From contig OY811979.1 in the NCBI GenBank assembly GCA_963681505.1, forward strand, positions 9,709,215-9,773,214: a stretch of DNA of 64,000 bases. The letters are read 5' to 3'. Below the pieces are notes generated by a model, which was not told the origin of the DNA, ran no database searches, and worked only from the letters and a program-made list of their open reading frames with translations. Positions 1 to 64,000 of the stretch are shown here, one piece after another. The DNA comes from Eunapius fragilis. Taxonomy: Eukaryota; Porifera; Demospongiae; Spongillida; Spongillidae. Position 1 is the stretch's first letter, and each line of letters begins with the position of its first letter. The position numbers were made by a program, and so were the translations under genes.

Positions 1-297
1 ACATCACATCAGCTCTCCTGTCCCCAAGGAGGAACTCTACCTGTACAATATCTCCTTGTCAAAGGTGCATCAGCTGTTTTAGTTGCTGCAGCTGTAAGTT
101 CACTCTGGAGCAATGGAGATGATGACTATAATGATGTGCACAGACAGTGCCCCTCTATCACGTACACCACACTATGCAACTTGATATGAAATGAGGCATG
201 CGTACAAACTAACTGTCTGCTACAGCGTTATGTGCAAGCATTATTCACAACCTATCGCATTACTGCCACTCCACACGCGGCAGACCAAAAGACTCAC

Positions 298-1397
298 AGC
301 AGTGGATTTGTCAGAAAATGCTTCCAACAGCGTTGTAAGCGAGGTGATAAACTCAATATCAAGCTTCAGTGCAAGCTCTTGAATCAGCACTTGTAACAAT
401 CTGACAGTAGAAGAATTCAAGGAGTAAGATGGGAAACTATGCAGTGTGTGAGGGATAACTGTCCATTTTCTACAATAGTAAAGACCAGTTACAGGAATAT
501 TCAGTGTAGCAATGACCAGGTTAGGTTCGCCAGTTTCTTACAATGGAAGTAGGTGTATACAATGTGTACATAAGGACTGATACCTGCCTACATGAGATAA
601 AGCAGTATGCATCATAAGTCATTGGTAGTAATTTAAATTGCGTTGCACATTAAGTGTAGAAAGCGCTATCACAGGGGGGTGGGGGGAGAGGAGAATGGGC
701 GTACAGTTAAATGCTGTTTCCATAACCATTTCACATCATCCTAATTGAAGCTCCCTTAGTAATGCAAATGTATGTCATATATGTGATAATGCGGAACAAT
801 ATCTAATTTCAATACATGTTAGAAAACCTTCTGCCAATACAAGTAAGATTATCTGTGTCCTCATTCAAGCTATACTCATTGGCCAAGCACTCATTCTTTC
901 CGAAGTCATTGGAAGCTTCCTTTCTTCGGTTAGTGTATGTAATACGTATGATACTGCCCTAGCTTACATCTTGATATTTTTAACTTGAAGGCGTCAATTC
1001 CTTGCCATTTCTAAGATGAGTACTTGGTAAAACACACAGTGCATTATTTAGATGTAGATGTCCAACGTGGTCCAACCCCCATACATACATACAAACATCT
1101 ACGTATCTAAAGTACTGACTCACTGTACAAAGAGTCCATTGCCCTGTTGTGTCTTTCTGAGGATCAGCGTGCTTTCAAGGAATGGTTTGGGTGCTGCAAA
1201 TGGATGAGAATGGCTTGAACAACACACTCATAGATACGTTCCAGAAATGACATTATTTATCAATGTTGTACAGGTGAGCTGGATAACATGTGAGTCAGCA
1301 TTAGCGGACATGTAAGAAGTATACATCGGTGCACACACATGCAGATAGTTCACCAAAATATGCACACACACACAAACATGCACGCACACACACACAT

Positions 1398-1435
<38 letters not shown>

Positions 1436-4400
1436 ACGTGCAATATTAGATTATAACAGGCAGCACGCTTACCACCCTTTGAAGCTATGGTCCCTGGTTG
1501 TGGCCACATGTGGAGTATTATAGGATTGTTGGAATATGGTATGTGGTTATCAACCTAGGATGAGAAGACCAAAAGGCTATATGACTTGAATGCAACTGCG
1601 AGTTCCACTACATGTAAGGGTTGAAAGAATATCACCACAACCTCCTACCATTAATCCCAACTCCTTCCTGAAGTCTAATACAGTCTATGTGTATGAATTA
1701 CTGACTATATAGCAGGAGAAGCATGAAATAGAATGCAGCGTAAGTATATCCATAGCTTTGATAATAGTAACAATGGAGGACTAAGTTTTTTTTTGGCACT
1801 AACTTGAAGGTTATTGATCCAGGCGTGTAGTGTGTTGAACTGAGCAGTGGTTGTCCATTGGAAGAAGAAGCCCTCAAAGTGGCTACGACGTAGCCTCATC
1901 CTCTTGCCGCCATCATCTATCAAAAATGGTGCCCCACTGCTGAAGTCAACCTTTTGGTGAAAGAAAACGGACACACGCAGACTCAAGATGTACCCTCAGC
2001 TATAATACAAGCATACATCTTAATGAAATGCTTAAATTATAATCACAAGTTATACTTATACCCATAGTTGTAGAACTCATTTGAAATATACGTTCCACCT
2101 ACTTCTATAGACGCATGTCGAGATACGTGCATAGACCTTTTTAATGGACACGACATGCCATACATCAGGGAGTGCTAACCTTATGATAAATATAGCCCCT
2201 TGATTTCAAAGGTACCATTGCTCTTGTACCAGAGAGGTATAGATCTTCCAGCTCATTTTTCACCTCGTAAGGTAGAGCTTTCCACCACCGTCTCCTCTTC
2301 TCCACCTCCCAAACTACGTCAGAGCTGCCAAATAAGGTAACATGTGATGCAAAAAAGCACATGCACACATGCAGTCAGCATACCCATCCTTAGCGAGTGT
2401 TGACAATGCATGCATACATACCCATCCTTAGCGAGTGTTGACAATGCATGCATACATACCCATCCTTAGCCTCCATACGTGCAAGCGCACACAATACATG
2501 GACATAGCCAAAGTGCCTTGGGTGGAAGTGACCTTCCCACCATTACCCTATTTATCCAACGACTTCTATTATTCAATGTGCTCTGTATGACAAACAAAAC
2601 AAGGCTCTCCTGTACACACAGACACATACACACACAATGACACATGTGCTCAAATGCACACACACATTCACACACACACGCACACGCACACACGCACACA
2701 CACAGTCACTCACGAAGTCAATCCAATAGTGGCTATTTCCTGCCCAATGTCGTCATTGATGAGGGAGACTACCACTGCATTCAGGGACATGATGGCATCC
2801 AGCTGTGAGATCTCGGCCCCATGCCCACTGAACACACGGCAGCTGACTTCTTCGTCTCTTGAGAACACCGCCACCCTCTGAGGACCATCCATAAAGCACG
2901 TACAGCAGCCCTGGATTGTTGTGTAACGCCTCAATTCAGCACCATCGGCGGTTTGGTCAACCATCACAAAGTCATCCATTTCCTGACTACTGGTGGCCTC
3001 AGCTAAATAGGGAGAATGATGTGCAAGGTACTACGGCTACAAAAGCAACGCACGGGGCAATAAAACTACACTAGTGCTGGCATGTGAAGCACACACAACT
3101 GCAACATGTGCATCTACACAATCTTGTTAACATTGCATAGCTTGTATAAATGGTTATCATTTTTTTCCCGAAGGGGGGGAGGGGGAGGGGGAGTGGTCTA
3201 TCACTGGCCGGTCATTGCATGCTAAAAAAATGCATACACACCCGAAATTAACCAACTCTAATAGTTTCCTCCTACATGAATTACTTCTCAGCCCCTCACA
3301 AAATCTACCTTGTGAGGTGGTCTCTGCAGAGGCAGGAATGCTGCCACACTCCGTCACTGTGTCCATACTGCGGGGGTCCACTGTTGACGCAGGCACACTG
3401 AAGGGGTCCAGCGGTGCGCTGGAGGAGGGGCCTGCTGATGACATGGTCACATTGCGAGGATCTATTGATGCAGCAGTCCTACTGTTGATGTCCTCTGGCG
3501 AGTCACCAATTGCAAATGGACGACTATACTTCACAATACAATCCTACAGTGACAGAGCCACAAAACAAATGCACGTGTATTTACATAATCTGCAAATCTG
3601 GCAACCTACAACTTAAGACAATGTACTATTTACTGCCATTTCATACTGTGTATTATGTCATCAAATATTCTCTCATCTGTCCGTTCCTCCCTCTCTCGGC
3701 TGTTTCCCTCCTGCATTTATTCTTCTTTCCCTCTATCCATCTTGTGCATATGCGACCATTTTACCTCATCGCTATCCTGCCAATTCTCGTTCTGTTCCCC
3801 CCCTCACCCTCCACCCCCCACCCCCTTGAGAACGGAAGGCTGCCACACAGTTCATATTGGATAGAAGGAAATAGCACCCCCCCCCCCCCCCCCCCCCTTG
3901 TTCCCTCCCTAAGTCTACATGAATTGTTAAGGGTGTGGTCAAGCATGGATATGTGGCAGTGTCAGGCAAATGCGTTTCTTCCATAGCTGATCGATGTAGA
4001 ACAAAGTGGTATTTAAACCATCAACAAGCCAAACCTCAGACATACGATATTGAACCATCCCACAACACAAGTGGCCACTGCACAGTGACTGCACACACGA
4101 TGAGCTAATAACCTTGGGGACCATCCTGTTGCTGAACGGTGTCATGCCTGCCACATGCCATATAAGCTCCTTCTTTCCACACGGATCCTCCCAGGTGTAC
4201 AACATGGTTTGAGATGGTTGAAGGACATGGCTCATTGCTTGGCTGAAGTGAACAATGTGACACAGGGCCATGGACAGAGGTGATGCTTCATTTACATCAC
4301 GGTGATCACTCACGCAGTATCTTGCTTGAAGATGATCTCTGAAGGAATAGTGTTGACCAGTTGGATGGGAGCTGCCCCAAGGCAGTAAGGACTGAAGGTG

Positions 4401-7400
4401 ATGATGGTGGAAGCATCGGTCACCTGAATATCTACCACTATGGCTGGGGACTAATAGAAGAGGCACCTTTGAGTACCGAGATGTACAGACATACATGCAT
4501 GCTGTAGGTACATTCATACTTTGCACACATGTATGACTGTGAGTGCGTGTATAGGATGTTTGTGTGTGTATGTGTGTGTGTGAAAAAAGAAGGCATTACT
4601 GTCTCAAGCAAGAAGGTAGATATCTCTGTGAAGAAGAAAGCTGCACTAAGCTTTGTGTCTCTAAACGCCTTGATAACTATCTTGTGTGAGGTTCCCTTGG
4701 GCCAGAAGGGGACCATCTACGGTGTGAAGATGGGAACACTGCAGTAAAACATGGGCACAAACATCACACTTACACAATCTCTCTCTCTCCCTCCCCTCTC
4801 TCTTGCAGTTATAGCAACTACTTTGAATGCTTATTATTCCAGTGAATAGTTCCTCCCATAATCATGATGTGTATTCAACTACAGTACATTCATTTCAAAC
4901 AACAACTTGTTCAAAATGTCATCTAGTGTAGTCAGAATGGCAATCAACTGACAATTCCAAAACTTTTATAATTGTCTTACCAGTGCTGCAGATTTACTAT
5001 TCCCATAGGAACAAGCAGTAGCATAATACTATATATCGATTTTAATTTTATAGGGTTTGATTTACTTTTATTAACTGAGCCATTATGTCATTATTTTAAT
5101 TCTTGCACAAAGTGAATGTAATGTGAGGGTTGATTCATGTGGACACACCTCTTTGGATGCCAGCGAAATGATATCACCATCACTCTCACAGAAGTTGATT
5201 TGCTCCTGGTAGAAGATAGATAGATCAGGTATATGCAGGCGTACGCAACCATAAGACATTCACACACACTCACAGCCATATTGTTCAATCACTTACCCTA
5301 GTTCTGTTCTGCACAATGAAGAATGGAAGAATTGTCACTATTTTGGTTAAACCGGACATTGAAGCTTGTATGGTTGTGCCAAACTGGATGGAAACATAGC
5401 AATGTTTGCACTGTAATCCCAGTTCCTATACAATGATTGCTACTGCCAGGTCCATCCATCCATGAGTGGACCGAACCCAAGCTTTGGTGAACTATTCCTT
5501 CCTCCAAAGGGATCACACCATTCATAACCCAAAGACATTAGTAGTGCTGAAAACTTTCAAACATGGACCTCGCATATGGATGACATTCCGTTACAACAAC
5601 TCAGGTTTACAGCAAAAGAAATGACACTCCAGCTTCAAATGCCAACTAAAAATGAATTACCCTTTTGAAGTGCACAGCATTTACGTTTCTGATTATGATG
5701 AAATTCTCATATTGGATATTTTTTGCATGGTTCCAGTGATGCAAAACACCGTGCCCAAACCGCACAATACATACAATCCATTTAGTGCACTTATTCTGCA
5801 ACATGCCATTGTGGATATTCACCTGGTATTGCATTCCATCCTCACATAGGCAAGTAAATACTCCTCCATGTCCAACAGTATCCAGAGAGAACCTGTTCGA
5901 CCATCCCGACAAAGACAAGTTCTTTTGCACACGAACACGTGACTGTATGTGGTGTAGCAAGTAAAGAGCAATGCAAGCAAAGCCAGTATCAAACTACATC
6001 CCCAGGAGACTGACATTGCTCCTCAGGATACTACTGCCATCCTCTCAGCTCCTTTTGCTCAGTTATCATCATCACCTTCCTTTGAACAATTCTCAGCCAT
6101 TTACTCACTACTCCCTCCCCCATCACAATACTCCCTTCCCCCCCCCCCCCCCCATGTTCTGACTAACTTTCTTATGAGAGAACATAAGTGTTTGCTTTGT
6201 AGGTGGATGGATCAGGTTGTAATACTTCTTCCCCCTCTTGCACTGTAAAACAGATAGTATCACATTGTAATCTGCAGACACATGCATCTCTATAAATGAG
6301 TACAAGTGCACATCTACATATACTCATATGTAAAGCGTTACACTTGGGGGCCACACATGTGCACACATATACACACTTGGGGCCATAAGACGTAATATAT
6401 GTCATTCCTCTTCAAACCAATCCAACTGCAATCATATTCATCACCTCAAATCCCCCCCCCCTCTCTCTCTCCCACCAATCACAATTCAAGTAAACATCAT
6501 TCCAACAACTCAGCCCAATCAAGTACACCCACATCTTATCATATCTCACCTCATATTCGAGGGTTAGTCCAGTCTTGTTAACAACCCAATAGCTTGAGTA
6601 CAGAGAAAGTTTCCAACCACCCTTCTGTTCCTTGTGTACCGCCAGTTTCTGTGTATCAGGTAGTGCACCCAAGAACAGAGATGACGTGTTAGTGTGTGTG
6701 TTCAGAGGAAATTGGCATTTACATTTGGCTCAGAGTCAGCGAGTGGTTCTAGCTATGTCCACCCCCCCCCCACCCCCACATGCAGCAGAAGTAAACTACA
6801 ATACATTTTCAATGGACAATGGCCACAACCCAATGAGCTAGCATGGATGGTCCCAAAATTGTAACAATGGGGATGGAGTGCATGCATCTGTCAGGTCAAA
6901 TGTGATACAAATGCACACCGCAGTTTCAACCCCAACTTCCTACAATGCTATATAATCAATTATGGCAAAATTCAGTAGTCCTCCAAGGATGCATGTCTAT
7001 CTATGACACAACAAACTATTCCCCCCCTCCCCCCCCCCCCTCCCCCCAAAAAAGTACTTCCACCATATTTACCAGTTGGCCTTTTTCTGGGTTGTAAACA
7101 AGGAATGAAGAATCTCTTGGTTGACTGATGTCCACTTCAACCTCTCCAATCCACGTCATTTTATCAAGTTCCAGCTACAATTCACACACACACACACACA
7201 CACACACATGCACACACACCACATACACAAACACCAGACATACACACACAACACACATGCACACACACACCAGACATACAAAAACACCACACACACACAA
7301 CACACATACACACACACCAGACATACACACACAACACACGTACACACACACCAGACATACAAAAACACCACACGTATGCAACGGAAGTACATACATGTAT

Positions 7401-7790
7401 GAATACAATGCAAACCTGTACACATGCATAAGTGGTTACATATGGCACCACAATGCAGGTAGGGTGCAGGTGTATATATGAAATGTGAGCTGTGCATACC
7501 AGCAGATGCACAAATGGAGTGTCATACACCTCAGCTGACATGCCCCCAACAACTGCCATGTTCACCAGACATACCTTCACTGGTAATTTGATGACCTCGC
7601 CTCTGAACATGCTGACGGGCCCTTTGGAGCCTGGCTTGATGTTCTGGAGGGCTTCTACATCCCCAAGGCTCAGGGGAACAGGGAGCAAGTTCATGACAAC
7701 AAAGGGAGAAGACAGATGGAGAGTCTGATGTGGCCTGTTCTCCATGGAGTACCTGGTCTTCCTGGAGTACCTCTCTTCCTCTCTGGAGAC
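298..7790 (-). CDS. VPS13: VPS13-family lipid-transfer protein, C-terminal part, 17 exons seen
   Basis: VPS13 proteins are bridge-like lipid-transfer proteins at membrane contact sites. Exons read on the minus strand: 7790-7500, 7174-7073, 6648-6550, 6242-6168, 5942-5823, 5383-5297, 5205-5149, 4716-4600, 4450-4314, 4242-4046, 3543-3309, 3002-2714, 2324-2180, 1981-1804, 1554-1473, 1193-1124 and 400-298. Family landmarks in order: SPFVVMNLLPVPLSL, YWVVNKTGLTLEYE, WSNRFSLDTVGHGG, LTKIVTILPFFIVQN, VPFWPKG, YTWEDPCGKKELIW, SSDVVWE, LHAWINNLQVDN and VLIQELALKLD. These belong to the adaptor-binding (SHR-BD) region and what follows it. Most junctions keep phase; 5942/5383, 4242/3543 and 2324/1981 do not, so small exons are probably missing there. 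Exon 3543-3309 is a Ser/Pro-rich linker. The SSDVVWE segment resembles the VPS13A/C branch. No upstream N-terminal exons were recognised, and the 3' end runs off the window. Confidence 0.87.
401..1123. other. VPS13 intron
   Basis: This is the intron between the two most 3' exons seen. It holds a short G-rich run near 675 and nothing else I can name. Confidence 0.5.
1352..1434. repeat. CA microsatellite in VPS13 intron
   Basis: A CA-rich dinucleotide run with ACG/ATG interruptions. Open frames across it on both strands (Thr/His or Cys/Val repeats) are artefacts of the repeat. Confidence 0.9.
2385..2470. repeat. Short tandem duplication
   Basis: About two and a half copies of a 43-bp unit containing CATACCCATCCTTAGC lie within a VPS13 intron. 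A CA-rich tract follows at 2659-2705. Confidence 0.7.
7184..7362. repeat. CA-rich minisatellite in VPS13 intron
   Basis: A pure CA run is followed by CA-rich units containing CACCAGACATAC, repeated about five times. The VPS13 acceptor ending at 7174 abuts the repeat. Confidence 0.85.
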
Positions 7791-7851
7791 CTGGGAATGG
7801 AACAGTAAGTGCAGTTGTCTCCCTTCTCCTGCTGTATGATGTACAAACTTC

Positions 7852-7993
7852 AAGTACCACATATTCCTGTATATTCAAGTACTACACATTCCTGTATATT
7901 CAAGTACCAGCAACCCCCAGTATATTCATGTACCAGCACACGCCTATACATTCAAATAAAGCACATCCAAGTATATTCAAGTACCAGCACACC
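7852..7993. repeat. About 32-bp AT-rich minisatellite
   Basis: Four to five imperfect copies of a unit containing TATATTCAAGTACCAGCAC lie just upstream of the first recognised VPS13 exon. The rest of 7994-8740 is AT-rich with no feature I can support. Confidence 0.75.
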
Positions 7994-8740
7994 ATTACAA
8001 TTTACGTAAATGACCATATGGACACCTAGATGCTAAATAGAGCAAGGCCTGTCTCCCATGGTTGCACATATTTAGGGTTTAGGTTTTAGCGTCCATCTCT
8101 ATGCACTGTATGGTATGTGGGTCCACAAATCCATACTAAAATTTCATTTCTTGCCAAGCTTTCTTCCCCATCGATTCCATATGATGCAGGTGCCTTTGGG
8201 TGCCTCACAAAAATCTCTTAATACACAGGACTTAAGCATACACTAAATATTTAGTGAAGCTTGAAGTCAAATAATGCAAGCAAACTACACACCGGGTTTA
8301 GAAGTATGTTTATTTTAACAATATCAAGCCACAGCAATGAAGGTGTAATTAAATTTACTTTCTATTAAATTAGAAATCAAATTAATTAGTTGCAAAAAAA
8401 AAATCAATTGCTTGCTATATTAACTTGTATTTAACTGGTCATTAGTAACCTAGTGACATATCAATGCCCAACTTATGAAACACCCTTACAGTTCACTTCT
8501 CCCATCCATCTAACTGATGCCAAATATCATTCACTGTCTGAACAATCAGACAGGACGCATTTAAAACAAAAGCATGCTCTGCATATGAAATATCAACACT
8601 GGAACTATTATCAACATGCATAATAATCCTTACAATGATGTAGAAGTCTTGAGGTGGGGAAGAGCTCACTCTAGCCGACAGTTCAAGGAGCCCAGTCTTC
8701 ATTGCACATGGCACTGGTGGTTCACAATAGTCAGCTCGGT

Positions 8741-8744
8741 GACA

Positions 8745-8775
<31 letters not shown>

Positions 8776-8841
8776 ACCCTGCTTTTGGTATCGTGGATCT
8801 CAACCCCCCCTTTTGGAAAGTTCTGTATCGGCCCCTGCAGT
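8741..8841 (-). mobile_element. Fragment of a GGCGGATAC-type MITE
   Basis: Read on the minus strand, the end is GGGGCCGATACAGAACTTTC followed by a G-rich stretch and a CA/GT run. It resembles the better-preserved copy at 28489-28654. Short elements with a GCGGATCCAGG-like end are common in invertebrate genomes. The other end was not found. Confidence 0.5.
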
Positions 8842-8948
8842 TGCAGTAAACACAAACGCTGCACCGGTCAGTTTAAGTAGGATGACGTGTAGCGATTATA
8901 TCTCAGTCACAAATACACGAGCGACAGCACGTGTGGCCTGTGTCCGAG

Positions 8949-8972
8949 AAAAAAAAAAAAAAAAAAAAAAAA
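8949..8972. repeat. Poly-A tract
   Basis: A run of about 23 A residues. It might be a retroposed tail, but I could not recognise a source sequence upstream. Confidence 0.7.
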
Positions 8973-9136
8973 CGAATCACCCTCGTAGAAATGAAAAAAC
9001 ATACAAGCTCAACTACAATACGTGATTGCAAAAGGGTTTGAGCTTACGCACGTTATCTTAGCCTTTGGATCACGTAGCTCGATCAATTCAAGGCTTTCAT
9101 GTCGCCACGCGCCACCGTAAACTCCCAACTCGTTTA

Positions 9137-9863
9137 CTGTACTGACAAGACGTTTTGGCGGCGACTATTTGGCGGAAGGCTCCGCCAACTAGTACTGTGC
9201 CGCCATTAACTTAGTATTAAATTTTTTCCGCCAACATGTTATCAGCGGATCCACGGCGTCGCGAAAGGGGGCGGGGGGAGGGACATTACGCACATAATTG
9301 TCTAAGTATCCCTAGACCTATAGCTCTTAATCTTGCCCTGCTAAATGATTACCGTACATGTAAATGTACAATGCACAGACATACGGCGCCTGTAGTGTTC
9401 ATACCGGCACTACTATATACCGGGTAGCGGGTCGGCATACGAAATAATTCCTTTCTCAGTTCTCTTCAACTGATACCAGTACACGTCCCCGACGGCTGAC
9501 CCGTGCACCCAGTCGATTCAATGACGGTGCATCTGAATCAGAATCTGATTCAGATCTTTCTGATGAGGTTGACGACGAACTTCACTCCAATGGGGATGCT
9601 TCAGAGGATGAGGAGGAGGATGCAGCCCTGGCTGCCGCTTTTGCGGAGGCAGCAGGTGCTCTTCGGCCTATTCAGTCTAAATAGAAGTATGATCAACAGC
9701 TAAGCTACTAACATTCATCATTTCATTTCCGCCAATTATAAATCGCCATAAATTAAAAGATTCTGAGACTTCCGCCAATATATTACAAATCGCCAGTTAG
9801 TTAAAATAAATAGTTTTGGCTCCGCCAAATAGTTCTCTCCGCCATTACGTCTTGTCAGTACGG
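9137..9863 (+). mobile_element. Small TIR transposon with acidic ORF, TA target site
   Basis: The left end begins CTGTACTGACAAGACG. The right end, reverse complemented, begins CCGTACTGACAAGACG. Both are followed by TGGCGG and ACTATTTGGCGGA blocks. Each end is flanked by TA (9135-9136 and 9864-9865), as in Tc1/mariner-like elements. Inside lies an acidic coding segment (9460-9684) but no transposase, so it is probably non-autonomous. The class assignment rests only on the TA flanks and is weak. Confidence 0.6.
9460..9684 (+). CDS. Acidic C-terminal exon inside the TIR element
   Basis: After a pyrimidine-rich acceptor ending CTCAG, an open frame runs 74 codons to TAG. It has an Arg-rich start (TRPRRLTRAPSRF), then a strongly acidic Ser/Asp/Glu stretch (SESESDSDLSDEVDDEL), then an Ala-rich end. 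A 63-codon frame from ATG 9236 (RRRERGRG) could be an upstream exon; I could not identify the joining donor. It resembles the acidic leader of some transposases, but no catalytic domain is present. Function unknown. Confidence 0.35.
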   Translation, partial: FSSTDTSTRPRRLTRAPSRFNDGASESESDSDLSDEVDDELHSNGDASEDEEEDAALAAAFAEAAGALRPIQSK

Positions 9864-9878
9864 TACGCAACTGATGGA

Positions 9879-10220
9879 CACAGGGAAAATCCCAGCCTTG
9901 GGTCAGTTTTTTGTTTTTTAACAAGAAGTCATCCTGGAATTGAGCGTCTAGCATGGGAATATCGCAAAAACCATCCTGGGATTTGGCGTCCAGGGTGGGT
10001 ATAGCTTAAAAACCATGCTGGGTTTGTCGAACAAAAACCGTGTTGAGCTCATTTTTATTCATTCCTTCAACATGGTTTTTGTTCGACAAACCCAGTATTG
10101 TTTTTAAGCTATACCCACCCTGGATCCAAGGAAGGTTTTTGCGATATTCCCATACTAGACGCTCAATTCCAGGATGACTTTTAAAAACCCAAGGCTAGGA
10201 TTTTGAAACTTTTTCCTGTG
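9879..10220. mobile_element. Fold-back MITE
   Basis: A near-perfect inverted repeat of about 340 bp is centred near 10050. The outer ends are CACAGGGAAAA and, inverted, CACAGGAAAAA. Inner arm blocks match strand to strand, for example TTTGTCGAACAAAAACC with GGTTTTTGTTCGACAAA. CAGGG-type ends hint at the hAT group. I could not see an 8-bp target duplication, so the family is open. It begins only 15 bp after the preceding TIR element. Confidence 0.75.
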
Positions 10221-10898
10221 GGAGACGCAGACCTGTGAACCAAGTGATACTCACGTGACAAGCAACTTGCAAAATGTCAGGTCCACCTCCGGATGGCCTG
10301 GGCTATCTATTCGAGGGAGGGTGGGGCACTTGATGGGCAGTGTCTCGTAGTCACGGGGTTAAAATAGCAATGACGGCACAATGGCGGAGCAATCGGAAGA
10401 CAAATGAACGACAACTTTCAAACGCCGCTGTTTTGTAACCGCTCATCACATCTCAAACGAAAAGGCGGAAAAAATAGCGGGTGCAGTGTTGTAAATGTGG
10501 TGCAAATTTGAACGCGAAAAGGCATTCTTTCATCGAGATCCATTGAAATCTAACTGTTCTGGTTGTTTAATCATGAGGACCCCCCAGGGAGTAAATAAAA
10601 AACATTCGACAACAAAATGCAGTAGTAAAATGGTCCGGTAATATATGTAGTAAGTTTAAAGGACAGAGCTTTAAAGGTCGCAAAGATACTGCAAGATGAA
10701 TTGAAGAAATGTTAAAAATCACATAAGCCCAGTTTTCTCTTGCACTGCCCCATATATAAATATTTTTTTGAGCCGTCCGTATTTTGAGCAAGAAAGCCGC
10801 GTTCGGTAGCCAAATGAAGCAAAGAATGGAATGATTCGTGCAAAATGGGTATCGCCCTAGTAGACGCGCGCGTTGTTTAGTACCCTACCCGCACTAAC
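10221..10898. other. Intergenic stretch without a supported gene
   Basis: Short frames on both strands, including a 19-codon ATG frame at 10274 (MSGPPPDGLGYLFEG), are too short to support. GGGGTC and CGCGCG blocks occur, but nothing I can name. Confidence 0.4.
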
Positions 10899-11040
10899 CG
10901 TCCGATTGGGTTTGCGATGTTGATTGGGTTTGCGATGTTGACTCAGACACAGAGGTGGACGGTTCCGTTGGCTTCAGAGCTTTGGCCATGTACTCGGCGA
11001 TCCATTTTCTTTGGTCTTCGTTGAACGGCGGCTCACCCAT
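10899..11040 (-). CDS. Possible first exon of an unknown gene
   Basis: ATG at 11040 opens MGEPPFNEDQRKWIAEYMAK, followed by a Ser/Thr/Gln-rich tail. The tail contains a duplicated STSQTQ, matching an 18-bp tandem duplication in the DNA. The frame meets a GTTAGT donor-like site after codon 47. The helix-like start and low-complexity tail resemble first exons of transposon or nuclear proteins, but I recognise no family and see no second exon. Confidence 0.3.
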
Positions 11041-11222
11041 AAGAAAATTATTCCGCACCACCGTTTCGCAATGAGACGCACTACTGACTGCGCATGCGTG
11101 TCACGTCTCACGTGATTGTCTTGGTAATGAGGCGCGGTCACCGCGGTGGTCGGTTAACTAGGTTTAAGTACCTTAAACTGTATTTAATTTGTGATTCTGA
11201 AACTGACGCGGTAGCGTTAATA

Positions 11223-11245
11223 CAGAGATCTATATATGATCTCTG
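11223..11245. mobile_element. 23-bp palindromic micro-insertion, 7-bp target duplication
   Basis: The palindrome has ends CAGAGAT and ATCTCTG around an AT-rich core. It is flanked by GTTAATA on both sides (11216-11222 and 11246-11252). Two similar insertions occur at 21821-21842 and 28727-28750. Confidence 0.7.
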
Positions 11246-11319
11246 GTTAATATCGCTATCTACCTCTATTATGAAAAGGGTGATTTCTGATACCTGTGCA
11301 TTAAATCCTATTGACATAC

Positions 11320-12470
11320 TTGACTTCTGCAGGAGTCATGTATACTGACATACTTGACTCCTACAGGAGTCATTCATTGAGATTCTTGACTCCTGCAGGA
11401 GTCATGCATACTGGCATACTGGACACCTGCATTGAGATACTTGACTCCCGCAAGAGTCATTCATACTGACATACTTGTCTCCTAGCCTGCAGGAGTCATA
11501 CATTGAGACACATGACTCCTGCAGGAGTCATACATTCAGATACTTGACTGCTGCAGGAGTCAAACATTGAGATACTTGACTCCTGCAGGAGTCATAAATT
11601 GAGATGTTGACTCCTGCTGGAGGGATGAATACTGACATACTTGACTCCTGCAGGAGTCATGCATAATGACATAATTGACTCCAGCAGGAGTCATACATTG
11701 AGATACTTGACTCCTGCAGGAGTCATGCTTACTGACATACTTGACTCGTGCAGGAGTCATGCATTGAGATACATGACTCCTGCAGGAGTCATACATTGAG
11801 ATACTAGACTCCTGCTCGAGTCATGCATACGGAAATACTTGTCACCTGCAGGAGTCATGCATACTGACATACTTGACTCCTGTAGGAGTCATAAATTGAG
11901 ATACATGACTCCTGCAGGAGTCATACACTGATGTACATGACTCCTGCAGGAGTCATACACTGATGCACATGACTCCTGCAGGAGTCATGCATACTGACAT
12001 ACTTGACTCCTGCAGGAGTCATACATTGAGATACTTGAATCTTGCAGGAGTCATGCATACTGACATACTTGACTTCTGCAGGAGTCATGTATACTGATAA
12101 ACTTGACTCCTACAGGAGTCATTCATTGAAATTCTTGACTCCTGCAGGAGTCATGCATACTGGCATACTTGACTCGTGCAGGAGTCATACAATGAGACAG
12201 TTGACTCCTGCACTTGACTGCTGCTGGAGTCATGCATACTGACATACTTGACTCCAGTAGGAGTCATACATTGAGATACATGACTCCTGCAGGTGTCATA
12301 CATTGAGATACTTGACTCCTGCAGGAGTCATGCATACTGACATACTTGATTCCTGCAGGAGTCATGCATACTGACATACTTGACTCCTGCAGGAGTCATA
12401 CATTGAGATACATGACTCCTGCAGGAGTCATACATTGAGATTCATGACTCACGCTGGAGTCTTACATTGA
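11320..12470. repeat. 32-34 bp satellite with palindromic core
   Basis: About 34 tandem copies of a unit built from the palindrome TGACTCCTGCAGGAGTCA plus a 14-16 bp spacer of two main kinds (GCATACTGACATAC or TACATTGAGATA). A longer internal duplication is visible: the series starting at 11330 is repeated nearly in order from about 12070. Short Ser/Arg frames across it are artefacts. TGACTC half-sites resemble AP-1/GCN4-type sites, which may be coincidence. Confidence 0.95.
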
Positions 12471-12472
12471 GA

Positions 12473-13212
12473 CAAGTAAATAAAAACATTCTCTACGAGA
12501 AAGTTGGTGGGATATAGGATTTGATTATGACATTGGTGGTGTAAAAAGCAAGGAAACAAGGTCTTATCAGAAGGGAAAATGTCATAGTCCTATATTTAGC
12601 ACACAAACAACAAATGCCCTAGAAATGTGCTAAATATAGGACTATGACATTTTCCCTTCTGATAAGACCTTGTTTCCTTGCTTTTTACACCACCAATGTC
12701 ATAATCAAATCCTATATCCCACCAACTTTCTCGTAGAGAATGTTTTTATTTACTTGATTTCTTAATTATTTTTCATACCCATCTTTAGATACCGTAATTA
12801 AATTATACAAGACATAGGAGGCTGATAGTCGATTGTTTATCAAAGTATTATATTATATAAAAGCGAGTCCTCCAGCCGATTCTGAAGCTATTGGTGAAAT
12901 TTTCATCGCTTAGAAATGTTCCTGTCCTGAGTTATGCGTTGCCAAGAAGAAGGAGAAGAACAAGAAGACGACCCGCCCCTTGTTCCGAGACTGGGTACGA
13001 GGACGGGCAGTACACTCTTGTTCTCAACAACCACGCGGTTCAGCGACATGAAACAAAAACGAAACTACTCATTTTTGACTTCTAGATCGATTGCTAAAAC
13101 AAGCTACACGATCCGATCGTCGGGAGTGTTGTTACAGACGGGTCGCGTTTTTAATGACATTCATAGTCGTGGTCAAATCCTATATGGAAGTTTCTAACGA
13201 AACTTCCGATAA
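12473..13212 (+). mobile_element. Hairpin element, copy 1
   Basis: It begins with a 284-bp inverted repeat (12473-12756) whose roughly 131-bp arms match perfectly around a 22-bp loop. A unique tail of about 450 bp follows and ends in a 9-bp stem hairpin (13186-13207) and GATAA. A second copy lies at 23312-24115. The tail has conserved blocks such as GCGAGTCCTCCAGC and CACGCGGTTC but no reading frame shared between copies, so it is probably non-autonomous. The 3' hairpin recalls Helitron-like elements, yet the ends do not fit the classic CTRR rule. Confidence 0.8.
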
Positions 13213-14066
13213 CTCAGTAACTTGAAATCAGTGCTTGCATATTCAGATCTTCCGTTACTTATTAATGGTTATAAAATATAACTTCAAACTTTAGTAGGTT
13301 TTAGATATTGTTACTTAACCATGGCTTTGTACTAATTGGTTTGTTAAGTATTTTTATAACATAGGTTTAATAACTCAAGTGGCTTTGATTTTAAAGCATT
13401 GTGTTTGGACACTGCTCTATGAAGTAACATAATTGAATCATGGTGTAATGACTAGAATTTGGTATTCATTAGCATGCAAAATTCAAAAATAGGTCAGAGT
13501 GAAATTAAGTTTTTACAGTTTACATGCAGACGTCATTTTGACAACACTCACCTCATTGGTCAACATGTCGCTGGTACATAAAGTTTTGAGGTCACACATA
13601 TTCATACTATGATACATGTGACCTTAGTTGATACTACTAAGACAGTGTGCTCCACAGTAACAAACATGTACAGTCTGATTATTTTTTATTAGACTTACAG
13701 TTGAAGTGTAATGATTGACATTTTTTAATTACCATCACTATGTAAACAAGAGCATGCAAACTTGCTACACAGTACTGTATTTTGATCAAATGGAGAGCAG
13801 AATCCATGCATCTTGTATACAGGGTGTTTCACAATCAAGGAGAATTTTCAATTAACCACAAGCAATTAATTAGTTGTTAAAAGTTCTAACAGCAAAAGCT
13901 GGTGATATAATAATCGTCCCAAGACCCCTATGAATTTGGGGGCCATTGCATCTAGTTGGAATTTATTAATAAATTCAGAGAAAGCTTCTAAAATGGTATG
14001 TTGTTATTTGGAATTATTAATATTATTTTCGTTGATTTTTTATTCATTAATTCAAAACTCATGCAG
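13213..14066. other. AT-rich stretch upstream of the Ig-like exon
   Basis: No gene is supported. CAGGGTGTTTCACAATC near 13820 resembles the end of a small DNA transposon, but no partner end was found. Confidence 0.35.
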
Positions 14067-14381
14067 GTATGGTCCTTGTACCCATCAACAAGTCCTTAGT
14101 GGTGGTGTGTGAAGGACGTAGTACTACCCTGATGGTACAAGTGATGTCACACTCTCCTCCTTACCATGTCGAGTGGTACATGAATAGCTCCATGGTGAAG
14201 GCCAGTAATTTATACGTCATCTCCAACATCTCTGTCTCTGATGCCTCAACTTATCCCATCACCTACAATGCCTCTCTCACCATCTCCACTGTTAACCTCA
14301 CCACTCAAGGATTCTACTGGGTCGCCTTTTACGATCATTGGACTTTTGTCTCTAGTAATGCCATCTTCGTCACACCCCCAG
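14067..14381 (+). CDS. Ig-like domain exon of a probable surface protein
   Basis: An exon between acceptor ATGCAG and donor GTAGGC. Its product has an Ig-like layout: a strand with a cysteine (SLVVVCEGRS), a tryptophan strand (YHVEWYMNSS), then ASLTISTVNLTTQGFYWVAF, resembling the F strand. The usual second cysteine is replaced there (YWVAF), so this may be a divergent Ig fold without the standard disulphide. Several N-x-S/T sites suggest an extracellular protein. The neighbouring exons were not found, so the full gene is unknown; a pseudogene fragment is possible. Confidence 0.5.
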
Positions 14382-14617
14382 GTAGGCAAGGCATTGATAT
14401 GTCTATCAGTGTAATTCTTCCTGTAATCATTCCCCATCTCCAGTACCAAAGGGGTCAATATACACATTCAAACTTCCCCCCAAGGTCAAGGAAACTGCCC
14501 CCCAAGGTCAAGGAATGCTGAGGTGTGCATGTGTATGAACACTTTGCCATGTCCCCCCCCCCCCCATCCCCCCTCATTATCACTTTTCAAATGATTGGAG
14601 CACTAGTTGCCCCGAAA

Positions 14618-14880
14618 GCAGATTGAACTCGCTACACGTGCGTGCCCAGTAGAAAGGCCTGTTGCAAGATAAGGGGTGGTGTGAAAAATGTGGCAGTGCT
14701 TCCCTGGGTGTGAGTGATGTGGGTACATGAGGAGTGATGCGTGGGTGTAATTATTGGGACCAGTGCAAGTGAGCCTGTGGGAGCACAAGTTGCAGACCGA
14801 ACTCGCTACACGTGCGTGCCCAGTAGAAAGGCCTGTTGCAAGATAAGGGGTGGTGTGAAAAATGTGGCAGTGCTTCCCTG
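14618..14880. repeat. Direct duplication, 174-bp offset
   Basis: A segment of about 88 bp beginning GCAGAYYGAACTCGCTACAC and running to GTGCTTCCCTG occurs at 14618 and again at 14792 with very few changes. The spacer is G-rich. I see no open frame or known element. Confidence 0.85.
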
Positions 14881-15307
14881 ACGACTACTGGTCTGTTAAG
14901 CCTGGAGGTTGCTAGATCCTGTGTATTGGTGACTACTGGTTCCCCCGTTAATAATTTATTCGGCGTTACCTAGGTAATAGACCCTTCCCTTTAACGGCGT
15001 GAGGAATGCAATTATTCTTAATTGCGTCACTTCCGGAGTTCATCCTGTGCGCGAGTACTAACACTGTACCAGGTTGTTATCAGTGTAAAGAATGAACGGT
15101 TTTGTGAAATCGGAGCCATGTGTGTGAGAAGGTGACCTCCATAGATAAGCTACAGGCAAGTGGAGGTGGGGTGGGGGAGAGTAGGGTGTGAGAGTGGGGA
15201 GTGTCCGTTTCTGCTCTTGATATGTTTCCTAAATCGGATCTCCAATCGCGGAAGAATGCACTGGCGAATACTCATGCCAATGCTTAACCTATAATTGCCT
15301 AAAAAAA

Positions 15308-15402
15308 CGTAAGGTATACCTTACAAAAACGTAAGGTATACCTTACAAAAACGTAAGGTATACCGTAAAGTATACCTTACAAAAACGTAAGGTATACCTT
15401 AC
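15308..15402. repeat. Tandem GTAAGGTATACCTTAC palindromes
   Basis: Four copies of a 16-bp palindrome separated by AAAAAC, one of them rearranged. The rest of 14881-15480 holds no supported gene. Confidence 0.85.
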
Positions 15403-15806
15403 GTTGGGCAATAAGAGTTAACTCATAATTTAACGTTTTGCAATGAGATTTCACAGGTATCTCAAGTTATATGTGTGACAATTTCATTGAATATATGACT
15501 GAAATAATGAATAATGCAAACATGCCTTTGCTATAATTGAGATAATCCTTAATTTATCAACTTTTCTCATCGTTTTCAACACATATACCATCTTCAAATG
15601 CTTACAACTGTGCATTACAAATAGTAAATCATATGAAAATGTTCCATTTAACCATTGATAGATCATTCTTACTGGTTTACAAAGATGATGTGGTTATGAA
15701 TACTAGTTAAGTAACACAAATCAAGTTCATCAAATCAAGTGAGGGGTTGGGAGAATACGTGTATGTCATATGGCCTGTAGAACAATTGCTGCACTGAGTG
15801 CACTCC

Positions 15807-17857
15807 TCAAATATTGTGCACAGTGACAGCATGCACATTTGCACAGTTCCGCCCAGACTTAGCACCACACACTGCAAATGGTTTGCAACCATTGGCATTG
15901 CTGCAAGTTGAACAGCAGTAATAGGCAGGTGGTGCAGGCTTTGGGCACACGCGACACCTAAGTGAGGAGCCATGCTTCTTATGATTCTCTGTTTTTGCTT
16001 TTTTATGTTTTACCTGACGCAGATACTCTGGTATAGGGACAAGATGATGGACAGTGGAGTCTTCCTCTTCCACAAAGCTGTCATCCCTGGCTGCCAATGG
16101 TCTCTTTCGTAATACACGAACATGTTCGGTCTCCTCCACAGGGGCTCCATCATATCTATTAGATAATAGAATGATAGCCAAATTCTCAATGAAATCTTGA
16201 TGCTTTGGTGGAGTTGCATGTCTATTGAAGTAACAGTACGCTTTAAATGCATCTACTTCAATAATTCCTATTATGGTACACAGACATCTGAACCACCACT
16301 CATGTGTTCCAACTGTTCTTTCCAGAGCAAGGCCATCTTGTCTCAGATGGTTATGGATATCAATAGCACATGCAGCTTCAAAGTATGATTATATCATCTG
16401 AGTCCGTGGAACTGACCGAGTAATGTTTTTAATCAAGATTGAGTATCCAGCGCTTCTTCTGGTGGTCATCAACTGGGAGTGTATGATTCCAAGTACTTAG
16501 GAGACACTTCTTAGGTACATCTGCAGTTCCTGGTTCATTCCAGGCATGCCCATATATTTTGTATTCCCTTCCTCCAATTGAAGTTGTTGTTTCAACAGAC
16601 TTGGTTGCACCACGATGTTCTTCACCTGTCCATGCCAGAGTATTCAGATAACGTTTGGGAAAGCCTCGATGTGCAGTTTTTAGCAAGCCTGTGTAGTATG
16701 TGCCATGTTCCAACATAGCACAGGCTGTTTCAACAGATGTAAATGCTGAATCTCCATAGACAATATGGCCCTTACCATGCAGCATCTTTGTGAGCCTCAG
16801 AACAAGTGCAGTATGCTTGGAAAAGCGATCAGTGAAATCCTTGTTAGCCATGTCCTCCTTTGATTCCTGAATCTCAATATGCAACGTAATTCCAGTGAAT
16901 GCATCAGCGAGGACCTTGTATTCCACTCCAACACCTTCTGGCTTCCTTATGATTTTGGTAAGTTTTGGTATGCCTTCGGGAATATAATCAAAAAAAGGGA
17001 TCCACTTCCCCATACTTTCATCAATGACATTTTCACTTCCAGAGATTAATTTGTTTTCCCTGCACTCATTGAATGCATCCACCACTGCCTTGACAAGATA
17101 CCATGCATGGATCCTTTTGAGCATCCTCTCTACTTAATGGCACAACCAGTTGAAGGTGTGCTTTCCAGTCCAGAAAGCGATCACGTCCCAACCCAAATCG
17201 CTCTTTCATACGGAATGGTGGAACTAGCCTACTTTCTTGTGTGTTCCAGAGATTTTTTATGTTACCTGGGTTGACTAAGGCAGTAGTTAATAGCACTCCA
17301 ATACATTGCATGAATTCATGTTTTGTGAAATTCCTGACACTGACTGGGAGGTTTGCATTTGTCAGATTTATCACATGGTTAAAGTAGTCGTGGGGAAACA
17401 TGATGTTGAAGCAGTCTTCAACTGAATGTGGTTGGTTGGACCATTTGATGCGCAAATCATTCATGCCCAGTCCTGCTGCAGCTCGCTGACAAACTGGAAT
17501 TCCACCATCGAGCACCTCCCACTTCTGCCCGTGCGGCTCCAAAGGGTTGGCATCTGGCGAGGTCTGTAAAACGTGTTGTTCTCCACTTAATGAGGATTCA
17601 TCTGCTTCATCCTCTATCTGTAGCTCATCTACGTCACTTTCTCTACCGAAGTCCTCGTTGTCCTGCTCGCTTAGGGCTGGCTGAGCGTCCTGAGTAGCAA
17701 CATTGGGTAGAGGCAGGGGCGGAGTCACCAAACTCACAGGCTGCTGGTCTTTGAAAAACGCGGCTCCATGTTCTGATGTGAAATCTTTCTCCCCAATAGT
17801 CCACTGAACTCTGAACGGTTCTTGTGAAGATCTCCCCCCCCCCCCCCCCCCTCGCAC
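15807..17857 (-). pseudogene. piggyBac transposase, decayed
   Basis: piggyBac transposases are DDD enzymes that insert at TTAA. Landmarks in order: an acidic N-terminus (DNEDFGRESDVDELQIED), a core start (HDYFNHVINLTNANLP), the first Asp in NVIDESMGKW, the second in IVYGDSAFTS, then FEAACAIDIHNHLRQDG with THEWWFR, and a C-terminal Cys-rich finger (CRVCPKPAPPAYYCCSTC). Two frameshifts (near 17100 and 16430) and an in-frame TAA near 16390 interrupt it, so it is not functional as it stands. The poly-C/G run at 17831-17850 obscures the true start. I could not identify the TTAA-flanked ends. Confidence 0.88.
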
Positions 17858-17930
17858 CTATACTTTTACGGTACAGATATTCAATTAACATCTTATTGGC
17901 ACCTCAATGACATAATACTTTCCGCATAAC

Positions 17931-18288
17931 TAACACGATTAAATCAGATATTCTTCATTCCGCGACGCGAGCAAATGCTATTCTACTGTGAGGTTTATCT
18001 CTAACATGCACAAACAGTAGTGAACACTTACAGTAATGAGCGTTTCATTTTTTGCCGGTACTGGTCCACACCCCTCTTGTAAATTCTCGTTCTAGCTGGG
18101 CCTAGTTTAGGTTCAGTGTAAAGGGGATAAGTACATTGGCTTCACTCCCCTATCCTAGCATGGCACACCCATTCTAACCCCCCCCCCCCCCCCCCCATTT
18201 TCTAACCCTTAGTGAAGCCAATGTACTTATCCCCAAGCCAATGTACTCCGCGTCGCGGAATGAAGAATATCTGATTTAATCGTGTTAG
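17931..18288. repeat. Nested inverted repeat, possible MITE
   Basis: A 40-bp perfect inverted repeat (17931-17970 and 18249-18288) encloses a second pair, GGATAAGTACATTGGCTTCA near 18123 and its inverse near 18213, around a poly-C run at 18177-18197. It could be a small fold-back transposon just 5' of the piggyBac remnant. No target duplication was confirmed. Confidence 0.7.
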
Positions 18289-18493
18289 TTTGAGATGCGT
18301 TTGAACAAGATCAGCGGCAGAAATAAATGGTTCAGCTAAAAAAACGTAGCGGTATTTTACATGATTATGGTGGGGATCAGTGTGAAAGCAAAATAGTTTC
18401 TGGTGCAAAAAGAATTTAAAAAAATTCTTAAACAATTAAGTCAGGGACATAAAATCAGCTAAGCATAAAACTGTTCAAAACAAGCATGTACTC

Positions 18494-19262
18494 ATGTCCA
18501 AATTGGCTAAGCTGAAAACTGTTCACAAAAAGCATGCAGGCTCTTCCAAATTAATTAAGCAGAATACTCTTCAACCGAGCAAGAATGATCTATCTGTATA
18601 CTGCAGTTGTGAACCAAATACTAGGCATCTTTTGAAAGCTTGCTTGCTTTATCCGTCGAAAAAGGATAAAATATCCCGATTTGTGTCTAGTGGTCATGAC
18701 ACTTTTGAGCTAAATGGGGTTGTTGAAATTGGGTATTGTAGTAATCCGATACAACCCCGTGGTCCATTGCCTACCGAAGAATGGAAGGCATCAGTGTGCA
18801 ATTTTATCAATGAGCTTAATGATTCTGGTGGCTCTAGTTCTAAAGTCAATCTAAATTGCTCAGTACAACAGCGGGCAACTCGAAGTTCAAGAACTGACGC
18901 AGTATCTTTGAAGCCCCATGTTATTCTCAAAGTTCTAGGAGATGGTAATTGCCTTTACAGGGCACTATCTCAACTTGTTTTCAACACAGAGCTTTATTTT
19001 GAAAGCATTAAAAAGTGCATACTAGCATTTGTTCAGCAATAAAAGAATGAAGGGCTCTTTACTAAATTAACCCAAGATTTTGAGGGTACAAAATTTGTAC
19101 CTTCAGAATTTGTTCGAAAAAGAGTTACATCCAGTTCATGTTGGGGCACGCATGAGGATATATTCATTTTTGCAACTCTGCTGCAATCACCAATTCTCGT
19201 TTATTGTTCAAATACCGCTAAGTGGGTTCAATTTAATCCACTGTTTGCAAATGATGTATGTT
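18494..19262 (+). pseudogene. OTU-type cysteine protease remnant
   Basis: OTU domains are cysteine proteases, often deubiquitinases, and are also carried by some mobile elements. The frame from ATG 18494 holds a basic start (SKLAKLKTVHKKH), a Cys-containing stretch (SVYCSCEPNTRHLLKACL), then the OTU signature LGDGNCLYRALSQL with the catalytic Cys near residue 154. Downstream, SSSCWGTHEDIFIFATLLQS and ILVYCSNTAKWVQFNP fit the rest of the fold. The frame is interrupted about once, and the catalytic His expected near the end was not seen. The DNA around the start carries a degenerate direct repeat of about 45 bp. The source element or host gene is unknown. Confidence 0.65.
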
Positions 19263-19399
19263 GAGTGTCAATGAACAGTGAGTACTGCATTTAATCAATC
19301 ACGATAACATGCATTATGATGCAGTGGCTCCTCAAATGAATATATAAGGGTGCAATATGGTGCACTGCAATCAATGCATGGCAGCTCTCATGGCAGTAT

Positions 19400-19650
19400 T
19401 TTACGCCCCTTCATGGTGCTATTATACACCCTCACGGTGGGGCTATACACACCCTCATGGTGCTATTGTACACCCTTATGGTGTACAATGTTATACGCCC
19501 TCATGGTGCTATTGTACACCCTAATGGTGTACAATATTATACACCCTCATGGTGCTATATTTTACACCCTTATGGTGTTACTGTACACCCTTATGGTGTA
19601 CAATACTCTGTGCTATTGTACACACACCCTCATGGTGTAGTGTGTTATGC
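19400..19650. repeat. Minisatellite with CACCCTCATGGTG motif
   Basis: About ten copies of the short palindrome-like block CACCCTNATGGTG joined by CTATTGTA or TACAATATTATA spacers. Tyr/Pro-rich frames over it are artefacts. Confidence 0.85.
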
Positions 19651-20631
19651 AGACTACAGGGAACCACACAACCTTGGAAAGTAAGTTCGATATTTGCAAG
19701 TAACTGTGTCAATTATTCAACTTCCTTACAGGAGTTTTGAACAGCTGGCTGGAAAGAAAAGAACATTTGTATTGTATGTTTGAGCAGTGTTAGCTTAGCA
19801 ATTATTTTCCCCTGGGTGGATTTTCCTCAAGGGTTTGCCACTCCAGGGTTTTTTTATCCAAGGGATAGATTGTAGGCAACAATCCCCTGAATGAGCCAAT
19901 TTTATTATTGCCTCACTGCTCAATTATTATCATTATTTTTTTTTTGTGTACTATAATTTGACTAATGGCTCAATTCAATATTGAATACCTTGCGGTGGGT
20001 CATAAATCATGGCGATCTGAAGGAGGAGGATGGTCCTACCTGTTGTATGTAGTGGTGGGGGAGGAACAGCTGGCAGTGTCCACTCAGAGACCATTACGGC
20101 AGACCAGCTGGACCTTAACGTGCATATCCCCCAACTCCCCTCCCCCTCCCTGTGGTCGTGATGGTGATTTGGTGGCGTGAATATATACGGCTCTCAACAG
20201 TGGTAAAGTCACAGGTCACAACGACGGAAAATAAGGCATATACCGCCCTTCACCAAATCAATTTCTATTGATGAAAGCTGTAAGAGTACTGCAATATATA
20301 CTATATACATTATTCTACCTTGTGGATGCACAAAAGCTTCTATAACCCCCCCCCCCCCCCCCCCCCCCCACACAAGATGGGGAGGGGTAAAGTTCATGAA
20401 TGTGACAGCCTGTAAAACGTCTGATAGCAATCAAAAGTTCTCTATTATTTGATGCAGGAAGATTTACTGTGCCTGGGGTGGAAAGGAGAAGAGGGGGAGA
20501 GGGAAGAGGAGAGGAAATATATGAATAAGAGGATTGAATTGTCCAATGTCTTGTTCCCTGAACACAATGAATTGTGAAGGGACAATGCTGAGAACGGAAA
20601 CCATAGACACAACAAACCACACCTAACATAC
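19651..20631. other. Stretch 3' of the phosphatase exons
   Basis: Further 3' exons of the minus-strand phosphatase gene should lie here, but I could not recognise one. A poly-C run occupies 20347-20369, and a purine-rich run lies near 20480-20520. Confidence 0.35.
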
Positions 20632-21235
20632 CAATGAGTCCAGCAAGCCAGCTCGTTGCATCCTCATCGATAGGAGGGTCTGGAATGCGTCCACCACCTG
20701 GTCCACCTTGACCCTTTCAATTATTGAATAGGTCAAACAGAAGGTTCCTGTACGACCAATCCCATCGCTTAGAATAGTGAAGTTCAATTGAAACCATTGT
20801 TGATTGCAACACTCACATTCCCATGTCAGTACTCATCCTCATGTGGCATTGTTCTAACACAAAAAGATACTTGTTAATTGGTAATCGAATGTACTCTCCA
20901 AAGCAAAAACACACTTTCTACACACACTTTCGAGACAGCTACATGTAATGTATGCATACAAAAATACCCTGTCACTTCCACCCTCACACTTTCCACCTGA
21001 ACACTTCCATCCCCACATCTCATCTCAACAAAAGATCACGCACGTGCAATGGACTGTGATTGGCCCATTTTCCAGACTTCCTTTATATGCGCTGAAGCAA
21101 ATCAACAATTCATCTAGTGTTCTCCAGGGCTAAACGATTTGACCACATCAAGTAGTGGAACTGAGTGACCATCCTTTTGTCTTGGGGCTGGGATGAAGGA
21201 TACATTATTAAAGAACGAAGGCCATTGAATGGGAG
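20632..21235 (-). CDS. Protein tyrosine phosphatase catalytic exons, partial
   Basis: Classical PTPs remove phosphate from tyrosine through a Cys in HCxxGxGR[ST]G. Three minus-strand exons fit. The first (about 21235-21136) gives KRMVTQFHYLMWSN, matching the QFHYxxWP motif. The second (21091-21044) ends NGPITVHC plus a split codon. The third (20767-20632) continues as DGIGRTGTFCLTYSIIERV then FQTLLSMRMQRAGLLDSL. The second and third join in phase as HCTDGIGRTG, so the active-site Cys is present across the intron. The domain resembles receptor-type PTPs. The first-to-second junction does not keep phase, so an exon may be missing. The long-inverted-end transposon begins just upstream at 21237. 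Confidence 0.75.
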
Positions 21236-21663
21236 TTTTATGACATAATCACATTTTGCCAGATAATCGCCTCAATTTCGATGGCAGCTTGGATTGGGAA
21301 GTCGAGAATTCGAACGATTGCGTCAAATTGGTTCAATTATTGGTTTTGTCAAGTTTAAATACTTTTTAAAATCGAAAATTTAATATTTAGGTATGGAACC
21401 GAAGTGTGTCCGGAATGGAATCGGGCTTTCTAATAACTACGAAGCCACGCCTATATCCCGGTTGTCGTTCTATAGCTGCATATTTACGGCGGGTTCCGGG
21501 CTAGCTAGCGCTCCGCAAGACTACACGCGAGTGAGAACTATAGAGCCTGAATTATTCTTCATCTAGTTACAGACACGCATGTCTGCGGCACCCACATTTC
21601 GTATGGGTGAGCTTGGCCAATGAACTTTACCTTCCCTCGGCCTCATATAAACTTAGAGCAGAG

Positions 21664-21679
21664 ACGCGCGCGCACGCAC

Positions 21680-21742
<63 letters not shown>

Positions 21743-21754
21743 GCACGCATACAC
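21664..21754. repeat. CA microsatellite in left TIR
   Basis: A CA/CG run at the same position as the repeats at 26065-26158, 44428-44475 and 48588-48681 in the other flank copies. Confidence 0.9.
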
Positions 21755-21820
21755 ACACATGCAAGCAGACGCACGCACGTACTCCAACTGGCGTGGATCT
21801 TTATGTGTCGTGAATACGAC

Positions 21821-21842
21821 CAGAGATAATATATTATCTCTG
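21821..21842. mobile_element. 22-bp palindromic micro-insertion, 7-bp target duplication
   Basis: CAGAGAT, an AT-rich core and ATCTCTG, flanked by ATACGAC on both sides (21814-21820 and 21843-21849). The matching positions in the other three flank copies (near 26020, 44530 and 48560) lack the insert and carry a single target sequence, so the unoccupied site is visible. Confidence 0.8.
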
Positions 21843-22659
21843 ATACGACTAACAAACACCGATCGAACCGCGGCTTCTATTTAGCAAACGCGCGTATTAG
21901 GATAGAGCCGGCGAATACCTATACAACGTAATAACTCTTCATGAATACAGATTTCAGTTGTTAGGTAAAGCTTAATTTATTACCGTTAGCGCACGACACA
22001 CAGTAAACAGGCACATCCCTTCAGCTTATGTAATGATAGCGATACCATTATTTGAGATGTCGAAGTAATTAACCGTCGGTTAGCAGACAGTATATGTGGC
22101 CTCTATAAATTTTAGTAAGGATACGCTTAGAAAGCTAAGACAGCAAGATATTAATGCATATACTCGTTACCCTCATTCGATCGGACATATAGTATATATA
22201 TTTCGTATTATGACTTTTATATATTTGCCTAGCTTGTTTTAAGTACATCATTAACAGTAGCAAAGGATATGTCATATGCAAAAGGTACTTTCCACCCCTT
22301 GTTGTTATATATCTATAGTGACGTACACAGGTATCATGCACCACTATTAGAATAAAAGAGGGTGCATAGTAAATGAAGCATGCAGACGAGTCGCAAGATA
22401 TTGCTTTGAATGTGCAGAGTGTGGCGTTTTAATTTCGTGGAAGCGCATGAAAGAAAGAAGGGGACGGCGTGACAAGTTTCGCAAACGATCCAGAAAGCAA
22501 GAAGTCTTATAATCGCCCGGTGCCTTCAATCTTTCGCAAGTTACTATCTAGGAGTCTGTGGTAGAACAGAATCTAGTGGTCACTTAACACAATAAAGGTA
22601 GGTATGTTGCGCTCCCACACACTGCTGCATACATTTTTAAAATGAGTGGAACAATGTAT

Positions 22660-22920
22660 GAGGTTGAGGCAGCGAAAATGGACATGTTATAAAAGTTTCC
22701 TGGAAGGAGCATCAAGTCCACGGGTGCAATAATAATGTACGCGTAATTAATAATTCAGAACCCATAACTCCATGATGGACAGACTAATTTCCAGTGCGTA
22801 AAAAAGAATTTGTAGAGGATATAGGTGTCTCTTTGAATATGAAATAATTTGAAAGCTTGAAATAATATATGCTATAGGTCCCTTTTCGCTGCCCTCGACC
22901 CCATTATAAAGTTTAATATA
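22660..22920. repeat. Dispersed repeat, copy 1
   Basis: It shares blocks GGTTGAGGCAGC, GGAAGGAGCATCAA, CAGACTAATTTTCAGTGCGT (one change) and a Tyr/Ser-coding-like stretch with 52545-52760. Family unknown. The following 22921-23311 is AT-rich with nothing supported. Confidence 0.65.
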
Positions 22921-23311
22921 GTAATTACATGAAATCTTGTAATCTATGCCTGTCAGTGATCCTCGTTTGGGGGTGAGTGTGTATGCATAATTATCCAACT
23001 TTCAACCCTTAATATCAGCAACGTTACTACACAGAACCATGTACAAACACACATGACAATGCACACGCAACATGCCTTGAAACCTGACCGGCTGTAAGAG
23101 GTCATTAAATAAATTTAAAAAAAAGAATTGATTGCTTAAAATTTTAACAAACGATTGAAGCGGTTGTTCAGCTAAAGAGAACCGGTTTAGGCGACTGTTT
23201 AATTCTCTCGATCAGTTAACCGGAGCTCAGGCACAACAGGTTTCAAGCCTTGTATGCGACCTACTGCCTTAGAAAGTATATTGTGATAGTCACATTTATT
23301 CTTCTTTCATA

Positions 23312-24115
23312 CAAGTAAATAAAAACATTCTCTCTGAGAAAATTGGTGGGATATAGGTTTTTCAGGCAAATAGTATACTGGTGTAAAAAGCAAGGAAACA
23401 AGTTTCATCAGACGGGAAAATGTAATAGTCCTATATTTAGCACACTTCGACTAAGGCATATGCTGTTTCTGTGCTAAATATAGGACTATTACATTTTCCC
23501 GTCTGATGAAACTTGTTTCCTTGCTTTTTACACCAGTATACTATTTGCCTGAAAAACCTATATCCCACCAATTTTCTCAGAGAGAATGTTTTTATTTACT
23601 TGTTTCCTTTATTTTTCTAACACCCAAATCACTGTTGCATCCCCCTTTCATTTAACCGATTTAATTCAATCCAGACGTATTGTGAAAATTTTCTAGGTAC
23701 CTTTGCTTAATTAGAATTGGTAAGACCGTATATAGGCTTTTAGGCGTTTTTGTATCAAAGCGAGTCCTCCAGCAAATTCTAAAGCTATTGGTGCAATTTT
23801 CATTGCTTAAAAGTGTTCCTGTCCCGAGTTATGAGTTCTGAAGAAGCAGAAGAAGAAGAAGAAGAAGCAGACGACCCGCCCATTATTTTTGGAAGGGGAA
23901 CGAGGACGGCAGTATTTTTCGTTCTCGACAACCACGCGGTTCTACGACGTGAAACAAAAACGAAACTACTCAGTTTTGACTTCTAGATCGATTGCCGCAA
24001 CAAGTTAGACGATCCGATCGTCGGGAACGAAGCTACGGTAGGGTCGAGGGATTTTAATTAAATTCATAGTCGGGGTCAAAACCTATATGGAAGTCTCTAG
24101 CGAGACTTCCGATAA
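23312..24115 (+). mobile_element. Hairpin element, copy 2
   Basis: The inverted repeat at 23312-23602 has arms of about 133 bp that match perfectly around a 25-bp loop. The tail ends in the 9-bp stem hairpin at 24089-24110 and GATAA. Compared with copy 1 the outer 45 bp and several blocks are conserved, but about 20-bp blocks within the arms are wholly different, in both arms together. The tail keeps GCGAGTCCTCCAGC and CACGCGGTTC. Confidence 0.8.
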
Positions 24116-24179
24116 AATGGCAAAAGAGATTTACATTAAAACTCATAGTTCATCTTATTATTAATAAACATGAAATACA

Positions 24180-24400
24180 TTCATGTAATACACACAACAA
24201 GGTCATACAATGGCCCTGGAGTTGGCTCTGATCAGGGTCAAGTTCAATCTACCATAGATCTGGTTTGTTGTGATAGACTTAGGCTGTCCTAGTCAATTGG
24301 CTAGTCTACCTGCAAGTCTAGAGAGTCTATGTTGAGCTTCAGGTTCCCAGCTCTACCACCAAAGGGATGCAAACCCAACCTAACATTCCACATTTTGCAT
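24180..24400 (-). pseudogene. LINE 3' tail remnant
   Basis: A minus-strand frame reads NQIYGRLNLTLIRANSRAI, matching the C-terminal motif of the LINE protein at 45016-46115 (DIYGRLNFHLVRANANAIL). The same remnant recurs at 46160-46370 in the second long-TIR element, so it was present before those elements diverged. Confidence 0.65.
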
Positions 24401-25296
24401 CATATATTTAATGCTGTTTCAAAACCGAAAATGAGATAGCTTGTGGCATAATATTATTCTACATGTATGTTATGTGCAAATTAATCTTAACAACTGATTC
24501 GTAATCCCGTGCACGTGTTTGCTTCAAAGGTACAGTATTTAGTGTATCTGATCAACCACGTTAACGTTCTATAACCTAGTATTGTATAAGCCTTCAAAAA
24601 GTGGTCATTGTCCACACTGTTCGGACATGAAAAATTTGATTTCCCACAGCATGTATAAAATATGCATTCTACTGGGTGTCTATGGAGAGCTGGGTACCAT
24701 AACGCATACTAATGAACAATGGGTTAAATCCCTGCATGGCCACTGGTTAGGGTTGTGGTGGTCTAATGGATGGGTTTGAAATGACAAAAATGAATCCTAT
24801 GTCACTCCCTTCTCACCCCCTCTCTCACTCTCTTTCCCCTCTCTCCCCCTCTCTCCCTTTCTCTCTTTCTCCCTCTCTCCCTCCCTCTCTCCCTCCCTCC
24901 CTCCATCTCACCCTCCCTCCATCTCACCCTCCCTCCCTCTCTCTCTCTTTCCACCCTCTCTCTCGTGTCTCTCTCTATCATGACTCAGGTCTATCCCAGC
25001 TTGTTACCTTTTGGCACTGGTTTGATGCCAGTGCTATTCCTTGATAGGAATGCCTATTGTTTTGTAGCCCTTACCACTGAGAAACAACCCATTGGTAATA
25101 TATGTGTATAAGGTATAGTACTCACCAATCTGATATTACTCTCACAAACATCATCTGGCTTGTCTGCATAAAATAAAACTGAAGCTAATACAAAATAATC
25201 TTGCTTGGCCAGTATATTGGCCAACCATGTATTTGTATAATACATGCATTGCAATAGTGTATCAAGTGTTTTGATAATCTATTCATCCACCAAGAC
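24401..25296. repeat. Shared inner segment with CT-rich simple repeat
   Basis: 24580-25050 matches 46540-47410 in the second element, including CAATGGGTTAAATCCCTGCA, and ends in CCCTCTCT-type pyrimidine repeats at 24800-24985. Ser/Pro/Leu frames across the repeat are artefacts. Confidence 0.7.
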
Positions 25297-26577
25297 CCCT
25301 AGCTAGTTACTAGTAACTTATACAAAAGATTGAAGGCACCGGGCCTTTCTGTAAGACCTCTTGCTTTCTGGATCGCCGTTCTTGTCACGCAGCCCCTTCT
25401 TTCTTTCATGCGCTTCCACGAAATTTAAATGCCACGCTCTGCACATTCAAAGCAATATCTTGCGAGTCGTCTGCTTTCATTTACTATGCACCCTCTTTTG
25501 TTATGTTTATTATAATAGTGGTGCATGATACCTGTGTACGTCACTATAGATATATAACAACAAGGGGTGCATAGTACCTTTTGCATATAACATATCCATT
25601 GCTACCATTAAATACTTAAACCAATGCAAGCTAGACAAATAAGTAAAGGTCATAGTACGAAATATAATTTATGTCCGATAGAATGCGGGTAACGAGTCTT
25701 GCTGTCTTAGCTTTCTAAGCGTATGCAGTTTCACTAATGATATATTCGCCGTTGGGAAAATTTATAGAGGCCACATATACTGTCTGCTAACCGTTAATTT
25801 CACGACGTCGACATCTCGGTATCGCTATCATTACATAAGCAGAAGGGATGTGCCTGTTTACTGTGTGTCGTGCGCTAACGGTAATGAATCAAGCTTTACC
25901 TAACAACTGAAATCTGTATTCATGAAGAGTTATTACGTTGTATAGGTATTCGCTGGCTCTATCCTAATACGCGCATTTGCTAAATAGAAGCTGCGGGCCG
26001 ATCGGAATCCTGTTAATTGTATTCACGACACTTAAAGATCCACGCGCAGTTGGAGTGTGTACGTGCGTGCGTCTGCGTGCATGTGTGTGTGTGTGTGCGT
26101 GTGTGTGTGTGTGTGGGTGTAGGTGTGGGTGTGCATGCGTGCGCGCGCGCGCGTCTGTGCTATAAGTTGTTTATGAGGCCGGAGGAAGGTCAAGTTCATT
26201 GGCCAAGCTCGCCCATACGAAATGTGGGGCCGCCGACATGCTAAAGGAAGAATAATTCAGGCTGTATAGTTTCTCACCCGTATAGTCTCGCGGTGCTAGA
26301 ACCCACAGTAAATATGCAGCTAGGCTATAGAACGGCAACCGGGATATAGGTGTGGCTTCGTAGTTATTAGAAAGCCCGATTCCACTCCGGACACACTTCG
26401 ATTCCATACCAAAATTTCAAATGTTCGATTAAAAAAATATTTATATTTGACAAAACCAATAATTGAACCAATTTTACGCAATCGTTCGAGTCAAATTCTC
26501 CACTTTCCAATCCAAGCTGCCATCGAAATTGAGGCGAATATCTGTCAAATTGTGATTATGTCATTAAACGAAAGATC
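25297..26577. repeat. Right TIR of long-TIR element, copy 1
   Basis: Inverse of 21237-22655 with many small differences, including a GT/GC microsatellite at 26065-26158. Its outer end continues past the left TIR's truncated end to GGCGGAAAGGCACACGGACCC at about 26660. Confidence 0.8.
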
Positions 26578-26639
26578 GAAAAATGGCAATAAAATGGACA
26601 AACAAGAGTGCCATTAATAGAGTAATCGAAATGGCGGAA

Positions 26640-27085
26640 AGGCACACGGACCCAGCAGGGTCTGTGTGCCTTTCCGCCATTTCGATTTCTCTATTAATGG
26701 CACTCTTGTTTGTCCATTTTATTGCCATTTTTCGATCTTTCGTTTAATGACATAATCACAATTTGCCAGACATTCGCCTCAATTTCGATGGCAGCTTGGA
26801 TTGGAAAGTCGAGAATTTGAACGATTGCGTAAAATTGGTTCAATTATTGGTTTTGTCAAATATAAATATTTTGGAAAATCGAAAATTTGAAATTTTGGTA
26901 TGGAACCGAAGTGAGTCCGGAATGGAATCGGGCTTTCTAATAACTACGAAGCCACACCTATATCCCGGTTGCCGTTCTATAGCCTAGCTGCATATAAACT
27001 GCGGGTTCCTTGCTCCGCGATGGAGACTATATGCGAGTGAGAAACTATATAGAGCCTGAATTATTCTTCATCACACACACACACA
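26640..27085 (+). mobile_element. Partial third copy of the long TIR
   Basis: It starts GGGTCTGTGTGCCTTTCCGC and runs head-to-head from the right TIR of copy 1, making a palindrome of about 900 bp centred near 26662. It breaks off at a CA run (27072-27093). A 74-codon frame (26763-26987, MPDIRLNFDGSLDW) is also open at 49070-48846. No function is known for it. Confidence 0.75.
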
Positions 27086-27093
27086 CACACAGC

Positions 27094-28488
27094 GGTTCGA
27101 TGGCATGATTCCGGGCCCGCAGTCCCACGTGATCCTAACCGTATTCAATTGGATCCTAAATTCGTCGGTTGTACGATCGCAGATCTCGTGTGCGGACCGA
27201 TAGGAAGCGGCTGTGGATGCGAGTCACGTTTCGTCGCACGTGTTCGCACGCTGATGTTTCGTATGCCGAACTGTTTCGGTCGTCTGCCTACACCGCGCAG
27301 GCTTATGAACCAACCCCGTACGGGCGGGCTATTCATTATGGATCGGTACCCCCTATACCGCCTCGCTTGCGTACACTAGGCCACGCATGCTTAAAGCTTT
27401 TCAAAGAATATGAAATGAGAAGAGAAGAATGTACACACTATACAATATCTCTCTCTTGTGCATCATTTAATTTGCCGCGCTTCTCCGAAGTTCCATCCTT
27501 CTCCCATGTCCTTTTCCTGAGAATACAATACACAAACACATATAGTTTTTAATAACGAAACACTTTACCCTTTAACTGCCGTAGTGCAAACAATTTTGTA
27601 TCATCAGTGCTAGCCCTTGTATCGCCAGCCTTGAAATCACCGTGCACGCGTCTATCGTGTTTTCTGGAGAAACTGGAGGTATATAGTAACTGGACAATAC
27701 GTACCGGTACAGAACATTAATACCTCACGTATTAACGTAGATAGACCACATCTCAGTTTGGGATATCTTCATGCGCTGTATATAGAAACAAGGAATTCTA
27801 ACAAACTAACCTTTAGCGGGGTACAGCCTTTATCACCTGATTCGACACGATTCATTGTGAACGAACTGCATAGTGTACGAGGATGTAAAACCAACCTATG
27901 TTATTTCGTGGTTTAGCTGCGCTGTTTCTAAGCCGACTGTGATTTTACAACACGTAGTGACAGTTGGGAATAATCATGGTTGAGCAAAATCTGAACAATG
28001 ACAAACCTTGCTACCTCTTTCAATGACCTTGATGGTAATCGAACGAACGTCTGCATCGCTGATTTGAATAGACGAGGTTGTGCACACACTAACACATTAC
28101 CATTTTACCAACCTGACTCCATTTTTGCCTCACGTTGCAATACTAACGGATGCAATTTAGTAATCAGAATCCTTTAATTAAATGCCTTGGGCGTTTATTA
28201 GAATGAATGAAACGGACCTAACAGAATTGCTACAATCTGCGTGATGCATGACACTTTCTAAGGACCGCGTAAGATTTTACACTCGTGGCTGTAGAATTTT
28301 AAGGGAACGTATTCTTTCTAGATTTTACTTTTTAGATCGGTCAAACTCTGATCTGTGCACATGAAGGTGTGCGTCGTCGAACTGGTTTTGAGGACACGTT
28401 TATATTTTTCTATCTGTACGCGCGCTTACGTTGTGTGTAACCGTGCACTTAAACTGACTGTTAACGGAGTAACGGATAACCAACTCAG
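27094..28488. other. Stretch without a firmly supported gene
   Basis: A 128-codon plus-strand frame (27169-27552) is GC-richer at first but matches nothing I know. On the minus strand near 28075-28025, a 44-nt segment between acceptor AAATCAG and donor GTAGCA reads DADVRSITIKVIER and could be a small host exon. Neither is secure. Confidence 0.3.
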
Positions 28489-28654
28489 GAGCGGATACAG
28501 GATTTTCCAAAAAGGGGAGGGGGGTGTTGCTGTACGCTTCAGGCCCGATACAAAATGTGTGTGGGGGGCTGCTTAGTGGAAGAGGGGGCAGGAAAAGGAG
28601 GGGGGGGGGGGGGGGGGGGGTTGCAACCCCCCTCCTCCCTCCCTGTATCCGCCA
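28489..28654. mobile_element. MITE with GCGGATACAGG ends
   Basis: The left end is GAGCGGATACAGG and the right end, inverted, is TGGCGGATACAGG. The inside is G-rich with a poly-G run (28599-28620). It is related to the fragment at 8741-8841. No target duplication was seen. Confidence 0.7.
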
Positions 28655-28726
28655 CTGCAACAACTATTAGAAGCTTAGCAACATCTGGCCCCGTGCAAAA
28701 CATCTAGGTTGGTTGGTTATTCATGT

Positions 28727-28750
28727 CAGAGATCATATATATGATCTCTG
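28727..28750. mobile_element. 24-bp palindromic micro-insertion, 7-bp target duplication
   Basis: CAGAGAT ends and ATCTCTG around CATATATATG, flanked by TTCATGT on both sides (28720-28726 and 28751-28757). Confidence 0.72.
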
Positions 28751-29297
28751 TTCATGTCAACTATGTAAGTGGTGTAGGCTCACAGTACATATACAAATTT
28801 TAGGACGTATGTTTGGGAGTGTGGGAAATAAAAAGTACGTCTGTCAGTGTTTATGTGCACAATTAACAATTGATGTTTACATGTTGTAATGCATTTCTCA
28901 AATGACAACTGGCTCATATCATGGTTAATAATTCTACCCTACCCACGATTTAAGGGGCTAACAACAAATTCTAAACGACAGATACCTTGTGCTGTGTAGG
29001 AGTCAAATGGTCCCCTGGGAATCTACTGTTCGTCCAGATCTATGTGTGATGTGTATATTTTGTGTGGTGTGTGTGTTGTGTAACGACAGATCAACGTGTT
29101 TTTGTGTGAAGTGGCATGGTACAGGGATAAATAAACCTCACCCCGTAAAATATTTTGCCGAGGTATATTCAGAATGCATCTGTACCATTTTCCCCATTTC
29201 TTCTCAAACCCAAATCACCTCACACTCATGTACACGTATGTGCAAGTGATCTTGTTAGTTGCAGAGTGAGCATGTACAATACCTTTCCCCCTTACAG

Positions 29298-29580
29298 GTG
29301 TCAGTATTACATGGACCTGCACTCAGGGTTTAGACTGGCAAGAACCCATCACTACGCTGATTGGATTTTACTTAGCAATCAAGTCCATGATGTCATTGAT
29401 CAGCTACTACCTGAACAAGAATCCCAATATGTTGTGTACTGTTACCTCATCCTGTTCCTTTTATTATGGTTTATAAAGCTGATATTACCATGCGTGCACA
29501 GCCTGGATATACCCAATGCCAAGTACTGTTTATTGCATACCCTGTTAGCCCAAATACCACCACCAGAAATTAATAAGTGA
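29298..29580 (+). CDS. Possible exon of an unknown gene
   Basis: After a polypyrimidine acceptor (CCCCCTTACAG), a frame runs to TGA at 29578-29580. It begins CQYYMDLHSGFRLARTHHY, with acidic DVIDQLLPEQESQY next. A hydrophobic stretch (VYCYLILFLLLWFIKLILP) follows, which could be a membrane segment or intron read-through. I recognise no family. Confidence 0.3.
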
Positions 29581-30435
29581 CATTCCTGCTCACAAACGAC
29601 AACTTGATTGGTAAAGGCACAACATATATAATTCCATAAGATCTGCAGCATTCTGTGAAACAATTTGGCCAATTCATGTAATATAAATTGGGCTGCAGTG
29701 CTCGAAAATTTATTGTTTTGTGTCTAGTGCACACTAAATTGCCATGCACAAATGATACAACGTGCAACATTTAGTAAGTGGTTCAGAATACATTTTAACG
29801 TCCAATGTGAAACATGCAACCACAGTAATGGTTTTACGAAATGATTCACTTCAATAACTTCGCAGTAAGTCAGATAAAAACTGACTGCACAATGCATTTC
29901 TGATACAAATTAAACTAATGTGTATAGCTAAGTTACAAATACGAGATGTAGATACGCGAATTGAACTAGCAGCTCTTAGTAACTAACTGTTAGCGTGATT
30001 ATATAACTTCAGGCATGTATACAAGCTCGCCTTTTACGTGCGGGTAGAAGGCGATTGACAAATACATGACTCGGTTGCATGCTCCAAGAAGTTACCAGTT
30101 ATGGTGCCCCGCCCTGCCCCTTATAGTGAAGCTCCTCCTACCCGTACATAAAGAACAGTGCTGGAATAAGGTGTAAGTGCCCTATAATCGCAAAGGGTAG
30201 TCAGGGTGGGGATAGGTGCCGTTCACTTTTCTATTTACTTTCACCATTAAATGTGCACTATGAATGAATATACATACACATGTACACAATTTCAAACAAT
30301 GACATAATATCGTCGAAGCAAAAATCTGTAAGAAGAGAAGGCAGAGAATAAAATTAAAAAGCAAGAGCCACAATAACAACTTCACACCACACATACCAGT
30401 CCTCCATACTACCTTACATGGAATGTACAAATCCA
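29581..30435. other. AT-rich stretch before the 168-bp array
   Basis: No gene is supported. A hydrophobic minus-strand frame (30436-30182) has no recognisable domain. Confidence 0.35.
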
Positions 30436-33400
30436 ACTAGCGGCTCACCTGAGTTGGACACGCCTCTCAAAGTCACATGACCACAATTTGTAGATTGGTA
30501 CGGCCTACAGATGCTACAGATGGAAACCTTGTAAGACATGTATTGCCATGGATATTCAGAAAAGTGCCTATCTCCATAGAACAGTACATGAAGCGTACAA
30601 TTCTATATAAAGACCCATCTGAGATGGACACGCCCATCAAATTCACATTCCCACAACCAGCACAGCTGGCCTGGTACGGCCTAGAAATGGAAAGCTTTTA
30701 AAACATGTATTACCATGGATATTCAGAAAAGTGCATATCTCCATAGAACAGTACATGAAGCGTACAATTTTATATAAAGACTCACCTGAGATGGACACGC
30801 CCATCAAATTCACATTCCCACAACCAGCACAGCTGACCTGGTACGGCCTAGAAATGGAAAGCTTTTAAAACATGTATTGCCATGGATATTCAGAAAAGTG
30901 CATATCTCCATAGAACAGTACATGAAGCGTACAATTCTATATAAAGACTCACCTGAGATGGACACGCCCATCAAATTCACATTCCCACAACCAGCACAGT
31001 GACCTGGTACGGCATAGAAATGGAAAGCTTTTAAAACATGTATTACCATGGATATTCAGAAAAGTGCATATCTCCATAGAACAGTACATGAAGCGTACAA
31101 TTCTATATAAAGACTCACCTGAGATGGACACGCCCATCAAATTAACATTCCCACAACCAGCACAGCTGACCTGGTACGGCCTAGAAATGGAAAGCTTTTA
31201 AAACATGTATTGCCATGGATATTCAGAAAAGTGCATATCTCCATAGAACAGTACATGAAGCGTACAATTCTATATAAAGACCCACCTGAGATGGACACGC
31301 CCATCAAATTCACATTCCCACAACCAGCACAGCTGGCCTGGTACGGCCTAGAAATGGAAAGCTTTTAAAACATGTATTGCCATGGATATTCAGAAAGGTG
31401 CATATCTCCATAGAACAGTACATTAAGCGTACAATTCTATATAAAGACTCACCTGAGATGGACACGCCCATCAAATTCACATTCCCACAACCAGCACAGC
31501 TGACCTGGTACGGTCTAGAAATGGAAAGCTTTTAAAACATGTATTGCCATGGATATTCAGAAAAGTGCATATCACCATAGAACAGTACATGAAACGTACA
31601 ATTCTATATAAAGACCCACCTGAGATGGACACGCCCATCAAATTCACATTCCCACAACCAGCACAGCTGACCTGGTACGGCCTAGAAATGGAAAGCTTTT
31701 AAAACATGTATTGCCATGGATATTCAGAAAAGTGCATACATGAATCTCCATAGAACAGTACATGACGCGTACAATTCTATATAAAGACCCACCTGAGATG
31801 GACACGCCCATCAAATTCACATTCCCACAACCAGCACAGCTGGCCTGGTACGGCCTAGAAATGGAAAGCTTTTAAAACATGTATTACCATGGATATTCAG
31901 AAAAGTGCATATCTCCATAGAACAGTACATGAAGCGTACAATTTTATATAAAGAGTCACCTGAGATGGACACGCCCATAAAATTCACATTCCCACAACCA
32001 GCACAGCTGACCTGGTACGGCCTAGAAATGGAAAGCTTTAAAAACATGTATTGCCATGGATATTCAGAAAAGTGCATATCTCCATAGAACAGTACATGAA
32101 GCGTACAATTCTATATAAAGACCCACCTGAGATGGACACGCCCATCAAATTCACATTCCCACAACCAGCACAGCTGGCCTGGTACGGCCTAGAAATGGAA
32201 AGCTTTTAAAACATGTATTGCCATGGATATTCAGAAAGGTGCATATCTCCATAGAACAGTACATTAAGCGTACAATTCTATATAAAGACTCACCTGAGAT
32301 GGACACACCCATCAAATTCACATTCCCACAACCAGCACAATTGACCTGGTACGGTCTAGAAATGGAAAGCTTTTAAAACATGTATTGCCATGGATATTCA
32401 GAAAAGTGCATATCACCATAGAACAGTACATGAAACGTACAATTCTATATAAAGACCCACCTGAGATGGACACGCCCATCAAATTCACATTCCCACAACC
32501 AGCACAGCTGACCTGGTACGGCCTAGAAATGGAAAGCTTTTAAAACATGTATTGCCATGGATATTCAGAAAAGTGCATACATGTATCTCCATAGAACAGT
32601 ACATGACGCGTACAATTCTATATAAAGACCCACCTGAGATGGACACACCCATCAAATTCACATTCCCACAACCAGCACAGCTGGCCTGGTACGGCCTAGA
32701 AATGGAAAGCTTTTAAAACATGTATTACCATGGATATTCAGAAAAGTGCATATCTCCATAGAACAGTACATGAAGCGTACAATTTTATATAAAGACTCAC
32801 CTGAGATGGACACGCCCATAAAATTCACATTCCCACAACCAGCACAGCAGACCTGGTACGGCCTAGAAATGGAAAGCTTTAAAAACATGTATTGCCATGG
32901 ATATTCAGAAAAGTGCATATCTCCATAGAACAGTACATGAAGCGTACAATTCTATATAAAGACCCACCTGAGATGGACACGCCCATCAAATTCACATTCC
33001 CACAACCAGCACAGCTGGCCTGGTACGGCCTAGAAATGGAAAGCTTTTAAAACATGTATTGCCATGGATATTCAGAAAGGTGCATATCTCCATAGAACAG
33101 TACATTAAGCGTACAATTCTATATAAAGACCCACCTGAGATGGACACACCCATCAAATTCACATTCCCACAACCAGCACAATTGACCTGGTACGGTCTAG
33201 AAATGGAAAGCTTTTAAAACATGTATTGCCATGGATATTCAGAAAAGTGCATATCACCATAGAACAGTACATGAAACGTACAATTCTATATAAAGACTCA
33301 CCTGAGATGGACACGCCCATCAAATTCACATTCCCACAACCAGCACAGCTGACCTGGTACGGCCTAGAAATGGAAAGCTTTTAAAACATGTATTGCCATG

Positions 33401-36400
33401 GATATTCAGAAAAGTGCATATCTCCATAGAACAGTACATGACGCGTACAATTCTATATAAAGACCCACCTGAGATGGACACGCCCATCAAATTCACATTC
33501 CCACAACCAGCACAGCTGGCCTGGTACGGCCTAGAAATGGAAAGCTTTTAAAACATGTATTACCATGGATATTCAGAAAAGTGCATATCTCCATAGAACA
33601 GTACATGAAGCGTACAATTTTATATAAAGACTCACCTGAGATGGACACGCCCATCAAATTCACATTCCCACAACCAGCACTGCTGACCTGGTACGGCCTA
33701 GAAATGGAAAGCTTTTAAAACATGTATTGCCATGGATATTCAGAAAAGTGCATATCTCCATAGAACAGTACATGAAACGTACAATTCTATATAAAGAGTC
33801 ACCTGAGATGGACACGCCCATCAAATTCACATTCCCACAACCAGCACAGCTGACCTGGTACGGCCTAGAAATAGAAAGCTTTTAAAACATGTATTGCCAT
33901 GGATATTCAGAAAAGTGCATATCTCCATAGAACAGTACATTAAGCGTACAATTCTATATAAAGACCCACCTGAGATGGACACGCCCATCAAATTCACATT
34001 CCCACAACCAGCACAGCTGACCTGGTACGGCCTAGAAATGGAAAGCTTTTAAAACATGAATTGCCATGGATATTCAGAAAAGTGCATATCTCCATAGAAC
34101 AGTACATGAAACGTACAATTCTATATAAAGACTCACCTGAGATGGACACGCCCATAAAATTCACATTCCCACAACCAGCACAGCTGACCTGGTACGGCCT
34201 AGAAATGGAAAGCTTTTAAAACATGAATTGCCATGGATATTCAGAAAAGTGCATATCTCCATAGAACAGTACATGAAGCGTACAATTCTATATAAAGACT
34301 CACCTGAGATGGACACGCCCATCAAATTCACATTCCCACAACCAGCACAGTGACCTGGTACGGCATAGAAATGGAAAGCTTTTAAAACATGTATTACCAT
34401 GGATATTCAGAAAAGTGCATATCTCCATAGAACAGTACATGAAGCGTACAATTCTATATAAAGACTCACCTGAGATGGACACGCCCATCAAATTCACATT
34501 CCCACAACCAGCACAGCTGACCTGGTACGGCCTAGAAATGGAAAGCTTTTAAAACATGTATTGCCATGGATATTCAGAAAAGTGCATATCTCCATAGAAC
34601 AGTACATGAAGCGTACAATTCTATATAAAGACCCACCTGAGATGGACACGCCCATCAAATTCACATTCCCACAACCAGCACAGCTGGCCTGGTACGGCCT
34701 AGAAATGGAAAGCTTTTAAAACATGTATTGCCATGGATATTCAGAAAGGTGCATATCTCCATAGAACAGTACATTAAGCGTACAATTCTATATAAAGACT
34801 CACCTGAGATGGACACGCCCATCAAATTCACATTCCCACAACCAGCACAGCTGACCTGGTACGGTCTAGAAATGGAAAGCTTTTAAAACATGTATTGCCA
34901 TGGATATTCAGAAAAGTGCATATCACCATAGAACAGTACATGAAACGTACAATTCTATATAAAGACCCACCTGAGATGGACACGCCCATCAAATTCACAT
35001 TCCCACAACCAGCACAGCTGACCTGGTACGGCCTAGAAATGGAAAGCTTTTAAAACATGTATTGCCATGGATATTCAGAAAAGTGCATACATGAATCTCC
35101 ATAGAACAGTACATGACGCGTACAATTCTATATAAAGACCCACCTGAGATGGACACGCCCATCAAATTCACATTCCCACAACCAGCACAGCTGGCCTGGT
35201 ACGGCCTAGAAATGGAAAGCTTTTAAAACATGTATTACCATGGATATTCAGAAAAGTGCATATCTCCATAGAACAGTACATGAAGCGTACAATTTTATAT
35301 AAAGAGTCACCTGAGATGGACACGCCCATAAAATTCACATTCCCACAACCAGCACAGCTGACCTGGTACGGCCTAGAAATGGAAAGCTTTAAAAACATGT
35401 ATTGCCATGGATATTCAGAAAAGTGCATATCTCCATAGAACAGTACATGAAGCGTACAATTCTATATAAAGACCCACCTGAGATGGACACGCCCATCAAA
35501 TTCACATTCCCACAACCAGCACAGCTGGCCTGGTACGGCCTAGAAATGGAAAGCTTTTAAAACATGTATTGCCATGGATATTCAGAAAGGTGCATATCTC
35601 CATAGAACAGTACATTAAGCGTACAATTCTATATAAAGACTCACCTGAGATGGACACACCCATCAAATTCACATTCCCACAACCAGCACAATTGACCTGG
35701 TACGGTCTAGAAATGGAAAGCTTTTAAAACATGTATTGCCATGGATATTCAGAAAAGTGCATATCACCATAGAACAGTACATGAAACGTACAATTCTATA
35801 TAAAGACCCACCTGAGATGGACACGCCCATCAAATTCACATTCCCACAACCAGCACAGCTGACCTGGTACGGCCTAGAAATGGAAAGCTTTTAAAACATG
35901 TATTGCCATGGATATTCAGAAAAGTGCATACATGTATCTCCATAGAACAGTACATGACGCGTACAATTCTATATAAAGACCCACCTGAGATGGACACACC
36001 CATCAAATTCACATTCCCACAACCAGCACAGCTGGCCTGGTACGGCCTAGAAATGGAAAGCTTTTAAAACATGTATTACCATGGATATTCAGAAAAGTGC
36101 ATATCTCCATAGAACAGTACATGAAGCGTACAATTTTATATAAAGACTCACCTGAGATGGACACGCCCATAAAATTCACATTCCCACAACCAGCACAGCA
36201 GACCTGGTACGGCCTAGAAATGGAAAGCTTTAAAAACATGTATTGCCATGGATATTCAGAAAAGTGCATATCTCCATAGAACAGTACATGAAGCGTACAA
36301 TTCTATATAAAGACCCACCTGAGATGGACACGCCCATCAAATTCACATTCCCACAACCAGCACAGCTGGCCTGGTACGGCCTAGAAATGGAAAGCTTTTA

Positions 36401-38070
36401 AAACATGTATTGCCATGGATATTCAGAAAGGTGCATATCTCCATAGAACAGTACATTAAGCGTACAATTCTATATAAAGACCCACCTGAGATGGACACAC
36501 CCATCAAATTCACATTCCCACAACCAGCACAATTGACCTGGTACGGTCTAGAAATGGAAAGCTTTTAAAACATGTATTGCCATGGATATTCAGAAAAGTG
36601 CATATCACCATAGAACAGTACATGAAACGTACAATTCTATATAAAGACTCACCTGAGATGGACACGCCCATCAAATTCACATTCCCACAACCAGCACAGC
36701 TGACCTGGTACGGCCTAGAAATGGAAAGCTTTTAAAACATGTATTGCCATGGATATTCAGAAAAGTGCATATCTCCATAGAACAGTACATGACGCGTACA
36801 ATTCTATATAAAGACCCACCTGAGATGGACACGCCCATCAAATTCACATTCCCACAACCAGCACAGCTGGCCTGGTACGGCCTAGAAATGGAAAGCTTTT
36901 AAAACATGTATTACCATGGATATTCAGAAAAGTGCATATCTCCATAGAACAGTACATGAAGCGTACAATTTTATATAAAGACTCACCTGAGATGGACACG
37001 CCCATCAAATTCACATTCCCACAACCAGCACTGCTGACCTGGTACGGCCTAGAAATGGAAAGCTTTTAAAACATGTATTGCCATGGATATTCAGAAAAGT
37101 GCATATCTCCATAGAACAGTACATGAAACGTACAATTCTATATAAAGAGTCACCTGAGATGGACACGCCCATCAAATTCACATTCCCACAACCAGCACAG
37201 CTGACCTGGTACGGCCTAGAAATAGAAAGCTTTTAAAACATGTATTGCCATGGATATTCAGAAAAGTGCATATCTCCATAGAACAGTACATTAAGCGTAC
37301 AATTCTATATAAAGACCCACCTGAGATGGACACGCCCATCAAATTCACATTCCCACAACCAGCACAGCTGACCTGGTACGGCCTAGAAATGGAAAGCTTT
37401 TAAAACATGAATTGCCATGGATATTCAGAAAAGTGCATATCTCCATAGAACAGTACATGAAACGTACAATTCTATATAAAGACTCACCTGAGATGGACAC
37501 GCCCATAAAATTCACATTCCCACAACCAGCACAGCTGACCTGGTACGGCCTAGAAATGGAAAGCTTTTAAAACATGAATTGCCATGGATATTCAGAAAAG
37601 TGCATATCTCCATAGAACAGTACATTAAGCGTACAATTCTATATAAAGACTCACCTGAGATGGACACGCCCATCAAATTCACATTCCCACAACCAGCACA
37701 GCTGACCTGGTACGGCCTAGAAATGGAAAGCTTTTAAAACATGTATTGCCATGGATATTCAGAAAAGTGCGTATCTCCATAGAACAGTACATTAAGCGTA
37801 CAATTCTATATAAAGACTCACCTGAGATGGACACGCCCATCAAATTCACATTCCCACAACCAGCACAGCTGGCCTGGTACAGCCTAGAAATGGAAAGCTT
37901 TTAAAACATGTATTGCCATGGATATTCAGAAAAGTGCGTATCTCCATAGAACAGTACATTAAGTGTACAATTCTATATAAAGACTCACCTGAGATGGTCA
38001 CGCCCATCAAATTCACATTCCCACAACCAGCACAGCTGACCTGGTACGGCCTAGAAATGGAGACCTTGTG
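30436..38070. repeat. 168-bp satellite array, about 45 units, with higher-order repeats
   Basis: The unit contains GAACAGTACATGAAGCGTAC, CTATATAAAGACTCACCTGA, TCACATTCCCACAACCAGC and GGCCTAGAAATGGAAAGCTT. Variant markers repeat at 841 bp (5 units; for example CATACATGAATCTCC at 31735 and its sister at 32576). The whole block recurs at 3351 bp (20 units): marked positions 30949, 31817 and 32658 recur at 34300, 35168 and 36009. Units at both edges are diverged and shorter, as expected for an array that expands internally. Short frames on both strands (MHISIEQYMKRTILYK and others) repeat because the unit repeats. No protein role is supported. Confidence 0.97.
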
Positions 38071-38569
38071 AGACATGTATTGCCATGGATATTAAAGTGC
38101 CCACTCCATACAACATTACTTGAAATGTACAAAATTGTTGTACACACACACACACACATACACACGTGTGAAAGTCAAGATATGCTACCTGATGTGTGTT
38201 ATAGCTATATGAATGTTCACACCTCGCGTACGTGTCATAGCCAGCTTTGAACAGTAAGGTATATACGTATAAGGTGGAGAGAGGCTTATATAGGCATGAT
38301 ACTCTTATAAGATCATATGGCCAGTGAAGGTTAGCATCCCACATAGAGATTTAGCACTTGCTCACCATACAAGATATAGACTAGTATAGTGATAAATATA
38401 CCATCGTTCGTGAAACCCAACCGTAGCCGCAATATACATCGATCGTACCTTACACCCCTAAGCCATATCGACTACAGTAGCACAGTCCCCTACCATAGAT
38501 TTGAGCTTTGCATCATGGATGGTAGAGTACCGGTAGGTAGAGGCTACTATTTTATCTGTGGATACTTAC
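38071..38569. other. Stretch between array and possible exon
   Basis: It holds a CA run at 38142-38165 and no gene I can support. Confidence 0.4.
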
Positions 38570-38627
38570 GTCGTCAATGAGTTCATCTTTCCTCGCAATC
38601 TTATCCTCGATCGTATGCACTGTCGAA
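38570..38627 (-). CDS. Possible small exon, charged helix
   Basis: A minus-strand segment between acceptor AATCCAG and donor GTAAGT reads STVHTIEDKIARKDELIDD, a charged helical or coiled-coil stretch. If real, the 168-bp array would lie in or beside the next intron of this gene. No other exon was found. Confidence 0.35.
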
Positions 38628-38974
38628 CTGGATTACTGTACAACAAATCATTATTACACGATTAATAATTTGCAAGTAGTAATATTGGAATGTGTTTGGG
38701 TGCGCGCCTATTAAAGCGATACGCACGTAGGTGCTGCTTGGTTATCAGCGCTCGCCCAGTTAGTACAAACCGTATAACTGCATAAAGCACAATATCGGTG
38801 AGCAATTCAAATGTGGATAACTGTATATAAAGCATACAACATCAGTGAGCAATTCAAATACTTGTGGATACATGATCATGAATGGTTACAAGTGTTATTG
38901 GGCTGAAATTTAGGATGAACTAGAAAAGTCATCAGATGAGGATATACAGGAGAATGGAGCTGAAGGAATGGATG

Positions 38975-40955
38975 TTAATCACTAGAAAAGTCATCATCTG
39001 AGGAAGCTGCCGTATAGTCGTCCCATCCTGTATTTAAAATAAAATAACATTCATTGTATCTTGCAAAGATTCGATTACCTGGAGATGTTCGTGTCAATGT
39101 AGACTGGGGTATGTTTGACACATTCGTGCTGCAGAGATTTCTAAGTACTGTATATAGAACATCAAATAGAGAAACATACGCTGCTCTTTGTGGCTTAGGT
39201 ATGGCAGCTGAAGTGTGACCTGTAATAACGAATATACACTGTGATTAATGGCTGCAACTATTAGTAAACATGTAACCACATGTGTGTACCAAGGGTTTCA
39301 TTGCTGTGTGTATGAAATTGCTTCGGAACGCTACAATAAAGCAACAGTAATAATCTCCTATCAAAAAGTGTGTTATTAAAACTTACCTAACATATTGTGA
39401 TGTCAGAGAGGAATCTTGATCTATAATTCGGTATACCAAGTAATCAGTCAGGATGTACTACTACTAACCTTGAAACCTGAAGTGTCTTGGTTTTGTTGCA
39501 CTTCTATTACTGTGCTGTACCGGTGTACCAATTGATTCTGCAAAGTTGTGGCTATGAATTTTTAGTGCGTGTATACATTTATGCACCAAACGTACGGGCA
39601 GGCAACGAACACTGCTGTTGCAGATCACTTGGTGAAGCTATCCACAAAAAAAAAATTTGATCTCAAAGAGGCACACAACGAATTTGAACACCAACCAACT
39701 AGAGTAGCTGTACTTGATGCACTGGAAGCTGGTGAAAGCAGTTGCTGCTCTGTTGCTACTGGATCTAATAAAGTACTGCATGTTAACTGTGGGTTTTCTA
39801 ACCTGTGCTGAGCATAACCACAGCCCACTGCGGAGCACCACTTGGTAATTCAGATTTGGAAGGAAGTCCAGCTATCCTTTCCTTTTTATGGAACCCCTCA
39901 TGATCTTTTCCAGAGCCTTTTTTGGCTGCAAGGCGCTTATCAAGCTTTGCAATTAGCCGGTTCAGAGCTTAGCAGTAACAAAACATGTAATCCATATCCA
40001 AGTATTTGTTTGAATTACTCACCAGCTGATCTCCAAGTTGGTTTATGTGTCTGCTTAACTGATCGGTGATCATACTCCGCATCACTCTCGTCGGTCATGT
40101 AAGATAAATCAAGCTGGCTCCACCTCTCTTTTTCATCATCTTTCAGAACCAATGCCCTTTGAAGGTACAACTAATATGTGTAATGAAATGTTGATACCAC
40201 TTAGTGGAAGTAATTTACCTTTTTCTGTGACCTTCTTTTTTTGCTTTTGCTTTCATTTGTTTTTACTCTTTCTTCTCTCCCTTCAGCTGAGTCTTTGAAT
40301 TTCCTTCTACGAGACTCATAGTATCGATACACTGCTCCTGTTGCATTATAAACAGTTGGACTTGATTTCACATGGCACATAATGTAGATATACAACGTAC
40401 TTGAATGAAAGTCACTGTACTGTTCTAGCTTCGCCATTTTTTAAACTTGACTCAGGAGCCACGTGGACACCTTCTCGTTGTGATCACTCCTGTAACTGTA
40501 TAAAATAAGAACGCAGTATTAGTGCACATGCATCGCGAGAATTCATATACCTACTTCTCATGAACTTTGTATTGCTGTTCTTCAGACATTCCAGCGTAAA
40601 TGCACTTTATTGCTCCCTATACAATTCCAAAGTATACCTTTTATAGAACATACGCATCGAAGGGTTGACTTACGCTAAGCTCTGAAGGAATTCTTTTGGA
40701 TGGAGGCGGCTTAACAATTTGAGGTTGTGCGTGCGGTGAGAGATGATTTTTCAATACATCAACGCTCTTTACGATGTCTTCGACCTTTTGGACCACACTT
40801 TGTATGGCTACAGCGTTGTACTCTTGCGCTTTTTGTAGGTCTGTAACTGCTTCAGTTAACTTCTCTACCTGTTCCACTACATTTGCATTTGCAGTGGGGA
40901 GCGGTGCATGCCTTGATCCACCTCGTCCATAAAAACCATGAACCGCTAGCGCCAT
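38975..40955 (-). CDS. EnSpm accessory protein (TNPA-like position), multi-exon
   Basis: Exons seen, 5' to 3' on minus: 40955-40674 (MALAVHGFYGRGG, then a coiled-coil VEKLTEAVTDLQKAQEY); about 40616-40556 (GAIKCIYAGMSEEQQYKVHE); about 40400-40220 (GAVYRYYESRRRKFKDSA, then a Lys/Arg-rich tail); about 40170-40065 (SQLDLSYMTDESDAEYD, KPTWRSA); 39960-39830 (LIAKLDKRLAAKKGSG, GLPSKSELPSGAPQWAVV); about 39221-39080; and the last ending in DDYTAASSDDDFSSD then TAA at 38975. The basic middle and the DESD and PxWRS motifs recur in the second protein of animal EnSpm elements. The start could also be ATG 41012. Probably DNA-binding, by analogy. Confidence 0.6.
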
Positions 40956-41141
40956 GATTTGCAATTTCAAATAAACGCCACGTGCAAAAGCATTAACCCT
41001 GCGAAGCTTCAATTTGATTTAATGAAACTGATAATGTAGTCATTAATTGAACACTATTAACGCTTAACAAGAATAAATGTAGCATTCACTCAAATACACC
41101 AACACAGATGTATGATATGATAGTATATAAGCTAGGAATTA

Positions 41142-44100
41142 TTACTGAGAAGTTGAGAACAGTGCTATTGATGGAATGGCAACTAATACATTATCGGTGA
41201 ACGCAGGAAATCTTAGTTGAAGGTAAGCATGGGCACAGACAGAAACAATTCTTTGAACAGGAATATAATTACAGAAACAGGAGTCTTCAAAATCATTTTC
41301 ACATACTGTTGCTGACTGACCAAACCAGTGCTGCTGTGCATGTGGCCTGGCCCATTTAACACATGCAAAAATATGAGTCTTTGATTCTGTGTGGTTTCTG
41401 GTAATAGTATGTTCAAAAAAATATTTAACAACTCCGAAGTGAAGATCTCCCATGCTTTGAGATGCACATAAAGTATTCATCTCGTTCACACCTGTTGTAG
41501 GCCAATATGCAGATATTATTGATCCTTTATCAGTTCTTGCCATACTTGAATGTATGATGTGATCGGAATAACGTGCCCGTCCAGCCACATGGAATGAAAC
41601 TGACAGTGGATCAAAATCTGAATATAGGTAGCCATAAAGCGTACTTAGCTCCTCAATCATTTTTGCATCCATATATTTTGAATGTATATGAGGGAGAAGT
41701 GCTCCCAAAGTTGCATCTTTCAAGGTGAAGTTACATTCCCATAGTGAAGACATGGGAGCCAGTGCCAGCTTACAGGTACTTTGCAATGAAATGGAGTTCA
41801 TTGAATCATATGATGTAAGAGAATCAGAAAGATTTTTGTTTCTGCATAGTTGTAAAATATCTTCAAAATCATCTTCAAGGTGCAGAGTCATGGAATTCTG
41901 CTGCAATATAAACTTTTTCATAAACTGTGACTCTATGTTATGATTATTTGTATAGTAGTTTCCAAGGATACCATTATATCTCTCGAAAGAGAAGCACCAA
42001 AAAGTGTAGACAGGGCCATAGTCTAGAATGACATCTTTCAGGTGCAAATGTAAATGCATATTAATAGTACAGTGCTCTGTACCAAACAAGGTTTCAAACA
42101 TTTTGCAAAACTTCACCAGGTATTCATCGGCTGTAATGACACTTTGTTTTAGTATGGAACGAGATATAAGAATTGAGCAAGCTCGAACATAGAGCAGCCA
42201 GCATATGAGTTGATTTTGTGGTAAAATGCCTTTAAGACATACTGCAGAGTATACTGTTGTCCAGTTTCTCCACTGGTCTGCGGTGAAACCGGAAAAGCTT
42301 GAAGCAATTTTAGAGGGTATTCTGCCAGCACAGCGAGGAACATTGATTTTTGCTGCTGTTTTGGATATAGTGTCAAACTGTGCTTTAGAGATTATGTCAT
42401 TTTGTGTCCAAATATGCATCATGTGTTTTGGTGTACCAAGCAGTAGGTTATGCATTGGATCAACAACATGCATTCTAACAATATCAAAGTAAGGAAGGTG
42501 GGTAAGAATTGAAAATCTAATACCATACTCAGAAACTACTTCGTTTTGAGCTGATTTTGTTCTTGCTTTCATATACTGCTGAGCTTGTACCTTATAATTC
42601 ACAGCTGTTCTATGCTCCCAAGTATCACGATCATAGCCAGAGTAATCCAGCTTATTAGGAAACACATCTGATGGAAACTCTTTAAGGCATTTGGAACAAC
42701 CATGACAGGCACTGTGTCCTGCAAAACCACAAACTTTTCTCGTTGCAGGTATGTCACACATAACACATATCAGTGCCATACGGATGGTAATAAATGTTTG
42801 AGACATATTGTGCCATAGTTTGACACCTTCCCAAAATGAAAGCATATCGTTGACAAATGGACCTAAGTATGAGTTCATAACTTTTTTTGGTTCAGAAGGC
42901 CCTGGAATTATGCCTAATAAGACTATATTTTCCATTTTGAACCTCTCCTTCCGTGGCAAGTTAAAAATAACTAAGTACAGAACACCGACAGAATAGGTGA
43001 CATGTTTGTATGGTTGGAACCAGTCACATCCAAGGCCTATTGCTAAATTATTTGGAAGAGATAGAAAGGGTTTTTCATCAAGTGTTTGAAATTCCTTCCA
43101 AACTTTTCCATCGTATATATCTGACAACGACTCTTCATCTACAACACTTTTTCGCCAATGATCACACTTTTCTAGAAAATGAGGACGATTAATCAGTATA
43201 GTAAGGGCATCTTTTAAATTTTGGTAACAATACTGCTTTTTTGCTTGAAGTGATGATCCTTTAGTTCGGTTTCCTTTGACATGTTTCAGAAGATCTTCCC
43301 CGCATTCTTTCCTAAACTGAGCTTGAGGATGGTTTGGGAATTGCACATGCTTACATTTAGCTGATTCCTCCTTTCCATTATGTGTTTCAATAATGCAATC
43401 TTCAAAATTGTAGATAGCATGGCATGATGGACACACCACAAATTGTTCAAAAGATTGGCTTAGCAGCCCAGCATATTTTTGAGCCTTTGAAAAATTTTGT
43501 GGATAATTTATCGCAATGTCACACATATATGAACCACATCTGGATAGTAAATTTAGAAAATGCTTTAGGAAAGTGAAGAGCACTTTCATGGCAGCATTTG
43601 ATATGGAGAAGCTCAACTGCCATACACTGAGGAACACAAACAAGATGTGGAGGAAAGATGTGGTATCGGATTGAATATCTTTTTCATTGCGAAGGTGTCG
43701 TTCTTCCTGTGGAAAGTCCTAACTTATCACGGTCATTAATACAATGGTCGGCAACGAAGGTCATGTTTATGTAAGCTACAGTAAGAAAATGAGGCTCCTA
43801 GATCCTCTACCCTTACTCCGAACAATGCATAGCCCACTGAAGCCTCTCAAACAGGCTTTCTAAGTGATAATTAATACAATAAGCATGCATATTGACCACG
43901 CACCTCTCGATCGCTGGTTTCAGCGTCACTGCTACATTCGTTCGAAGAACTCTGGTTTGACATTTCGTTCTGTATCTCAAAATCTGACTCTGAATCAGAA
44001 CTGTACGGTTTATTCATGTCCGCTGTATATAAAGCAAGTCACAGCAGACAGACGTGATCGTTGTGATAAAGTAGTCGAACATGAAGCCTTACCATCGTTG

Positions 44101-44225
44101 GTGAATTCACGATCAACTTCAGTACTACCAACGTGTTCGTACGCACCAGCCAACTGGTGCTCGAAGTAGGTAGATTTGCAAACGTACTCTCCGCAGTGAT
44201 CACAATAGCGTCGTTTGCCGCTCAT
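41142..44225 (-). CDS. CACTA/EnSpm transposase (tnp2 family)
   Basis: Three exons: 44225-44093, 44022-43904 and 43718-41142. Their lengths sum to 943 codons with every junction in phase, giving an uninterrupted 942-residue product. The start MSGKRRYCDHCGEYV has a zinc-binding look, with CDHC then a later His. Exon 2 is acidic and Ser-rich. Exon 3 carries the tnp2 core: IGLGCDWFQPYKH, GIIPGPSEPKKVMNSYLGPF, ALICVMCDIPATRKVCGFAG with HSACHGCSKC, SILTHLPYFDIVRMHVVDPM with HNLLLGTPKH, and a late YGPVYTFWCFSFERYNGILG. It cuts and inserts its own ends. The lack of stops suggests recent activity; it is silent on whether it is expressed. Confidence 0.9.
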
Positions 44226-45015
44226 GACTTCACATTCAAAAATATTACTTTTAACGTGTATTTAGTTTAGTGTCTTTTCATGCGATGTGTCGTATTCCCA
44301 CGTTCGAAACATCTACCGCACGGTCTAAGGAAACAATAAACGCACCCCCACGTTTCGCTGTTTGCACGTCGGGTGTAATGACGGCGGGAAATATTGTTGC
44401 ACGTATTCGGACGTCTCAACCGCTGTGACACACACACACACACACACACACAACACACACACATGCACACAAACGCACGCACATACACTCCAATTGCGCG
44501 GTACATGCTTGGATCATTGTGTGCGTGAATACGATTAACAACAGGACCCGCGGCATCTATTTAAATTTAGCAAGCGCGCGTATTAGGCCTCTATGAATAT
44601 TCCGAGGGCGAATATATTATTAGTGAAACTGCATTCGCTTAGAAAGCTACGACAGCAAAGATAATGCATACTCGTTACCCTTGGCCCCATTCAATCGGAC
44701 ATAGTTTATATTTCGTATTATGACCTTCTGAACCAGAATACATATATTTGTGTAGCTTGGTTTAATGACATCATTAACGGTTTCATGTACCACGTGTATT
44801 CTATTGTAATAAACAATAGATATATATAACAAAAGTATAAGCAGACGAGTCGCAAGATATTGAATGTGCAGAGCGTGGCATTTTTGACAAGAACCGTTAC
44901 GTAAACGATCCAGAAAGCAAGAAGTCTTACAAAAAGGCCAGGGGCCTTCAATCTTTTGTAAGTTAGGTAAGTAGCCAGGGGGCTGGTGTAGAACAGAATT
45001 TAGTGGTCACTTAAC

Positions 45016-46115
45016 ATAACTCATTATTTATTTATACACATACAATACATACACATGAGTACAATATATAGTAATTCAAAATACATCTGGAGAGGATGGC
45101 ATTGGCATTGGCCCTCACTAGATGGAAGTTGAGTCTGCCATAGATGTCTCTAAGTACAGCTGACTTGGGCCTGCATGTGAGCGTGGCAAGCCAAGAAGCC
45201 AGCTGTGAGAAGGCTTCAACAGCTTCATTTCCCCATGCACCATAAATCTCTGCTACCAGGGAAACACACAACCAGCCGAGTTCTTTGCATTTTGCATCAT
45301 TGGCCCTGTGCTTTCTGCCTTCAGTAGCAAGGGCAGCTGATCCTGCACACACTCCAGGTTCCATAAGGGTATGTGTGTTAAGCGGAGAGGTTACAGAGAT
45401 ATCAAAGGCAGCTGTCTTGCCTGTTGTCCAGTTAGTCAACAGAAGGTCAGCAGGATGGGTGTGGCTATGATCGGCTGTGAGGTATTGCCAGCTTCCACTT
45501 GGATGCCAAGATGGGCCGGGTGGCCTGTTTCAGCCAGAACATCACGAAGGGTGTTGTGTCGTACCACCACATCACCACCACGCTTACAAGTGGTGGCATG
45601 ATGTCCCAGAGGGTCAAGGGCATTGCCAGGGCGAAGTGCACACTGGAATCCCTGGGAAGTGCCCATACCAAGCCACCATTTTATGGCAACTTGATGGACT
45701 GGTGCATCACGATGTAGACCCAGGCGCTGTGATGGTAGAACAGACAGCCAGGATGATGCATGTGGTGCCGAAACTGAAAGCAATAGTGCTCAGTTAGCAT
45801 TGGAGGAGGTTTCCAACATCAGATTGAACATGCAAGTACCCAATGTGCTGGATAGTTCTTTTGGGAGACCAGAGACGCTGAGAGGTGGGAGTGAATTTGC
45901 AGTGCCTTGTCAGGTGAAACAGCAGAATTAAAATCTGCAACTGCAGAGCAGAGGTGAAGATTTGTTTCTGAACCAAACCGAGCTGAGCAAATAGAGGCTG
46001 CAGGTGCAAGTTGGTATAGTGAGTGAAGACCCAACCCTCCCTTACTAAGGTCTAGAATTGCCTTTCTCCAAGCTGTATCTGAAGTGTCCACAGCAGTGCA
46101 GGAGTTTAAAAAAAA
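45016..46115 (-). pseudogene. LINE ORF2 C-terminal fragment
   Basis: Minus-strand frames carry the tail of a non-LTR retrotransposon protein: AWRKAILDLSKGGLGLHSLY, then NALDPLGHHATTCKRGGDVV with RHNTLRD (a Cys/His cluster), then GKTAAFDISVTSPLN and a final IYGRLNFHLVRANANAILSR. There are frame changes near 45800 and 45440. The reverse transcriptase core is absent, so it is a 5'-truncated copy, as usual for LINEs. It sits head-to-tail with the older remnant at 46160-46370. Clade not assigned. Confidence 0.8.
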
Positions 46116-46159
46116 AAACATGAACTACATGCATTAGATACACACAACAAAGTTAAACA

Positions 46160-46370
46160 CATACTCTAGATAGAATGGCCCTGGAGTTGGCTCTGATCAG
46201 GGTCAAGTTCAATCTACCATAGATCTGGTTTGTTGTGATGGATTTAGGCTGCCCCAGTCTAGTGGCTATAGTCTACCTGCAAGCGAGAGACTATGCTGAG
46301 CTTCAGGTCCCCAGCTCTACCACCAAAGGGATGCAAACCCAACCTATAACTCTCCACATTTTGCATCATA
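46160..46370 (-). pseudogene. Older LINE tail remnant
   Basis: Nearly the same sequence as 24180-24400 (GGCCCTGGAGTTGGCTCTGA block). Both sit at matching places within the two long-TIR elements, so the insertion predates their split. Confidence 0.65.
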
Positions 46371-47529
46371 TTTAACGTCACTTCAAAACTGAAAATGAGA
46401 TAGCTTGTATGTTGTTGTGCAAATTAATCTTAACAACTAATTCGCGGTCCTGTGTGCGTGTTTGCTCCAAAGGTACCGTATTTAGTGTATCTGATCAACC
46501 TCATTAACGTTCTGTAACCTAGCTTCTTTATGTATAAGTTAGGCCTTCAAAAAATGGTCATTGTGCACACTTGAAAAACTTGATTTCCAGCAATGTAATA
46601 AAAACTATATATTTATTCTACCAGGTGTCTATGGAGAGCTGGATACCATAACAAAAAATACTAATGAACAATGGGTTAAATCCCTGCATGGCCACTGGTC
46701 AGGGTTGTGGTTCATACTCAGGACAGCAATGGGGTAAATTCCTGGTCACTGGTCATGTGATATCTGGGTGGGGGGTCCACAATGGGTTATATCACTGGTC
46801 TCTGGTCATGTGTGATACCTGGGTGTGGTTCATACTCTAAGCAACGATGTATTAAATTAAATCCCTGGCCATTGGTCAGGGGTGGTGGGAAACAATGGGT
46901 TAAATCCCTGTCAATGAAATTAATGGCTATGGCATGCATGTGAAACTGATTTTGAGCCATGGAAGAACCATTAAAAATGGGGAGTAAATATATGTATAAT
47001 GGATGGGTTTGCAGTGATTGTATACTGTAGTCATCGAACAATAATTTTTGTCAGGTTACAAAGTTGACCCCAAAACCCAAAATTTAAATAATATTCGTAT
47101 TCTAAACCACAAGATGAAATGGATTCTATGTCACTCCCTTCTCACCCCTCTCTCTCACTCTCTTTCCCTCTCTCACTCTCACACTTTCCCTCTCTCTCTC
47201 ACTCACTCTCTCAATCTCCCTCTCTCTCTCCCTCCCTCCCTCCCTTCCTCCCTCTCTCTCTCCCTCCCTCCCTCCCTCCCTCTCTCCCTCCCTCTCTCCC
47301 TCCCTCCCTCCCTCCCTCTCTCCCTCTCTCCCTCCCTCTCTCTCGTGTCTCTTACTATCATGACTCGTGTCCATCCCAGCTTGTTACCTTTTGGTACTGG
47401 TTGTATTTATGTACTGATTCTAAATGCATAGGCATCCTCGTTCGCTTACTTTCTACACAATGATTATTGATACATACACAAATCCTACATCCCAATTTCA
47501 TCTATATAAAACTTCTATATCTTGTTCCA
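46371..47529. repeat. Shared inner segment with direct repeats and CT-rich run
   Basis: AATGGGTTAAATCCCTG-type phrases recur several times (46670-46920). A pyrimidine simple repeat fills 47135-47345. Matches 24580-25050 of copy 1. Confidence 0.75.
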
Positions 47530-48614
47530 CTCATTTTAAAATGTATGCAGTTGAGTGTGGGAGCGCAACATATTGATTAGTACATGACGTCATGTGATGT
47601 ATATCTTTATGACCAGTTAGCTGAATTCTGTTCGACCACAGACCTGTAGCTAGTAACTACTAACTTACGAAAGATTGAAGGCGCCGGGCCTTTTCTTGCT
47701 TTCTGGATTGTTTGCGTAACGGTTCTAAGACTTGTCACGCCGCCCCTTCTTTCTTTCATTCGCTTCCACGAAAATGTCACGCTCTGCACATTCAAAGCAA
47801 TATCTTGCGACTCATCTGCTTTCATTTATTATATGCACCCCTGTATTCATTATAATAGAATACAAGTGATACCTATGTACGTCACTATAGATTTATAACA
47901 AGGGGTGCATAGTACCTTTTGCATATAACATATCCTTTGCTACCGTTAATGATGTAACTAAACCAAGCTAGACAAATATATATATATTCTGGTTCAGAAG
48001 GTCATAATACAAATATAAACTATACGTCCGATCGAATGAGGGTAACGAGTATGCACTATCTTTGCTGTCTTAGCTTTCTAAGCGTATAAAGTTTCACTAA
48101 TGATACATTCGCCGTCGGAATAAAGTTCATAGAGGCCACATATACTGTCTGCTAACCGTTTCACGACGTCGACATCTCAAATAATACAGTATCGCTATCG
48201 TTACATTTAGCAGAAAGGGTGCATGTGTGCCTGTTTACTGTGTGTCGTGCTCTAACGGTAATAAAATCAAGCTTTACCTAAACACCGGCGAAATCTGTAT
48301 TCAACATAACTCCGGATCTAGTTTAGAATATCATAATATTCAGCAAAAAGTTCCTAACTTTTCTGCTATACATGAGTACTAGTGCGCTAACAAAAGGCAT
48401 AAATCGTGAACACAGGGAACGAGTATGGATTATCTCTACTGTCTTACCTTTCTAAGTGTATGAAGAGTTATTGCGTTGTATAGGTATTCGCTGGCTCTAT
48501 CCTAATACGCTTGCTAAACTGAAATAGAAGCCGCGGGTCGATCGGTGTCTTGTTAATCGTATTCACGACACATAATCCACGCATGCACCTGTGTGTGTGT
48601 GCGCGTGTGTGTGT

Positions 48615-48685
<71 letters not shown>

Positions 48686-49186
48686 AAGTTATTCATGAGG
48701 CCGGGGGAAGGTAAAGTTCATTGGCCAAGCTCGCCCATACGAAATGTGGGTGCCGCCGACATGCTAGATATAATTCAGGCTCTGTATAGTTTCTCACTCG
48801 CGTATAGTCTCGCGGAGCTAGAACCCGCAGTATATATATATGCAGCTAGGCTATAGAAGGACAACCGGGATATAGGTGTGGCTTCGTAGTTATTACAAAG
48901 CCCGATTCCATTCCGGACTCACTTCGGTTCCATACCAAAATTTCAAATTTTCGATTTTCCAAAATATTTAAATTTGACAAAACCAATAATTGAACCCATT
49001 TTACGCAATCGTTCGAATTCTCGACTTCCCAATCCAAGCTGCCATCGAAATTGAGGCGAATTACTGGCAAAATGCGATTATGTCATAAAACGAAAGATCA
49101 AGAAATGGCAATAAAATGGATAAACAAGAGTGCCATTAATAGAGAAATCGAAATGGCGGAAAGGCACACAGACCCTTGGGGGTCCG
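47530..49186. repeat. Right TIR of long-TIR element, copy 2
   Basis: Inverse of the left-flank family. It contains a GT run of about 90 bp at 48588-48681 and a roughly 150-bp segment near 48330-48470 absent from the other copies. Confidence 0.78.
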
Positions 49187-49657
49187 TGTATATTTCGGCC
49201 ATTTCAAATTCTCAATTATCAAATACTTAGAACACGATTATTTTGCATCGTAGTCTAATTATTCATTTTCATTCCGTCATAAATTTAATGCGTACCTGCG
49301 TGTTCTAAATATTGGACTGTGCGCTAGCGTACAATAATATTGTAAGTTTCAAATATTCAATTTTTGGACAAAATCATGCAAAAGTGAGATAAAATCATAA
49401 TTGAACGGAGGATGGAGTAATGGATGTCTCAGATGGAGTAATGGATGTCTCAGAACGAGGTTTATGTAAGAGCTGTCCGCTATTGTTGGGGCGATCAGCG
49501 GATGGTTTTAAGTTCAATAGAGCTACCGAAATAGTATCAGACGGAGTCGGGTAGTCAGGACAGTACTGCCATAAGGGGGCGTGTCCAAACTTAACTTTGT
49601 GGGGGAGGGGGGGAGGGGGTTCAGGCTCGTGTACTGACCAAAAAAATGGCGACGGCT
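49187..49657. other. Stretch after the long-TIR element
   Basis: It begins with a degraded inverted stub of the TIR end (GGGTCCGTGTATATTTCGGC). A direct duplication (GGATGGAGTAATGGATGTCT-like) lies at 49408-49452. No gene supported. Confidence 0.45.
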
Positions 49658-49970
49658 TTAAAATTACGTACGAACTAACTGCTTTTTACCTGCATATATT
49701 TACGGTATGCGTATGAATACAGAAAGAACAAACCGATTTAAATTTTACCTGCATTGACATTTACGGTATGCGTATGAATACAGAATGAACTAACCGATTT
49801 TAATTTTACCTGCATTGACATTTACGGTATGCGTATGAATACAGAATGACTAACCGATTTTAATTTTACCTGCGTATATATATATGTATATATATACGGT
49901 AAGCGCATGAATACAAAATGAGCAAACCGATTAAAATTTTACCTGCGCCATATACATTTACGGTATGTTT
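49658..49970. repeat. 61-bp tandem repeat, about five copies
   Basis: Units contain TACGGTATGCGTATGAATAC, ACCGATTTTAATTTTACCTG and a variable TA-rich spot. The copy near 49880 is expanded by a TATATA run. Confidence 0.85.
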
Positions 49971-51532
49971 CTTCTAGTGTCATGCATCATTTTGTTTTTG
50001 CTGTACACGATTACAAGTGTATTTCACTCATTACTATTGTCACTAGTTTTTTTTCGAGTGACAACTAAGTTTATCTAGTGACATGCACTTTTCTTTATTT
50101 GCTGTGCTGGTGAAAGTATCTACGAACTCAGCAACTTGAAGAACCTCATGTTTCCAGGGTGGCACTGTCTGTTGTTCTTCACTGCAGAAGTTCTACTGTC
50201 TATATAAGCATTTTATCCATTACTTCTTGCAGTGAACTTTGGGAGCAAACCCACCCCTGGGCACTGGTTGCAACTACCAAAGTAACACCCAACACTTGGA
50301 GGGTTACAATGCATTGCTGCAAGGTAATGCTGATAATGTATCATTGTTCCACCAGTTAACTGCTCAAGCTTACTCCCCATTTGACATTTTGGTGCAGTGA
50401 CACAGAATGTGTGCCACTAGCTCCAGCAAGAACACACTTCTTCGGCCTTAGAATAGAAAATTTGATGAATCCAATCTTGGTGTTGTGATTCACAGTAGAC
50501 CTCTCTTGTAGGTTACACGAGAGGTCTTTTTCCATAACTACCCACTACTGAAATGATGTATATTTTCCCTGGCATGACAACAGAAATTCTTTACTTCTTC
50601 AGTTATGGATGGATGGATGAACTTATCTTTGAGTTGCTTGACCAAAGCAAAACAACCTACTGCATGTTTGTGTCTAACATGCACGTACATGTTAAGCATT
50701 TGAAGACAGCACAAAGAGCCCTCGAGTTATATCACATTGTTGACCAATGCATATTGGTCTGTTGGGTGCCATGGGCAGCCCAATCATAGCAGTAAGTGTA
50801 CCGCTTCTGTCTCATTCAAGAGAAGACAATGCATGGTGCAAGCTTACAGTCAAGGGTGCTTAACGAGGTGTGTGTATGTGTGTGTGGGTGTGTGTTTGTA
50901 TACATGTATGCAGCATTGTCACGCCCTATTGTAGTCAACGGCAAGGAATTGAACAGTCAATACCTAAACAATGAGGGCTTTTTAGCACAGCTTACAGTAG
51001 CATAAACTGTGGGTTCTCAACACCTTTTAGAAATCAGATTGGCTGCTATACCTAAATCAGCTCAATGCATATGAATCCCACTAAACTATAAATCAAGAGC
51101 TACTCATGGGATGTATGTTATTTTGTGCTACTATAATTCTCACACTCACATTGGGCTGAGCAGTATGAAGCAAAGCACTGGTTGAGATGCCTTTAAAGAT
51201 AGAGGCGCAGCGTTGACTCTGTGCGGCGTAATGCGCGTTTGGCAGTATAAAAGGAGATGCCCTGGGCAGGGGGTTTCCCTTAAATCACGTGATTTCCAGC
51301 TGGTGACCTTTACGTGTGTAGGCCCAACTTATTTGAAACTGCGTAATCTCGACCAACTATAACATAGCAAACATTGCAAAGGGTATGTAAGTACGGGCCA
51401 TACAAATTTATCCAATGAGGATCGATACGCTTTTGTCACCCTGCATTATGAAACTATTGCTAGACACGAAATATGCTCCTTTTAGGTATGAGTGGTTTGA
51501 GGCTGTATACAGCGTGTGCTTGATCTAGCGCT
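49971..51532. other. Stretch with a hairpin and an unsupported frame
   Basis: An inverted repeat AGACCTCTC/GAGAGGTCT lies at 50498-50529. A 78-codon frame (50553-50789, MMYIFPGMTTEILYFFSYG) follows but matches nothing known to me, and no splice context supports it. Confidence 0.35.
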
Positions 51533-51713
51533 TTACAGTTCCAGTACAGTGGTACTGTAAGGGGGTGGTCGAGCATGGCGTTGAGGAAGATGGGGAACAT
51601 CACGGTTAGTAAAGAACTTCCTCTTAAATAGCTGCCTCCATCTTTTGAAGAAGGCTACTTTGTGTGATTCAGACCGGTAGGCCTGTACGCTTATGATGTC
51701 CCCGTTGCCATGT
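51533..51713 (-). CDS. Terminal exon with PPPY tail, unknown gene
   Basis: A minus-strand exon after acceptor TTTGCAG gives 59 residues then TAA: HGNGDIISVQAYRSESHKVA, a basic FFKRWRQLFKRKFF, and a C-terminus ARPPPYSTTVLEL. PPPY is a WW-domain ligand form, and the basic stretch could be a juxtamembrane segment of a cytoplasmic tail. Upstream exons were not found, so the family is unknown. Confidence 0.45.
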
Positions 51714-52544
51714 CTGCAAATATGAAGCACGTGTTCTTGTATATGTGTATTATACATTTTGTGAGAATGTAGATAATATTTAGACAAGGTTTAGGAGTTT
51801 TATAGTGCTCGTAAGTTAGGTTAACGTTTGAAGTTGTAAGATAGGTTTATAGACACACCATGTTTCACAACGCTGCACAGACACCATTTTACGCCCACAA
51901 ATTTGACCGCATGGCCAGCTGACCGCATCCCAGGGCAGCGCTTTTTAACCGCACCTCCATGTTTAATAAGAGAAAGTAACCATGGTGATACTGGCCGCAT
52001 ACTAACACTGTGGTGCCATGGTTACTAGCCAAATGTACGCATAAATACCATGCACCCACACACACCCAGAAACCCACACATACATAAATGCACATGCAAA
52101 TACACACAGACGCATGCACACACCACGCACACACACACACACTCATATTTCTGCACGCTTGTTTGACCAATGAATATAGCATAATGTACACAAACGACAC
52201 ACAAGGAAGTAACAGCATACATGTAACAGTCAGTTATAAAGTCAAATGTCATCCAAGGTACAAGCCGTGTTATATTAACCATAGAAATATCTATGGTTTA
52301 ACGGGTTCTGACTAAATGGATTAACTTCAAGCAGTATTTAGGACGAAGCAAAGGGAATCAGCTCATCAGACCACCTCTCATAAAGTGGATAAATAAATAG
52401 ATTCATAGTAGGTTTAATTATAGATGGTTACATAAGTGAATAAGATCACATACTTTAGATAATTCAAAATAGGAATTTATTGCGTGCATGTATATCAAAA
52501 TCAGTTGTAAAAATATAACTTTAACTTGTATATAACCTATGGGG
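51714..52544. other. Stretch without a supported gene
   Basis: A CA-rich region lies at 52050-52145, and a short inverted repeat (ATAGAAATATCTATGG) near 52281. Nothing else was recognised. Confidence 0.4.
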
Positions 52545-52760
52545 TTGAGGCAGCAAAAAAAGGCATCGTGCATATCATAAAAATTTTCCGGGAAGGAGCA
52601 TCAAAGTTTGTCGCGTGGAACTATGCATAATCATAAATTCAAGCCACTGTAAGTCTGTAACTTCACAGACTAATTTTCAGTGCGTAAGAAGTAGTAGAAA
52701 ACATAGCTGTCTCTTATAATTCGAAAACTTCGCATTTTGCTACCTCGATCCCATACTCAG
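52545..52760. repeat. Dispersed repeat, copy 2
   Basis: Matches 22660-22920 over GGTTGAGGCAGC, GGAAGGAGCATCAA and the following 120 bp with scattered changes. It ends about 60 bp before the fibre-like fossil. Confidence 0.65.
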
Positions 52761-52817
52761 CGGAATTAAGGACAGGGTCTAAAAATCGAAGGTTTTTAAC
52801 GCGGCGCGCGCGTAAAC

Positions 52818-54182
52818 ATGACGTACAATGTACGTCACATAATGAATTACGGTATCGTTTTTAGTTCTCCTATATGGTGCGCGTGCACCATCTCTAGGTT
52901 TGGGCCAAACACAATCAGGCTTGACGCCCTGAATGTAACTCACACGGGGACGGCAAACTGGGGGGACGGCACAAATCAGCCGTTAGCCACTTTAGGGCCA
53001 GGTGGACTGAGTTTTGGTCCGGGAGGTTCTGTCGCCCCTGACGTGACGCTATCACGGGTGGCAGCCTCAACTCTGAGAGCCACAGCCGATAAGTTCAGCC
53101 CTAGCGGATCAGTATGGCTCGGTGACCCAGCAGCTGCTAACCCACAGGCTCAGCTCAGCACATCTGCTCTGAGTTTTGGGCCAGGCGGAACACCAGCTGA
53201 CTTTTTGATAAGCCGGACTGGAGTGGGTAAAGCACAAATAACCTGTGACAATCTGAGCATCACAATGGGTACGGGCTACACCTTAGCTCCAGTCAGCACC
53301 ACAGTGAGCACACAGCTTATCTCTGGGCCAGGCAGATCTGTTCGCTGATCAAATCGTGTCCAGCAGGAACAATCCAGGAGGCACAGCGAGCGATCCATAC
53401 GGTTTGAGGCTAAAGCTGGCCGGAGACAGCTCCGACAGGTTGGGCGTCAAGAATCAAGGCGCCATAGCATTTGGGCCTGGGCTGAGTGTGCCTGACGTAG
53501 AGCTGAGCCGGAGTGCAACTCAGACCCTGAAATGTTCAGGAACGCTAGAGGCAGCTGAACTCAGGACCACGGCTCCGTCTGCCAGAACGGTAACCCAGAC
53601 ATTCTTCCAGTCATCTGTCACAGTGCGTACTGCAATATGGCAGGACAACGCACAAGTGTGGCAATGACTGACGGGAGCAGTACTAGCGATGACTTGTATA
53701 CCAATGGCGGCCGGCTAGTCTTTCAGAACGTCAGGGATGATGTCCTGTACAGGGTGCGATTGACAACGGCCGTGACATCTATTAGCCCTGTATTCTCAGG
53801 GACAGTGCCTGGGCCTGGAAACCTAAGAGCCGGCCAGTACGGTAGTGCTCGCTTTGCTGAGTTCCCAATCCCATCGGATTTTGATATTGTGAGCAGACTG
53901 GCGATCACGTTGTCAATAGGGACGAGTAGTGTATCAGCCACCATTATAAGTCAGAGCGTGATGACATGGGAGTTTTTAGGGAGCGACATACCAGCCTCCG
54001 CCAAGGGAACTACAGGCTATGTGCTTTCAGTAGATGGCATTTTGTTTTCAGCAGCTGACCATAACAAGCTCCGGAGTTGTGTATGGTCCGTGGACGATCC
54101 TGGAGGTGACAGAGATCCCGGTTTTCAATGCCTCACGGCTGACGGCAGACGGGCTGTATCTGCCGTGTCCATTATTATATAG
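52818..54182 (+). pseudogene. Fibre-like virus-type fossil, broken
   Basis: A GC-richer coding region on the plus strand with a repeated motif of about 40 residues (LSFGPGG, then DVTLSR or DFLISR, then a short beta-like stretch), seen at least three times. Similar FGPGG/DVxLxR repeats occur in tail-fibre proteins of viruses, where each repeat adds beta structure to a trimeric shaft. The C-terminal part is not repetitive and would suit a head domain. The region looks broken, with about two breaks, so I treat it as a fossil of a virus or virus-like element; the family is not established. A non-viral repeat protein is the main alternative. Confidence 0.45.
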
Positions 54183-54189
54183 GCTATGG

Positions 54190-54765
54190 CTAGAGAGCCG
54201 GTACCGGCAGCCTAAAAAATGGCTATAGTGCCGGTACCGGCTCTGTAGATTTAATAAATGTAGTGCCGGTACCGGTTCCGTAGACAGTTTCGGCTAGAGA
54301 ACCGGTACCGGCAGCTTACAAAATGGTTATAGTGCCGGTACCGGCTCTAGTGCCGGTACCGGTTCCGTAGACAGTTTTGGCTAGAGAACCGGTACCGGCA
54401 GCTTACAAAATGGTTATAGTGCCGGTACCGGCTCTGTAGATATAATAAATGTAGTGCCGGTACCGGTTCCGTAGACAGTTTTGGCTAGAGAACCGGTACC
54501 GGCAGCTTACAAAATGGTTATAGTGCCGGTATACCGGTTCTGTAGATTTAATAAATGTAGTGCCGGTACCGGTTCCGTAGACAGTTTTGGCTAGAGAACC
54601 GGTACCGGCAGCTTACAAAATGGTTATAGTGCCGGTACCGGCTCTGTAGATATAATAATTGTAGTGCCGGTACCGGGTCCGTAAACAGTTTTGGCTGGAA
54701 AATCGGTACCGGTTCTCTTGCTGCAATACCGCAAGTAGCCGGTACCGGGTATGTAGTAATAACAC
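54190..54765. repeat. CCGGTACCGG array (left side of MULE)
   Basis: About seventeen CCGGTACCGG-type palindromes. A longer unit of about 105-130 bp (AGAGAACCGGTACCGGCAGC, GTGCCGGTACCGGCTCTG, GTGCCGGTACCGGTTCCG) repeats four to five times. Two related motifs sit at 59508-59552, on the far side of the MULE. Confidence 0.92.
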
Positions 54766-55011
54766 AGATATAGTTATAAGACGGCACCATTGCACTATGC
54801 ATATATGTACTCATCGTGCACCGGCCGTAGGTTCTAAGTCCCCTGTCTCTCCAGGAAAAGGCTGTTAGCTAGATCCTACATTGTGGAGTCACATGCCTTT
54901 TGATGATCAGGTGTGAGATATTTCACTGAAAAAAAGTCCACATTTCGTTTTCATAAAAAGTACACATCTGAAACCATATGACCGCATATACATAAAAGAC
55001 ACACAATGAGT

Positions 55012-58000
55012 TTAGTTTGCATTTAAATTCACCAACATTTTCTTTCCTCTGCACCTAACAACTTTGTCACTTGTTATTGGAAATGGCTTGAGACATTGGA
55101 CCTCATAACATTGCAAAAGGTGAGTTCGCATCTGTTCTTCTTCAAAGCTCAGCAGACATAAATCATCACCATCAGCCGCAGCATTAAAGGTCATAGATCC
55201 TTTCTTCTGCTGTTGCACTGGCAAGCAATGTATTGTTACCACATTATCCTCTGAAGTGTTCTGAAATAAGACTCTTATGGATTCTTCCAAGGTTTGTGTC
55301 AGTTTGTCACTGGCCAGGCTGTCACATAAATACAGCTTTCCTTCTGCGTACACTACTGTAACCCAGTGGTAGTGTCCATTGTAAAGAATCTGAATAGCTT
55401 TAGGGACAAGAATATAGGCACCCATATCATGTGTGCATGCAAGTATTTCAAACTTACCATTTCCATTCCCATTCACAGGAACGATTTGGCAGAGAAGTGT
55501 TGACTGACATCCCTGCAGTTGAGGAAACTGTTGCTGTATCAAATTTTGAGCTGCCATCATATGTGTATCTTCTAGCATCTTCCCGTTTTGCAGGTGTTCT
55601 ATATCACTTGGTCTTAATCCCAAAGTTGATACACATCTGAGTATGGTCACTGCCTGCAACAGTTATCAAAACTTAACACTACAATTCATATAGTAAAAAA
55701 GCATGCACCTCATATATTTACCTCAATTAATCCTTTTGGACCATGGAGTCCTAAATTCGTGTAAGTAAACATCATAATTGACTTGGCACTTACTCTTGGT
55801 TCTCATTTTCACCACATCATTATAAACTCCTATGCATCACCTGCAATACCAGTACCGAACTTTGGGTTTGGATTTTAGTGCCACACAGCAAAGATGATAC
55901 CAGCATAGACAGAGCTCACAAAGTACTGATGGAGACTCATCAGCATCATGATTGCAACATTTGCAGGTGAAAAAGAAATCTGCTATTTTTAGTTTTACAG
56001 CTCCAGTCACTGTTTGCCAAGCATCCTTGCTAAAGTACTTCCGAATGAGGTGTATATCAATATTTTTGTCCAAAACGGCATCAGTTATTTTCTCAGGGCT
56101 TATCTGAACTTCATTTTGTTTAATCATTTGTTTTTCCCATCAAGGACTGCTAATGCAATTTTCTTTTCTACAAACCACTGTAGCATAACTAGACAGATAC
56201 ATTCAATTAGCCATACTAGTGTTGGTCACACAACCACAACAGGTAAACTAAACCTACTGTTTTCCTTTATAGACGTATGAAGCTTTGCAAATGGTTTTGG
56301 CTTGGTACTCTTTGAATTCTAAGATGGCAAGCCAACCACCGTGACTTCATGCCCCTTAGGTCGACCTCTCTTTTGAAGAATTGGTGGAATCTTTATGCCT
56401 ACACAATTAATTTCACACCATACATTGCATTGGTTTCCCCAATTAAACTTACTCTGCAAGCAAATTTCATTTTCTTCAACACTCTTTTTTTCAGTGTGCC
56501 AAGTTTGATGTTCTTCTTCAATGTCAATTTTTACTTCAGCATCTGGAACACACATGACAGAATGCATAAAACATACATGTGACATAAAATGATATTAGCA
56601 TGCGTACCAGGTGTATCATCCTTTTCTTCAGCTGGAATCTCGTTAACAATTTCGCCTTTTATAAATTGAATTGTATTATAATGCCTTCATAGTACACACA
56701 CACATAAAATCTTACTTGCAGTTTGCCACTGCACAATTTCATCTTCAGTGTCACTGATTTCATCAGCAATAGCACACCCTCAAACAATGCTAAAAATAAC
56801 CTTATACATACCTTGACTAGTCTCATGGTTGTCTGTTACATTGTGAACTCGTTACTTTGATCTGCATGTATCAAACATTGTACAGAGCTTTAAAAGACCT
56901 TTGTTTATGTACCTTTTCTAATTCCACTTTATCAACAGCACACAATGACATAAAAGAATTTACACAAGGCACATAAACACACCTTTTCCTGGCAATTGAT
57001 TTTCATCTCCTATATTATCATGTTGCTCAATTCTCAATCATACAATGCATGCATACATCATACCATAAACAAGTGTGACACTCAACTGCTGTTCCCATGC
57101 GTTAATCAGCCGTTCCAACAACTCACATCGACCAAAAAGTCTGAATATGAGCTTTCGGAGGCCAGCGAAGCTAACTTTGTTGTAATAGTGGAGACTTTGT
57201 GAAATTTTTCAAACTGCAATATGGACAGAAGATTTAAATCAAGTGCATGCATGAAATATAATGTAATGTACCTGAGACAATACTTTTATGCGTTTTTCTG
57301 GAAGTGGAACAACACTAACTTGTGCAGAATTTGAATGTGATGCACCCTTCGTCAAAACCACACGCTGATTGGACTCACATTACTGCATAGTCCAACGTTG
57401 ATCACAAATACATTCATCAAAAAGATCTAGTCCTAGGGTCTCTCTCACAAAGAAAATGTGGCAACATGGCAATTTCATAGATACCCATAAGCGGCAGCAA
57501 CATTGATTGATTGTAACATTTTTGAAAATATGGGTGGGCGTGACCCCCATTCTGACTTCATACACTTCGGAGTTACAGCTATGCATTACTATTACAACTT
57601 GCTTCCTGAGGTGAAGCTGTTTTTCAACAAACTTGTAAGCATATTGAGTTAGGTATCGCATATACTTGGTTGAATATACATCAGCAGCTGAGTGAAATGT
57701 TGTAGGAACCTTTTGTCAACAGAGTGCAGCTTTGTGATCTCTTTCACATCTCAAGACTCTCAAAATCAAAAAGAACTTGTCCACAAATTCTTCAAGTGAG
57801 GAATATCGTGAGATTACAGACTTAAGTTTGGCATTAATACTTTCTAGTCTATTGTTTGTAGTGTTAAAAAAATTTCCAGTGGTGTATTTTAAACCCATTG
57901 ACCGCTGATCTCTAATTGAATGCCACTGCTCATTGAAATAATTCAGCACAGCAATAGGAGCATTCACTTGAAAGTTATGGTATAGGTCCATGTATTCATC

Positions 58001-59408
58001 CTCATCATGTGCATATGCCATCTGCTGCATTATCTCTAGACAGAGATTTCATTGTCCACTGGTTATCCCCATTTTTTCTAGGGTCACTTCACAGCGAAAT
58101 GAGTGCAATGTATGAAATAGACAAATCACAAGTCTAGCTGATGGAATCTGTGCAGAGAATACTGATCATTCAGTTACATCTTTGTCAGTCATGATTACGC
58201 GAACATGTTCCCATGAGGAATTGTGCTTTTTGAACAGATCAACCATTTTGGAAAATGTACTGTCTGTTTCTTGTAACACCATAAATGCTGCTACAATTTC
58301 ACTCTGTCCATTGCCATCTTCAACCAACATTATATAAAGAGGAAAACGAAGCTCAATAAGTTTATATGTCGCATCAACACAAACTAGCTCAGGATAGGAA
58401 GAAAAACATTGCCTCATTTCATGATCTTGGAAATAAATTCCTTGCAAAACATTGTCATTGTCAACTATGACATCTACACATGCACCTGCAAGTAAAAACA
58501 TGCTACTAGTATAAAATTCACAGAGCAAATAAGACAATATTATATTGTACAACTGTATATGTATAAATAAATGTGTAAGTATTTTATGTATTTTACAAAG
58601 GCCATTAACATACCATCTAAGCAAAACATTATTAACGTACCATATCTCTCAGTTAGCTTACGCACTGTTTCAGTTAAGTCATTCCTAGTATTTTTTATGA
58701 TCTTGCTTTGTTGATATGTTTGAAATATCTTTCAGAGTAACAATTTTTCCTGACATCTGCTCTAACTTATCTTTAACCATCTTTTTGTTTGCCTTCAAAC
58801 TTAATAGCCTCTCAACTTCCATTGTTTCCTCCTTGGACAATTGTCGTTGGTGTGGCAACATGTCAAACAAGCCCGGCCCTGTATGTTGACGGTAGTAAAG
58901 AACAAGTTATAAACATGTGAAACATATTACTTATCCAATAATTTTTTTCTCTCATGGTTGTGATGAGCAATGAAATTCTTCACCTCTAACGAATTTCCAT
59001 CCTCGGAGGCACGAAGAGAAAGTTCCATGGGACAATTTTGCCAAAACGTTCTATAGGACTTACCATCAACACGATGAATAAGATCATTAATAAAACCTAC
59101 GAAGTCGCACGCTTTCCATTGCCGCGAGGTTTGAACTTTTTGCCTCCATGTATACAAGCGTATGTAATTTCGTAGTACTTGATCTGACTGCAAAGATACC
59201 TTCTCACGGGCTTTTTGGCTGCTGTAACTATTCGTGAATCTCGTATACAAAGTTTTACGAACTCTAGTTCCTCGTAGCGATGTACTTTGGCCTGTAATTC
59301 ATCAAATGATTTGAACTTGTCACGAACTGACGTTGCTTCCATTCCGTCCACATCCACACGTGTGTCTTGTATCACGTGACCACGAATTATAAATGGTGAT
59401 TTATGCAT
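55012..59408 (-). pseudogene. MULE-type transposase with SWIM, PHD and Ulp1-like parts
   Basis: A minus-strand multi-exon gene. From 59408: SFDELQAKVHRYEELEF and YYEITYACIHGGKKF (FAR1/FLYWCH-like DNA-binding start), a short intron near 59128-59071, then HHNHERKK. The MULE core follows: CVDATYKL (first Asp), MTDKDVTE (second Asp), the CLFH motif, and TTNNRLESINAKLKSV. A SWIM finger follows at 57600-57380 (CRLWVSMKLPCCHIFFVRET). Then PILQKRGRPKGHEVTVVGLP (AT-hook-like), a PHD-type finger (CNHDADESPSVLCELCLCWY, H, C), and a Ulp1-like domain (GHYHWVTVVY, YLCDSLAS, VQQQ) at 55659-55012. Two in-frame TGA codons (near 58165 and 58060) replace expected Arg codons, and the protease lacks its DCG segment. 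Decayed copy. Confidence 0.8.
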
Positions 59409-59507
59409 ATGGTGTGTACGCTGCTTATGTGTAATTGGTGTACCTCAGTTGTTGAGTTTATATTAAATTGGTACTGGAAGATTAGCATTGCCAAGTCAAG
59501 TAGTACC

Positions 59508-59552
59508 GGCTCTCTAAAGTAATAGACTAGAGTGCCCGTACCGGCTCATATT
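59508..59552. repeat. CCGGTACCGG-related motifs (right side of MULE)
   Basis: AGTACCGGCTCTCTAA and GTGCCCGTACCGGCTC, about 26 bp apart. In reverse complement they resemble GAGCCGGTACCGGC with TATAGTGCCGG of the left array, so they fit as degenerate subterminal repeats of one element. Confidence 0.6.
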
Positions 59553-59706
59553 TTTTGTGTACGTATATTTGATACATATATGGTACATTGATTGATCAAA
59601 TTTGAGATCCATTGGGTGTGTAAACGGATTCATAAAAATATGCGTCACTTGGTGGCTAATTGAACACAAAGGTCTATATGAGAAAATAATGTTTAAAGCA
59701 GTGCCA

Positions 59707-61526
59707 CTAGAACAGCTTCATCTCCATGATCTCACACATCATGTGCTGACGTATCAATGGTATATCAGCCTACATGAGAGAAAAGTAAGAAACATGAATA
59801 TCACACGTGACAACATCTTACCTGTGAAAAATCAAATCGAATATCTCTGGCTAGGTACCTAGCATACTGCAAAGAAATAAGAATGTTAAACGACACAAGT
59901 TACATGACAACAAGGGCAATGTGGCTGTCTATGAAACCTCATGCAATAGCACACGACATACAGGAGGCCAATCTGTCAACAGCCAGTGATATAGGACACC
60001 TTCAGGATGCCAGTAAGCATTGTGAAAGCTAATGGCATTGGATAGGTGACCACAATGTATCTCCAATACAACATACCAAGCACGAAAATACACCACAGTC
60101 CGATGAATTTGTCTGGTGGGGAATGTCCTGTATGGGAAAACAAAGTATCATTAAGCATTACCCTAAATAGTGCACACCGCACTTTGGGTGAGTAATCAGT
60201 CCATGCAGACAGATCATATTCTTGTTCCTTTTTATCTCTAGACTCGGAATCTATGTACAGCCTGAGGGAGTGGAAAAGATCCATGTGAATGAAGGGAGGG
60301 ACACAACCGCTGCTAACCCACCTGAGAGCGCTCAGACACTGTCCATTGGAACCTCGCAGTGAGTCATAGTACTGAAACTGCTTCCTGCCAAAATTAATGG
60401 CCGCACAACACCAGTGAGTACCGAGGTGGATTGGAAGGAGAACCAGGTCGTGTGCGAAAATGTCCACCTGAACAGACACGAGGTCCTCAAAGTAAATAAA
60501 AATGGTTGCCGACCAATACGAGTACCTTTTTGGTCCACCTTTGCACCCCCCCATATCCTGCTACTACCAGTTTGGAGTAGAAGAATGAATTGAAGACATG
60601 GACTTTCATCTTGCCATCGGAAACACTCCGAGCAGCCACAAGGTTGTAGTACATGTTCACAATCTGGAAAAGTAAGGATTGTGAGTTCTGGGTACCAAAT
60701 GAGGACACAAAGGACGACCTCGTCGTTCAGCCATGTCAACCCAACAAGAGTGCGAAGATCTGCTCTGGTGATACACAGGCCAAACTCTTTGACAAGGCAC
60801 TCGTCCTGAGGGCCTCTCTGTAACACCTCGGAGAGCTAAAGGCCACACAGAACTTTATCAAACTACTCCCTCACAGTCATAAATGCACACACACACATAC
60901 ACCCACATACACACATGTACACAAACACACATACACATACACGCACGCACACACAACTTACCAACTTCTGCTGTGCGGCAGATAGTACTCTGCATATCTA
61001 TCAAGAGCAGGGCCATAAACACACCTCACTCGTAGCCACAGTTACATACCTCCTCCTCCTCCTCCTCTCTACTGGTGTCCTGCAGTGTCATCTGCGTTAG
61101 CTCTCGCTTCAACCTCTCAGCGATGATGTCTTCTGCTTGCATCCTCTTCCTAGCATACTGCTCGTGCTGCTGGCTGGCCACCTCAAGGTTGGCACTGAAG
61201 TACTGCCTCTTGTGCTTCACGTCCTGCTTAAGCTCTTCCAGCCACAACCTGCTCCGCTCGGCTTCCATCACCCGGGTCATGGGCCGTTTGTCCAGCCCCT
61301 TCTCCGGGCTGGTTTGTACCCCCGTGCTTCTTTGAAATACCGCCTTGACATGCCCGTTACGGTCAGACGCCAGCCCTCGGTCCAACAACCCGCACAAGGT
61401 GGTTGCAGGTCTCTCGCAGGGAGATAGCTGGAGCCTACAATCTTTGGTCAGTGATAGAGGCAGGTGAGGGAGACATGTCGGTGTGCTGCAAAAGGCAAAG
61501 CCGTTGGGCTGGTGTGTTTCCGCCAT
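59707..61526 (-). CDS. SENP1/2-type SUMO protease, complete
   Basis: SENPs are C48 cysteine proteases that mature SUMO and remove it from targets, mostly in the nucleus. Eight exons: 61526-61050, 60835-60719, 60663-60526, 60467-60322, 60261-60183, 60127-60077, 59866-59822 and 59769-59707. They sum to 372 codons with all junctions in phase, giving 371 residues. Exon 1 is a charged helical leader ending in a poly-Glu run. The catalytic domain follows: ITRADLRTLVGLTWLNDE, HVFNSFFYSKL, RWTKK, HLGTHW (His262), YYDSL (Asp279), then Q324 and Cys330 in HQTNSSDCGVF. It ends RQHMMCEIMEMKLF. The triad is complete. The donor after exon 5 (AAA/GTGCGG) is weak. The N-terminus is shorter than in vertebrate SENP1/2. 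Its poly-Glu codons are GAG repeats. Confidence 0.93.
60880..60958. repeat. CA-rich microsatellite in SENP intron 1
   Basis: A CA run with TA/CG interruptions in the intron between exons 1 and 2. Confidence 0.9.
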
Positions 61527-61636
61527 AGCCCGCTCGTGTGATCTGAAGTTGGACCATACAGTTAGTAACGTGTGGCACTTGTAATCTCGGGTAGCACGTT
61601 ATCAACACAGCAAATTGCATTTGCTTTGTCCCTCAC

Positions 61637-61770
61637 AAGAGGACACACCCCACCCACCTAAGAGAGGGCCCTATGACACTCACCACTCACCTAAGGGAAG
61701 GCCCTATGACACTCCCCACAGACCTAAGGGAGGGCCCTATGACACTCCCCACACACCTAAGGGAGGACCC
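61637..61770. repeat. About 36-bp minisatellite
   Basis: Four copies of a unit containing CACCTAAGGGAGGGCCCTAT then GACACTCCCCA. The Pro/Gly/Tyr frame across it is an artefact. Confidence 0.85.
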
Positions 61771-61977
61771 TATGCATGGTTCATACCGCACAACCATATT
61801 AAAATTCCCGAACCTTATTACTAACTTTTATACCCTTTTCAAGACTCTACAAGTAATTGATATAGATGTATAAGCTATGTTCTTTGCAGATCAGAAGTTG
61901 TAAATACAATAAATAATGAACACTGACAGATGGTAAAGATAAAAAGTTGAGTGTCATGGATGAAACATGAAAAAAAT

Positions 61978-64000
61978 TTAAAGAGCCTTTAACTCTTGCA
62001 GCTTTGTGCTTATCTGCTCATTAATTGCCACAATCTCATTATCTTTCTCTTTTCCAGCACGTCTCAAAGCATTGGATTTAGAAATGTATTCTAAATGTTG
62101 ATTCAGCTTTGTCAGCAAATTCATCAACTGATATAACTAAAGCATCTCTGTTACGTTCCACTGCTTTCTTCTTGCTCTTCAGTTCTTCAAGTTCATCATA
62201 GGTCATCTTTCGTTTCTCTCCTTTTTTACTTTCCTCTTTCTTTTTTTGAACCTCATCCAAATATGCAGAATACCTTGCCTTGACATAAAGGCAGATAGTA
62301 CAAGTTCCTTTGTAATTTTTACATTCAAAGCACCTCCCACAGACTTGATATGGTCTGAAATAGTTCGCTGAGCTTTTAGAGTATGCTCCAGCATATTCTC
62401 CAACATTATCTCTTTGTTTACTGAGAAACCTCTCTCAACTGAGGCTTGGCCATGAGAGAGAAGTTGAATCTTCCTTGAGAGAGACCAGAGGTGTTCATAC
62501 TCCACTTTATTTGCCATAGCACTGTGCAAAACAACATCTAGGCTCGAAGATCCAAGTATAAAAGACAAGAGGTCTGGATTTGCTGCATTATCTGCACAGA
62601 AACTTCGGAACTGTTTAAGAACATCATCCATCAATAACATTGACAACAGTAACAATCTTCAAACACCTCTGCAGCTTAGAGCATATCAGTTGGGGATCCA
62701 ACCAGCCAAGGTTTCGTACAAGGCTGTACTTTTATGGAGAATTTTCCTGCAACTTAGAAAGTAGTGTAACAAGAAACTACTTAGTTTCAGCTCTGATGCT
62801 AAATACATCTTTATCTGTACATTTCTTTGCACGATACATGTCCTTCAGAGATTTCTCAGCAATAAATCCTATGTCAACCTTTCCCATCTCTTTATGTAGT
62901 GATGCATGTTGTAAATCTGACTTCATAAATGCTATACTAGAATGCAATGTCCTGACAGTTTCATCATTTACAAACCTATTCATCAAAGCAGTCAGTACCT
63001 TTAGTAAATTTCCTTGAAGAAATGGAAGCATTGGCTTATCAATTTGATATTTTGTCAAAAATGGTAAAAGCTCTTTAGCGATACATAAGAAAATATTGCC
63101 CTTAACCACAAAGAGTTCATGTCCACAACATTCAGCAATAGTATGAAATGATTTACATTTTGGGGTTGGTACCTTTCCTCTCTTGACAGCTTCTACATAC
63201 TGCTTAATACAAAGCCAAATCTCCAAAGCTCTATCCATAACTGGAACATTTTCTAACCATCTGTGCTGGCAAAACTTCTTGGGCAAAAGTGTGCAACCAG
63301 TAAGTGTTTTTAAGTCTTCACACCTTGCTGGAGCATCTTTAAAGAGCCAATGTAGAGAATTAAGAATATGTTCTATTTCACAATCTGTTGCAGTGCTACC
63401 AGCTCTAAGAGCATTATGCACTTGATGAAGGCCACAACTGCCAATGTTAAACAGTTTGTGATTAGATTCTCGCTCGATATCTGTTGATAAAATACTGTAG
63501 GTTTTCCAATTTACATTGGGTCCATCCATAAATAGCTGAAGCATTCCATGAGATACAAAGGTTCGCACAGTATCCATAAGCTTGTCATGCAATGCTTCTG
63601 CAGTCCCATGGCCAAGAAACTCAGAAGTGTAGAACCTTGTCGCAATTTCACCAGCATCCCAAAAGCGAATATAAATATCAAGCTTAGAGTAAAGTACTTT
63701 CATCGAACAATAAAACATAATCCTTTTCTGACTTCACTTTTGATGTCATGAGAGAGAGGAAGTATGGAGCCAATCCAAAAGTTGATAAATATGCACATTT
63801 TCGTTCACCACAACTAAATCTTCCAGCAATATCACTGTCCGGAAACATTTGTTTGATAATGTCAGCGGAATTAGAACAACTTCTAAAAGAGTAGTGCTTC
63901 TCGATCACATTTAATGTCCACAAAATCTCAGCATTTAACTCTCCTCTGCCAGATACATAGCTTAAAACAGAAGTGGTAGCAGCACTTGGTGGTTCATCGT
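61978..64000 (-). pseudogene. hAT-like transposase, decayed, continues beyond window
   Basis: Minus-strand pieces follow in order. First GRFSCGERKCAYLSTFGLAP then DYVLLFDEST; IYIRFWDAGEIATRFYTSEF; LFMDGPNVNWK; IGSCGLHQVHNALRAG; FCQHRWLENVPVMDRALEIW. Then the hAT C-terminal dimerisation-type motif LLSHGQASVERGFSVNKEIM, and a coiled-coil tail ending YISKSNALRRAGKEKDNEI and ELKAL. Frameshifts lie near 63690, 62640 and 62095, with an in-frame TAA near 62725, so the copy is dead. The 5' part runs past 64000. hAT is the best fit from the DGPNVN/RWLEN and SVERGFS motifs; a related BED-type family is possible. Confidence 0.75.

Follow-up and report, generated by a model that had tools for sequence, protein, structure and literature searches.

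Short palindromes between 7-bp duplications in the sponge Eunapius fragilis as probable excision footprints of P-superfamily transposons

Excision by P-type transposases and a palindrome inserted in a host repeat

Fly P transposase makes a staggered cut that leaves 17-nt 3' extensions (PMC7776569, PMC2895639). According to Chan et al. 2010 (PMC2895639), the footprints of Drosophila melanogaster P elements contain, between two target duplications, no more than 17 nt from either transposon end joined by microhomology or filler, and the breaks are described as repaired by theta-dependent end joining with microhomology inside the 17-nt tails and templated insertions. The putative footprints reported here have the same anatomy, with junctions within 17-nt tails, but the duplications are 7 bp instead of 8 bp, and while the fly footprints came from a laboratory assay, those in the sponge contigs are natural and occupy over a thousand places. 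P-type transposases are also found outside flies, as here and in zebrafish Pdre2/THAP9; the work on the latter also cites the 17-nt staggered cut of the Drosophila transposase and gives, unlike the sponge elements, 8-bp duplications and 13-bp inverted repeats CATACCTGTCAAC (PMC10983969). Galileo, a Drosophila member of the P superfamily, shares the 7-bp duplication and has a palindromic target preference, GTANTAC, but is described with long inverted repeats (PMC4168063), in contrast to approximately 28-36 bp in the parents here. Natural scars read from assembled genomes have a counterpart in DNA-transposon excisions between two rice species, where most of 94 putative events involve deleted flanks or filler (PMC4423477), whereas the sponge scars belong to one superfamily, have a defined 17-nt end and usually keep both duplications. 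A natural catalogue of P footprints was not found in a literature search of titles and abstract openings in which subscription journals were thinly covered.

The window analysed here is a stretch of 64,000 nucleotides of contig OY811979.1 (positions 9,709,215 to 9,773,214) and part of the 219-Mb assembly of 24 contigs that was searched. Direct reading places a 22-bp palindrome, CAGAGATAATATATTATCTCTG, at 21821-21842 between two copies of ATACGAC with a 7/7 flank match, as the original prediction had it. That prediction also grouped three inserts (at 11223, 21821 and 28727) by common 7-bp ends and exact 7-bp duplications, and this holds for all three, which are 22-24 bp long, begin with CAGAGAT and end with ATCTCTG. 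The features are as follows, none with an assigned strand.

11216..11222, left copy of the target-site duplication, GTTAATA (sequence, 7/7 match)
11223..11245, probable P-element excision footprint of 23 bp, CAGAGATC subfamily, made of 8 nt from one end and 17 nt from the other with 2-nt microhomology (sequence; decomposed by the join model)
11246..11252, right copy of the target-site duplication, GTTAATA (sequence, 7/7 match)
21814..21820, left copy of the target-site duplication, ATACGAC (sequence, 7/7 match)
21821..21842, very probable P-element excision footprint of 22 bp, 14 nt from each CAGAGATAATATATAG... end with ATATAT in common (sequence; decomposed by the join model; identical copy at C9:7223263; 19 of 20 other repeat copies without insert)
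21843..21849, right copy of the target-site duplication, ATACGAC (sequence, 7/7 match)
21859..22046, arm of a repeated host element adjoining the insertion, with its partner arm at 25818-26005 and 43 genome-wide matches to that end (repeat comparison)
28720..28726, left copy of the target-site duplication, TTCATGT (sequence, 7/7 match)
28727..28750, probable P-element excision footprint of 24 bp, two CAGAGATC ends overlapping in ATATAT (sequence; decomposed by the join model)
28751..28757, right copy of the target-site duplication, TTCATGT (sequence, 7/7 match)

The host repeat offers unoccupied versions of the site. Elsewhere in the window, two flank copies have GTGAATACGATTAAC and a third has GTGAATACAATTAAC; the original prediction that all three carry the unbroken target stands insofar as they are uninterrupted, but they are one or two bases off ATACGAC. 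Twenty of the 43 genome matches to the host-repeat end were read for presence of the insert, by eye since MAFFT misplaced both duplication copies at the insertion. The insert was absent in 19 of these 20 copies, 13 of them reading ATACGAT and the rest showing small changes at or beside the target, which upholds a real insertion at 21821; the remaining copy (C9:7223263) carries the identical palindrome. Because the occupied copies have ATACGAC on both sides, the T-to-C change at target base 7 either predates the insertion or belongs to that lineage. Neither a CAGAGAT parent end nor a CATAGAT palindrome was found inside the window, and a window scan allowing three mismatches (6 palindrome matches vs a shuffled mean of 3.4) is uninformative at such laxity.

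Two larger repeat structures were observed in the window. Positions 21235-26437, with partner arms near 48.8 kb, form a foldback-like repeat with several long inverted arms, and several of the 43 genome matches to one of its ends lie as close inverted pairs. From 30403 to at least 35561 tandem units follow one another every 167 bp or so, some spacings being 166 or 173; a 300-nt reference has 46 in-register copies there, of which 16 are additional to those listed.

Palindromes and parent transposons across the genome

The genome-wide scan that had been proposed for CAGAGAT palindromes revealed a clear excess: exact matches to CAGAGAT-N(0-20)-ATCTCTG occur at 1190 places, including events copied within larger repeats, compared with 25 for the reversed control pattern. 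Among the matches listed, the palindromes measure 14-41 bp. The flanks of 44 places were inspected (the earliest entries of contig 1, the three of the window, a copy of one of these and four picked for special junctions), which form 35 event clusters, some places being copies of one event in larger repeats. The best duplication per cluster was 7/7 in 21, 6/7 in seven and 5/7 or fewer in seven, one of the low-scoring clusters (L041) having an exact 8-bp duplication and two loci (L042 and L043) being probably falsely merged via a CA repeat. Counted by distinct 12-bp flanks, 23/40 show 7/7 and 9/40 show 6/7, against 1.25% and 0.33% of 200,000 random positions, the former value probably inflated by simple repeats. 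Both duplications are thus typically retained around CAGAGAT palindromes, and the 21 distinct exact duplications, taken on both strands, show a preference for GT(T/A)(A/T)(A/T)AC.

A blind scan of 320,350 bases looked for any insert 14-45 bp long that has 7-bp terminal inverted repeats and lies between exact repeats, with low-complexity flanks excluded. With 7-bp flanking repeats it returned 19 places, several of them copies of one event, namely 18 CAGAGAT cases (including all three window sites) and one CATAGAT case, and at repeat lengths of 5, 6, 8, 9 and 10 bp it returned 10, 9, 2, 0 and 1 places. The DNA included 20 ten-kb loci picked for CAGAGAT palindromes and ten loci picked for P transposase or P ends; the duplications and the CATAGAT case lay outside the selection criteria.

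Full transposons with the same termini, the other object of the proposed search, are also present. Parent ends of the form CAGAGAT-N(6-26)-GGANNGGAA gave 325+317 matches genome-wide vs 26+30 in the control, CAGAGATAATATATAGAGGGATTGGAA being the commonest form among the matches listed, and many listed ends form inverted pairs approximately 0.4-8 kb apart. Ten parents were read in nine stretches, three of 4.9-5.0 kb and seven of 0.84-2.04 kb, with inverted repeats of approximately 28-36 bp; the duplication is 7/7 in each of the ten and in no case extends to an 8-bp match. In exact-match counts, which overlook diverged copies of palindromes and elements alike, palindrome places outnumber intact CAGAGAT elements by about 4:1 (1190 vs 642 ends, or some 320 elements if the 56 control matches are left in). 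One stretch (C1:2535900-2538170) contains a CAGAGAT P element nested in another, each with its own 7-bp duplication.

The three 4.9-5.0 kb parents coincide with matches to PF21787, the RNase-H-like domain of P-type transposases, and in L033, the sole parent scanned, PF21787 and PF21789 were both confirmed. Genome-wide there are 57 PF21787 matches, and seven further P-type elements read at seven of them have CATAGAT... or CAAGGA... ends and 7-bp duplications in all seven cases; like the parents, they have terminal inverted repeats starting with CA. The transposase of one sister-family element (L025) matches PDB 6p5a, the Drosophila P transposase, at 8.8e-07, while a phmmer search of the L033 exon against PDB gave no match. 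No THAP domain was detected, either by Pfam in the eight reading frames supplied or by a rough C2CH motif search over the six frames of ten elements, introns being unmodelled. The target of these P-superfamily parents is 7 bp long and of the GT..AC type, Galileo-like and unlike the 8-bp target of classical P. The 7-bp duplication, found in 10/10 parents and 7/7 other P-type elements, rules out classical P but not the P superfamily, because 7 bp is usual in Galileo. Near the right end of both L033 (3879-4859, + strand) and L025 (4259-5233, - strand) lies a homologous ORF with 29% identity over 221 aligned positions, oriented along the transposase exons in L033 and against them in L025; the L033 copy has no Pfam match.

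Retained end length and the joining of ends

The retained ends stop at 17 nt, as predicted from P-element staggered cutting. Counted genome-wide, 269 matches retain 16 or more bases of the CAGAGATN end, 179 retain 17 or more and 6 retain 18 or more, with a gap of up to 22 allowed in the 16-base pattern and up to 20 in the other two. The pattern searches as a whole limit product length to 34-45 bp and leave longer remnants uncounted. Part of the drop between 16 and 17 is artefactual: the 17-base pattern misses products ending in ...TATAGATCTCTG, whose base 17 also belongs to the other end. In 99 examined matches with at least 16 bases, the next base was the parent's A (base 17) in 96, while the parent's G (base 18) appeared in three; since that A is often attributable to the other end too, the distinction between 16 and 17 depends mainly on the 34-bp products that join 17 and 17 bases. 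At 50 places among the CAGAGAT matches listed, no end exceeds 17 bases and 21 reach exactly 17.

The sequences of the same 50 products are largely those expected from two such ends. Joining two 17-nt tails at microhomology yields 25 of them, the modelled joins, which correspond to the commonest products, being 22 and 24 bp via ATATAT, 23 bp via terminal GA (C subfamily) and 26 bp via terminal A, and joins without filler explain 41 in total. The overhang model reproduces the observed sequences of 22, 23, 24, 26 and 34 bp, the last being a join of complete tails that occurs at no fewer than three places among the matches listed, with duplications of 7/7, 6/7 and 7/7. At C2:15585366-15585404 (L075:21-59), telomere-like TTAGGGTTAGG filler lies between P ends inside a 7/7 duplication of CTAGCAT.

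These observations suggest the following sequence of events for the window palindrome. A P-superfamily transposon with CAGAGATAATATATAGAGGGATTGGAA... ends would have inserted at ATACGAC beside the arm of another repeat, duplicating 7 bp, and would later have been excised by a transposase, the presumed cutting protein. A staggered break of presumed polarity, with one strand opened at the element's terminus and its partner 17 nt further in, would leave both chromosome ends with 17-nt 3' tails CAGAGATNATATATAGA. The two tails would have the same sequence and be non-complementary to each other except in the self-complementary ATATAT and the terminal GA or A; as they are identical, pairing would be possible only where they are self-complementary. 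Annealing at these stretches, or filling and joining of the complete tails (17+17), would give a short palindrome between two 7-bp duplications as the end product. By analogy with fly P breaks we infer polymerase-theta-type end joining as the repair; a search for family-A polymerases (PF00476) gave two weak exon matches, one barely above the cut-off, in which theta is indistinguishable from its relatives.

An excess of palindromes is seen for two other P end types as well. CATAGAT-N(0-20)-ATCTATG occurs at 753 places vs 18 in the control across the whole genome, and at the one site with flanks read (L012:3021-3044) the duplication is 7/7. Among the CATAGAT matches listed, a 17-base word of a putative parent, CATAGATATTAGACTGG, is joined to four different right-hand pieces, and in two sequences, present at three places, the match ends at base 17 and the following base departs from the parent, one of the two being judged against a guessed end. 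Eighteen bases are matched in 2/50 listed products, base 18 being also the first base of the other end, from which it may derive. The six supplied ends leave 30 of the 50 listed products without a full explanation; other parents are therefore likely and the 753 places are perhaps not all scars. The pattern CAAGGAT-N(0-22)-ATCCTTG was found at 152 places vs 12 in the control genome-wide, many of them listed without visible letters. One product, visible at two places (e.g. C1:5021495-5021522), retains 20-21 bases of the L028 end and thereby speaks against 17 as a general limit. Also returned by this search was a set of 35-bp CAAGGATTAC... palindromes that differ in their middles, for which no parent was identified.

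In CAGAGAT, CATAGAT and CAAGGAT ends the GGATNGG box begins at base 19, 20 and 23, respectively, while cuts fall after 17 bases in the first two families and the single CAAGGAT product retains 20-21. A genome holding one to two thousand P-excision scars, with the inner cut measured from this internal box and not at a fixed 17 nt, is conceivable, but the ruler idea is weak, being drawn from one junction type, and we consider it doubtful.

Competing explanations and significance

The original prediction had left two options for the palindromes, a minimal mobile unit of 22-24 bp or the remains of an excised transposon with P-type staggered cuts. Many short sites (1190) together with long parents of the same termini and 7-bp duplications favour the latter, as do the P-type transposase domains in three parents and the stop at 17 nt, and we regard it as very probable that the window palindrome is a P-element excision footprint. 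Counted against this reading are the seven of 35 clusters with 5/7 or fewer flank matches and the six matches with at least 18 end bases, as well as the incompletely explained CATAGAT products (30/50), the two CATAGAT products matching 18 bases, the 20-21-base CAAGGAT product, the missing PDB match of the L033 exon, the failure to detect a THAP domain and the weakness of the two family-A polymerase matches. No site among those read was occupied by a complete parent in one copy while a second copy had a footprint.

An internal deletion of the parent by aborted gap repair, in place of excision followed by end joining, would likewise leave both ends and both duplications, and at fly P breaks end joining after unfinished repair synthesis has been described (PMC2895639). 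Such a process should produce variable end lengths, yet the stop at 17 nt is sharp, and for the palindromes we judge it very improbable; it may, however, lie behind the shorter parents of 0.84-2.04 kb. Slightly less credible again is a self-contained micro-element of 22-24 bp moved in trans by P transposase. Short sites do exceed intact parents several-fold and many have clean 7-bp duplications, but a fixed-sequence inserting unit, as in a MITE, does not fit lengths of 14-41 bp among the matches listed, sequences that are mostly filler-free joins of two parent ends (41 of 50 listed) stopping at 17 nt, or the occurrence of 17+17 and filler products, and the box GGGATTGGAA common to the listed parents sits outside the retained 17 nt. 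Chance palindromes or simple-repeat slippage in AT-rich DNA, to which the AT-rich cores and the near-random three-mismatch window matches might point, are refuted for practical purposes by the exact-pattern excess (1190 vs 25), the host-repeat copies without insert and the exact 7-bp duplications at 23/40 distinct sites vs 1.25% of random draws.

Excision footprints of P elements thus remain the preferred reading. The excision mechanism is already known from fly genetics, while a natural archive at genome scale seems to be new. One assembled genome of a non-model eukaryote would then show which targets P-type transposons choose, where they are cut and how the breaks are repaired, in a record that spans over a thousand places, and short palindromes with duplications, which are easily overlooked, would constitute a record of transposon loss.
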